42,354 nucleotides of DNA from an uncultured Ruminococcus sp. Lineage in GTDB: Bacteria; Bacillota; Clostridia; Lachnospirales; Lachnospiraceae. Location of the stretch: the NCBI GenBank assembly GCA_904377845.1, contig CAJFGR010000015.1, forward strand, positions 1 to 42,354, in the 5' to 3' direction. The position numbers and the translations under genes are program-made. Below are positions 1 through 42,354 of the stretch, piece by piece. The notes below the pieces were generated by a model. The model was not told where the DNA came from, did not search any database, and was given only the letters and a program-made list of their open reading frames with translations. How positions within the stretch are numbered: position 1 is the stretch's first letter; every line of letters begins with the position of its first letter.

Positions 1-57
1 TGTCCTGTAATGCTGTCATTTAAGTCTATTTCGCAATTTCAATATTATAACCAAACT

Positions 58-1017
58 CTATAATGATGTCAAGAGATTTTCCAGTTCTTCAAGGCTCTCC
101 ACCGCGTTCACTTTTTCCCTCAGACGGGCTGCTCCTTTGAGTCCTTTCGTGTACCATGCCACGTGTTTTCTCATCTCCCGGATGCCCGAAAATTCGCCTT
201 TATATTCAAGCTGCAGACGGGCGTGTCTGAGCATCATCTTCCTGATCTCATCCTTATCCGGTCTGGGGGGAATCTCCCCGGTCTCCTCCCAGTGTATCAT
301 CTCCGAGAAGATCCATGGATTTCCCTGGGCGCCTCTGGCGATCATGATCCCGTCGCACCCGGTCTGCCGCACAAGCTCGTCCGCTTTCTGCGGCGACGTC
401 ACATCTCCGTTTCCGATCACCGGTATGGACACCGCCTCTTTTACCTGACGGATAATGTCCCAGTCTGCTTTGCCGCTGTAATACTGCTCTCTCGTCCGCC
501 CATGTACCGCCACGGCCGCCGCACCGGCTTCCTCGATGATCTTCGCGATCTCCACCGCATTTACGTGGTCGTCGTCAAAGCCTTTTCTGATCTTCACCGT
601 CACCGGCTTGTCAATCGCTTTTACAAGGGCGCTGACAATCTCATAGACCAGCTTCGGGTTCTTCATCAGCGCGGAGCCCTCGCCGTTTTTGACAACCTTC
701 GGCACCGGACAGCCCATGTTGACGTCAAGAATGGCAAAGGGTCTCTCTTCAATCCGTTTCGCCATCTCGCTCATGATCTTCGGATCGGAGCCAAACAGCT
801 GCAGGGACACCGGACGTTCATCCGGATGGATCTCCAGCAGGCTCTCGGTATTTCTATTATTATAGTAGATTGCCTTCGCACTCACCATCTCCATACAGAG
901 AAGCCCCGCCCCCTGCTCCCGGCAGAGCAGACGAAATGGCAGGTCGGTCACGCCTGCCATGGGTCCCAGTATATATCGGTTTTCAAGTTCTACTTTTCCT
1001 ATTTTTAAGTGTTTCAT
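58..1017 (-). CDS. dusB: tRNA-dihydrouridine synthase B
   Basis: A flavin enzyme that reduces specific uridines in the tRNA D-loop to dihydrouridine in the cytoplasm. The 319-residue length is normal for the family. The protein opens with the FMN-barrel signature LGPMAGVTDLPFR near residues 18-30, has the catalytic-cysteine motif DVNMGCPVPKVV near residue 100, and carries IGNGDVTSP and IMIARGAQGNPWIF, the phosphate-binding end of the TIM barrel. The C-terminal helical tRNA-binding region is present. It lies 5 bp after coaX on the same strand, so the two are probably co-transcribed. The ribosome site before the ATG is weak (AAGAG), which fits coupling to coaX. Identification is secure; the exact Dus subtype (B-like) follows the usual Firmicutes naming. 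Confidence 0.95.
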   Translation of the reverse strand: MKHLKIGKVELENRYILGPMAGVTDLPFRLLCREQGAGLLCMEMVSAKAIYYNNRNTESLLEIHPDERPVSLQLFGSDPKIMSEMAKRIEERPFAILDVNMGCPVPKVVKNGEGSALMKNPKLVYEIVSALVKAIDKPVTVKIRKGFDDDHVNAVEIAKIIEEAGAAAVAVHGRTREQYYSGKADWDIIRQVKEAVSIPVIGNGDVTSPQKADELVRQTGCDGIMIARGAQGNPWIFSEMIHWEETGEIPPRPDKDEIRKMMLRHARLQLEYKGEFSGIREMRKHVAWYTKGLKGAARLREKVNAVESLEELENLLTSL

Positions 1018-1022
1018 AGCTC

Positions 1023-1802
1023 TTATTTATCCGTCCCCTTCATCCTCTCATAGATCAGCCTCAGCCCGTTCAGCGTCAGCTGCGGATCGTACAGATCAAT
1101 GCACCCCGTCTCTTTGGCGATGATCTTTCCCAGACCGCCTGTAGCGATCACATACGCATCCGTATATCCGGACTCCTCTTTCATCTTTCTCACAATATAT
1201 TCCGTCTGGCCGATAGCTCCGAACACCAGACCTCCCTGCATACCCGAGACAGTGTCCCGTGCAAGCACGGAGTCCGGCTTCTGGATCTGGATGGCAGGCA
1301 GCATAGCCGCCCCGCCCCAGAGAGAGCGCCCCGCCGTCTCGATACCGGGAGCAATGATGCATGCCTCAAGCGTACTGTCAGGGCCGATCAGGTCATAAGT
1401 GGTCGCTGTCCCGAAATCAATAACGATGGCCGGACCTTTCGCAATCGCATATCCTGCGACCGCATTGACGATACGGTCAGGGCCTGTCCTGGAAGGATTG
1501 TCCGTATTCACGCGGATGCCGGTATCGGAATCCGCGGAGACAATCAACGGAGTTGTGTGCAGATATTTGATAATTCCGCTTGTCAGGGAATGCATGATGT
1601 CCGGCACGACCGATGCGATGATGACAGCCTTGATCTTCTTCGGGTCAATGGCCCTGTGTTCCAGTATGCCGCAGATGGTCATCCCGTATTCATCCGATGT
1701 TCTCGGGCGCTTCGTAGTCATGCGGAACATCCCCAGCAGAACGTCCTCCCTGAACACTCCCATTGTGATATTTGTATTTCCCACATCGATCGTAAGCAGC
1801 AT
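1023..1802 (-). CDS. coaX: Type III pantothenate kinase
   Basis: Phosphorylates pantothenate in the first step of coenzyme A synthesis, in the cytoplasm. The N-terminal MLLTIDVGNTNITMG is the ASKHA phosphate-1 motif of CoaX. Further motifs are SRTGPDRIVNAVAGY, the DFGTATTYD phosphate-2 motif and the C-terminal ATGGLGKIIA adenosine motif. A longer frame reaches back to 1844, but the ATG at 1802 starts exactly at the conserved MLLTIDVGNTN and is preceded by a GGAGG ribosome site, so I chose it (259 residues). Type III enzymes are not feedback-inhibited by CoA, a known family property. It is upstream of dusB in a two-gene unit. Confidence 0.95.
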   Translation of the reverse strand: MLLTIDVGNTNITMGVFREDVLLGMFRMTTKRPRTSDEYGMTICGILEHRAIDPKKIKAVIIASVVPDIMHSLTSGIIKYLHTTPLIVSADSDTGIRVNTDNPSRTGPDRIVNAVAGYAIAKGPAIVIDFGTATTYDLIGPDSTLEACIIAPGIETAGRSLWGGAAMLPAIQIQKPDSVLARDTVSGMQGGLVFGAIGQTEYIVRKMKEESGYTDAYVIATGGLGKIIAKETGCIDLYDPQLTLNGLRLIYERMKGTDK

Positions 1803-1846
1803 ACGCGTTCCTCCCCGCATTTTCATCTTCGTTAGTTGTAACATTT

Positions 1847-1876
1847 ATCTTATCAGTCATCACTCGTCGCAGTCAA
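1847..1876 (-). promoter_or_regulatory. Candidate promoter of coaX-dusB
   Basis: On the minus strand TTGACT (1876-1871) is separated by 18 bp from TAAGAT (1852-1847), about 45 bp before the coaX ATG. The -10 box is only a 4/6 match, so confidence is moderate. Confidence 0.45.
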
Positions 1877-1913
1877 GTGCACCTTACCAATTCTTCTGAC
1901 CGATGCTAAAACA

Positions 1914-1950
1914 CCTCCGCCGGCAGAACTTTTCTTCCCGGCAGAGGCAT
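1914..1950 (-). terminator. Rho-independent terminator of the acyl-ligase operon
   Basis: On the minus strand CCTCTGCCGG and CCGGCGGAGG form a 10-bp stem with one GU pair and a 14-nt loop, followed by TGTTTTAG. It sits just past the stop codon of the acyl ligase, the last gene of the operon. Confidence 0.75.
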
Positions 1951-1955
1951 TTTAC

Positions 1956-3464
1956 TTAAAATCTTTTTATCTTTCTTGTAGTTGTCTTCTCGAACTCTTT
2001 ATCTCTGACGATCAGGCTGTATATCCTCTTCTGGGGAGCCGCCGTCTTATTATACTCGTCGATGATCTCCTGAAGTTTTGCCCGCACGTCTTTGATACGT
2101 TTCTTCTTTACATAATCCTGATCCGGATAGATCTCCGCCTCGATCACGCCGTCTTTCTCGCGGACAAGTATTTCGCCCACAAGGCGGTTTGTGCTCAGTG
2201 CGTTTTCCAGTTCCTCCGGTGACACGTTCTCACCGTTCTTTGTGATGATCAGGTTCTTCTTACGGCCAGTCAGATAGACAAATCCGTCCTCGTCCACATA
2301 GCCCAGGTCTCCGGTCTTCAGCCAGCCGTCTTCCAGAGTCTCGGCCGTCTCTTCCGGCATCTTATAGTATCCCTGCATCACACTGCTGCCCTTTACCCAG
2401 AGCTCGCCGTCCACGGTCTTTGCCTCACAGTTGGGCAGGAGCTGTCCCACGGAATCCGAGCGGATATTCCAGCTCTGGTTGACGCTGATAACAGGAGCGC
2501 ACTCGGTCATGCCGTAGCCCTGCTGAATGACGATATCATATTTTTTGAACATATCGATATATTTCGGATCCAGATAAGCTCCGCCGCTGCAGATCGTGTG
2601 GAACTGTTTACCGAACACCTGGCTTTTGACGATTTTGGCCGGAAGGAGAGAAGCCTCCTCCAGTTTCTTCGCCATTGTCTCGATCATCAGCGGCACCATC
2701 AGGATCATTTCCGGCTTGAACAGTTTGATATTCTTCGCCACACGCATCAGGGAGTCGTTGATACAGATCACCGCGCCCAGAGATGTTCCTTTCAGGATAT
2801 CCATGCTCAGGCAGTATGCGTGATGGATCGGCAGAACCGTCATGATCACAGTGCGCTCCGGAATCTTCATTTCCAGGCAGGTGGCGTTCTCCGCCACATT
2901 TCTGTGGGTAAGCATAACACCTTTGCTCTTTCCTGTCGTACCGGACGTAAACATGATCGTACAAAGCTGGTCCGGATCCGGGTCATAGTCACAGTTTCCC
3001 CTGTTCTCCTCCAGCAGTTTCCAGAATGAAAATGCATGATCGTCATTTTCTTTCTGCTGCATGGAAATCATTGTCTTAAGCTGCGGGCAACGTTCTTTCG
3101 CGATAGCTGCCACATCTTTTCTCACTTCATCATATACAAGCACCGTGGAATCCGATCTCGCGATCAGGTCGCACACATCTTCCGCCGGGAGATTGACGTC
3201 CAGCGGCACGACCACGCTGCCGCTGTTGACTGTCCCGAAGTAAGTCACCAGCCATTCATAGGACGTCATGCCGATCACAGAGATATGCTTACCCTGCTCT
3301 CCGAGACTCTTCAGTACATTTGAAAAGCTCTCACTGTCATCTTTAAGCTGCGTATATGATTTTGATTCAATCTCGTTTTTACTGATCTTATAACGTACCG
3401 CATCCTCCGGTCCGTATTTCTTTTCTGTATTTACAAGGATCTGACGCACTGTGCTGCAAAGCAT
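1956..3464 (-). CDS. AMP-dependent acyl (fatty acid) ligase
   Basis: A member of the ANL superfamily that adenylates a carboxylic acid and passes it to a thiol. Residues 172-183 hold the phosphate-binding motif TSGTTGKSKG. YGMTECAP is the A5 motif, the stretch from GELWVKGS to TGDLGYVDEDG is A7, GRKKNLIITKNGENVSPEE is A8, and the C-terminal TTRKIKRF supplies the catalytic lysine (K498). At 502 residues it is shorter than typical long-chain acyl-CoA ligases (about 550-620). The acp gene starts 20 bp upstream, so the likely acceptor is the ACP phosphopantetheine rather than free CoA; that is inference from gene order. Substrate specificity cannot be read from the sequence. It is the last gene of the TetR-linked operon. 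Confidence 0.88.
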   Translation of the reverse strand: MLCSTVRQILVNTEKKYGPEDAVRYKISKNEIESKSYTQLKDDSESFSNVLKSLGEQGKHISVIGMTSYEWLVTYFGTVNSGSVVVPLDVNLPAEDVCDLIARSDSTVLVYDEVRKDVAAIAKERCPQLKTMISMQQKENDDHAFSFWKLLEENRGNCDYDPDPDQLCTIMFTSGTTGKSKGVMLTHRNVAENATCLEMKIPERTVIMTVLPIHHAYCLSMDILKGTSLGAVICINDSLMRVAKNIKLFKPEMILMVPLMIETMAKKLEEASLLPAKIVKSQVFGKQFHTICSGGAYLDPKYIDMFKKYDIVIQQGYGMTECAPVISVNQSWNIRSDSVGQLLPNCEAKTVDGELWVKGSSVMQGYYKMPEETAETLEDGWLKTGDLGYVDEDGFVYLTGRKKNLIITKNGENVSPEELENALSTNRLVGEILVREKDGVIEAEIYPDQDYVKKKRIKDVRAKLQEIIDEYNKTAAPQKRIYSLIVRDKEFEKTTTRKIKRF

Positions 3465-3484
3465 AACTCACATTCCTTTCCGAA

Positions 3485-3712
3485 CTATTTTACTAATGTT
3501 TCAAGGTAATCGACAGCCTCCTGTACTGTGCGGATATTTACCACTTCTGACTGCTCTACTTCCACATCGAACTCGTCCTCGATCTCGCCCAGCATACTCA
3601 TAAAGTCGAAGGATGTAAAGCCCAGATCCTCCATAAAGCGTGACTCCGGATGAATGTTTTCCGGCTCTACTTCAACATAATTGCAGATGATTTTAACTAA
3701 TCTTTCAAACAT
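3485..3712 (-). CDS. Acyl carrier protein, pathway-specific
   Basis: A 75-residue acidic helical carrier protein. The phosphopantetheine site is Ser34 in the motif LGFTSFDFM, which differs from the canonical GxDSL: the Asp before Ser is Thr and the Leu after is Phe. It carries an intermediate as a thioester on the 4'-phosphopantetheine arm. Its position between a condensation-type acyltransferase and an AMP ligase suggests that the ligase loads it and the acyltransferase unloads it. It is probably not the housekeeping fatty-acid ACP, which normally sits with fab or plsX genes. The ribosome site AAGGAG is well placed. No dedicated phosphopantetheinyl transferase lies in the operon, so a housekeeping AcpS or Sfp enzyme would be needed. 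Confidence 0.9.
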   Translation of the reverse strand: MFERLVKIICNYVEVEPENIHPESRFMEDLGFTSFDFMSMLGEIEDEFDVEVEQSEVVNIRTVQEAVDYLETLVK

Positions 3713-3747
3713 GATTATTCTCCTTTTCTAACCATATTAATGATGTT

Positions 3748-3787
3748 GGGGCAAAAGCCCCTGACTATGACGCCTGCGGATTGCCCC
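3748..3787 (-). other. Intercistronic stem-loop with two alternative pairings
   Basis: Between the acyltransferase gene and acp, GGGGC (3748-3752) can pair with GCCCC (3757-3761) through a four-base loop. The extended GGGGCAA (3748-3754) can instead pair with TTGCCCC (3781-3787). There is no U-run, so it is not a standard terminator. It may set the mRNA stability of the distal acp and ligase genes. Confidence 0.4.
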
Positions 3788-3792
3788 TGGCA

Positions 3793-5199
3793 TTATACTA
3801 ATTTGATGATCTCTCCGATTGTCAGATCCGGATTCTCCGCGCCTTTGAACATGATCTTGCACAGATAGTAGTACAGGTACTCCAGCTCTTCTCTGGATAC
3901 CGCCTTGATCTGATGCTCGAAGTTAAAGTCCAGTCCGTTATCCTCCGGGCGGTGCATTACGGTCAGATACATTCCCTGCGGGCAGATCCCGTTGGGATAC
4001 CATTTTGTCTTGTAGCGGATATCTCCCAGCTGATCCAGCCCTTTCTCTTTCAGAGTCAGCGGCTGATATGTAAGTGAGATTGGCTCGTATCCGAGACCCG
4101 GCTGCGGCTGCGGATATGTCTTTGCACGGTATGCAAAGTATGCCGTCGGGTCATAGTTTGCGTGCCGGAAATATTCATTCTGTTTGTCACGGATTGCATA
4201 AACACCGTCGATGAACTTCATGTCCTGCGGGAAGATCGTGCGGAACGGAAAGGAATGGATCCTTGTGCCGCCGGATTTCTTTTCTTTCAGAGTCGCACGT
4301 CTTGCAATAGTCGTAGTAAGGGACACATCGTCAAAGCCGTTCATCTTCTGATAATAGGTACGGAGTCCCATGAGCAGAAGGCAGGCAAGCGAAACATGGT
4401 ATTTCTCGCAGAAGTCCATGAGACGTTTCGTCGGTTCTGCCTCAAGATGGAAGATATCGAGAGCTGACTTTGTATCATCTGTGACACAGAATGCTGATCT
4501 GAGCTCCGGATTCTTGAACATCTCACGCATGGACTCCAGTTTTGCCGTACCGTGAAGATCATTGTAGATCGGCTCGCTTTTCTCAATCTCCTTCTGGAAA
4601 TATTCGATATCTCTTAACTGAGCCTTGCTTCCCGCTTCGTATGCGAAGTCTCTCTGCAGCTGCTCGATGTAGGATGCCATATCTTTCGGATACGGAACAC
4701 CTTCATATTTTGCATTACAGTAAAGCTCGATAATATCTTTCAGGAAACAGATCAGTGACTGCGCGTCCACGATCATATGATTTCCGAGGAAATACACTCC
4801 GTTAAAGCCATCCGGCATCTTGATCATAACGATTCTGGTCAGCGGCGCGTCAAACATCTTGAACGGCACAGTAGTCCATTTCTGCATCTCTGCTTCAGCC
4901 TCTTCCATCGTGCGGTCCGAAAAATCGACAAATTCAATATCTTTCTCTTCCGGATCCATCACATACTGATACCATGTTCCTTCTTTGTCCTTCGCGAAAC
5001 GGACGCGCATTCCTTCGCTTCTTGCATAAGCCTCATTGATTGATTTTTTCAGCTGATCCCAGTCCAGCTCCACCTCGATCGTAAGACTTGTCCCGATGTT
5101 GAGGACTGCCATATTCGGGCAGTGCGGTGCATAGTAGAGATGGAATTTCTGTGCTACAGTAAGCGGATACACTTTGTGTCCTTTTCTTGTCTTCATCAT
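3793..5199 (-). CDS. Condensation-domain-like acyltransferase
   Basis: A 468-residue stand-alone protein that resembles the CoA- or carrier-dependent acyltransferase fold (NRPS condensation domains, alcohol acetyltransferases, PapA-type enzymes). The catalytic HxxxD is H141-D145 in the sequence LGNHMIVDAQS; the usual first His of HHxxxDG is Asn and the Gly is Ala. N-terminal residues 15-35 (AQKFHLYYA) match the strand that begins such domains. Members move an acyl group from a thioester to an amine or alcohol. With an ACP and ligase beside it, the predicted role is to transfer the ACP-bound acyl group to an unknown acceptor. Its ATG overlaps the hydrolase stop by 4 bp, implying translational coupling. 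No C-terminal carrier or adenylation domain is attached. Confidence 0.75.
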   Translation of the reverse strand: MMKTRKGHKVYPLTVAQKFHLYYAPHCPNMAVLNIGTSLTIEVELDWDQLKKSINEAYARSEGMRVRFAKDKEGTWYQYVMDPEEKDIEFVDFSDRTMEEAEAEMQKWTTVPFKMFDAPLTRIVMIKMPDGFNGVYFLGNHMIVDAQSLICFLKDIIELYCNAKYEGVPYPKDMASYIEQLQRDFAYEAGSKAQLRDIEYFQKEIEKSEPIYNDLHGTAKLESMREMFKNPELRSAFCVTDDTKSALDIFHLEAEPTKRLMDFCEKYHVSLACLLLMGLRTYYQKMNGFDDVSLTTTIARRATLKEKKSGGTRIHSFPFRTIFPQDMKFIDGVYAIRDKQNEYFRHANYDPTAYFAYRAKTYPQPQPGLGYEPISLTYQPLTLKEKGLDQLGDIRYKTKWYPNGICPQGMYLTVMHRPEDNGLDFNFEHQIKAVSREELEYLYYYLCKIMFKGAENPDLTIGEIIKLV

Positions 5200-6149
5200 T
5201 TCATTATTCCTCCGATAAATGAATTCAGGGCTTCCTCGTAGGCTTCTGTATCTTTATAATAGCTCTCGCCGTGGCCCGCGTCTTTGACAATCAGTTTTGT
5301 TTTCGGTGAAGCGCAGTTCTTGTAAATCTCCTCGCACATCCAGCAGGGCACGAAAATATCTTTTGCCCCATGAATAAACAGAAACGGTACTTCTGCCTTT
5401 CTCACTTCCCTTGCCGCATTGCACTCGTCCAGTCCGTACCCGGCATTTCGCTTATTCAGCTTATCCGCGATCTGGATCATCGGGAATGCAGGCAGATGAT
5501 ACATACTGTGCAGAACGTGTGTAAATACATCCTTTGCCGATGTAAATGCACAGTCTGAGACGATACCCTTTACTTGAGACGGAAGTTTCAGTCCGCTCAT
5601 CATGCATACCGTAGCTCCGCCCATGGAATTGCCGTGGAGCAGGATCTGTGCATTGTCCCCGATCTTATCGATCATCCATTTAATCCATTCCATTCCGTCC
5701 AGACGGTCCATGGTACCGAAGCCGATATAGGTTCCTTCGCTCTCGCCGTGGGCACGCTCATCTATAAGGAGCATTCTGAAACCGTGATTGAGATAGTAAT
5801 AGGAAAGGCTGCCGTAATCATTTGTTCCCTGGCTCGTATAGCCGTGAAAGCAGATCACTGCCTTATCCCCGCCGTCTCCCTCAAAATATGTACCGTGCAG
5901 TTTCAGGCCGTCATGGGATGTGATCCACACATCCTCGTGGGGCTGTTCCATCATCCAGTCATGCCGTTCATGCATGAGCGGGAAATATTTTTCCCAGTCC
6001 ACGCCTGACATCTTCATGGTACGCTCTGTCTTTGCATTGTAACGTTTCATGGTTCTCCTGTAGAAATATGCCGTTCCGCCGGCTTCCGCCGCGGTCAGCA
6101 GTCCCAGGACAGCCGCTGCTCCTTTTAATAATTTCCCCATTTTTATCAC
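5196..6149 (-). CDS. Membrane-anchored alpha/beta hydrolase
   Basis: A 317-residue serine hydrolase. Residues 5-30 form a hydrophobic signal-anchor, so the catalytic domain is likely extracytoplasmic or membrane-associated. The nucleophile is Ser175 in GNSMGG, Asp264 lies in GAKDIFVP, and His293 lies in AGHGES; these form a normal triad. The oxyanion region FHGYTSQG is at residues 101-108. This is the fold of esterases, thioesterases and acyl-peptide hydrolases. In the operon it could release or trim the acyl product, or hydrolyse a lipid that supplies the acid. Substrate is unknown. It is coupled by a 4-bp overlap to the downstream acyltransferase. Confidence 0.85.
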   Translation of the reverse strand: MIKMGKLLKGAAAVLGLLTAAEAGGTAYFYRRTMKRYNAKTERTMKMSGVDWEKYFPLMHERHDWMMEQPHEDVWITSHDGLKLHGTYFEGDGGDKAVICFHGYTSQGTNDYGSLSYYYLNHGFRMLLIDERAHGESEGTYIGFGTMDRLDGMEWIKWMIDKIGDNAQILLHGNSMGGATVCMMSGLKLPSQVKGIVSDCAFTSAKDVFTHVLHSMYHLPAFPMIQIADKLNKRNAGYGLDECNAAREVRKAEVPFLFIHGAKDIFVPCWMCEEIYKNCASPKTKLIVKDAGHGESYYKDTEAYEEALNSFIGGIMK

Positions 6150-6155
6150 CTGCTT

Positions 6156-6488
6156 TTATTTCTTCTTGCTGTTGATCAAATCTTTCAGTTTAAGCGCCTT
6201 ATCGATATTTCCTTCCACTTTCAGTTTTCCAAGTGTCACCGCGAGGATCGGGTCTGTCTTTCCATCAGCAATCTTAAACAGCGTCTCTGCCGTACAGGTA
6301 AACATCGCGTCGCGGTCGAAATATTCGTAAGGCTCTATATAGAGCTGTCCATCTTTCACCTCGGCATAAAAAATGCCCTCCGCTTCACCGGTGATGTTGA
6401 ACTGATATGCCAGATGTTCATGGATATCGCTTACATCTGCATCCATCAGCATACTCTTTACTTTTGAAAACATATCTGCGTAGGTCAT
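6156..6488 (-). CDS. SCP2 sterol-carrier-like protein
   Basis: A 110-residue protein matching the SCP2 sterol-binding fold. The segments FNITGEAEGIFYAEVKDGQLYIEPYEYFDRDAMFTCTAETLFKIADGKTDPILAVTLGKLKVEGNIDKALKL include the characteristic GKLKVEGN loop near the end of the fold; they are listed here only as a description of the whole domain core. The family binds lipids or acyl-CoAs in a hydrophobic tunnel. I set the start at the ATG at 6488, which follows AGGAGGAG; a longer frame to 6536 would run through operator repeats. As first gene of the operon it may present the lipid substrate to the other enzymes, which is inference. Confidence 0.82.
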   Translation of the reverse strand: MTYADMFSKVKSMLMDADVSDIHEHLAYQFNITGEAEGIFYAEVKDGQLYIEPYEYFDRDAMFTCTAETLFKIADGKTDPILAVTLGKLKVEGNIDKALKLKDLINSKKK

Positions 6489-6498
6489 AATCTCCTCC

Positions 6499-6580
6499 TT
6501 TTCGACCGCAACAGTCGTTTTTCGACCATCGGTCATCTTCTCTTCTCTGTTAGATTATCATTTTTTCGACTGTCGGTCAA
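6499..6580. promoter_or_regulatory. TetR operator repeats over the operon promoter
   Basis: Two copies of TTTTCGAC-N2-TCGGTCA occur at 6519-6536 and 6563-6580, 44 bp apart, and a partial copy (TTTTCGACC) at 6499-6507. The core of the second is the palindrome CGAC-T-GTCG. The second copy covers the minus-strand -35 TTGACC (6580-6575), which is 17 bp from a weak -10 TAATCT (6557-6552). This is the expected layout for repression by the adjacent TetR protein. The binding assignment is inference. Confidence 0.7.
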
Positions 6581-6658
6581 TCGTTGTCTCTGTCAAAATG
6601 AAAAGTTTTTTTATTCTCCTTTTTGTGCGTTTTTCTTGCTGGCTCTTTTGCAGGGGAT

Positions 6659-6668
6659 ATGCTATACT
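6659..6668 (+). promoter_or_regulatory. Extended -10 promoter of tetR
   Basis: TGCTATACT is an extended -10 element (TGn plus TATACT at 6663-6668), about 45 bp before the tetR ATG. No good -35 box is visible, which is tolerated by extended -10 promoters. Confidence 0.5.
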
Positions 6669-6713
6669 TGATGTGCTTACCGAAGGAGATGTACGTTGGG
6701 AAAGGAGGAGATT

Positions 6714-7325
6714 ATGGCCGGCAGCGGGAAGAAATATGATCTGATACTTGATTCTTTACAGAAACTTCTGGAAAATAAAAATCTGCAGACAATTTCCGTC
6801 AGCGAGATTGCCCAGACGGCCGGAATCGGCAAGGGTAGTATCTATTATTATTTCCCTTCTAAAGACGCTATTCTTGAGGCTCTCGTGGAACGGAACTACG
6901 AAAAGCCGCTTACAACAGCTAAGAATCTTGCCTGCCAGACAGATATTCCTCCGTTTACACGTATGGCCATGATCTTTCAGGCGTGCCGCAACTCATCTAC
7001 GGAATATCTGAAATCAGGAAAAGAAAGCGGGGTAAGCGCCCCTGAAAAAGCGCTGCTCCACCAGAAATATATGAACCATCTGATCTCCGAATTCAAGCCT
7101 GTTCTGGCGGAAATCATCCGACAGGGCATTGATACGGGAGAGATTCATTTTGACAGACCTGAGGTACTGGCAGAGATCGTCCTGATTGTCCTCACTGTCA
7201 AAATGGACAACACCATCGTCCCATCATCCCGGGAGAATATCGAAGAGACCATCGAAGGGCTTGTAGCCCTGCTTGAAAAGGGAACGGACAACCCGCCCGG
7301 GTCGCTTAACTTTCTTCTGGCATAA
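6714..7325 (+). CDS. TetR/AcrR family transcriptional regulator
   Basis: A 203-residue one-component regulator divergent from the acyl operon. The N-terminal helix-turn-helix is clear: TISVSEIAQTAGIGKGSIYYYFPSKD, followed by the usual linker helix. The C-terminal two-thirds is the divergent ligand-binding bundle, so the ligand cannot be named; an acyl-CoA or lipid is plausible given its neighbours and the FadR/FatR branch of the family. The start is the ATG at 6714, preceded by AAAGGAGGAG; a TTG 18 bp upstream lies before that ribosome site and is less likely. It probably represses the operon through the repeats at 6499-6580. Confidence 0.92.
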   Translation: MAGSGKKYDLILDSLQKLLENKNLQTISVSEIAQTAGIGKGSIYYYFPSKDAILEALVERNYEKPLTTAKNLACQTDIPPFTRMAMIFQACRNSSTEYLKSGKESGVSAPEKALLHQKYMNHLISEFKPVLAEIIRQGIDTGEIHFDRPEVLAEIVLIVLTVKMDNTIVPSSRENIEETIEGLVALLEKGTDNPPGSLNFLLA

Positions 7326-7340
7326 ATTTTCTTTCAAAAA

Positions 7341-7390
7341 AATAAGATCTCCCTGAGCAGATACATTCCGCTTTCGGAGATCTTATTTGT
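7341..7390. terminator. Bidirectional terminator between tetR and the epimerase gene
   Basis: AATAAGATCTCC (7341-7352) and GGAGATCTTATT (7376-7387) form a perfect 12-bp stem with an A-run on the left and a T-rich right side. It lies between two converging genes and can stop transcription from both. Confidence 0.85.
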
Positions 7391-7444
7391 TATCATTTTA
7401 TCCTTCACACGCTTCATTCAGCCGCCGGAAGGATTTCAGCAGTA

Positions 7445-8317
7445 TCAGTTGCCTGCAATAATTTCGTACTCTTTGCTGAAGCTTTCGCCCGGAGCCGCTC
7501 TGTTTACATTCGGCTTCTGAGAAAGCTCTTTATCAAACCCGATATCATCGCATCTTCCCATCCACGGTTCGAGGCAGACAAACGGGGCGTCTTTAACAGA
7601 CCAGATGCCGAAATCAGGAAAGCCTTCACACTTCATTCCCACATAGGGAGTTCCGTCTTTATGGCACAGCCATACTTCCTCAATCTGCCCGCCATCAAAA
7701 ATCAGCGCGTCATTTTCGAACATTTCTTCCGTAACCGGGCAGCACTCCCCGCTCAGAGCGAGCGTATGTACTTTTGTGGGGTCGGCGGCAGCCTCGGCCG
7801 GATCGATAAGGATATACTGCAGAGAATCTTTGCCCGGGAACCTCAGGATATAATCTTCTTTCTTCTCATCCGTTCCCGCAAAGCGGAACGCGGGATGTCC
7901 GCCGATTGTAAAGTACATCTCTTCTTCTCCCGGATTGCGAACCTCCCACTTTACACACAGGCTCTTCTCTTTCAGCGTGTAAGTGATAACAAGCTCAAAA
8001 TCAAACGGATAGACTTCCTTCGTCTCTTCACTGGACGCAAGAAGAAAAGATGCAGAATCCGCTTTTTCACAGATACATTTGAATCTGCTGTCCCTCGCGA
8101 ACCCGTGCTGGGATGTAGGGTAATGCGTCCCGTTAATCAGAACTGTGTTACGATATGTCTTTCCCACATTCGGGAACAGCACCGGAGAGTGCCTCTTCCA
8201 GTATACAGGATCAGCCTCCCACAGGAGCTCCGCATTGTTCTTCTTGTCACGAATCCTCGTCACTTCCGCACCTAATTCCGAGATTTCCACGCATAATCTC
8301 TCATTTTCCAGTTTCAT
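7445..8317 (-). CDS. Aldose 1-epimerase family protein (LacX-like)
   Basis: A 290-residue galactose-mutarotase-fold protein of the LacX/YeaD-like branch. Supporting segments are the N-terminal ENERLCVEISELGAEVTRI, HSPVLFPNVGKT near residue 45, the GFARDSRF loop, and GGHPAFRF with the conserved His near residue 140. Family members interconvert sugar anomers in the cytoplasm; several paralogues act on sugar phosphates, so the substrate is open. The ATG is preceded by AAAGGAGG. It converges on tetR and has no obvious operon partner. Confidence 0.88.
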   Translation of the reverse strand: MKLENERLCVEISELGAEVTRIRDKKNNAELLWEADPVYWKRHSPVLFPNVGKTYRNTVLINGTHYPTSQHGFARDSRFKCICEKADSASFLLASSEETKEVYPFDFELVITYTLKEKSLCVKWEVRNPGEEEMYFTIGGHPAFRFAGTDEKKEDYILRFPGKDSLQYILIDPAEAAADPTKVHTLALSGECCPVTEEMFENDALIFDGGQIEEVWLCHKDGTPYVGMKCEGFPDFGIWSVKDAPFVCLEPWMGRCDDIGFDKELSQKPNVNRAAPGESFSKEYEIIAGN

Positions 8318-8386
8318 GCTCTTTCCTCCTTTTCCTGATAATCGTCCTTTTTATCCACAATCCTTACGGCATACCGGCATCTTATT

Positions 8387-9466
8387 TTATTCGGCAGTGT
8401 CCGTCTGCTCCACCTGAATGCAGTTGTCCACCAGATAATCCGTCACTTTATCGCGGAGAACCGCTGCTTTGAGCTCGTCCTCCCCCACCTGTTCGGTATA
8501 TTCATCCACATCGTCATATCCTGCCTGTTCCGCATACTCGGCCATACCTTCTTCATATTCCTCATCCGTCGGTTCGAGATGTCTCTTCTCGGCAATCAGT
8601 TTAAGCGCCTCCTCAAGAGCCACTCCCTGGCGGACAGACTCGTCAATCTGCGCGTTGAAATCATCTTCTGACATCTGCATATAAGTCTCTACAAATTCAC
8701 CAAGCTCCAGTCCGTACATTCCTGCAAGCTGAGTATAGTAATCCGTCATCTGCTGTGTAAGTTCCTCCACCCGGTCCTCCGGATATTTCTTTATCTCTAC
8801 GTTATCCATCAGGGCGCTCTGGACGGAAGATTCCAGCTCAGACTCAATAGACGCCTCTGTGTTCTCCTCGATCTGAGAGCGGATTTCCTCCCTGTACTCA
8901 TCCACTGTCTCAGACTCATCGCTGATCTCCTTCACCCACTCGTCTGTCAGTTCCGGTGTAACCTGCTGTGAAATCGAATTGAGCACAATGTGGAAATCCG
9001 CCACCGCGCCTGACATATCCGGATTCCGGTCATACGGATCCGGGAACTGTACCGTAATATCAAATTCATCTCCGGTCTGGTGTCCCGCAATCTGCTCTTC
9101 AAATCCTTTATAGTCGTCCGTCGCTCCGATAAAGGAATTGCTTCCCAGCTCCAGGTCCGCTCCTTCTGCGGAACCGCCGTCAAAGGCCGTTCCGTCAAGG
9201 TAACCGGTATAATCGATATTAACGATGTCTCCCATTTCCGCCGCACGGTCTGTCACTTCTTCTGTCTGCGCATATGCGGCAAGATTGCTCTGAATCACCT
9301 GCTCCACCTGATCGTCCGTAACCTCCTCGGCCGGTGTCGGCTGGGGTACCTCAAGGCCTTTATACTGCTTTACCGTCACATAATCGTTGGACAGCTCCCC
9401 GCTGCATCCGGCAAGTGTTCCCGCCAGTGCTGCGGCGAGCATTACAGTAATAAATTTCTTTTTCAT
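8387..9466 (-). CDS. Trigger-factor-like FKBP prolyl isomerase lipoprotein
   Basis: A 359-residue extracytoplasmic protein. It begins with a lipoprotein signal peptide ending in LAGTLAGC, so the mature protein would be lipidated on that Cys. Residues about 80-170 are an FKBP-type peptidyl-prolyl isomerase domain (GDIVNIDYTGYLDG, ELGSNSFI, FEEQIAGHQTGDEFDI, FPDPY). The rest is the helical trigger-factor C-terminal chaperone region. The ribosome-binding N-domain of true trigger factor is absent. It is thus a surface foldase rather than ribosome-bound Tig, comparable in role to PrsA. The C-terminus is highly acidic. The ribosome site GGAGAAAG is good. Confidence 0.85.
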   Translation of the reverse strand: MKKKFITVMLAAALAGTLAGCSGELSNDYVTVKQYKGLEVPQPTPAEEVTDDQVEQVIQSNLAAYAQTEEVTDRAAEMGDIVNIDYTGYLDGTAFDGGSAEGADLELGSNSFIGATDDYKGFEEQIAGHQTGDEFDITVQFPDPYDRNPDMSGAVADFHIVLNSISQQVTPELTDEWVKEISDESETVDEYREEIRSQIEENTEASIESELESSVQSALMDNVEIKKYPEDRVEELTQQMTDYYTQLAGMYGLELGEFVETYMQMSEDDFNAQIDESVRQGVALEEALKLIAEKRHLEPTDEEYEEGMAEYAEQAGYDDVDEYTEQVGEDELKAAVLRDKVTDYLVDNCIQVEQTDTAE

Positions 9467-9532
9467 TTTCTTTCTCCTTTTCTTCTGTCTTTATCAGCTT
9501 ATATATTATTAATGCATTTACATCCGGGCTTC

Positions 9533-11008
9533 TTACAGAAGCGGGGATAAAAGCCGTGAAAACTGCTCTTTCCCTTTGATTACCAGACTTCTCTCATCAT
9601 AAACCTTTCTGGTAACGTGGGTGCACAGAGTCATGTCATTTTCAAAGGCGCGCTCCAGTTTCTGTACCGTTCTTTCGCTGTAAATAACCGCATTTACCTC
9701 AAAGTTAAGCCCGAAACTGCGGATATCCATATTGGCAGTTCCCACGCACGCGACCATCCCGTCTACGCACACGGTCTTTGCATGAAGGAATCCGTTATTA
9801 TATACATAACATTTGGCGCCCGCAGCCACCATATCTCCCACATAGGAATATGTCGCCCAGTAGACAAACGGATGATCCGGCTTGCAGGGTACCATTATGC
9901 GCACATCTATTCCCGACCGGCTTGCGATCTTCAGTGCGTCCAGAATCGAATCATCGGGTATGAAATACGGCGTCTGAATATACACATGATCCTTTGCGCT
10001 GTGAATCAGGCGCAGGTAATTGTCATGGATCGTCTTAATCTGCGAATCCGGACCGCTGGATATAATCTGCACCGGATCCCTGCCGTGTCTTACATACTGG
10101 GGAATCTCAAAAAGAGTATCTTCAAGGAAGAGATTCTCTTTCGCCGCGTAATTCCAGTCAAGCACAAAACGCACGGCGAGCGAAGTCACCGCAGCGCCCT
10201 CAATGCACAGGTGCGTATCACGCCAGTATCCGAACTTCTTGTCACGGCCGAGATATTCCCGGCCCACATTAAAGCCGCCCACGAAGCCGATGCGCCCGTC
10301 GATAACAACGATCTTGCGGTGGTTGCGGTAATTGACGCGGAGCTGCAGTTTTCCCAGTAATGCGGGGAAGAATTCTGCGACCTGAATCCCTTCATTTTCC
10401 AGCCGCTCCCAGTCTTTATTTTTCATCGTCCGGCATCCCATACTGTCAAAAAGCACCCGGACTTCCACGCCTTCTCTTGCCTTCTCAATGAGAACTTTTT
10501 CGATCTCCTGCCACAGTTCATCATTTCTGATAATGTAATACTGCAGGTGAATATACCGCTTCGCCTGCCGCATCTCCTCGATCAGCGCCCGGAATTTTGC
10601 CTTTCCGTCCGTATAAATACGAATGTCGTTGTTGTCCGTAAGGACGGCTTCGCCTGCTTCCAGGTTATACAGGATCAGATCCTTGAACCGCCCCATCTCC
10701 GGATTGGCCATCCTCAGACGTTTATGGTAAATCGTCTCCTCCTGCCGCCGCACGGCATATTTCAGTTCCCCTTCTATCTCCTTAGCCTTAAACATCCGGC
10801 TCTTGTGAAAATCCTGACCGATGACCAGGTAGAGGATAAAACCCAGTATCGGTATAAAATAAAGCAGAAGAAGCCACGTCCATACCGTCTGCGGAGATCT
10901 CCTCTGGAAGAACACTATGATCAGCGCGAAGAGGATATTGATGATGACGATATTGTCCATAATAAAGTCATAGACCGTCACCACTCCGTTCCAAATCATT
11001 TCTGCCAT
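9533..11008 (-). CDS. cls: Cardiolipin synthase
   Basis: A 491-residue membrane enzyme that joins two phosphatidylglycerols into cardiolipin and glycerol. Two transmembrane segments lie at residues about 20-65. Both phospholipase D catalytic HKD motifs are intact: HRKIVVIDGRIGFVGG in the first half and HAKTVCVDGMVACVGTAN in the second. Length and domain order match the Firmicutes Cls family. The ATG follows AAGGAG with good spacing. It appears to be transcribed alone from a promoter about 100 bp upstream. Confidence 0.95.
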   Translation of the reverse strand: MAEMIWNGVVTVYDFIMDNIVIINILFALIIVFFQRRSPQTVWTWLLLLYFIPILGFILYLVIGQDFHKSRMFKAKEIEGELKYAVRRQEETIYHKRLRMANPEMGRFKDLILYNLEAGEAVLTDNNDIRIYTDGKAKFRALIEEMRQAKRYIHLQYYIIRNDELWQEIEKVLIEKAREGVEVRVLFDSMGCRTMKNKDWERLENEGIQVAEFFPALLGKLQLRVNYRNHRKIVVIDGRIGFVGGFNVGREYLGRDKKFGYWRDTHLCIEGAAVTSLAVRFVLDWNYAAKENLFLEDTLFEIPQYVRHGRDPVQIISSGPDSQIKTIHDNYLRLIHSAKDHVYIQTPYFIPDDSILDALKIASRSGIDVRIMVPCKPDHPFVYWATYSYVGDMVAAGAKCYVYNNGFLHAKTVCVDGMVACVGTANMDIRSFGLNFEVNAVIYSERTVQKLERAFENDMTLCTHVTRKVYDERSLVIKGKEQFSRLLSPLL

Positions 11009-11101
11009 TAAATCAAACTCCTTTATATCCGTAATGTTCCCGCCGGATCCGCCGCGTCGTACTGACTCTGCACCGCCTTAACCGGGACACATCACTATAA
11101 C

Positions 11102-11131
11102 AGTATACCCGTTCTGACTTGTAAAAGTAAA
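11102..11131 (-). promoter_or_regulatory. Candidate promoter of cls
   Basis: On the minus strand TTTACT (11131-11126) is followed after 18 bp by TATACT (11107-11102), about 95 bp before the cls ATG. Confidence 0.5.
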
Positions 11132-11159
11132 CCCTAAACCTTGAAAAAGTACCTAAAAT

Positions 11160-11216
11160 AATTCTGCCGGGACCGTTCAGTATAAATTGCTTATACACGC
11201 TCAGTCCCGGCAGATA
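11160..11216 (-). terminator. Terminator of the surface phosphoesterase gene
   Basis: TCTGCCGGGAC (11163-11173) and GTCCCGGCAGA (11204-11214) form a perfect 11-bp stem with a 30-nt loop. On the minus strand the stem is followed by ATTATTTTAG. It lies 33 bp past the phosphoesterase stop codon. Confidence 0.75.
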
Positions 11217-11246
11217 TGCCCTGAAAACAAATTATTTTAAAGACAA

Positions 11247-14200
11247 CTATTTATGTAATTTTTTACGAATTACCACAATTCCTGCTGCACACGCGGCTGC
11301 AACAAGAAGCACTATATAGATTCCGGCAGGGCTTTCAACGCCTGTCTGCGGTGCATTTGCCCCTTCATCGGAAGAATCTGCGGCATTATTTTTGTCACCA
11401 TCATTTCCTCCCTGAGGTTTCTGACCGTCATCCGGATTCTGTCCGTCGTCCGGGTTCTGTCCATCGTCCGGGTTCTGTCCGTCATCCGGGTTCTGTCCGT
11501 CATCCGGGTTCTGTCCGTCGTCCGGATCCTGTCCGTCATCCGGATTTCCCGCATCGTTTGCTGTCAGTCTGTATGACGCAACTGTTCCGGACACTTCGCA
11601 GGCTGCCAGCAGATACGCATTACCGTCTGCGCTGTCCTCAGCCGGAATAAAGCACAGACCCTCCGGAGAGTCATCCCCCGCGATATCTTCACTGAAGTCT
11701 CTGGAGTTAATATAATTTACAAAGGTACTGTTCTCCGGATCGGTAATATCATATACCATCACGCCGCCGACTCTTTCAAGTCCTACAAACGCATACGTTT
11801 TCTCACCCACGGTTCCGACTGTCACACTTTCAGACTCGGGACCTTTCTTTCCGGACCGGTCGTCGATCGATTTATCGTCATTGGAACAGTTGAAATTGTC
11901 CGGAACGTATTCCGCTGTCTTTTTTTCAAAATCACTGCCGCTTCCGTACACTTCGATCAGGCCGTTTTCATCTGCCTTGTACACGGTAAAGGAACGTCCG
12001 CCGAAGAGATAATCCGTACCTTCATCCAGGCCGTCATAATCGCTGCTGTCAAAGAATACTACTTTCCCGTTCAGGCCGCTGTTTTCCGCAGTAATCTTTC
12101 CTGTCGGGGAAGTCTCGCCGTCCTTGAAATTGCGCTCATCTTCATTGAGATAATCTCCCCACTCTCTGGAATCTCCCTCATTTGCAGTCACAAGATAGTC
12201 CGTGCCGTCCACAGAGTAAAGAGCAATGCCGTCCGGCATACGGATTCCTTTCAGAGACTCATACGTCTTCGGATTGTACGCCTCATCTTTCTTATCAATA
12301 TCAACCGGTGTTTTGCTGTAGTCTTCATAGCCGGCAGAATAAATTCCTGTTACCTGAAGACTGTCCAGATCAATTACCGCGATGGCATTTGCTTCCTGTA
12401 GTGTTATATATGCGGTATTATTGCCTGCCGCAATATATTCCGGTTCCAGGTCTGCCGACGGAGCCGTATCCTTTTTCAGTACAATTCCCGCATCTGTGAG
12501 AGCCTGTCTCTCCTCCGCACTGTCATATGCCTCAAATCCTACATTTTCTGCTGTACCGTCTGCAAGGGAGATAACAGTCACAGTTCCGGCAGGATCTGTC
12601 ACTCCTTCTCCATAGCCTTCTCTCGGTTCTCCTTCATTTGCCGTCAGGATTTTGCTGTCATCCGGAGTAAATGTCACCATATCCGGCTGTGCGCCTGTCT
12701 CATACGCCTGTTCAAATGTGAGAGTTCCATCCTCATTGCAGGTAAATACAGCCGCACGTCCGTTATCCGCGTACCCTTCCGCCTGAACTGCCACTGCAAG
12801 TTTTGTACCGTCCGCAGAAACTGCCACGGAAGTCATATCTCCGTATGTAAATCCTTCGCAGTTCTCCTCAATGATGGATTTCACATCAATATCGTTGCCG
12901 TCCAGCAGATCGATATTCTCTTTATTTTCCATGTCTTTTACGGCGATAGCTGTCAGATTCCCGGTCTGTCCGTTTACTGCATAAGCCCATCCGGTGACTG
13001 TATTATAGTCTACAATCTCCATCACGCCGCCGTCCGCATTTGTCATGCCTGCGTCATAGCGTGCATCCTGAACCAGATCAAGGGATGTATTTCCATTCTC
13101 GACCCCTGTTGTCTTCGTGCCGCCGTCTGTATTCTTCGTTACACTGAAGGAATCGATCAGCTCGCTGTCCGGTGCCGCGCTGTCGCCGGCAAGATTATAT
13201 ACATTGACAGAAATCTTGTCGCCGTTTACGTCAAATACCGCATAACTGGGGCTGTATTCCTGATTCCACTCCTGATTTCCGTACGGCAGATTTCCCGCAA
13301 GGTAAGCCTGTGATCCGGTCTCACCGTTTGCAAGGACCGGGAAATCGGCGTTATTCTCTTTGTCCACTTCTGCGAACGGAGTGTAGTACTGCATATCGGA
13401 GCAGCAGTTTCCTGTCAGATAAATTGTTCCGTCGGGATCATAGATCGTATCCAGTCTCTCGGCATTTCGCTGGCCGTCTTTGAGCACGTAGCTTCTGGAA
13501 TATACATGATCATGTCCGCCCAGAACAAAATCTACGTCAAACTCATCCATCACTTTCTCAAATCCTGCATCCACGTAGTTCTCAATATCAGAATCTGCCG
13601 CGTGTTTTGCCACGGTCTGGGTGGATTTATGGTGAGTCACAATCAGCCACTGATACTGACCTGCATATTCAGAAGTAGCCGCATTCAGCGTAGTCCTGAA
13701 GTTCTCAACCATTGCCTCTGCCTCGGAGTTATCCTTGGAAGCGCTGGGCACACTTGCATTTCCTGCGTTTTCCTCATCATTGCCTCCCGGATACGCTCCG
13801 GTATTCAGTGTGACAAAAAGTACATTATTATAGAGATAATAGTAATTCCCCTTGGTCTCCATCTCACGGCGCTCAGTAAAATCATACTGCCCCTCTGCGT
13901 TCGGAGTCACACCGTTGGATTCGGAATTGTTGGCGATCTCATCCGCTGTGGCCTGTATATAGTTTCCGTGGCTCTGGCTCGTACCGTTATTCTGCCCGCG
14001 GAACGTTGTCTTCACCTGCTCAAGCTGGCCGTTTTCATCTACACCGTCAACAGACATTTCATTCGGAAGATTGAAATGATCCGCAAACATATAGTGTCTG
14101 TCATGGTTTCCCACCGCCGGAGCGTATGCGATAGACGCCATCTCCTCCGGAGCAAAAAACGCTTCATACTCACTGGATTTTCCCCAGCTCTGATCTTCCA

Positions 14201-14780
14201 CCTGGTCTCCTGCAGATACAACAAGGCTTACGCCCTCTGCCGCCAGCTTTTCCATCATGGCAGCCCAGCCGGTCTGGTTGGTGCCGTCTGACGGGTTCCA
14301 GCCTCCGTTATTTGTCTCCCCGCTCTCCTTAATCTGTGGATCACTTGTAAACCCAAAGGAAAACTCGCCGGCTTTTGCAGTGGTATAAGTATATGCCTCT
14401 GACCATGTCTGTCCTCCGTCATAAGAGATCTGATAAGAATAGGATGTATCCGGTGTCAGCCCGCTCACTGTGGCCTTACATACCATCTTTCCTGTATCTG
14501 TGTATTTTCCTGTATCCAGTTTGGTTGGCGCTGTCAGTTCGCTGACAACTGCTTCCGCAGTAATATCGCCGAATTTCACCATTGCCTGCTCCGTACCGTC
14601 CGGCGCATACCAGTTCAGATTAACGGATGCTGTTGTCGCGCCCGGCTGAACAGTCAGATACTCAACAGATACATTTCCCGCATCCTGAACATCAGGCTGT
14701 GCAGATACATTCAGCCCCTGTGTGCAGAGCATGGTAACCGCCAGTGCAGCCGCAGCACTTTTATGCCATATTTTTTTCAT
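11247..14780 (-). CDS. Cell-wall metallophosphoesterase with choice-of-anchor-I propeller
   Basis: A 1177-residue secreted protein. Its parts in order are: a signal peptide ending near AQP (residue 29); an Fn3/purple-acid-phosphatase-like domain (about 35-137); a calcineurin-like phosphoesterase domain (about 143-510) with SDPQ, AGDQVED, GNHDRH, VTHHKS and GGHDHVYSR; a choice-of-anchor-I / phytase-like beta-propeller domain (about 590-1080, with TANEGEPREG and TANEGDSREWG); seven PDDGQ-type repeats; and an APQTG sortase-like motif, a hydrophobic helix and an RKKLHK tail. It likely hydrolyses phosphate esters at the cell surface. APQTG differs from LPXTG in the first residue. The upstream Pho-box-like array suggests induction by phosphate starvation. 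Confidence 0.9.
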   Translation of the reverse strand: MKKIWHKSAAAALAVTMLCTQGLNVSAQPDVQDAGNVSVEYLTVQPGATTASVNLNWYAPDGTEQAMVKFGDITAEAVVSELTAPTKLDTGKYTDTGKMVCKATVSGLTPDTSYSYQISYDGGQTWSEAYTYTTAKAGEFSFGFTSDPQIKESGETNNGGWNPSDGTNQTGWAAMMEKLAAEGVSLVVSAGDQVEDQSWGKSSEYEAFFAPEEMASIAYAPAVGNHDRHYMFADHFNLPNEMSVDGVDENGQLEQVKTTFRGQNNGTSQSHGNYIQATADEIANNSESNGVTPNAEGQYDFTERREMETKGNYYYLYNNVLFVTLNTGAYPGGNDEENAGNASVPSASKDNSEAEAMVENFRTTLNAATSEYAGQYQWLIVTHHKSTQTVAKHAADSDIENYVDAGFEKVMDEFDVDFVLGGHDHVYSRSYVLKDGQRNAERLDTIYDPDGTIYLTGNCCSDMQYYTPFAEVDKENNADFPVLANGETGSQAYLAGNLPYGNQEWNQEYSPSYAVFDVNGDKISVNVYNLAGDSAAPDSELIDSFSVTKNTDGGTKTTGVENGNTSLDLVQDARYDAGMTNADGGVMEIVDYNTVTGWAYAVNGQTGNLTAIAVKDMENKENIDLLDGNDIDVKSIIEENCEGFTYGDMTSVAVSADGTKLAVAVQAEGYADNGRAAVFTCNEDGTLTFEQAYETGAQPDMVTFTPDDSKILTANEGEPREGYGEGVTDPAGTVTVISLADGTAENVGFEAYDSAEERQALTDAGIVLKKDTAPSADLEPEYIAAGNNTAYITLQEANAIAVIDLDSLQVTGIYSAGYEDYSKTPVDIDKKDEAYNPKTYESLKGIRMPDGIALYSVDGTDYLVTANEGDSREWGDYLNEDERNFKDGETSPTGKITAENSGLNGKVVFFDSSDYDGLDEGTDYLFGGRSFTVYKADENGLIEVYGSGSDFEKKTAEYVPDNFNCSNDDKSIDDRSGKKGPESESVTVGTVGEKTYAFVGLERVGGVMVYDITDPENSTFVNYINSRDFSEDIAGDDSPEGLCFIPAEDSADGNAYLLAACEVSGTVASYRLTANDAGNPDDGQDPDDGQNPDDGQNPDDGQNPDDGQNPDDGQNPDDGQKPQGGNDGDKNNAADSSDEGANAPQTGVESPAGIYIVLLVAAACAAGIVVIRKKLHK
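11421..11546 (-). repeat. Tandem 18-bp coding repeat, seven copies
   Basis: Seven in-frame 18-bp units encode [N/D]PDDGQ (the second is DPDDGQ, the others NPDDGQ). They form a flexible acidic wall-spanning linker just before the sortase motif of the phosphoesterase. Copy number is likely variable between strains. Confidence 0.95.
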
Positions 14781-14835
14781 AAAGTTCCCTTTCCGCTGTC
14801 ATTTACCTCAGCAAAATCTGTAGTATATTAAGTGT

Positions 14836-14854
14836 CTCTGCCGGTATGGCAGAG
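14836..14854 (-). other. 5' UTR hairpin of the phosphoesterase mRNA
   Basis: CTCTGCC (14836-14842) and GGCAGAG (14848-14854) form a perfect 7-bp stem with a 5-nt loop. It lies between the predicted transcription start and the ribosome site. Confidence 0.5.
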
Positions 14855-14868
14855 CAATTCCGGAAAAG

Positions 14869-14923
14869 ATTATAGAGGATTTCTGTTAAATCCAGATATT
14901 TCTTTATGTTAAATTTTTGTTTA
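14869..14923 (-). promoter_or_regulatory. Pho-box-like promoter of the phosphoesterase
   Basis: On the minus strand TAAACA (14923-14918), TTAACA (14912-14907), a weak AAATAT (14901-14896) and TTAACA (14889-14884) are arrayed at 11-12 bp spacing. Nine bases after the last copy is a perfect TATAAT (14874-14869), and there is no -35 hexamer at the normal position. This matches the layout of PhoP-activated promoters in Bacillus (TTAACA-like repeats with about 5-bp spacers). PhoP control is inference. Confidence 0.65.
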
Positions 14924-15004
14924 GCCCGCGGCATCTGTCCCTTTTTTCAAACTTCTGATTGTTTTTAAAACAGCACGATACGGGCTGAAATTACGTGTAT
15001 CATC

Positions 15005-15033
15005 TTGCACTTACCCTGAAACAATGTTAAAAT
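15005..15033 (+). promoter_or_regulatory. Promoter of the 15081 gene
   Basis: TTGCAC (15005-15010), a 17-bp spacer and TAAAAT (15028-15033) lie about 48 bp before the GTG start. Confidence 0.65.
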
Positions 15034-15080
15034 ATGATGTGCGCAAATGCGGAAAATCTAAGATATAGGAGGGTTCTATC

Positions 15081-15524
15081 GTGAGTCCAGTCACTATTGT
15101 ACTGATTGTTGTTCTCGTTGTACTGATCGCCGCCTGCATTGCTCTGTACTTTTTCGGAAAGAGAGCCGAAAAAAAACAGGCTGAACAGCAGGAGCAGATG
15201 GAAGCGGCAGCCCAGACAGTCAGTATGCTCGTCATCGATAAAAAGAAAATGAAATTAAAAGAAGCAGGTCTCCCTGCTGTTGTTCTTGAAAACACGCCGA
15301 AATATTTAAGGCGTACAAAAGTACCGGTCGTAAAGGCAAAGATCGGTCCCAGGATCATGACTCTGATGTGTGATAACAAAGTATTTGAAGTTATCCCTGT
15401 AAAGAAAGAAGTAAAAGCCGTAGTCAGCGGACTGTACATAACAGGGATCAAGAGCGTCAGAGGCGGTTCCATCGAACAGCCGCAGAAGAAGAAAAAAGGG
15501 TTCTTCCGCCGGAATAAATCGTGA
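15081..15524 (+). CDS. Conserved membrane-anchored protein of unknown function
   Basis: A 147-residue protein starting at GTG 15081, preceded by AGGAGGG. Residues 3-26 are one strongly hydrophobic helix. A charged Gln/Glu-rich stretch (KKQAEQQEQMEAAAQ) follows, probably a short coiled coil. A compact domain follows (SMLVIDKKKMKLKEAGLPAVV to GLYITGIKSVRG), and the protein ends in a Lys/Arg-rich tail. The topology is a single-pass anchor with a small cytoplasmic domain. I do not recognise a named family, though its composition looks like a real gene and it has a good promoter and ribosome site. A possible role in membrane or protein quality control would be a guess. Confidence 0.8.
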   Translation: MSPVTIVLIVVLVVLIAACIALYFFGKRAEKKQAEQQEQMEAAAQTVSMLVIDKKKMKLKEAGLPAVVLENTPKYLRRTKVPVVKAKIGPRIMTLMCDNKVFEVIPVKKEVKAVVSGLYITGIKSVRGGSIEQPQKKKKGFFRRNKS

Positions 15525-15548
15525 CCGTGCCGTTTGTATAAAATTTTC

Positions 15549-15731
15549 GCTCCCTGCCCGAATATCATAGTCCAGAACCGTTCCGCTCTACCTCAAAGAT
15601 TCGAATGGATGTAACGTCGGTGTCAAATGTTCGTTCAATGGAACTCCATTTGCACCGCCTAACATCCAGAACAAATGCTTTTCGGAACGTTCTCACTTAA
15701 TGTTCTGTACTATGATATTCGGACAGGGAGC
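15549..15731. repeat. 183-bp nested palindromic element
   Basis: The ends are near-perfect inverted repeats: GCTCCCTG, CGAATATCATAGT and AGAAC on the left (15549-15578) pair with GTTCT, ACTATGATATTCG and CAGGGAGC on the right (15702-15731), separated by 2-base mismatches. Inside are CGTTCCG/CGGAACG (15579-15585/15683-15689), GGATGT/ACATCC (15607-15612/15662-15667), CGGTG-CAAATG/CATTTG-CACCG, and an apical GTTC-AATG-GAAC hairpin (15633-15644). Almost the whole element folds into one long arm. It ends in TTTTTCTTT and lies between converging genes. It could be a MITE-like insertion, a structured RNA or an elaborate bidirectional terminator. Confidence 0.8.
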
Positions 15732-15781
15732 TTTTTCTTTCCAAACGGTACGTTGCGATATATATTTCGAAAACTCACATT

Positions 15782-16261
15782 TTAGCTGCTGAGCACCGTA
15801 AAATCAGGATCATCTTTGGACATGATATTCATTTTGATCTTACAGTCGGCAAGAGGCTCATGGTTGACGTCCAGCTCATAATCCAGTTGTACATTGATCT
15901 TTTTATCATCAACGCTGACTTCCATGTTTTTTGTATTTACACCAATCAGCATCTGTCCGTAAGGCGTGCGGTAGTATGTCTGATTCTTCCTGTTTTTCTC
16001 GAAGATCATATGAGAACTGGAAGCTCCGCTCTTCATGATTTCTATGCTGTCGGTTCCGGTGATCTTGATCCTGTTGCAGATCGTCCCGGCCATCCCTTCA
16101 AGCACCTCTTCATAAATAATATAGTGCTTCCCGTTTTTGCAGTAATAGTTTGCCGGAGTTACGACCTCGATATTGTCGTCGCCCGTCTCGTATCCTGCGG
16201 TCGGATCGTTCATGATATCAATATGCTTTCCTGATATGCTGACTAATACTTCCTTTGTCAT
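15782..16261 (-). CDS. DUF1934 family calycin-like protein
   Basis: A 159-residue cytoplasmic protein of the DUF1934 (YwiB-like) family, predicted to form a calycin-type beta barrel. Recognisable segments are MTKEVLVSISGKH at the start, a DNIEVVTPANYYCKNGKHYIIYEE strand pair, EGMAGTICNRIKI, and RTPYGQMLIGVNTK. Its function is unknown in any organism I know of. The longer frame from 16303 starts inside a 12-bp inverted repeat with a ribosome site almost touching the ATG, so I prefer the ATG at 16261 where homology begins; its own ribosome site (AGAAAG) is weak. It follows murI on the same strand. Confidence 0.8.
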   Translation of the reverse strand: MTKEVLVSISGKHIDIMNDPTAGYETGDDNIEVVTPANYYCKNGKHYIIYEEVLEGMAGTICNRIKITGTDSIEIMKSGASSSHMIFEKNRKNQTYYRTPYGQMLIGVNTKNMEVSVDDKKINVQLDYELDVNHEPLADCKIKMNIMSKDDPDFTVLSS

Positions 16262-16284
16262 CTTTCTGCTCTTTTGACTCCCAT

Positions 16285-16322
16285 AACAGTTCAGCCGCGC
16301 CATTCCTGATGGCTGAACTGTT
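16285..16322 (-). other. Inverted repeat at the murI / DUF1934 junction
   Basis: AACAGTTCAGCC and GGCTGAACTGTT form a perfect 12-bp stem with a 14-nt loop directly after the murI stop. There is no U-run on the minus strand. It may slow transcription or protect the murI mRNA 3' end. Confidence 0.55.
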
Positions 16323-16323
16323 G

Positions 16324-17145
16324 CTAAAATTCTTCTATATTTACAACGTTTGTCGTCGGCACGTCAAAGGGCATCACTGTGTTCGCAAATCTGCGGAATT
16401 TTTCCGCCGCATCGCTCACATAAAATGAATACCTGCTGTGCTCGTCTGACTCGCCGTTATTTTCCATTCCCTGTTCATGGAGAAGTTTCTTCAGATCCAT
16501 CGCGGTTTCATACGCGGGGTTGACGATCTGGATCTTCTCGCCCATATATTCTCTGATCTTTGATCTGAGAAGCGGATAGTGTGTGCACCCGAGGATCATG
16601 GCGTCGATATCCGAATTCCGCATGGACTCCAGATAATACTCTATGATCTCCTGTGTCACCACATGATCTTTAAATCCCTCTTCCACAAGAGGTACAAAAA
16701 GAGGGCAGGCTTTCTCGATCACAGTGACGTCCGGCGCCATTGAATGAATAATCTTGGTGTACATTCCACTCTGGACTGTTGCGTCTGTCCCCACAACTCC
16801 GACTTTCCGGTTTCTGGTCGCCTCGACGGCAGCTCGTGCGCCCGGTATGACAACTCCCATTACCGGCACATCAAATTCATCCCTGACAGCGTCAAGGGCC
16901 AGCGCACTCGCCGTATTACAGGCGATCACAATAGCCTTGACGTCTTTTGTTTTCAGAAAACGGATGATCTGTTCCGAAAAGCGGATAATCGTATTCTGCG
17001 ATTTGCTTCCGTATGGAACTCTCGCTGTATCCCCGAAATATACGATATTTTCATTCGGGAGCTGACGGGAAATCTCCCTTGCTACCGTCAGCCCTCCTAC
17101 GCCGGAATCAAACACACCTACCGGTGCTGTATTCCTGTTCTCCAT
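16324..17145 (-). CDS. murI: Glutamate racemase
   Basis: Makes D-glutamate for peptidoglycan by cofactor-independent racemisation in the cytoplasm. The 273-residue protein has the N-terminal GVFDSGVGGLTVAREI motif, the first catalytic Cys in IACNTASALALD (near residue 74) and the second in GCTHYPLL (near residue 186). Length and motif order are standard. The ATG has a moderate ribosome site (GAGCAGG). It follows pfkA by about 100 bp on the same strand. Confidence 0.96.
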   Translation of the reverse strand: MENRNTAPVGVFDSGVGGLTVAREISRQLPNENIVYFGDTARVPYGSKSQNTIIRFSEQIIRFLKTKDVKAIVIACNTASALALDAVRDEFDVPVMGVVIPGARAAVEATRNRKVGVVGTDATVQSGMYTKIIHSMAPDVTVIEKACPLFVPLVEEGFKDHVVTQEIIEYYLESMRNSDIDAMILGCTHYPLLRSKIREYMGEKIQIVNPAYETAMDLKKLLHEQGMENNGESDEHSRYSFYVSDAAEKFRRFANTVMPFDVPTTNVVNIEEF

Positions 17146-17245
17146 AATAACCTGCTCTCCCGTGTTACTCTGATATATACGTTCACCCGCGCCATCCGCA
17201 AAACCGCGCTCTGGTACTGGCTGCGGCTGAACTGCTGCTTTTATA

Positions 17246-18259
17246 TTACAGTGCCAGTGTTTTCGCTACCTCATACTGGTATTCGGAGATTGATTTCTTC
17301 ATAGCCAGTGCCTCTTCGATATCAAAGTCGACATACTTGCCGTCCTTGTATCCTACCACGCGGTTTGTCTTTCCCTGAATGAGAAGATCAACAGCCATTG
17401 CACCCATGATGGAAGCATACACTCTGTCTTTACATGTCGGGCTTCCGCCGCGCTGCATATGTCCGAGGATTGTTGCTCTTGTCTCCATACCTGTAGCCTC
17501 TTCGATTCTCTTCGCCATGTTAATGGAATCTCCGATACCCTCGGCATTGATGATAATATAGTTTTTCTTTCCTCTCTTCTGACATTCTTTAATATCCGCG
17601 ATGATTGCCTGCTCGTCATAATCATGCTCCTCAGGCATCAGGATACGCTCAGCTCCGTTGGCGATACCGCACCAGAGAGCAAGATAACCTGCGTCACGTC
17701 CCATAACCTCTATGATACTGCAGCGCTCATGGGAGGTGGAAGTATCACGTACTTTATCGATCGCTTCCATAGCTGTATTTACCGCTGTGTCAAATCCGAT
17801 TGTGTAATCTGTGCAGGCGATATCCAGATCGATCGTTCCCGGAATACCAATTGTATTCACACCAAGATTTGCCAGTTTCTGTGCTCCTGCGAAGGAACCG
17901 TCACCACCGATTACAACCAGGCCGTCGATGCCGTATTTCTTACAGATCGCAGCCGCCTTCTGCTGTCCTTCCTCTGTGCGCATTGCTTTACAGCGCGCTG
18001 TCTGCAGGATTGTACCGCCGCGCTGAATTGTATCAGATACGTCACGTGCGGAAAGATCTATGATCTCCTCTTTAAGCAGTCCGTGATATCCTCTGCGGAT
18101 ACCGCGTACTTTCAGCCCCTTGGAAAGAGCTGTACGAACAACTGCACGGATTGCTGCATTCATTCCCGGCGCATCGCCGCCGCTTGTAAGAACTCCGATC
18201 GTACGGATGCGGTCTTCAAAATCTTCCGCGTACATTTCCATTTCATTATTCTCTGCCAT
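17246..18259 (-). CDS. pfkA: ATP-dependent 6-phosphofructokinase
   Basis: Phosphorylates fructose-6-phosphate in the committed step of glycolysis. The 337-residue protein shows GVLTSGGDAPGMNAAIR at the start, the GGDGSFAGA motif with Gly at the position that marks ATP rather than pyrophosphate users, GTIDLDIACTDYTIGFDTA with the catalytic Asp, MGRDAGYLA, and GHMQRGGSPT. It is slightly longer than the 319-residue Bacillus enzyme owing to an N-terminal extension (MAENNEMEMYAEDFEDR). It lies 87 bp downstream of dnaE, an arrangement common in this group. Confidence 0.96.
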   Translation of the reverse strand: MAENNEMEMYAEDFEDRIRTIGVLTSGGDAPGMNAAIRAVVRTALSKGLKVRGIRRGYHGLLKEEIIDLSARDVSDTIQRGGTILQTARCKAMRTEEGQQKAAAICKKYGIDGLVVIGGDGSFAGAQKLANLGVNTIGIPGTIDLDIACTDYTIGFDTAVNTAMEAIDKVRDTSTSHERCSIIEVMGRDAGYLALWCGIANGAERILMPEEHDYDEQAIIADIKECQKRGKKNYIIINAEGIGDSINMAKRIEEATGMETRATILGHMQRGGSPTCKDRVYASIMGAMAVDLLIQGKTNRVVGYKDGKYVDFDIEEALAMKKSISEYQYEVAKTLAL

Positions 18260-18346
18260 GTTTTCTCCACCTTTCCATAAAGTCAGATAACTGCAAAAAT
18301 CTCTAATCGAAAAATTTTTAACAATTCCGAAAATATTTTACCGTAT

Positions 18347-21300
18347 TTAGAAGTGGTTTTCAATAGCTTTTTCCACCACTTTTACGCGGCTTTCCCCGAA
18401 ATGATTCATCAGTCTGCTCAAAACCTGCTGATTGATCTTTATATTCCTGTTCCGCGGCAGCCTTTTAATCGCTCTCTCTTTGGCACAGTAGATCACCACT
18501 TCGTCCTCTCCCTCAGAGTCCGCCAGATACCCGTAGACGATCTGTTCGTTGTCCAGGAAATCGGCCTTATCGGGGAACTGTATCCACAATTCTTTCTTCG
18601 TTTTTTCAAACGGAATCACTTTCTCGCAGATCAGTTTGCCGGCTTTCTCATCCTCCTCGGACACGCGTCCCCGGATGAATACTTTATTGTCCACTTCAAG
18701 ATACTCACGGTTTTTCTCATAATCTCTGGGGAATACCACCACTTCTACGGTTCCCAGCAGATCTTCCACAGTGACAAACGCCATCATCTGATTTGTCTTT
18801 GTGTGTTTGACCGTCTTGTCCGTGATCATACCGCCGATGATCTCCCGCGCTCCATCATGGACTTTTGACCGTCCGCTCTCCTCATCGGGCTGAAAATCAA
18901 GCGTTGTTGCGGAGATCATTTTCCGCCATTTTTCCTCATATTCCTGCAGAGGATGTCCGCTGATATAGATGCCGAGGACTTCCTTCTCAAACGCCAGCAG
19001 ATTCTCTTTCGTATATTCACCGACGTCAGGCATTCTGATCTGAAATTCACTTTTCTGATCTTCGCCGACCAGATCAAACAGGCTCATCTGCCCTGACATG
19101 GAATACTTTTTCTCCTGATTTACGTGCTCCACAATCTGAATATAGATGCTCATAAACTGCTTGCGGGTACCGCCCAGAGTATCCAGCGCCCCCGCCTTGA
19201 TCAGATTCTCGATCGTTCTTTTGTTGAGCACGTCTTTTGCAGACATACGGGTAATGAAATCCTCCAGTGTCTTAAACGGTCCAAACGCGTCCCGCTCCTC
19301 CGTCACTGCCTGTACTACCGGACGCCCGATGCTCTTGATGGCCGCCAGTCCGTAGCGGATATTTCCGCCGTCAACAGAGAAATCCGCCTCTCCTTTGTTA
19401 ATGTCCGGAGGCAGGATCTGAATCCCCATCTGTCTGCAGGCATAAATATATTCTGCAACTTTTGACGGATTCTCAATCACGGACGTCATCAGCGCCGCCA
19501 TGAATTCCACCGGATAGTAATATTTCAGCCATGCGGTCTGATAGGCCACCACCGCGTATGCCGCGGCATGGGACTTATTAAAGGCATACTTTGCGAAATC
19601 AATCATTTCATCATAGATCTTATTCGCCGTCTTCTCATCGATTCCGTTCTTAATACATCCCGGCACATTGTTCTCTTCATCCCCATAGACGAAGATCTGG
19701 CGCTCTTTCTGCATCACATCGCCTTTTTTCTTGGACATGGCACGGCGCAGAAGGTCACTTCGTCCCAGCGTATATCCGGCCAGGTCGCGCACAATCTGCA
19801 TCACCTGCTCCTGATAAACGATACAGCCGTATGTGGGCTCCAGGATCGGCTTCAGCTGCGGGCAGTCATAAGTGATCGATGAGGCATCATTCTTTCCCTT
19901 GATATACTGGGGTATGAAATCCATCGGTCCCGGACGGTAAAGAGAGATTCCGGCGATAATATCCTCCAGACTGTGGGGTTTCAGCTCTTTCATGAAGCTC
20001 TTCATCCCCGCGCTCTCAAGCTGGAAGATACCGTCTGTCTTTCCGGTACCGATATAGTCCATCACTTTCTGATCGTTATAATCAATCTTCTCCATATCCA
20101 GATCCGGACGTTTGCGGCGCACCATATTCACCGCGTTCTGGATCACTGTCAGAGTACGCAGCCCCAGGAAATCCATTTTCAGAAGTCCCAGTTCCTCCAG
20201 AGTGGTCATGGTAAACTGTGTAGTAATCGTTCCGTCCGCGGCCCTCGAAAGCGGCACATACTCGTCCACCGACTTCTGGCTGATCACAACTCCTGCGGCG
20301 TGCATGGAGCTGTGGCGCGGAAGTCCCTCAAGTCGTTTTCCCATGTCGATCAATGTCTTTACCTGCTCGTCCGTCTCATATGTCCGGCGCAGCTCCGGAT
20401 TCTCCTTAAGCGCCTTATCGATGGTGATGTTGAGTTCCTGAGGGATCATTTTCGCGATAGAGTCTACAAACGCATAGGGCAGATCCATAACGCGTCCCAC
20501 ATCACGGAGGACACCGCGGGCAGCCAGCGTACCGAATGTAACGATCTGGACTACTCGGTCTTTTCCGTATTTGCGCACAACATAATCGATCACTTCCTGA
20601 CGTCTCTCAAAACAGAAATCCACGTCGATATCGGGCATGGACACACGTTCCGGATTCAGGAAACGCTCAAACAGGAGCTGGTAACGGATGGGATCGATCG
20701 TCGTAATTCCCAGGCAGTAAGACACAATACTTCCCGCCGCAGATCCTCGCCCCGGTCCTACTGCAATCCCGTGGTCTTTCGCATATTTGATGAAATCCCA
20801 CACGATAAGAAAGTAGTCTACGTATCCCATATTTTTGATCGTGTCCAGTTCATAAGTCAGCCGGTCCTTCAGCTCCTGCGTCGGTTTTCCGTATCGCTTC
20901 TCAAGCCCCTCCCAGCAGAGTTTCTGGAGGTACTCCCACGAAGTGTATCCGTCCGGCACATCATATTTGGGCAGTTTCGTAACTCCGAACTCTATTTCCA
21001 CAGAGCACCGGTCCGCGATCCTCTGCGTATTGTCCAGAGCCTGAAGCGCATACGGGAACAGCTTTTCCATCTCTTCGGGAGATTTCACATAATACTGACC
21101 TCCCTCGTAGCGCATACGGTTCTCGTCCGTCAGCTTCTTGCCTGTCTGGATACACAGCAGAATATCATGTGGAACCGCATCTTCCGCATACGTATAGTGG
21201 ACGTCATTCGTGGCAACCAGTTCAATCCCCGTCTCCTCGGACATTTTCAGCAGCTGCTGGTTTACCAGTGCCTGGTCCGGCAGTCCGTGATCCTGAAGTT

Positions 21301-21820
21301 CAAGGAAATAGTTGTCCTCTCCGAAAATATCCCTGTACTCCAGGGCCGTCTTCTTCGCCTCGTCGTACAGCCCCTTCACGATATAGCGCTGAACTTCGCC
21401 CGCAAGGCAGGCGCTCAGCGCAATTATTCCGCCGTGATACTGTCTGAGCAGTTCTTTATCCACACGTGGCCGGTAATAGTATCCCTCTACAAAGCCTTTT
21501 GATACAATCTTCATCAGATTGGCATAGCCTTCATTGTTCTCCGCAAGCAGCACAAGATGATAGTACCTGTCGTCCCCGCCTGTCACTTCCCGGTCGAATC
21601 TGGAATTGGGTGCCACATAGACCTCACAGCCCAGTATCGGTTTGATGCCCTGTGCACGCGCTTCTTTATAGAAATCAATCACACCGTACATTACACCGTG
21701 ATCTGTGATCGCAGCGCTGTCCATGCCGAGCTCTTTCACCCGTGCCACATATTCTTTTATCTTGTTCGATCCGTCCAGCAGACTGTACTCTGTATGGACA
21801 TGCAAATGCACAAAACTCAT
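18347..21820 (-). CDS. dnaE: DNA polymerase III alpha subunit (DnaE type)
   Basis: Replicative polymerase subunit of 1157 residues. The N-terminal PHP domain opens with FVHLHVHTEYSLLDG. The polymerase core has GPGRGSAAGSIVSYCLGIT and the catalytic aspartates in MPDIDVDFCFERR (near residue 397). HAAGVVIS, PRHSSMHAAG and YQEQVMQI match the C-family fold. A helix-hairpin-helix region and an OB-fold (GGMITDKTVKHTKTNQMMAFVTVEDLLG) follow. It is DnaE rather than PolC, since no internal 3'-5' exonuclease insert is present. In Firmicutes with PolC, DnaE extends primers and does lesion bypass. The ATG has an AGGTGG ribosome site. Confidence 0.97.
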   Translation of the reverse strand: MSFVHLHVHTEYSLLDGSNKIKEYVARVKELGMDSAAITDHGVMYGVIDFYKEARAQGIKPILGCEVYVAPNSRFDREVTGGDDRYYHLVLLAENNEGYANLMKIVSKGFVEGYYYRPRVDKELLRQYHGGIIALSACLAGEVQRYIVKGLYDEAKKTALEYRDIFGEDNYFLELQDHGLPDQALVNQQLLKMSEETGIELVATNDVHYTYAEDAVPHDILLCIQTGKKLTDENRMRYEGGQYYVKSPEEMEKLFPYALQALDNTQRIADRCSVEIEFGVTKLPKYDVPDGYTSWEYLQKLCWEGLEKRYGKPTQELKDRLTYELDTIKNMGYVDYFLIVWDFIKYAKDHGIAVGPGRGSAAGSIVSYCLGITTIDPIRYQLLFERFLNPERVSMPDIDVDFCFERRQEVIDYVVRKYGKDRVVQIVTFGTLAARGVLRDVGRVMDLPYAFVDSIAKMIPQELNITIDKALKENPELRRTYETDEQVKTLIDMGKRLEGLPRHSSMHAAGVVISQKSVDEYVPLSRAADGTITTQFTMTTLEELGLLKMDFLGLRTLTVIQNAVNMVRRKRPDLDMEKIDYNDQKVMDYIGTGKTDGIFQLESAGMKSFMKELKPHSLEDIIAGISLYRPGPMDFIPQYIKGKNDASSITYDCPQLKPILEPTYGCIVYQEQVMQIVRDLAGYTLGRSDLLRRAMSKKKGDVMQKERQIFVYGDEENNVPGCIKNGIDEKTANKIYDEMIDFAKYAFNKSHAAAYAVVAYQTAWLKYYYPVEFMAALMTSVIENPSKVAEYIYACRQMGIQILPPDINKGEADFSVDGGNIRYGLAAIKSIGRPVVQAVTEERDAFGPFKTLEDFITRMSAKDVLNKRTIENLIKAGALDTLGGTRKQFMSIYIQIVEHVNQEKKYSMSGQMSLFDLVGEDQKSEFQIRMPDVGEYTKENLLAFEKEVLGIYISGHPLQEYEEKWRKMISATTLDFQPDEESGRSKVHDGAREIIGGMITDKTVKHTKTNQMMAFVTVEDLLGTVEVVVFPRDYEKNREYLEVDNKVFIRGRVSEEDEKAGKLICEKVIPFEKTKKELWIQFPDKADFLDNEQIVYGYLADSEGEDEVVIYCAKERAIKRLPRNRNIKINQQVLSRLMNHFGESRVKVVEKAIENHF

Positions 21821-21845
21821 GTTCCACCTCTGATAAAAACAATTA

Positions 21846-21880
21846 CAAAAAGGCGGTTCCCTTACTGCGGAAACCGCCCC
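21846..21880 (-). terminator. Terminator after the Crh-like gene
   Basis: On the minus strand GGCGGTTTCC and GGGAACCGCC form a stem followed by TTTTTG. It lies between the Crh-like gene and dnaE, so dnaE must have its own promoter or depend on read-through. Confidence 0.85.
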
Positions 21881-21911
21881 TGCCTGTCGTTTCGTTAATT
21901 ACAAGGTATAC

Positions 21912-22154
21912 CTAGTTATTTCCTCCGTCAAGCATGAACTTGATCAGTCTGTCTGTATCTTCCTTCTCGTAAGCGATAATCTCAAGTTCCGGAATCTCAC
22001 CGTTTGAGAAAATATTTGCCATGGATACATACTGGGAAAGTTTTGATTTCAGGTTCAGTCTGTCTCCTTCACCTGTTACAAGCTCTACTTTACCTTTGCA
22101 CTCGTCAACAACTTTGAAAAAACCTTCTATATCTGTGATGTTCTGAACTTTCAT
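21912..22154 (-). CDS. Small HPr-like (Crh-like) protein
   Basis: An 80-residue protein. The middle and end follow the HPr pattern: RLNLKSKLSQYVSMANIF, a Gly turn, a strand (PELEIIAYEKED), then a terminal helix. The NLKS motif matches the Ser46 site that HPr kinase phosphorylates in Bacillus HPr and Crh. The His15 region is missing: the N-terminus is shorter and has no His. A protein with the Ser site but no His cannot pass phosphate in the PTS and would be regulatory, like Crh. This assignment is my reading of the pattern, not a database result. The ATG at 22154 follows AAGGAG; an upstream start at 22196 is less likely. Confidence 0.6.
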   Translation of the reverse strand: MKVQNITDIEGFFKVVDECKGKVELVTGEGDRLNLKSKLSQYVSMANIFSNGEIPELEIIAYEKEDTDRLIKFMLDGGNN

Positions 22155-22248
22155 GATATGTTCTCCTTTCTCTTTGTTCACATCTGTTGTGATCACCTAT
22201 ATCCGGAGAGTCTGCGGTAATTTATTCCACACGCACTCCTACTGACTA

Positions 22249-23088
22249 TTATAACCGATTTGCATCGGATTGCAAGGTTATTTTTGTCTCACCGATGTTT
22301 ATTTTCCCCTGTTTCAGCAGTCTTCCGACCGCCCGTTTAAATGCAGCTTTGCTCATTCCCAGTTCATCGCGTATACGCTCAGGATCTGCCTTATCTGTAA
22401 AAGGCAGCACTCCTCCGTTCTTCTTCATGCGTTCCACAATCTTACGGGCATCATCATCCATCTGTTCCGGAATACGATGCCTGATGCTCAGATCCAGCTT
22501 CCCGTCCGCTTTCACTGCCGCAACACGCGCCTCAATCTCCTGCCCCGGATACATTCTGCCATATACTTCCCTGCGCGGTATCAAAGCAGAGTATTTATTA
22601 TCCACTGCAACAAATACGCCGAACTCTCTGCTGACCTCATATACAGTTCCGTGCACTGTGTCATCTTTTTTATAGGGGGAATCCGTCTGCAGCAGCGGAT
22701 AGACTTTCATCGTAGCACAGAGCCGTCCGCTCTTGTCGATGTACAGACTCACAAGGCATCTGTCGCCTTTCTCCACTTTTATTGTCTGCTCCTTGAACGG
22801 AAGGAGCAGATCTTTCTCCAGCCCCCAGTCGAGGAACGCTCCGATACGCCCCACATCCACTACTTCCAGCACTGCCAGTCTGCCAATCGTGATCTTCGGC
22901 TCTCTCGTCGTCGCGATCATCCTGTCCGATGAGTCCTTATACAGAAATACTTCAATAGGATCTCCTATCTCTATTTCTTCCGGCACCTGTTTCTTCGGAA
23001 GCAGTACCCGCTCCTCATCGCTGCCCAGGTAAACGCCGAAATCTACTTTTTTGACGACAGTCAAGACCTGTTTTTCCCCTAATCTCAT
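22249..23088 (-). CDS. cvfB: S1-domain RNA-binding protein, CvfB family
   Basis: A 279-residue cytoplasmic protein of the YitL/CvfB family. It has tandem S1-like barrels (LTVVKKVDFGVYLGSDEERVLLP, AVLEVVDVGRIGAFLDWGLEKDLLLPFKEQ, HGTVYEVSREFGVFVAVDNKYSALIP) and a C-terminal winged-helix domain (ERIRDELGMSKAAFKRAVGRLLKQGKI). In Staphylococcus CvfB affects virulence-gene expression, and the family binds RNA. The start is well supported: MRLGEKQVLTV begins the first barrel and follows GGAGAAGG. A strong promoter lies 83 bp upstream. Confidence 0.92.
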   Translation of the reverse strand: MRLGEKQVLTVVKKVDFGVYLGSDEERVLLPKKQVPEEIEIGDPIEVFLYKDSSDRMIATTREPKITIGRLAVLEVVDVGRIGAFLDWGLEKDLLLPFKEQTIKVEKGDRCLVSLYIDKSGRLCATMKVYPLLQTDSPYKKDDTVHGTVYEVSREFGVFVAVDNKYSALIPRREVYGRMYPGQEIEARVAAVKADGKLDLSIRHRIPEQMDDDARKIVERMKKNGGVLPFTDKADPERIRDELGMSKAAFKRAVGRLLKQGKINIGETKITLQSDANRL

Positions 23089-23170
23089 GCTGTTCCTTCT
23101 CCTTTTCCCCGCCGGTTATATACCATATTCCCGCAGTACGGCAGGATTCCTTTCTCCTCTGAATGCCGCT

Positions 23171-23200
23171 ATTATAGTCCAGAGTCCGGCAGCTTGTCAA
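23171..23200 (-). promoter_or_regulatory. Consensus promoter of cvfB
   Basis: On the minus strand a perfect TTGACA (23200-23195), an 18-bp spacer and a perfect TATAAT (23176-23171) precede cvfB. Confidence 0.85.
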
Positions 23201-23242
23201 TATATGGTCCTCCGGGATCTGCGGATGGTACGGGACGGGCAT

Positions 23243-23473
23243 TCACAGTTTCCGCACCGATTTTCTTCTGGAAAGTTCCACATTCAGCACAATATTCTCC
23301 GCAGGGCTGTCCGGCTCCCTGATATTTTTCATAAGAAGCTCGCAGGTCACCAGTGCTTTCTTCTTAATATCCTGACGCACCGTTGTAAGGGGAGGCGTGA
23401 CCAGCTCACTCATGGACAGGTCGTCAAACCCTATGACGGAAAGATCTTCAGGAATGCGAAGTCCTTTCCTGTA
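23243..23473 (-). pseudogene. C-terminal remnant of a LacI-family regulator
   Basis: The minus-strand frame ending at TGA 23245-23243 reads GLRIPEDLSVIGFDDLSMSE, then LVTPPLTTVRQDI, then ELLMKNI and ends ELSRRKSVRKL. This is the characteristic end of LacI/GalR repressors. Only about 75 codons remain; the DNA-binding domain and most of the effector domain are gone and no start codon is served. The first codons overlap the 3' end of the inositol monophosphatase gene in another frame, so a deletion appears to have joined the two. It is too short to function. Confidence 0.85.
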
Positions 23474-24266
23474 TTTCTTCCTTTATGATATCCCGTACTT
23501 CGTCCGCCGCCTTCGGTGCCGCCCCCAATATCGAACACGGTTTATCCAACGTAATCTTACTTCCATCTATCTGCGTGATCACACCGCCTGCTTCTTCTAT
23601 AATAATAGAAGCCGCCGCGTAATCATACGGATTCAGCTTCATTTCCAGATACACAACACTGGCCCCGGCCGCTACACGGCACAGATCAAGAGCCGCCGAT
23701 CCGCCGCACCTCACTGCAAGGCTCCGGTTAAACATTTCTTGCACCACACGGAATAAAAGACCTGTATCAGAATTATTGTATCTCGCACATCCGAAAGAGG
23801 CGATTCCATCTTCAAGCCCGCTGTCCGGCACATGAATCTTTTCTCCATTCAGATATGCTCCGTTTCCCCGGACCGCAGTGAACATCTCATCCACATATGG
23901 ATTATATACAAATCCTGCAATCATTTCTTTTGCATATGCAAGCCCCACGGAAATACAGCTGTAATTGTACCTGAACATAAAATTCGTTGTTCCGTCAATC
24001 GGATCGATCAGGAAACACAGGCTGTCAAGTTCTTTCTCCCTGGTGTTCCCTTCCGTCTCCTCCTCTCCGAAGAAAGCAGCCTCCGGTACGATACGATGCA
24101 GCTCTTCTATCAGAAATTTCTGGATTGAAACATCATAGGCAGTAACAAAATTTGCCGCGCCTTCCTTGTGCTGTACGGAATCGGAGGACAGATGAGCTTC
24201 CTTCATCATCATGCCCGCACGCCGCACAACCTCTTCCACTGCCTTGTAGTCAACTTTTATATCCAT
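23448..24266 (-). CDS. Inositol monophosphatase family protein
   Basis: A 272-residue Mg-dependent phosphatase of the IMPase/SuhB/CysQ fold. Motif 1 is FFGEEETEG, motif 2 is FLIDPIDGTTNFMF (the metal-binding DPIDGT), and the third metal site is LNPYDYAAASIIIEEAGG near the C-terminus, where the usual WD is YD. Substrates of the family include inositol phosphates, sugar phosphates and PAP; it cannot be narrowed here. I chose the ATG at 24266, just after the upstream nuclease stop codon and downstream of AAGGAAG. The last codons run into the LacI remnant, so the C-terminus may not be original. Confidence 0.9.
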   Translation of the reverse strand: MDIKVDYKAVEEVVRRAGMMMKEAHLSSDSVQHKEGAANFVTAYDVSIQKFLIEELHRIVPEAAFFGEEETEGNTREKELDSLCFLIDPIDGTTNFMFRYNYSCISVGLAYAKEMIAGFVYNPYVDEMFTAVRGNGAYLNGEKIHVPDSGLEDGIASFGCARYNNSDTGLLFRVVQEMFNRSLAVRCGGSAALDLCRVAAGASVVYLEMKLNPYDYAAASIIIEEAGGVITQIDGSKITLDKPCSILGAAPKAADEVRDIIKEEIQERTSHS

Positions 24267-24270
24267 CTCA

Positions 24271-25227
24271 TTATTCTTCCTTTCCGTACAGGAGCAGCTC
24301 CGCTGTCTGTTCGTCCGTTTTGTCCGGATCCTCCCGAAGCAGGGCAGCAACTTTTTCCACGTAATCATTTTCCAGTTCCAACTCTTCAGCTATCTTGTCA
24401 GTATCTTTATCCTTTGCCAACTTCTTTCGGATCATCGATACAATCTTTGCCTCCGCTTTGATCGCCCCTTGTATCTTTCCACGTCGCTCACCCTCTTTTC
24501 GCCCCTCTTCTCGGATAAGTCGATCTCTTTCTTCCATCTTCATATACGTCACTCCCATCTGCTCATTTGCTTTTATCTCTTCCAGCTTTCTATGCAGATG
24601 CTTCAGACGCTCATCACAGTCTTCCGGAATATTATCTTCACTGCTCTTTTCGATATAATGCAGAAAATCAACCAAAGGCTTCTCGACATCCTCATCATTC
24701 GTACCTTTCGTATTCAATATGATTTTCTGGCATTCATCACCCATGAGCAGTTCCGGCAGCTCTTTGCATCGATTGTCAAACGTATATCTGTAAAAGCCGT
24801 ATCCATACTGGTCAAATCCGCAGATCACTATGATATACGCCGGTTTCAGATGATCGAACCCCTGCTCCCCGCTTTTCAGCATTGGTGCATCAATCAGAGC
24901 CTGATAAAACCGCGTTCTTTTCGGAATATTTCCCCTGTTTCTTTTCTGCATTTCTACATCAAAGACGCGCCCTTGATCATCTTCAGCATAGAAATCCATC
25001 CGGATTCCACGCTTCCCCGGAAGATTATGCACGACTTTCTGCCCTTCTTTCCATGCAATCTTTGTAAGTGTTATCCCAAGCGAAAGCTCAATAATTATCT
25101 TGCAGGTTTCCAGATCGACTGTCGCAACGTCAAACAGAAAATCATCCATAAGGTTCATGTCCTTTAGTGGATTAAAAGGTTCATTGTCTGTGTCCATCTG
25201 CATATTCAGTTGTTTTCTTTTTTCCAT
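24271..25227 (-). CDS. PD-(D/E)XK nuclease of the Rpn / transposase-like family
   Basis: A 318-residue protein of the PDDEXK_2 type (Rpn/YhgA-like, recombination-promoting nucleases). The catalytic core is GIRMDFYAEDDQGRVFDVEMQ at about residues 74-94, giving the D...ExQ signature. Near the N-terminus MNLMDDFLFDVA is the usual opening of the family. A long charged C-terminal helical region with RLIREEGRKEGERRGKIQGA is also typical; in relatives it varies between paralogues. Such genes move and multiply in gut Clostridia. It is co-transcribed with the inositol monophosphatase from a promoter at 25243-25271, which is an odd pairing. Confidence 0.88.
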   Translation of the reverse strand: MEKRKQLNMQMDTDNEPFNPLKDMNLMDDFLFDVATVDLETCKIIIELSLGITLTKIAWKEGQKVVHNLPGKRGIRMDFYAEDDQGRVFDVEMQKRNRGNIPKRTRFYQALIDAPMLKSGEQGFDHLKPAYIIVICGFDQYGYGFYRYTFDNRCKELPELLMGDECQKIILNTKGTNDEDVEKPLVDFLHYIEKSSEDNIPEDCDERLKHLHRKLEEIKANEQMGVTYMKMEERDRLIREEGRKEGERRGKIQGAIKAEAKIVSMIRKKLAKDKDTDKIAEELELENDYVEKVAALLREDPDKTDEQTAELLLYGKEE

Positions 25228-25242
25228 ACACTTTCTCCTTTG

Positions 25243-25271
25243 ATTATAGATGTTATCAGTTTCTTTGACAA
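25243..25271 (-). promoter_or_regulatory. Promoter of the PD-(D/E)XK nuclease gene
   Basis: On the minus strand TTGTCA (25271-25266), a 17-bp spacer and perfect TATAAT (25248-25243) precede the gene, which has a GGAG ribosome site. Confidence 0.75.
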
Positions 25272-25633
25272 TCTTATTTGTGAAAATCAGCCGAAACGGC
25301 TAAGAATCAGACTGCAGTCTGCCCCCCCTGACTGTTCTGAACAGGATCAATACCGATTGATTTGATACAAAGATCCACAGAATAAGAATTGGTACATTTA
25401 TTATAGCCCCAGCGCAATAATATACAAGCTTACAAATTCTTATATTTTTATAAACTAAATTTGAAATTTATTTATATCTTTTAACATTATTTAATTCCAT
25501 GTTAACTTTAGTTGACAAACTTCCAACGGTTCATGGTAGCAATTGTTGACGCTCTCTGCTATTCTGTATCTGCCAGACAAAGCGCAGCGCTGCCAGCCGT
25601 CTGTATGTATTTATTACAGGAGGAAACTTTATT
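25272..25633. other. Regulatory intergenic region with four clustered palindromes
   Basis: This 362-bp gap between divergent genes holds AGCCG-AAA-CGGCT (25289-25301), CAGACTGCAGTCTG (25308-25321), CTGTTC-T-GAACAG (25332-25344) and ATCAAT-accg-ATTGAT (25346-25361). It then becomes very AT-rich (25420-25500). TTGACA at about 25515 and TTGACG at about 25547 are possible -35 boxes for the XRE gene, without clear -10 boxes. GGAGG precedes the XRE ATG. Confidence 0.55.
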
Positions 25634-26437
25634 ATGACTTTTCAGGAACGACTCATTACTTTAAGAAAACAGCAGGGACTTTCTCAGGAGCAGCTCGGAT
25701 ATGAGCTCGGAGTTACACGCCAGACTGTTTCAAAATGGGAGCTTGGTGTTACGACGCCTGAGATGGATAAGCTGATCCAGTTAAGCGACTTTTTCCATAT
25801 ATCTATAGATGAACTTGTCGGGCGGGGAACTCCGGAACCGGCTTCCGAAGAAGCAGAAACAGAGCAGGCGCAGACGGGCCGAGAAATCCACTATGTTCCC
25901 TACCACTGGCATTATGAATACAAGAGCAGGCGCACACTCTTCGGGCTCCCGCTGGTACATATCAATATAGGAAGGTGGATCCCGGGACAGAAGCTCCATC
26001 GTGCCAGAGGGATACTTGCCGTTGGAACTGCTGCATCCGGGATATTTGCTCTCGGCGTATTGTCTGCCGGGATTTTCTCTATCGGAGTACTCTCAGCCGG
26101 CATTCTGTCTCTCGGCGCAGTAGCTGCCGGCCTACTTCTCGCCTGCGGCGGACTCTCTGTCGGCGGCATTGCTATCGGCGGTTTCGCATTAGGTCTTTTT
26201 GCGGTAGGCGGGTGCGCAATAGGCGTCTACTCGATCGGAGGTCTGGCTGTAGCCCAGAAAATCGCAGCGGGCGGGGCAGCATATGCGACCATTGCCATCG
26301 GTGACGCCGCAAGCGGAGAAATCGTCATTGACATTCATTCCGGCATTACGCCCGAAATGGTGCGGCAGGTAATCCTTGCACGTTTTCCGGAGACCTGTAA
26401 TATCATTGCAACACTTTTTTCCATGGCTGTATCCTGA
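25634..26437 (+). CDS. XRE-type regulator fused to glycine pentad repeats
   Basis: A 267-residue protein. Residues 1-63 are a clear Cro/C1 helix-turn-helix (ERLITLRKQQGLSQEQLGYELGVTRQTVSKWELG). A linker with a conserved RRTLFGLPLVHINIGRW segment follows. From about residue 123 to 225 a Gly recurs mostly every fifth position (GIFAL, GVLSA, GIFSI, GVLSA, GILSL, then more degenerate units). This is too regular and Gly-rich for simple membrane helices and suggests a hydrophobic beta-solenoid, perhaps membrane-associated; that is inference. The C-terminus (EIVIDIHSGITPEMVRQVI) is a small normal domain. Similar HTH plus repeat proteins occur in Firmicutes without a known role. Confidence 0.8.
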   Translation: MTFQERLITLRKQQGLSQEQLGYELGVTRQTVSKWELGVTTPEMDKLIQLSDFFHISIDELVGRGTPEPASEEAETEQAQTGREIHYVPYHWHYEYKSRRTLFGLPLVHINIGRWIPGQKLHRARGILAVGTAASGIFALGVLSAGIFSIGVLSAGILSLGAVAAGLLLACGGLSVGGIAIGGFALGLFAVGGCAIGVYSIGGLAVAQKIAAGGAAYATIAIGDAASGEIVIDIHSGITPEMVRQVILARFPETCNIIATLFSMAVS

Positions 26438-26460
26438 TCGTTTTTCGTAGAAATTCAGCC

Positions 26461-29400
26461 TTACATATCAAACAGACTCATCTGCTGCCATTCCTGCTCT
26501 TTCTTCTTTTTCTCTTCATTTTCATGAACAGATACATCTGCGGGAATGGCACCGGTAAATTCCGACTCCTCCCCGGAAGTTGTCAGGATCAGCTCTTCTT
26601 TCGCCCTTGTCATTCCCACATAGAACAAACGGCGCTCTTCCTCTTTGTCCGACGGATGCTTCTCATTTTCCAGCGGGATTGAGCCTTTCTCCACTCCGTA
26701 GATAAATGCTACAGGGAATTCAAGCCCTTTTGAGCCGTGCAGAGTCATGACAGTGACCGCGTCGGAAGTGTATTTCTTACTGCCGCAGCGCTTCAGGTCA
26801 CTCTCCACACCCAGCTCAAGGGCATACAGAAATTCCGTCATTGTCTTATAAAATACCGACGCCTGCAGGAGTTTCTGCATGGCAGGATCGTCTGTCAGCT
26901 TCACCTCTTCCATCCACTGTTCAAGGAATTTCTGAGGTTTTTTCTTTTTATAAAGCGGGCGGTACTTGATCAGAGCATTTCTGACCACTTCCTCTGCCAT
27001 ATCGCTCCACTCCAGTTTCCAGAAGTATTTCGCACATACCTCCATTCCGGAAATATCGCCAGTCATATCCGGCAGATTCCCTGATTCCTCTGTCTGCTCT
27101 AAGAGGCCGAAGAAACAGATGCTGTTCTGCACAGATTCTTCGTTCAGGTAATCTTCCCTGCCGGCGATTACATAAGGGATACTCTCTGTTCGCAGACATT
27201 TTTCCACCAGTTCCGCCTGATGATGGGTGCGGCAGAGGACCGCAATTTCATCAAAACTTCGGATTTTCTTTTCCGGATGCTCCCATGCAGTCTGATGGGC
27301 CTCGATCATCCCCATACCGCCTGCCATACGGTTGATTTCTTTTGCGATAAAAATCGCCTCGCCCATAGGACTCCCGGCGCGTACAAGCCGGACAGGCGCG
27401 CCGTCCGGACAATTCGGATGAAGCATTTCTCTCTCTTCTTTTTCTCCCACTTCTGCTGCACTGATCACCGCCAACGCCGCTTTCAGGATCTGAGGCGCGG
27501 AACGGTAATTTTCTTTCAGGCTTATGATTTCAAGATCATCATATTCTTGCCCGAGGCGCTCAAAGCAGGCACTGTCCGCTCCGCGGAAACCGTAGATCGA
27601 CTGATCCGGATCGCCGATCACGAACAGCTCCCTCCCCGCCTGGCTCCACAGTTGCACCAATTTAAGCTGGGCAGGGTTAATATCCTGAAATTCATCGACC
27701 AGAAGATAACGGAACCTCTTCTCCCAGCCTTCAGTAACCTGACCGCTCTCAATGCGCTCCGCTGTGCGCAGCAGAAGATCATCAAAGTCGAGCAGATGCA
27801 GTTCGTTCTTCCTTTCTTCATAAATACGGAAAGCCTGCTGCCATGCCGGATCATCAGAAATAGCAGTGCCCGAAGAATCACCTGCAAGAGTCATATCTAT
27901 GCCGGATTTTCTGCGCGATACCTGCTCCAGAAATCTGCCCGGCTTTGCATTCACTCCTGTATGTGAGATGACCTCCTCTGCCAGAACTCGCTGCTGCACT
28001 TCTCCCATCAGAGCAAATTCTTCTCCCTGCTCTTTCAGGAAATTCAGACAGATTGCATGAAATGTGCCGGTCTGCATTGTACGGCCGGCCTGCTTCTTCC
28101 CCGTCTCTTTCTCGATACGCTCCCGCATCTCTCCCGCCGCCTGATTGGTAAATGTAACCGCCGTGATCTCTGCCGGGCGTACTTTCCGGTATTCCAGAAG
28201 GTAGCGGAGTCGGGACACAAGCGTCTTTGTCTTTCCTGTGCCGGGGCCTGCCTTTACCGCAATGTGGGGTGACGTACACCGGACAGCGTATTCCTGCTCA
28301 GGGTTCAGACGTGCAGACATATTCTGCCCCTCTGTATCCTGTCGCTCCGCTGTATTCTTTTGATCTCCTATACTCTGCTGCCCTTCTTCCTTTGCTCCCG
28401 TGATTTCTTCATTGGCTTTTCCTGTCTCTTCTCCTGCTTTCTCTGTCTTTTCTTTTTCGCTGTCCTGCGTTCCCAGAAGCTCGAAGAAACTCATCTGCCC
28501 ATCTGTATTATTCAGCTCTTCTGCGCTGAACAGTTTGATCACACCGTATTCTCCGTCGAAGCCCGGTATCCGTTCTACCTGCCCCCGGCGCAGGCGCCCG
28601 ATTCCTTCAGCCACACGGGTGCCGGATACCCTGCGGATATCTTCCAGTGGGAGATTCCTCAGAATTTCAAATTCCGGTCCCAGCTCGGAGAGCATTTTCT
28701 GATATTCTCTCTGCACTTTCACACTGGCAGCTGAGTGTCCGGAAGAAGCTCCGATGACTTCCGGCAGCGGAACCAGACTTTCAAACGGCTTTGCATTTTC
28801 CCGGATATATCCTTCCTCACGATCCGAAAGTTCTTCCACACGGTGGGACACTCCAATCGTGATCTTCCTGCCGCACACCGGGCAGATCCCATTATATTTC
28901 AATGTATCAGAGGGCGTCAGACAGAGATTGCATTTCCGGTGACCGTCCATATGATACTTGCCCTCCTCAGGGAAGAACTCGATCGTACCATATAATCCTT
29001 CACCCGTCTGTATGGCACGGGACAGCCCTTCGTAGGACAGAGGAATATCAAATAAATTTGCCTCTCTTCCCAGTTTTGCAGGGGAATGAGCGTCCGAATT
29101 GGAGATCAGCTGATACCGGTCAAGGGCTGAGACACGCCAGTTCATCGGCGGATCCGAGGAAAGTCCCGTCTCCATGGCATGGATGTACGGCGTCAGATCC
29201 TCGAAACACTCTTCCACTGTATCAAATCCTGAGAACGCCCCGAACAAGGAGAAATGAGGTGTCCAGATATGAGCCGGCACATAGACTGCCTGCGGGCTCA
29301 GTTCCAGAATGATTTCCAGCAGATCATGACAGTCCACGCCTAGTATCGGCCGTCCGTCAGAATGGATATTTCCGATCTGTTCCAACTTTGCCGAGATCCT

Positions 29401-29748
29401 CTCCGCATCCTCAAGGCCGGGCAGAAGGATCAGACTGTGGACTTTACGCACTTTCCCATTTTTCTTATAAATGGAACTGATCTCCCCGGTTATAACAAAC
29501 CGCGGGACCACTTCTCCCGGGGTCTCTTCGTCTTTGATCCTGTATTCGTCTTTCAGCACATAGAGTCCGTCCTCTGCAGGCTCCAGCTTCTCCTCCAGCT
29601 CTTCCCGCCATGCCGGATGAGTGAAATCACCGGTTCCCACAATATGTATTCCTTTCTTTCTCGCCCACAGATCCAGATGCTCCGGCGTGCAGTCTTTGCT
29701 CGTCGCCCTTGAGTATCTGGAATGAATATGTAAATCTCCTATGTACAT
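26461..29748 (-). CDS. EndoQ-like PHP endonuclease fused to UvrD helicase
   Basis: A 1095-residue fusion. Residues 1-430 match the PHP-type endonuclease Q group (YqxK-like): DLHIHSRYSRATS with the HxH metal motif, TGDFTHP, SNSDAHSP, a CxxC...CxxC zinc ribbon near residues 271-290, and a GIGRLRRGQVERIPGFDGEYG helix. EndoQ cuts DNA next to deaminated bases. A low-complexity Glu/Gln linker follows. Residues about 480-1095 are a UvrD/PcrA superfamily 1 helicase, with Walker A GPGTGKT, DEFQDI, GDPDQSIYGFRG, ENYRS and TLHGSKGLEF, ending in a SLFDM tail. The likely role is incision of deaminated DNA followed by unwinding, which is inference. It converges on the XRE gene. Confidence 0.88.
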   Translation of the reverse strand: MYIGDLHIHSRYSRATSKDCTPEHLDLWARKKGIHIVGTGDFTHPAWREELEEKLEPAEDGLYVLKDEYRIKDEETPGEVVPRFVITGEISSIYKKNGKVRKVHSLILLPGLEDAERISAKLEQIGNIHSDGRPILGVDCHDLLEIILELSPQAVYVPAHIWTPHFSLFGAFSGFDTVEECFEDLTPYIHAMETGLSSDPPMNWRVSALDRYQLISNSDAHSPAKLGREANLFDIPLSYEGLSRAIQTGEGLYGTIEFFPEEGKYHMDGHRKCNLCLTPSDTLKYNGICPVCGRKITIGVSHRVEELSDREEGYIRENAKPFESLVPLPEVIGASSGHSAASVKVQREYQKMLSELGPEFEILRNLPLEDIRRVSGTRVAEGIGRLRRGQVERIPGFDGEYGVIKLFSAEELNNTDGQMSFFELLGTQDSEKEKTEKAGEETGKANEEITGAKEEGQQSIGDQKNTAERQDTEGQNMSARLNPEQEYAVRCTSPHIAVKAGPGTGKTKTLVSRLRYLLEYRKVRPAEITAVTFTNQAAGEMRERIEKETGKKQAGRTMQTGTFHAICLNFLKEQGEEFALMGEVQQRVLAEEVISHTGVNAKPGRFLEQVSRRKSGIDMTLAGDSSGTAISDDPAWQQAFRIYEERKNELHLLDFDDLLLRTAERIESGQVTEGWEKRFRYLLVDEFQDINPAQLKLVQLWSQAGRELFVIGDPDQSIYGFRGADSACFERLGQEYDDLEIISLKENYRSAPQILKAALAVISAAEVGEKEEREMLHPNCPDGAPVRLVRAGSPMGEAIFIAKEINRMAGGMGMIEAHQTAWEHPEKKIRSFDEIAVLCRTHHQAELVEKCLRTESIPYVIAGREDYLNEESVQNSICFFGLLEQTEESGNLPDMTGDISGMEVCAKYFWKLEWSDMAEEVVRNALIKYRPLYKKKKPQKFLEQWMEEVKLTDDPAMQKLLQASVFYKTMTEFLYALELGVESDLKRCGSKKYTSDAVTVMTLHGSKGLEFPVAFIYGVEKGSIPLENEKHPSDKEEERRLFYVGMTRAKEELILTTSGEESEFTGAIPADVSVHENEEKKKKEQEWQQMSLFDM

Positions 29749-29803
29749 AATGACACCTCTCTGCTGTAAAGTAACTGTTCAACACATCTGAACATTTATC
29801 TCA

Positions 29804-29832
29804 ATCATACACCTGCAAAAATTCAGAATCAA
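29804..29832 (-). promoter_or_regulatory. Promoter of the EndoQ-UvrD gene
   Basis: On the minus strand TTGATT (29832-29827), a 17-bp spacer and TATGAT (29809-29804) lie about 55 bp before the ATG. An inverted repeat TGTTCA-N7-TGAACA (29776-29794) follows the -10. Confidence 0.65.
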
Positions 29833-29842
29833 CCTTGAACAA

Positions 29843-29872
29843 TTGACACAACACTTATCGTAAAGTTATAAT
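29843..29872 (+). promoter_or_regulatory. Promoter of the MFS pseudogene
   Basis: Perfect TTGACA (29843-29848), an 18-bp spacer and perfect TATAAT (29867-29872), followed by a GAGGAG ribosome site and ATG at 29901. The promoter is intact although the gene is broken. Confidence 0.8.
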
Positions 29873-29900
29873 GGAACAAATTTTGAGGAGATTATATACC

Positions 29901-30849
29901 ATGAGATTATGCATTGCTCATGCTCCGTGCAGAGTCTGATCCCGGGCGGAACTGACACGGAGCAAGATAATAGATCAGGACAGCGGAAAATTCTGAATGC
30001 ACTGAACGGGCTCGGAAATACATTTCAGCAGCCTGCCTCCGATGTGGCGGTAAGCCTGCTGACACCGAAAGCGCAGTATCAGAGAGCTGCCGGAATGCGA
30101 ACATTTTCCAATTCCCTGGTAACTATCCTCTCACCGGTAATTGCCACGGCACTGCTGGGCTTTCTCGGGATTTATGCAGTGATTGTTTTTGACCTGTTGT
30201 CATTTGTGACAGCCTTCACCGCACTGGCATTCTTTATCCGAATCCCGGATCCCCGCCGACAATTTCGTGACAGACAGATCGGGATTTCCGCCGTCGAGGG
30301 CCAAGAGGAGGAATCTGTTCTCCAGTCTGCTCTTGCAGGACTTAAATATTTGAAAAGGAACCGCGGGATACTGGATCTTATCCTGTTCCTCGCAGCCATC
30401 AACCTTGTGGCATCTGTCTACAACGCGGCACTGCCCGCCATGCTGCTCTCCCGGAGCGGAGGCAGCCAGACTTCGCTGGCGCTTGTCAATACATGCACCG
30501 GCCTGGCAAATGTCATTGGAAGTGCAGTCGTCACATTCCTCCCGCCTCCGAAAAACCGGGTAAAGGTGATCTGCCGTTCCCTTCTGTTTTCCATGAGCAC
30601 GGAGAACTTCCTGCTCGCCCTGGGACAGAGTACACCGGTATGGTGCCTGGGCGCCATTCTCGGCTGGCTGTTCATACCGGTTATGAACACAAATATGGAC
30701 GCCCTCTTCCGCTCACGCATTCCTGTGGAAATGCAGGGAAGGGTTCCGGCGCGGCACTTCTGTTCTTTGTGCTCGCGTTTGCAGGCATATTTGTCTGCCT
30801 GTATTTCCAGAGGGACCGGCATATTCGGGAATTAGGAAACGGCAAGTAA
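29901..30849 (+). pseudogene. Broken MFS transporter
   Basis: Remnant of a drug-efflux-type major facilitator. The frame after the ribosome site stops after 12 codons. A second frame from about 29990 reads ILNALNGLGNTFQQPASDVA and continues through several transmembrane segments, so the first helices (roughly 60-80 residues) are missing. After IPVEMQGRV near 30740 the frame shifts: the native tail GAALLFFVLAFAGIFVCLYF continues one frame over to a stop at 30849. Both frames share GGGAAGGGT at the junction, which suggests a deletion by short-repeat recombination that also removed an internal part. The longest uninterrupted frame is about 300 codons, but it lacks a proper start and C-terminus. 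Confidence 0.85.
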
Positions 30850-30896
30850 TGTAACATAGTTAATCCACTGACAATAATTCAATTCCTCTATTTAAT

Positions 30897-30940
30897 AAGG
30901 AGGCGTATTTTCCGAGTGGGAAATATGTCTCCTTTTGTTA
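30897..30940 (+). terminator. Terminator after the MFS remnant
   Basis: AAGGAGGCGTATTTTCC and GGGAAATATGTCTCCTT pair over 17 positions (including GU pairs) with a 4-nt GAGT loop, followed by TTGTT. Confidence 0.85.
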
Positions 30941-31053
30941 TGATCTCCTGCTGAATGTATCCATGTTTTTTCGTAATGTTATGAGCTTTTCTCCAAGCAT
31001 ATTTTCTGCTCCTCTCTCATATATTAACAGGAAAGCCCTTTTCGGAGATTTCT

Positions 31054-31704
31054 ATGAACAACTATTATCCTTTTATCAACACTCCCCTCCCATACGACTA
31101 TGATGCACTCGAGCCTTTTATCGATGAGAAGACAATGCATCTTCACCATGACCGTCATCTTCAGACATATATTGACAACCTGAATAGTTTTCTGGAGGAG
31201 AATTCTTCTCTGCAGAACTATTCGCTGGAAGAGCTGCTCACTATGTGGTGCAGGCTCCCCTGCCATCTCCAGGCTCCGCTTAAAAACAATGCGGGAGGTG
31301 TATATAATCACCGGTTCTATTTTGACGGGATGAAACCTTATCAACGCACAAATATTCATCAAAATGACTCCTCCCGGTTTTTCCGCGAGATGACACGAGA
31401 GTTTGGCAGCCTGGAGAATTTCCGCTCACAGTTCAAAACTGCCGCTCTGTCTGTCTTCGGTTCCGGCTATGCATGGCTTGTATCCGACAATGGAGTCCTC
31501 AAGGTCGTAACCTCCTCCAATCAGAATACGCCCATGCGCCAGTCCCGCACACTCCTCCTGAACATCGATGTGTGGGAACACGCTTATTATCTCAAACATT
31601 ATAACCTGCGCGCCGCATATATCGACGACTGGTTCCACGTGGTCAACTGGGAGAAAGTGGCCGAAAGATTTGCCGCCGGACACCCAGCTTGCAGATGCAG
31701 GTAA
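31054..31704 (+). CDS. sodA: Superoxide dismutase, Fe/Mn family
   Basis: Converts superoxide to oxygen and hydrogen peroxide; cytoplasmic. The 216-residue protein keeps the metal ligands: His31 in MHLHHDRH, His in GGVYNHRF, and Asp and His in IDVWEHAYY. Two markers point to manganese: the GG pair before NH, and Gln in the SSNQNTP motif. Some usually conserved positions differ (GSGYAWLV instead of GSGWAWL; NHRFYF instead of NHSLFW). An iron or cambialistic enzyme cannot be excluded. The ribosome site is CGGAG. A strong bidirectional terminator follows. Confidence 0.92.
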   Translation: MNNYYPFINTPLPYDYDALEPFIDEKTMHLHHDRHLQTYIDNLNSFLEENSSLQNYSLEELLTMWCRLPCHLQAPLKNNAGGVYNHRFYFDGMKPYQRTNIHQNDSSRFFREMTREFGSLENFRSQFKTAALSVFGSGYAWLVSDNGVLKVVTSSNQNTPMRQSRTLLLNIDVWEHAYYLKHYNLRAAYIDDWFHVVNWEKVAERFAAGHPACRCR

Positions 31705-31748
31705 GGATGATACACTATTGTAATTTTTTCTTTTATCCTCCCGTACGG

Positions 31749-31788
31749 CAGAAAGGGCAGGTACTTTCACATACCCGCCCTTTTCTGA
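31749..31788. terminator. Bidirectional terminator between sodA and the TipAS-like gene
   Basis: AGAAAGGGCAGGTA and TACCCGCCCTTTTCT form a long stem with a short loop; it ends in TTTTCT on the plus side and has AGAAA on the other. It lies between converging genes. Confidence 0.8.
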
Positions 31789-31798
31789 TATCCGATGA

Positions 31799-32332
31799 TT
31801 ACTCTCCGATCTTATATCTTATAGCTTTTTCGAGGAATTGAGCGCATCCGGGCAGCTTACGGTCATAATACAATTTAAACCGTTCATCGCTGATATACAT
31901 ATTTGCGACCGCTTTGTGCGCCTCTTCGGTATATTTCTTCCACGTCATGCCGAGCCACTCCTTATGAAGTGTGACAATGCGCCCCGCCTCTTCGCTCTCC
32001 GGGCTGATGCCGTTCTGTACAGCCTTTTTCAAACGCCTGCGGATCTCTTCGCCCAGATTCCGGAACCTCTCGTACTCCTCCACTGACATATCGAGCACTT
32101 TCTGCTGTGCATCATCCACGCCTTTGTCACCGTATTTTGCCCGCGCCTCCGCACCATACAGTTCTTCATGTTTCTTTACCACGTTTTCCTTAAACGCCAT
32201 AAACTTTTCTGTATCCCTCATCTTATTTTCTCCTTTCATCGATATTACAGAACGCCGTACCAGCCTGATCAGTGCGTCAATGCGGGCTTTCTGCTCTTCG
32301 AGCTCGCAGAGATGTTCCTCCATAGCCGCCAT
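31799..32332 (-). CDS. TipAS-domain protein, truncated MerR/TipA-type regulator
   Basis: The protein holds the coiled-coil end of a MerR dimerisation helix (MEEHLCELEEQKARIDALIRLVRR) and a full TipAS antibiotic-binding domain (about residues 38-177). The MerR winged-helix domain is absent: upstream, an in-frame TGA lies only about 20 codons before the ATG, yet the MerR-type promoter is intact. Two starts are possible: ATG 32332 after AGGGG, or ATG 32221 after a strong AAAGGAG, giving a 140-residue TipAS-only protein. In Streptomyces tipA, TipAS is made from just such an internal start. It could still bind thiopeptide-like ligands but should not bind DNA. Confidence 0.82.
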   Translation of the reverse strand: MAAMEEHLCELEEQKARIDALIRLVRRSVISMKGENKMRDTEKFMAFKENVVKKHEELYGAEARAKYGDKGVDDAQQKVLDMSVEEYERFRNLGEEIRRRLKKAVQNGISPESEEAGRIVTLHKEWLGMTWKKYTEEAHKAVANMYISDERFKLYYDRKLPGCAQFLEKAIRYKIGE

Positions 32333-32383
32333 GATATCAAAGCCCCTGCGCGCCTGACATGGACCGGGATCGCTCTGAAATCA

Positions 32384-32414
32384 ATTATAAATGTTGACGC
32401 AGCGTCAAGGTCAA
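32384..32414 (-). promoter_or_regulatory. MerR-type promoter with 19-bp spacer and palindrome
   Basis: On the minus strand TTGACC (32414-32409) and TATAAT (32389-32384) are separated by 19 bp, the over-long spacing typical of MerR-activated promoters. The spacer contains the perfect palindrome TTGACGC-A-GCGTCAA (32394-32408). The gene it drives has lost the DNA-binding domain that would recognise it. Confidence 0.85.
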
Positions 32415-32439
32415 GGATAAAATGACACTTTCGTTTTCC

Positions 32440-32486
32440 TTGAAATACCAGTTTTTCTGATGTATAATTTATTAAAGTTTTACTAA
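32440..32486 (+). promoter_or_regulatory. marR promoter with candidate autoregulatory operator
   Basis: TTGAAA (32440-32445), a 17-bp spacer and TATAAT (32463-32468). An 18-bp near-palindrome, TTATTAAA-GT-TTTACTAA (32469-32486), abuts the -10 and covers the expected transcription start, which fits MarR repression of its own gene. Confidence 0.7.
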
Positions 32487-32500
32487 TTAAGGAGTTAATC

Positions 32501-32956
32501 ATGAGCAGTGAATTAAGAGAAGAATTTTTTACTTCGATCGTTCATTTCAGGAAACTGGAATCTGCACTTTCTTCTACGTGCGAAATGCAGATGAATGAGA
32601 TGGTGATACTGCAGAGCATCGCCGGCACCTGCTGCCGGGAGTGTCCGTGTATGAACCTGGATGTTCCTAAAATACAGAAGAAACTTAATATCTCAAAGCC
32701 TGCCATCTCCTACATATTGAATACTCTGGAAAAGAAAAATTATATCACCCGGGAAATCGATCCGAAAGACCGGCGCAAAGTATCAATCAGCGCGACTCCG
32801 GAAGGGAAAGCCGCCGCCGAGCAGTCTAAGAAAAAATACGACGCAATCTGGAATGAGCTTCTCACACGGTTCGGGGAAGACAATATGCGCCAGCTGCTCG
32901 GACTTATGCATGATCTGGATGATCTTTACATAACGATGAGCAAAGAACAGGATTAA
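32501..32956 (+). CDS. MarR family regulator with a cysteine cluster
   Basis: A 151-residue winged-helix regulator. The recognition region is LDVPKIQKKLNISKPAISYILNTLEKKNYITREIDPKDRRKVSISATPEG, described here as helix, wing and the family DxRRK signature. An unusual run of cysteines (C27, C44, C45, C48, C50 in the segment TCCRECPC) lies before the DNA-binding domain and could bind a metal or sense oxidants; that is inference. No efflux gene lies downstream, so the target may be divergent or elsewhere. The ATG follows AAGGAG. Confidence 0.9.
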   Translation: MSSELREEFFTSIVHFRKLESALSSTCEMQMNEMVILQSIAGTCCRECPCMNLDVPKIQKKLNISKPAISYILNTLEKKNYITREIDPKDRRKVSISATPEGKAAAEQSKKKYDAIWNELLTRFGEDNMRQLLGLMHDLDDLYITMSKEQD

Positions 32957-32966
32957 GAATGAAAAA

Positions 32967-33014
32967 CCAAAGAACGGAACCGACGGCAAAATGCTGTCAG
33001 TCCCGTTCTTTTCC
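32967..33014. terminator. Bidirectional terminator between marR and clpC
   Basis: AAAGAACGG (32969-32977) pairs with CCGTTCTTTT (33003-33012) with an inner GAC/GTC extension. T-rich sequence follows on both strands (TTTTCC right; TTGGTTTTT on the minus side). Confidence 0.8.
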
Positions 33015-33047
33015 GGTTATAAACTATATATCGGCATCGCCTGCGCT

Positions 33048-35609
33048 TTAAGGCAGTGCATATACTTTTTCCTCATCTGCCAGCGGCTTACGTTCTACTT
33101 TGATCCTGTCTCCGTCCGCTGATGCCGTGAGCACTTCATGTTCTCCCGGCTTTCCGTCCAGAATCCTGTCAGCCACTGCGTTCTGAAGCATAGACTGGAT
33201 CGTTCGTTTCAGCGGTCTTGCGCCGAAGGCAGGATCATAGCCTTTCTCCGAGAGCAGATCCACAGCACTCTCTTCCACGCGAAGAGTAATTCCCTGTTTC
33301 TTCATCCGATCAGCCAGCTTTGCTATCTGAAGATCCGCAATCTTTCTCACGTCTTCCTGTTTCAGCGGATGGAACACAATCACTTCATCCAGACGGTTAA
33401 TAAATTCAGGACGGAACGTCATCTTAACAGCCTCCATAACACGACTGCGGATATTCTCCTCACGACGCTCTTCTTCGCTCTCCTCATTTCTCGCAAATCC
33501 GAGAGAACTCTTTCCGGTAATCTCGCGCGCTCCTATATTGGACGTCATTACAATGATTGTATTCTTAAAGCTGACTGTACGCCCCTGGGCATCCGTCAGA
33601 CGACCGTCATCCAGAATCTGCAGAAGTGTATTCCACACATCAGGATGTGCCTTCTCAATCTCATCCAGAAGAATAATACTGTATGGTTTCCTTCGCACCA
33701 TTTCCGTCAGTTGACCGCCCTCGTCATACCCTACGTATCCCGGTGGGGAACCGATCAGCTTAGACACCGTGTACTGCTCCATATACTCAGACATATCAAG
33801 CCTGATCATCGCATTTTCATCATGAAACAGAACCTCGGCCATCGCACGGCACAGCTCTGTCTTTCCAACACCTGTGGGGCCCAAAAACAGGAATGATCCC
33901 ACCGGGCGGTCCGGATCTGCCACGCCCGTCCTTCCCCGCCGGATCGCACGGGCTACGGCACGTACAGCGTCATCCTGTCCGATCACACGGCTGTGCAGAG
34001 ATGACTCCAGCTCCCGCAGCTGCCTTGTTTCGTCCTCTGTCAGCATGGTCACCGGGATTCCTGTCCATGCAGATACCACTTCTGCAATATCTTCTGCATC
34101 TACACAGCTGCACTGCTGCTTCTGCCATTCCGTCTGCTTCTCTGTAAGTTCCTTTACAAGAGAGTTCTGGCTGTCACGCAGGACTGCCGCCTTTTCATAC
34201 TCCTGTGCATCAGCGGCCTTCTTCTTCTCTCTGCCGATCCGCCTGATCTCATCTTCCAGATCCAGCAGCCATGAAGGAGTGGACAGCGCCCGTGTCCTGA
34301 TCCGCGATGCGGCTTCATCCATAAGATCCACAGCTTTATCCGGCAGAAATCTGTCCTGTATGTATCTGGATGACAGGCTTACCGCTGCCCTCACGGCATC
34401 TTCCGTAATGGTAAGGCCGTGATATGATTCATACCTTCCTTTGAGTCCCAGCAGAATCTTCACCGCATCCTCCTGATCCGGCTCCTCCACTGCCACAGGC
34501 TGAAATCTGCGTTCAAACGCTGCGTCCTTCTCGATATAGCGGCGGTATTCTTTCAGCGTTGTGGCCCCGATCACCTGAAGTCCGCCTCGCGCGAGAATAG
34601 GTTTCAGAATATTAGCCGCATCCATCGTCTCACTTGCGCCTGCTCCAGCTCCCATAATCATATGTAACTCATCGATGAAAAGAATTACGTTCCCGTCTGC
34701 TTCCGCTTCTTCCAGAAACGTCTTAATCCTTTCCTCAAAATCGCCGCGGAACCTGGCGCCCGAGAGCATTCCCACAAGATCCATGGAAATGATCCGTCTG
34801 TTTTTCAGATTAGCCGGAACCCTGCCGTCCGCAATGCGCTGTGCCAGGCCTTCCGCCACAGCTGTTTTTCCCACACCGGGTTCCCCTGTGAGAACCGGGT
34901 TATTCTTTGTTCTTCTGGACAATATCTGGATTACACGTTCCAAAACATCCTCCCGTCCGATCACGGGATCATAGGTGTTTTCCGCCGCTTTCTTCGTCAT
35001 ATCCGTGCCGAATTTCTCCAGCGCTGATACATTTTCCTCTTCTCCGGCTTCTTCCTGCATATACTCCTCTGACGCTGTCTCCTGTGCGGAACCATTGCCC
35101 GAGATACTCTGCTTTTGTACAGGATGCTCTGTCACCGCATCCCCGGGCGATACATTTCTCGCAATGGCCGGCGTACCCGGATGATCCAGATCTCTCCGGA
35201 TCTCCTCCGGATCTGCCTTCAGTGAGACAATAAGCTGGTAAGCGGCACAATCGCCCGCATCAAGTATGGCGGACAGCAGATCCTCAGGCTCAGTCTGCCG
35301 GTGTCCCCTGGCTTTGGCACGCCGCCCGGCAATATGCAGCACCTGCTCTGCCTCCTCGGAAATCTGCACCGCCTGAAAACTTCCGCCGGCTTTGGCGTCG
35401 AAATCATACTGATGAAGATATTCCTCGATCAGCTTCTGATCCAGTCCGCTGCGCCTGAGCGCTCTCCCCGCCGCACCGCTGTCAAAGACCAGCGCCCACA
35501 ACAGATGTTCGCTTCCGATAAAGCCATGCTCCATATGTGTAACAAACCGGAGAGCCGACTGAAACACTTTCATTGAGCGCCGGCTGAACATATTCAGATT
35601 AATTTCCAT
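33048..35609 (-). CDS. clpC: ATP-dependent Clp protease ATPase ClpC
   Basis: An 853-residue HSP100 unfoldase that feeds substrates to ClpP. It has two N-terminal Clp repeats (HMEHGFIGSEHLLWAL and later HRQTEPEDLL), a first AAA module with Walker A GEPGVGKT (about residue 243), a middle region with a UVR motif (QEYEKAAVLRDSQNSL), and a second AAA module with GPTGVGKT (about residue 577) and MIRLDMSEYME. The start is ATG 35609 after AGGAGG, overlapping the mcsA stop by about 10 bp. A lower-complexity acidic linker (TASEEYMQEEAGEEENVSALE) separates the N-domain from module one. Confidence 0.96.
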   Translation of the reverse strand: MEINLNMFSRRSMKVFQSALRFVTHMEHGFIGSEHLLWALVFDSGAAGRALRRSGLDQKLIEEYLHQYDFDAKAGGSFQAVQISEEAEQVLHIAGRRAKARGHRQTEPEDLLSAILDAGDCAAYQLIVSLKADPEEIRRDLDHPGTPAIARNVSPGDAVTEHPVQKQSISGNGSAQETASEEYMQEEAGEEENVSALEKFGTDMTKKAAENTYDPVIGREDVLERVIQILSRRTKNNPVLTGEPGVGKTAVAEGLAQRIADGRVPANLKNRRIISMDLVGMLSGARFRGDFEERIKTFLEEAEADGNVILFIDELHMIMGAGAGASETMDAANILKPILARGGLQVIGATTLKEYRRYIEKDAAFERRFQPVAVEEPDQEDAVKILLGLKGRYESYHGLTITEDAVRAAVSLSSRYIQDRFLPDKAVDLMDEAASRIRTRALSTPSWLLDLEDEIRRIGREKKKAADAQEYEKAAVLRDSQNSLVKELTEKQTEWQKQQCSCVDAEDIAEVVSAWTGIPVTMLTEDETRQLRELESSLHSRVIGQDDAVRAVARAIRRGRTGVADPDRPVGSFLFLGPTGVGKTELCRAMAEVLFHDENAMIRLDMSEYMEQYTVSKLIGSPPGYVGYDEGGQLTEMVRRKPYSIILLDEIEKAHPDVWNTLLQILDDGRLTDAQGRTVSFKNTIIVMTSNIGAREITGKSSLGFARNEESEEERREENIRSRVMEAVKMTFRPEFINRLDEVIVFHPLKQEDVRKIADLQIAKLADRMKKQGITLRVEESAVDLLSEKGYDPAFGARPLKRTIQSMLQNAVADRILDGKPGEHEVLTASADGDRIKVERKPLADEEKVYALP

Positions 35610-35967
35610 GTGTACACGCCTCCTTTTCAATCACGGCTATATCATCGCGCAGCTTCGCAGCTTCTTCGTAGTTTTCTGTTTCAGCCGCTTCTTCCAGCCT
35701 TATCTTCAAAGCAGCAAGCCTGCGCCGTTTAATCAGACCTGACACTGCGGTCTCAGGAAAAGCACGGTCTCCCATATGCCTGGGATCCTGTTTTCCCGGC
35801 CACCAGCCGGTATAGCTTTTAAACTCCTCCGTTTTACCCGATGCTACTGCCTGATTCCACATCTTCTGAAGACAATCAGAGCAAACCGGAACCTGATACA
35901 CTGTTCCCATCCAATTTATGTAAAAAACTCTGTCAACCCTTTTCCTGTTACAAAACTGACATTTCAT
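35599..35967 (-). CDS. mcsA: McsA-like UVR-domain protein
   Basis: A 122-residue adaptor partner of ClpC. The N-terminus has zinc-binding CxxC pairs (CQFC at 3-6 and CSDC at 29-32), and the C-terminus has a UVR helix (AETENYEEAAKLRDDIAVIE). In Bacillus McsA activates the arginine kinase McsB and works with the repressor CtsR in a ctsR-mcsA-mcsB-clpC operon. Here only mcsA-clpC remains and the zinc region is shortened to two CxxC pairs, so its role must differ from the Bacillus scheme unless ctsR and mcsB lie elsewhere. Confidence 0.85.
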   Translation of the reverse strand: MKCQFCNRKRVDRVFYINWMGTVYQVPVCSDCLQKMWNQAVASGKTEEFKSYTGWWPGKQDPRHMGDRAFPETAVSGLIKRRRLAALKIRLEEAAETENYEEAAKLRDDIAVIEKEACTHGN

Positions 35968-36022
35968 TACTGCTCACCTCTTTATATCACAATATCGCCG
36001 GCTGCAAGCCGACGTAGTTCAA

Positions 36023-36074
36023 AACTTAATAGTTAAGTTTTTAATAATATAGTATATAAATTTTAAAAAGTCAA
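36023..36074 (-). promoter_or_regulatory. mcsA-clpC promoter with a palindromic operator
   Basis: On the minus strand TTGACT (36074-36069), a 17-bp spacer and TATATT (36051-36046). A perfect palindrome AACTTAA-TAG-TTAAGTT (36023-36039) covers the predicted start point. No CtsR heptad (GGTCAAA repeat) or HrcA CIRCE element is visible. Confidence 0.75.
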
Positions 36075-36098
36075 TAGACCCACGGCAAAACTTATATA

Positions 36099-36126
36099 TT
36101 TCCAACTATGGAAACCGTGGTATAAT
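36099..36126 (+). promoter_or_regulatory. Extended -10 promoter of degV
   Basis: TGGTATAAT (36118-36126) is an extended -10, 45 bp before the degV ATG. The inverted repeat TTTCC-N6-GGAAA (36099-36114) occupies the -35 region. Confidence 0.6.
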
Positions 36127-36171
36127 TGTGTTATTCAAACAGCCGGAATTTACATACATGGAGGGATAACA

Positions 36172-37041
36172 ATGCCGGACAAACTTACATCACAGAAGAT
36201 CATCCTGAGCGCAGACAGCACCTGCGATCTTGATGAGGAATTAAAAGAACGTTATCACGTCAACTATTTTCCGCTTCATATTAATCTGAACGGAAAAGAT
36301 TATCTGGACAACGTCACTATCACTCCGGAGGAAATCTACCAGGAATACTATAACCATAAAGTTCTGCCGAAGACCGCCGCGGTAAACGTCCAGGAATATA
36401 CCGAACATTTCCGCCCGTGGGTTGAGCAGGGATATGAGGTCATTCATATCAATATCGGACACGCTCTTTCCAGTTCTTACCAGAACTGCTGCCTTGCCGC
36501 ACAGGAGCTGGGACACGTCCATGTCATAGACAGCTGCAATCTTTCCACCGGAACCGGTCTCGCTGTAGTTGCCGCAGGAAAAATGATTGCAGAAGGCATA
36601 GATGCAGAAACCATAGCCGGGAAACTCCGGGAGGGGACTTCCAGGCGCCACGCAAGCTTTATCCTTGATACGCTTACATTTCTCAGTGCAGGCGGACGCT
36701 GCTCGTCCGTAACCGCTTTCGGCGCTAATATGCTGAAACTCAAACCATGCATCCAGGTAGACAACCGGGACGGAAGTATGGCTGTCGGGAAGAAATACCG
36801 CGGTTCACTGGACAAAGTTCTTGCCCGATACGTAAAAGACGAACTTGCACGGTACCCTGATATTAATCCGGATCTGCTGTTCATCACACACTCCGGAATC
36901 CCGCAGGACTACATTGATCTGGTAAAGAAAACCGTAGAAGACACAATGAAGTTCAAGGAAATCCATATTACAAAAGCAAGCTGCACCATTTCCTGCCACT
37001 GCGGGCCCAATACACTGGGAATTTTATTCGAGACAATGTGA
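36172..37041 (+). CDS. DegV family fatty-acid-binding protein
   Basis: A 289-residue protein of the DegV/FakB fold. Relatives bind a fatty acid for phosphorylation by FakA, linking exogenous or recycled fatty acids to phospholipid synthesis. Segments supporting this are ILSADSTCDLDEEL at the start, TAAVNVQEYTEHF (the TSQP-like region), INIGHALSSSYQN, IDSCNLSTGTGLAV, TLTFLSAGGRCS and a C-terminal CHCGPNTLGILF. No fakA kinase lies in the window. A good GGAGGG ribosome site precedes the ATG. Confidence 0.92.
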   Translation: MPDKLTSQKIILSADSTCDLDEELKERYHVNYFPLHINLNGKDYLDNVTITPEEIYQEYYNHKVLPKTAAVNVQEYTEHFRPWVEQGYEVIHINIGHALSSSYQNCCLAAQELGHVHVIDSCNLSTGTGLAVVAAGKMIAEGIDAETIAGKLREGTSRRHASFILDTLTFLSAGGRCSSVTAFGANMLKLKPCIQVDNRDGSMAVGKKYRGSLDKVLARYVKDELARYPDINPDLLFITHSGIPQDYIDLVKKTVEDTMKFKEIHITKASCTISCHCGPNTLGILFETM

Positions 37042-37120
37042 CAATCAATTAGCAGCAAAAAACTAAAAATACATCGTCCCGCTCTTTTACGGGAAAGATG
37101 ATAATTCAAGGAGAAAAGCT

Positions 37121-38209
37121 ATGAATACCAGACCGGTCTTCCATGGAAGCGATATTGAAAAAATCTGTGAATATTATCATTTGAAAAAGGAAGACATTAC
37201 TAATTTCGGGGCTAACGTCAATCCGCTGGGATTGTCGGAGAATGTCAGGACCGCCATAGCCGGACATCTGGATCTGCTCTCATCCTACCCGGACCGGGAA
37301 TACACCGGCCTGCGCGGTACCGTCTCTGAATACTGCCATATACCGGCGGAATACATCCTGCCCGGCAACGGTTCCAGCGAACTGATCTCCCTGCTGATCG
37401 AGACACTCGCTCCCCGCCGCACTCTTATACTCGGCCCCACCTATTCCGAATATTCCAGAGAACTTTCCTTTTCCGGAAGCACACAGGAATACTATCATCT
37501 GAGAGAAGAAAGCGATTTCCGGCTTGATGTAGATGACCTGTGCCGTGTACTAACGGAAGGTTACGATTTTCTTATTCTCTGTAACCCGAATAACCCGACT
37601 TCCTCCGCGATCCTGCGCGAAGATATGGAACGGCTTCTTGCATTCTGCTCCCAAAACAATATCTTCGTCATGATCGACGAGACATATGTTGAATTCGCGC
37701 CTGATATCGATGCAGTCACAGCAGTTCCGCTTACCCGGAAGTATTCCAATCTGATGGTGCTTCGCGGCGTCTCCAAATTCTTCGCGGCGCCGGGTATGCG
37801 ATTCGGATACGGAATTACGGGAAACCATGAATTTCTCAGAAAAATGAAAGAAAAGCAGATCCCCTGGTCGCTGAACAGCATCGGTGCATTTGCCGGGGAA
37901 GAAATGTTTAAAGATCATGAATATATCAGCCGGACGAGGAAGCTGATTCTGTCTGAAAGAGAACGGATGTATCAGACCGTATCACAGATGCCTGCTTATA
38001 AAACGTATAAGCCATACGCCAATTTTCTGCTTGTAAAAATCACAGAATCCGGTGTTACATCTTTTGATGTGTTTGAACGGTGCATAAAAGCGGGACTTAT
38101 GATCCGGGACTGCTCGTCCTTCCAATGCCTGGAAGGGGAATTCATACGGTTCTGCATCATGATGCCGGAGGCAAATACACGGCTGCTGCATGAATTAGGG
38201 ACAGGGTAA
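37121..38209 (+). CDS. CobD/HisC-like PLP-dependent aminotransferase
   Basis: A 362-residue fold-type I PLP enzyme. Motifs are NVNPLG near the N-terminus, GNGSSELISLL, CNPNNPTS, DETYVEF and the PLP lysine in GVSKFFAAPGMRFGYGI. The N-terminal FHGSDIEKICEYYHLKKEDITNFGANVNPLG resembles threonine-phosphate decarboxylase (CobD) as much as histidinol-phosphate aminotransferase (HisC). No cobalamin or histidine genes are nearby, so the role is unsettled. The last codons (ELGTG-stop) are encoded by the outer arm of a palindromic repeat, so the C-terminus may have been altered by insertion. A stem-loop (37072-37100) separates it from degV. Confidence 0.85.
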   Translation: MNTRPVFHGSDIEKICEYYHLKKEDITNFGANVNPLGLSENVRTAIAGHLDLLSSYPDREYTGLRGTVSEYCHIPAEYILPGNGSSELISLLIETLAPRRTLILGPTYSEYSRELSFSGSTQEYYHLREESDFRLDVDDLCRVLTEGYDFLILCNPNNPTSSAILREDMERLLAFCSQNNIFVMIDETYVEFAPDIDAVTAVPLTRKYSNLMVLRGVSKFFAAPGMRFGYGITGNHEFLRKMKEKQIPWSLNSIGAFAGEEMFKDHEYISRTRKLILSERERMYQTVSQMPAYKTYKPYANFLLVKITESGVTSFDVFERCIKAGLMIRDCSSFQCLEGEFIRFCIMMPEANTRLLHELGTG

Positions 38210-38278
38210 ACTTCGATTGGGGACGTAGTAAAATGCGATTTTACTACGTCCCCAGTCAAGATTTACCCTGTCCCTTTT
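38198..38278. repeat. REP-like palindromic repeat, copy 1
   Basis: Outer arms GGGACAGGGTAAA (38198-38210) and TTTACCCTGTCCC (38262-38274) enclose inner arms GGGGACGTAGTAAAAT (38219-38234) and ATTTTACTACGTCCCC (38238-38253) with a 3-nt loop. TTTTT follows, so it can act as a terminator for the aminotransferase and, on the other strand, lies just past the metG stop. The first arm forms the end of the aminotransferase gene. Confidence 0.9.
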
Positions 38279-38305
38279 TGATTCAAACAGTGTCCCGGCA
38301 AATTA

Positions 38306-40246
38306 TTAACAGATCTCTGCCCCTGCCGGCATATCTTTCTCCGGCACCATGAGCGACAGATTGCCGTCTGCGTCTTCTGCGCACAGAAGCATTCCTTCGG
38401 AGAGCACTCCCGCCAGCTTTGCAGGTTTCAGGTTAACAAGTACCATGACTTTCTTGCCCACCATCTCTTCCGGCGTATAGTGAGCCTTGATGCCTGAAAC
38501 GATCTGTTTCACCTGGCTTCCAATCTTCACCTGAGAACAGAGAAGTTTTCTGGACTTCTTCACTTCCTCACACGCGATAATCTCTCCCACCTGGAACTGC
38601 ATTGTTCCGAACTGGTCAAATGTGATCTCATCTTTCGGCTCGATATCGATGACTGCCTCCTCTTTTGCATCACTGTCTGCAGAATCAGCCGCTTCGTCTG
38701 CTGTCTCTTCCTTATGCGGATGAAGTTCTTCGACTTTCTTCATGACTTCCTCAAGATCAAGTCTCTGGAACAGGATTTCCGGCTTATCTGTCACATGACC
38801 GCCGCCCAGCTGCTCGAGGATCTTTTTGCTCGTTGACGGCATGAAGGACTCCAGAAGCTCTGCGCCTGCTGAAATACCCTGGATCAGATTCCACAGCACC
38901 GTCTCCAGACGGTCTTTCTTCGCCTCGTCTTTCGCAAGCGCCCACGGCATTGTCTCATCAATATATTTATTGCAGCGCTTGAAGAGATTGAAGATCTCCG
39001 TAATCGCATCAGCCACTCGTAAACCGTCCATCTTCTCATCTACAGCTTTCGGTGTATTCTCAATCACAGCTTTAAGATCCGCGTCCACATCCTCCGCAAC
39101 GCCCTTATCGGTCACTGTGCCGCCGAAGTACTTATTTGTCATGGAAATGGTACGGTTTACGAGGTTGCCCAGTGTATTTGCAAGATCGGAATTCAGACGC
39201 TCCACCATCAGTTCCCATGTGATCACACCGTCATTCTCAAACGGCATCTCATGGAGCACGAAGTAACGCACCGCATCCACACCGAAGAAATCAACCAGCT
39301 CATCGGCATAGAGTACATTTCCCTTGGACTTGCTCATCTTGCCGTCCCCCTGGAGAAGCCACGGATGTCCGAACACCTGCTTCGGCAGCGGAAGACCCAG
39401 AGCCATCAGGAAGATCGGCCAGTAGATCGTATGGAAACGAATAATATCCTTTCCGATCAAATGCAGGTCTGCCGGCCACAGCTTCTCAAACTGCTCTGTA
39501 CTGTTGCCGTCCGCATCATATCCGATCCCTGTGATATAGTTTGTAAGCGCATCCAGCCATACATAAGTTACGTGCTTCGGATCAAAATCAACCGGTATTC
39601 CCCATTTAAATGATGTTCTGGACACACACAGATCCTGCAGTCCCGGAAGCAGGAAGTTGTTCATCATCTCGTTCTTTCTGGACACCGGCTGGATAAACTC
39701 CGGATGCTCATTGATATATTCAATCAGGCGGTCCGCATATTTGCTCATCTTGAAGAAATATGCTTCCTCTTTCGCCGGCTGTACCTCGCGTCCGCAGTCC
39801 GGACATTTTCCGTCCACAAGCTGTGACTCCGTAAAGAATGACTCACACGGTGTGCAGTACATTCCTTCATAATAACCTTTGTAAATATCTCCCTGATCGT
39901 ACAGTTTCTTAAAGATCTTCTGTACCTGTTTCTCATGGTCAGCGTCTGTTGTGCGAATGAACTTATCATAAGATGTATCCATAAGATCCCAGATTCTCTT
40001 GATCTCTGCAGATACGTTATCCACAAACTCCTTCGGAGTGATTCCCGCCTCATTCGCTTTCAGCTCGATCTTCTGCCCGTGCTCGTCCGTACCGGTCTGG
40101 AAAAACACATCGTATCCCTTGCTTCTTTTGTAACGAGCGATTGCATCCGCAAGAACAATCTCATACGTATTCCCGATGTGCGGCTTGCCTGATGTGTAGG
40201 CGATTGCCGTGGTAATGTAATACTTTGGTTTCTGATTCTCTGACAT
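38306..40246 (-). CDS. metG: Methionyl-tRNA synthetase
   Basis: Charges tRNA-Met; 646 residues. The class I HIGH motif is HIGNT in TSGKPHIGNTYE, and KMSKS is KMSKSKGN near residue 300. The zinc region has CTPCESFF...CPDCG, that is CxxC...CxxC. The C-terminal DEITFDQFGTMQFQVGEI onward is the EMAP-II-like tRNA-binding domain that dimerises the enzyme. A short acidic linker (about residues 510-545) joins it to the core. The start is ATG 40246 after AGGAGG. Expression is controlled by a methionine T-box upstream. Confidence 0.97.
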   Translation of the reverse strand: MSENQKPKYYITTAIAYTSGKPHIGNTYEIVLADAIARYKRSKGYDVFFQTGTDEHGQKIELKANEAGITPKEFVDNVSAEIKRIWDLMDTSYDKFIRTTDADHEKQVQKIFKKLYDQGDIYKGYYEGMYCTPCESFFTESQLVDGKCPDCGREVQPAKEEAYFFKMSKYADRLIEYINEHPEFIQPVSRKNEMMNNFLLPGLQDLCVSRTSFKWGIPVDFDPKHVTYVWLDALTNYITGIGYDADGNSTEQFEKLWPADLHLIGKDIIRFHTIYWPIFLMALGLPLPKQVFGHPWLLQGDGKMSKSKGNVLYADELVDFFGVDAVRYFVLHEMPFENDGVITWELMVERLNSDLANTLGNLVNRTISMTNKYFGGTVTDKGVAEDVDADLKAVIENTPKAVDEKMDGLRVADAITEIFNLFKRCNKYIDETMPWALAKDEAKKDRLETVLWNLIQGISAGAELLESFMPSTSKKILEQLGGGHVTDKPEILFQRLDLEEVMKKVEELHPHKEETADEAADSADSDAKEEAVIDIEPKDEITFDQFGTMQFQVGEIIACEEVKKSRKLLCSQVKIGSQVKQIVSGIKAHYTPEEMVGKKVMVLVNLKPAKLAGVLSEGMLLCAEDADGNLSLMVPEKDMPAGAEIC

Positions 40247-40256
40247 AATAACCTCC

Positions 40257-40340
40257 TTTGGGGACGTAGTCAATTCGGGTTTTACTACGTCCCGAATCGC
40301 ACTTCAGGGTGTCCCAAATTGAATTTAGCCCTGTCCCTTT
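40257..40340. repeat. REP-like palindromic repeat, degenerate copy 2
   Basis: Shares GGGGACGTAGT, TTTTACTACGTCCC and CCCTGTCCCTTT with copy 1. GGGACGTAGT (40261-40270) pairs with ACTACGTCCC (40284-40293). The central part differs, so it is a rearranged copy. It lies between the T-box terminator and the metG ribosome site, in the metG leader. Confidence 0.8.
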
Positions 40341-40344
40341 ATAC

Positions 40345-40735
40345 TAATCGTTTTCAGTAACACACAAAAAAACGTCTTCATGCTCTCTCTCGAGAACAAG
40401 AAGACGGATATGAACCGTGTTACCACTTCTCTTCGTCCATCCCTCACAGGATAAGACCTCAGCAAGTGCCTGCCAGCACTCCTCCGCTGTAATGGGCGGT
40501 CCCATCGCAGTCTCGCTATGAATATTCGGCATCAATGTGTCATGTCATATACTGCTGCCCCTCATAGTTCGGTGCGCTGCTCGGAAGCCATATTCATCTG
40601 CTTTCCGTCCATCCCTCTCAGCACAAGCGCCGGAAAACACCTTCCGGACTCTATGGGAATTCTCTGTAAGACTTCCGTCAGATTACTCTCTTCGTCATCG
40701 CTTTTATCGATCATTTCAATCTTTTGACCTGTAAA
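40345..40735 (-). promoter_or_regulatory. T-box riboswitch, methionine specifier
   Basis: Stem I starts near GAAG-AGAGTA (40693-40684). The opposite strand of the specifier loop reads GAA-U-AUG-G; AUG is at 40591-40589, a methionine codon followed by a purine. Stem II is CTATGA/TCATAG. The antiterminator is AGAAG-UGGUAAC-ACGG, loop, CCGT-CTTCT, with the canonical 7-nt bulge whose UGGU can pair with the ACCA end of uncharged tRNA-Met. The competing terminator is CGTCTTC...GAAGACG followed by TTTTTTT (about 40410-40367). When tRNA-Met is uncharged, metG should be read through. Confidence 0.92.
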
Positions 40736-40737
40736 AA

Positions 40738-40766
40738 AGGTTAGCACACAGGGAAGTGATTGTCAA
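40738..40766 (-). promoter_or_regulatory. Promoter of the metG T-box leader
   Basis: On the minus strand perfect TTGACA (40766-40761), a 17-bp spacer and TAACCT (40743-40738), directly upstream of the T-box. Confidence 0.7.
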
Positions 40767-41038
40767 GCACAGATAAACTCTGCTGTCTTCATTTACAAAG
40801 AACGGAATCCCGATCCCGCTGTGTACTCTCACCCGCACAAAAATAGGATGAGTATGCTTTGTTATTTTTGTTGTTGCATTCTTCCTCTTTTACAACAGCA
40901 GAAAAGCCGCCGAATTACAGATTACAACAACAGTTCCTCCAAATTCATAATTCTTTCTCCTTATAAAGCTCATAGTCTTTGCAGTATTTTTAAGAATTTT
41001 CAAGTCTGTGGCACTTAATTCCTCTTTCCATTTCCTAA
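40767..41038. other. Intergenic region without a convincing gene
   Basis: This 270-bp stretch between the CYTH gene end and the metG promoter has AT-rich and CAA/TTG-rich sequence. A 65-codon plus-strand frame starting near 40821 is Cys- and Ser-rich with no ribosome site and is not credible. I see no other clear feature. Confidence 0.5.
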
Positions 41039-41605
41039 TCACACATTTCGGCTCTTTCCGTTTTGAAGCATTGACAGATAGGAAGTCCGCACGGTATCTG
41101 AAATCTGATATCCAAGACTGTTCAGAACACTTTCTATCTGTCCGAGCGCATCATCTTTCTTTTCTTCGCTGTCAGCCAGGATCTCCAGTTCCAGAAATTC
41201 TCCAAGACCATGTACATTGTCCAGACATACAGTTATGGATTCTTTCTGCAGCATCAACCTTTTCTTAATCACTTCAGGAGCCACGGGAATATATCCGATC
41301 GCCTGCAGGATATTTCTGCAGACAGCCCCATCCTCCACACCGGTTTCCAGCTCTTCCCGGGTCATAGTACGTGTGTCCAGCTTCTTTCCCTTAAAATTGA
41401 TCTGCGCCCAGACCTTTCCTGAAAGATGATCTTTCGTTTCACGCACCCGCAGCGCCTCATCATTCGTCCTTATATCTCCCTGCTGATTGTCAAAGTATGT
41501 ATCATGTTCTTCAATAAGGCATTTCTCTTTAAACCCGAATTCTTTAAGCGCGCTCTTAATCTCATCAAGATCTGTGACCGGAAGCTTTACTTCTACTTCA
41601 ATCAT
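41039..41605 (-). CDS. CYTH-domain protein (class IV adenylate cyclase-like)
   Basis: A 188-residue triphosphate-tunnel protein. The ExExK motif is MIEVEVKLPV at the very start (EVEVK), with DTYFDN, ALRVRET, KGKK and LELEI as the other tunnel strands. Family members hydrolyse triphosphate, act on thiamine triphosphate or make cAMP (CyaB type); the substrate here is unknown. I start it at ATG 41605, which follows GAGGAG and begins at the ExExK motif, rather than seven codons upstream. Confidence 0.9.
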   Translation of the reverse strand: MIEVEVKLPVTDLDEIKSALKEFGFKEKCLIEEHDTYFDNQQGDIRTNDEALRVRETKDHLSGKVWAQINFKGKKLDTRTMTREELETGVEDGAVCRNILQAIGYIPVAPEVIKKRLMLQKESITVCLDNVHGLGEFLELEILADSEEKKDDALGQIESVLNSLGYQISDTVRTSYLSMLQNGKSRNV

Positions 41606-41652
41606 CTTAACTCCTCTTTTTCTCAAATACAGCGGTCATATCCGTTTCTTCC

Positions 41653-42123
41653 TTATTGCCTCGAACATTTTTCTGCGTCAATCGCCAGTGTAAACATCAG
41701 CACGTGCAATGCGTCTTTCGGATTTGCAATATCAAGAACATAGGTATCTGTCATATGGAAAAGCTCCTTAGATATAACCGCTACCGTTCTCCCTGCGCCA
41801 TCCGTAATAGAATAATTCCATTCCGTCCAGTCCCCTTCGATGTGCCAGCCATTAAAATCAATATTATAGCGCGGCTTCAGAAAAGTCAGCTCCTTACTGA
41901 TAGAGCCGATCATCTGATCCCTTTCATATACCTCAAACTTCGGAAGGAATGTAAACACGCGCTCCTTCACCATTCCCAGTTCCCTGCCGCCGGCATCAAA
42001 TATCTTAAGGCAGTGTCCCCATGCCAACTCTCCCTTTACCACATAAGCCGTATTTTCATATTCATCATAAATATCATAGCTGTCCAGCCATGAAAAAAAT
42101 CTCTGTTTAAATAATAGCTTCAT
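41653..42123 (-). CDS. LURP-one-related family protein
   Basis: A 156-residue protein of the LURP-one/Tubby-like fold (YxjI-like). Repeated strand motifs appear: YVVKGELAWGHCLKIFDAGGRELGMVKER, then FEVYERDQMIGSISKELTFLKPRYNI, then WNYSITDGAGRTVAVISKEL and DTYVLDIANPKDAL. The fold resembles Tubby and scramblase-like proteins and may bind phospholipid, though no bacterial role is established. No transmembrane segment is present. It may be co-transcribed with the CYTH gene 47 bp downstream. Confidence 0.85.
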   Translation of the reverse strand: MKLLFKQRFFSWLDSYDIYDEYENTAYVVKGELAWGHCLKIFDAGGRELGMVKERVFTFLPKFEVYERDQMIGSISKELTFLKPRYNIDFNGWHIEGDWTEWNYSITDGAGRTVAVISKELFHMTDTYVLDIANPKDALHVLMFTLAIDAEKCSRQ

Positions 42124-42304
42124 GCGTTTATCCTCCCTGATATGAATTGCCGCATTGGCTTTACCTCAATAAAAATACTTTAATCTTTTTTCCATCATTT
42201 GTTAGCTCTATTAATAAATCCCTCTTCTTTTAAGTTAACAACTTCATCGAGAAATCGTAAACGTCAAATCGCTCGCCTTTCACTAAATTGAGTTTTAGTC
42301 CATA

Positions 42305-42336
42305 CTTGAAAAAAACAATAGATTTTTTCAAGGAGG
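42305..42336 (+). promoter_or_regulatory. Hairpin touching a ribosome site
   Basis: CTTGAAAAAA (42305-42314) and TTTTTTCAAG (42323-42332) form a 10-bp stem. Its right arm runs into AAGGAGG (42330-42336), the ribosome site of the next gene, and could limit its translation. Confidence 0.5.
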
Positions 42337-42346
42337 AACTAACATC

Positions 42347-42354
42347 ATGGATCA
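42347..42354 (+). CDS. Start of a gene cut by the window edge
   Basis: An ATG at 42347 follows AAGGAGG with a 10-bp spacer. Only Met-Asp and part of a third codon are in the window, so the product cannot be named. Confidence 0.6.

Follow-up and report, generated by a model that had tools for sequence, protein, structure and literature searches.

The window analysed here, a stretch of 42,354 nucleotides from an uncultured Ruminococcus sp. of the Lachnospiraceae, carries an operon that is very likely a fatty-acid-amide (FAA) biosynthesis operon of the 'CTA' kind known from gut Clostridia. In all probability its gene set couples fatty acids with small amines, giving hormone-like lipids. The pathway belongs to a known family and is not a new one: a stand-alone condensation enzyme (C) close to a known FAA enzyme is encoded together with a separate acyl carrier protein (T) and an AMP-forming ligase (A), in the order C-T-A. 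In the window's own clade, an SCP2 protein (S), a hydrolase (H) and usually a TetR-family regulator (R) accompany these three genes.

Organization of the locus

Six intact genes make up the locus, R | S-H-C-T-A, and all six open reading frames are present. On the forward strand lies R (6714..7325, 203 aa), a TetR-family regulator with the Pfam domains TetR_N (E-value 2e-12) and TetR_C_39, which is divergent from S. The other five are on the reverse strand: S (6156..6488, 110 aa) is an SCP2-domain lipid-binding protein (SCP2, 2e-12); H (5196..6140, 314 aa) is an alpha/beta hydrolase (Abhydrolase_1, 9e-15) with a GNSMGG nucleophile elbow; C (3793..5199) is the stand-alone FAA-type condensation enzyme (Condensation, 4e-32); T (3485..3712) is the acyl carrier protein (PP-binding, 3e-13), with Ser34 in the motif LGFTSFD; and A (1956..3464) is the AMP-forming fatty-acid ligase (AMP-binding, 7e-64). 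The families that a first-pass annotation had assigned from the sequence are thus matched by Pfam for all six genes, and Ser34 of the carrier protein and H141 and D145 of C lie where it had placed them. Three starts were moved, those of S (to 6488), R (to 6714) and H (to 6140), each to a position with a better Shine-Dalgarno as read from the sequence. S and H are separated by 15 bp, H and C overlap by 4 bp, and gaps of 80 bp and 20 bp follow between C and T and between T and A, respectively.

The full set, with R divergent from S, recurs in 71 of 80 named loci, so that the possibility raised at the outset, that the order is conserved in no relative, is contradicted. Pfam scans of nine proteins encoded in the first 8.4 kb, and of nine open reading frames from other parts of the window, gave no acceptor carrier domain or NRPS module. 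A match to ACPS (phosphopantetheinyl transferase) is present in the organism's own genome.

Promoter, operators and terminator

The promoter of S-H-C-T-A (6552..6580, reverse strand) reads TTGACC-17-TAATCT; a TG precedes the second hexamer at a distance of one base, as in promoters with an extended -10. All 96 R|S intergenic regions contain the pattern TTGACN-N16-18-TANNNT, against a mean of 1.16 and a maximum of 4 in dinucleotide shuffles, and 86 of them have the TG extension. Two putative operators accompany this element, both on the reverse strand. Operator 1 (6568..6579; TGACCGACAGTC, one mismatch) is overlapped by the -35 hexamer, and operator 2 (6524..6535; TGACCGATGGTC, exact) lies 44 bp from it; because the starts were moved, these sites fall in the promoter and leader and not in the SCP2 gene. 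The palindromic consensus TGACCNNNGGTC is exact in 79 of the 96 R|S promoter regions (shuffles: mean 0.03, maximum 2), and in 66 of the 96 an exact copy is paired, at a distance of 43-45 bp, with another that has no more than one mismatch. The support comes from this conservation across loci and not from counts in the window or the own genome alone, where operator-like sites are not above chance. The palindromic predicted operators overlap the divergent TetR/S promoter and are conserved in relatives, in agreement with the original description of a divergent TetR gene with repeated operator-like sites. A wider regulon was considered and is not claimed, since the operator pattern gives 4 sites in the own genome and 14 in the reversed control.

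At the other end of the operon stands the strong intrinsic terminator that had been proposed (1907..1954, reverse strand), with a 17-bp stem, -29.2 kcal/mol and a z of -5.65; 0 of 200 shuffles were as good. A simple consensus scan lists neither this terminator nor the S-H-C-T-A promoter.

The condensation enzyme and known FAA systems

The nearest solved relative of C is OaaC of Coprococcus eutactus (PDB 12kh), with 40% identity over its length (residues 8-467, E 1.4e-108), whereas the second-best solved match reaches only E 1e-9. In a tree confined to stand-alone C proteins, OaaC is placed among those of Lachnospiraceae, and the window's C lies in a clade apart from it (clade II), with the motif xHxxxDA versus DHRxxDS. 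The catalytic His and Asp are shared between the two enzymes (DHRLMDS in OaaC, NHMIVDA in the window's C, with H141 and D145 present), and all 109 aligned clade-II rows, of which only 83 are distinct sequences, retain both. The published FAA motif is (D/H)HxxxD(S/A/G), the Ala after Asp being a variant found in 36% of 127 (PMC13142362); Ala146 corresponds to this variant, and the Asn before His141 falls outside the published D/H, a point against the FAA reading.

OaaC has been reported, on reconstitution in vitro, to form FAAs from acyl-ACP and free amines (PMC13142362). It belongs to the OaaA/OaaACP/OaaC oleoyl-aminovaleric-acid system of C. eutactus, which likewise consists of a stand-alone condensation enzyme, an ACP and an AMP ligase (PDB 12kh; PMC13142362). 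OaaC is described as a homodimer that inhibits itself until holo- or acyl-ACP opens it. The 12 loci sampled beside OaaC in our tree, which do not include that of C. eutactus, differ from the window in their surroundings: S and a divergent R are found in 0 of 12 and an upstream H in 4 of 12. The starter (lipo-initiating) NRPS condensation domains, given as the nearest class to FAA domains (PMC13142362), share with C an acyl donor and the fold family; they are, on the other hand, parts of multidomain NRPSs in which the acceptor is an amino acid bound to a carrier, and nothing of this kind is present at the locus. A published clade split sets FAA enzymes apart from those of NRPSs.

Operons in the order C-T-A have been linked with the acyl amines that CTA+ isolates of Blautia and Coprococcus catus produce, and the acyl-amine operon is described from 36 species, Blautia wexlerae and further Lachnospiraceae (PMC13060934). 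Gene order and bacterial family are common to that operon and the window's, yet it is described as three genes, and the terms SCP2, hydrolase, TetR, repressor, sterol carrier and promoter do not occur in the main text (PMC13060934). Clade-II operons are themselves present in Blautia, in the isolate Blautia sp. An81 (L077) and in Blautia MAGs (L051 and others, whose C is 82-86% identical), and also in culturable isolates such as Mediterraneibacter catenae and Claveliimonas monacensis. B. wexlerae does not appear by name among the 120 matches listed of 2051 and 2069, few of which carry names. The description of the CTA acyl-amine operon is reportedly based on Chang 2021.

Because C is homologous to OaaC and the C-T-A order is that of published FAA operons, an amide pathway is supported. 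Acid activation, ACP loading and HxxxD-type transfer to an amine or alcohol, as first suggested, are consistent with both lines of evidence, and an acyl-amide is probably the right product. At 40% identity to OaaC the acceptor is not fixed, and an alcohol, giving an ester, may take the amine's place.

Proposed mechanism

In the mechanism that we propose, A, which is the only match in its own genome at E<=1e-20 and is probably an acyl-ACP synthetase, would adenylate a free, probably exogenous fatty acid and load it onto holo-ACP T at Ser34. C would then take the acyl-ACP in its donor tunnel, where His141 would help a free small amine to attack, releasing the N-acyl amine. S may bind or shuttle the fatty acid or the product. 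H, probably at the membrane, may hydrolyse acyl esters and so supply fatty acid, or may remove stalled acyl groups or the amide. R would repress through two operators, the first covering the -35 and the second lying a short way past the start site; a lipid ligand would release R, so that the operon is switched on when fatty acid is present. As for the amine, the genome has no match to the aromatic-amino-acid decarboxylase family (PF00282); two Orn/Lys/Arg decarboxylase-type proteins (PF01276) were found, which do not settle its identity. A defence role was also considered and set aside, as PADLOC gave no matches for C and H.

Companion proteins and alternative readings

Among the companion proteins, the top NCBIfam match of R is a FadR fatty-acid regulator model, at a sub-threshold 40.9 bits against a cut-off of 200; the nearest solved relatives of S are SCP2/lipid-transfer proteins (best E 1.5e-5); and that of H is the esterase 5g59 (E 3.7e-16). 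H had been called a membrane-anchored hydrolase: Pfam bears out the hydrolase, and the N-terminal anchor is probable, as far as the sequence alone can indicate. That S and H accompany the pathway is confirmed in clade II, where the wider loci hold S in 21 of 23 and H in 23 of 23. S was rejected as an exclusive marker of the pathway, and its looser tie to it counts against the FAA reading, with matches of at least 50% identity in 18 of 397 family genomes that have no C (among them G393, at 50%, and G083, at 53% in a partial match inside a 1310-aa frame).

A first alternative, to which we give somewhat less than an even chance, concerns purpose: the operon would have been selected for detoxifying free fatty acids, which it would turn into amides, with R|S as the sensing and binding part and host signalling as a by-product. 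On the chemistry it is compatible with the FAA reading. It gains from the FadR similarity of R, sub-threshold as that is, and from the fact that R|S outlives C-T-A in some genomes. Of 20 S loci fetched, five (L182, L185, L187, L189 and L190) have R adjoining S but no C-T-A, one of them with ligase remnants alongside. In the remaining 15, several of which are truncated where the contig ends, no R was found next to S, which speaks against this reading.

Second, the product of the same enzymes might be not a free FAA but an acyl ester or a modified membrane lipid, arising by O- or N-acylation of a lipid or polyol, with S and H serving membrane-lipid remodelling. The near-constant presence in clade II of a lipid-transfer SCP2 and of a hydrolase that is probably anchored in the membrane, which the OaaC clade does not share, would fit, as would a weak alcohol acetyltransferase match (AATase, E 0.002, below the cut-off). 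OaaC and CTA+ strains, on the other hand, are reported to make amides (PMC13142362, PMC13060934), and C is much closer to OaaC than to other solved proteins; we consider this reading unlikely. Finally, the operon might be what decay has left of an ordinary NRPS or fatty-acid locus, as the single-domain proteins could suggest; this is highly improbable because it is contradicted by conservation: motifs are intact, order is kept across genera, and dN/dS is low, which also favours the FAA reading. Wherever it could be calculated, dN/dS is 0.00-0.07 against L037, L041, L048 and L066; against L091, L101 and L147, which are more distant and allow the calculation for few genes, it is 0.06-0.14. In many cases dS was saturated.

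Apparent exchange of the condensation core

Operons that are close in other respects show signs that the C core, and in one case the T-A block, has been exchanged between them, and the residue in front of the catalytic His (N/Q/H/D) changes along with it; L045-type operons are of the N class and L081-type operons of the H class. For the most part, rows L002-L025 and L111-L114 duplicate assemblies already in L031-L110 (23 of 99 rows are duplicates, and L002 equals L031), so that pair counts over all rows are inflated and L002-L048 repeats the comparison L031-L048. Counted over distinct rows, with species still shared among the pairs, the C core is significantly lower than the other two genes in 9 of 17 close pairs and higher in 1; the figures are 5 of 14 and 2 for A, and 0 of 10 and 1 for H. 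C is therefore not the sole gene exchanged. In an AU test with 11 isolates alone, a common N-class clade in A+H was not rejected (p 0.363); the groups of the other AU analysis were picked after the pair results had been seen, which weakens their p-values. Our reading is that the condensation gene of the FAA pathway has been replaced by recombination, as these sequence comparisons suggest; for the MAGs L048, L043, L045, L080 and L081, chimerism of the MAG or assembly might produce the same signal.

The C core is expected to hold the amine-choosing pocket and the T-A block to be the acid-choosing part. We put forward, tentatively and as a possibility well short of even, that the operon works as a natural synthesiser that makes host-active lipids in a combinatorial way: gut Lachnospiraceae would keep a frame of regulator, carrier and lipid-handling proteins and replace the C core, and less often the T-A block, by homologous recombination. 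Neighbouring species or strains would in this way switch the FAA that they make, and the residue before the catalytic His (N/Q/H/D) would label the cassette class and predict the amine.

Significance

For lipids made by FAA operons, effects on human GPCRs and on the release of gut hormones have been reported (PMC13142362, PMC13060934). What the window's clade, a large branch of these operons, adds is an SCP2 protein, a hydrolase and usually a TetR regulator with a defined operator, which offer handles on how production is switched on. If C is a swappable specificity cassette, species names would not predict the product, whereas cassette classes might.

The operon and its place among known systems

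The genes named in the first-pass annotation are all present: those for the SCP2 protein (S), the alpha/beta hydrolase (H), the condensation protein (C), the ACP (T) and the AMP ligase (A) lie on the minus strand, with the TetR gene (R) divergent, and its assignment of Ser34 in the ACP and of His141 and Asp145 in C is correct. The starts of S (6488, minus strand), H (6140, minus strand) and R (6714, plus strand) each have a ribosome-binding site and are internal to the ORFs first listed. The terminator claimed downstream of A also holds (17-bp stem, −29.2 kcal/mol, z −5.65); both it and the S-ward promoter were missing from the output of a simple consensus scan.

The two closest papers, on fatty-acid amide (FAA) systems and their C-T-A ('CTA') gene order, reportedly rest on a founding study by Chang et al. 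2021. C matches PDB 12kh with E 1.4e-108 across residues 8-467 at 40% identity, the second-best solved protein giving E 1e-9. From the entry title ('Condensation Domain Protein'), its two chains, 465 residues and DHxxxDS motif, we infer that 12kh is OaaC of Coprococcus eutactus. OaaC is described as a stand-alone condensation enzyme that joins free amines to the acyl group of acyl-ACP to give fatty-acid amides, and the DHxxxDS motif is given for it (PMC13142362). The second paper places the three-gene CTA operon in 36 Lachnospiraceae species, with acyl ethanolamine output raised in CTA+ strains and more acyl dopamines formed when dopamine is supplied (PMC13060934). Because C is close to OaaC and CTA operons are published, the pathway in the window is of an already known kind. 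We found no description in the openly licensed literature of SCP2, TetR or hydrolase genes beside FAA clusters, or of recombination in them, and word searches of the available text of the two closest papers (PMC13142362, PMC13060934) gave nothing on such companions or on recombination.

With regard to substrate supply, the organism's own genome holds one AMP ligase of A's kind at E ≤ 1e-20, an ACPS-family match and two PF01276 decarboxylase-type proteins, and no PF00282 decarboxylase was found in it. The amine would probably be taken up from outside or be a diamine product.

Type III pantothenate kinase leads to the precursor of the ACP cofactor. Its gene (1023-1844, minus strand) lies immediately downstream of the operon in the window and adjoins it in many Mediterraneibacter-type loci too; none was found in Blautia loci, so the adjacency is probably a coincidence. 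About 29 kb from the operon, the window also encodes a DegV-family protein (36172-37041, plus strand), which we take to be of the fatty-acid-binding FakB type, and at 11247-14780 (minus strand) a large metallophosphatase that looks secreted, has a choice-of-anchor domain and carries an NPDDGQ repeat ahead of its anchor-like C-terminal end.

A conserved lipid-handling and regulatory frame

C was matched at any level in 30 of 61 genomes (own and relatives). Within the window's genus (37 genomes, own included), 25 gave a strong match (E < 1e-200) and one a weak match; C is found in 55/397 genomes of the family sample (E ≤ 1e-30) and in 32/392 of the order sample (E ≤ 1e-40). The gene order is conserved among relatives: of 272 named loci, the best 80 (C 73-99% identical) include 71 with the complete order, in which R and S are a divergent pair sharing an intergenic region (R|S-H-C-T-A). 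Six of the nine incomplete loci end at a contig border (L054, L059, L086, L102, L109 and L110), and the remaining three (L073, L074 and L087) are without R. The order is kept despite differing flanking genes, in carriers named, among others, Mediterraneibacter, Blautia, Claveliimonas, Merdimonas, Eisenbergiella and Fusicatenibacter, many of these being MAG labels.

A tree of 63 C proteins sets the OaaC clade apart from that of the window (clade II), with DHRxxDS as a rule in the former versus xHxxxDA in the latter; the fork joining the 45 clade-II rows has support of 93/90, under the tool's star threshold, in a tree with long branches, which makes the split provisional. The wider context was taken from 40 places of the family sample, namely the 36 that scored lowest, less the partial match G297, and five that scored higher. 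The 23 clade-II loci have H in 23, S in 21 and R in 17. The 12 OaaC-clade loci all have T and A, none has S or R, and four have H upstream; an H-like gene downstream on the opposite strand in L164 is not counted among these. Three more C proteins (L169-L171) have neither T nor A close by, and two others, L172 and L173, diverge very strongly. One genome (G209) has two C proteins, L153 of clade II and L170 of the L169-L171 type, with T and A absent near L170.

R|S is also found apart from C-T-A. S homologues (E ≤ 1e-5) occur in 90 of 397 family genomes, and S of at least 50% identity in 38 of the 55 C-bearing ones; 18 genomes of the same sample lack C and have an S match of at least 50%, ten of them at least 60%. 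Of 20 S loci examined, two hold second S copies of C-bearing genomes; the others come from genomes without C, S being ≥50% identical in 16 and 49% in two. R is divergent next to S in five of the 20 (L182, L185, L187, L189, L190), H and C were found in none, and one (L184) has a weak ACP-like match (30%) adjoining S. In L189 (G091, about 6600-8570), an intact R|S is followed by three broken AMP ligase pieces; the operon has therefore decayed there, with R|S left intact. Since R|S persists without the pathway, it probably has a use of its own, for instance in sensing and binding fatty acids.

We extracted 96 R|S intergenic regions, including that of the window, all distinct in sequence but related, having dropped loci of odd length or with an S or R alignment short of the start. 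TGACCNNNGGTC is exact in 79 of them (dinucleotide shuffles: mean 0.03, maximum 2), with several Blautia rows among the other 17, and 66 combine an exact copy with a second one (at most one mismatch) 43-45 bp off (shuffles 0). An S-ward promoter, TTGACN-16/18-TANNNT, is present in 96/96 (at most 4 in shuffles, mean 1.16), and 86 have the TG of an extended −10. In the window, operator 1 overlaps the −35 box (6575-6580) and operator 2 lies about 17 bp beyond the −10, a repressor-like layout. The best NCBIfam match of R is the fatty-acid regulator FadR model, at a score far under its cut-off.

Probable exchange of the condensation core

Classed by the residue preceding His141, 83 distinct C sequences comprise N (18), Q (14), H (28), D (22) and S (one). 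Besides position 140, seventeen positions, including 214 and 294-297, carry a nearly invariant residue in the N class and a different one in two or more of the remaining classes, as counted on 109 rows with duplicates included. The class of C may set the amine.

Compared with L048, the window is mostly 86-98% identical in A, H, S, T and at either end of C, versus 70-84% for C segments in residues 80 to 440; third-position differences are 160/360 in the C core versus 248/1109 elsewhere (p 3e-15). The same test gives p 4e-32 for L031 (one assembly with L002) against L048, and the control pair window-L031 shows no C-core excess (p 0.50). In L045 and L081, the A and H proteins are 99% identical and the C core 78% (p 2e-41); conversely, L043 and L045 share C at 97-100% in surroundings of mostly 76-98%. 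The exchange pairs cross classes, N versus Q for window/L048 and N versus H for L045/L081. A+H data unite both tested groups (100/100); on C data the AU test rejects them (p 2e-6 and 2e-40), the groups having been picked after the pair results were seen. A single clade for the N class is rejected by A+H data (p 2e-53); with isolates only, it is not (p 0.363), and several exchange cases rest on MAGs. A block of ~5.2 kb (locus positions about 4200-9400), which contains R-S-H-C and runs from outside R up to where C ends, is 98-100% identical between Claveliimonas monacensis DSM 108991 (L039) and Lachnoclostridium sp. An118 (L040), both isolates; outside it, identity falls to 74-94% in T-A, and the outer flanks are strongly diverged. 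The block would represent a horizontal transfer or replacement of recent date that stops at the border between C and T. Among close distinct pairs, identity is lowered in the C core in 9/17, in A in 5/14 and in H in 0/10; A shows exchange as well as C, and only H is never lowered.

Overall, the operon belongs to a known, interesting family, and two further observations on it are worth testing: the frame of lipid-handling and regulatory genes is conserved, and the condensation core appears to have been exchanged.
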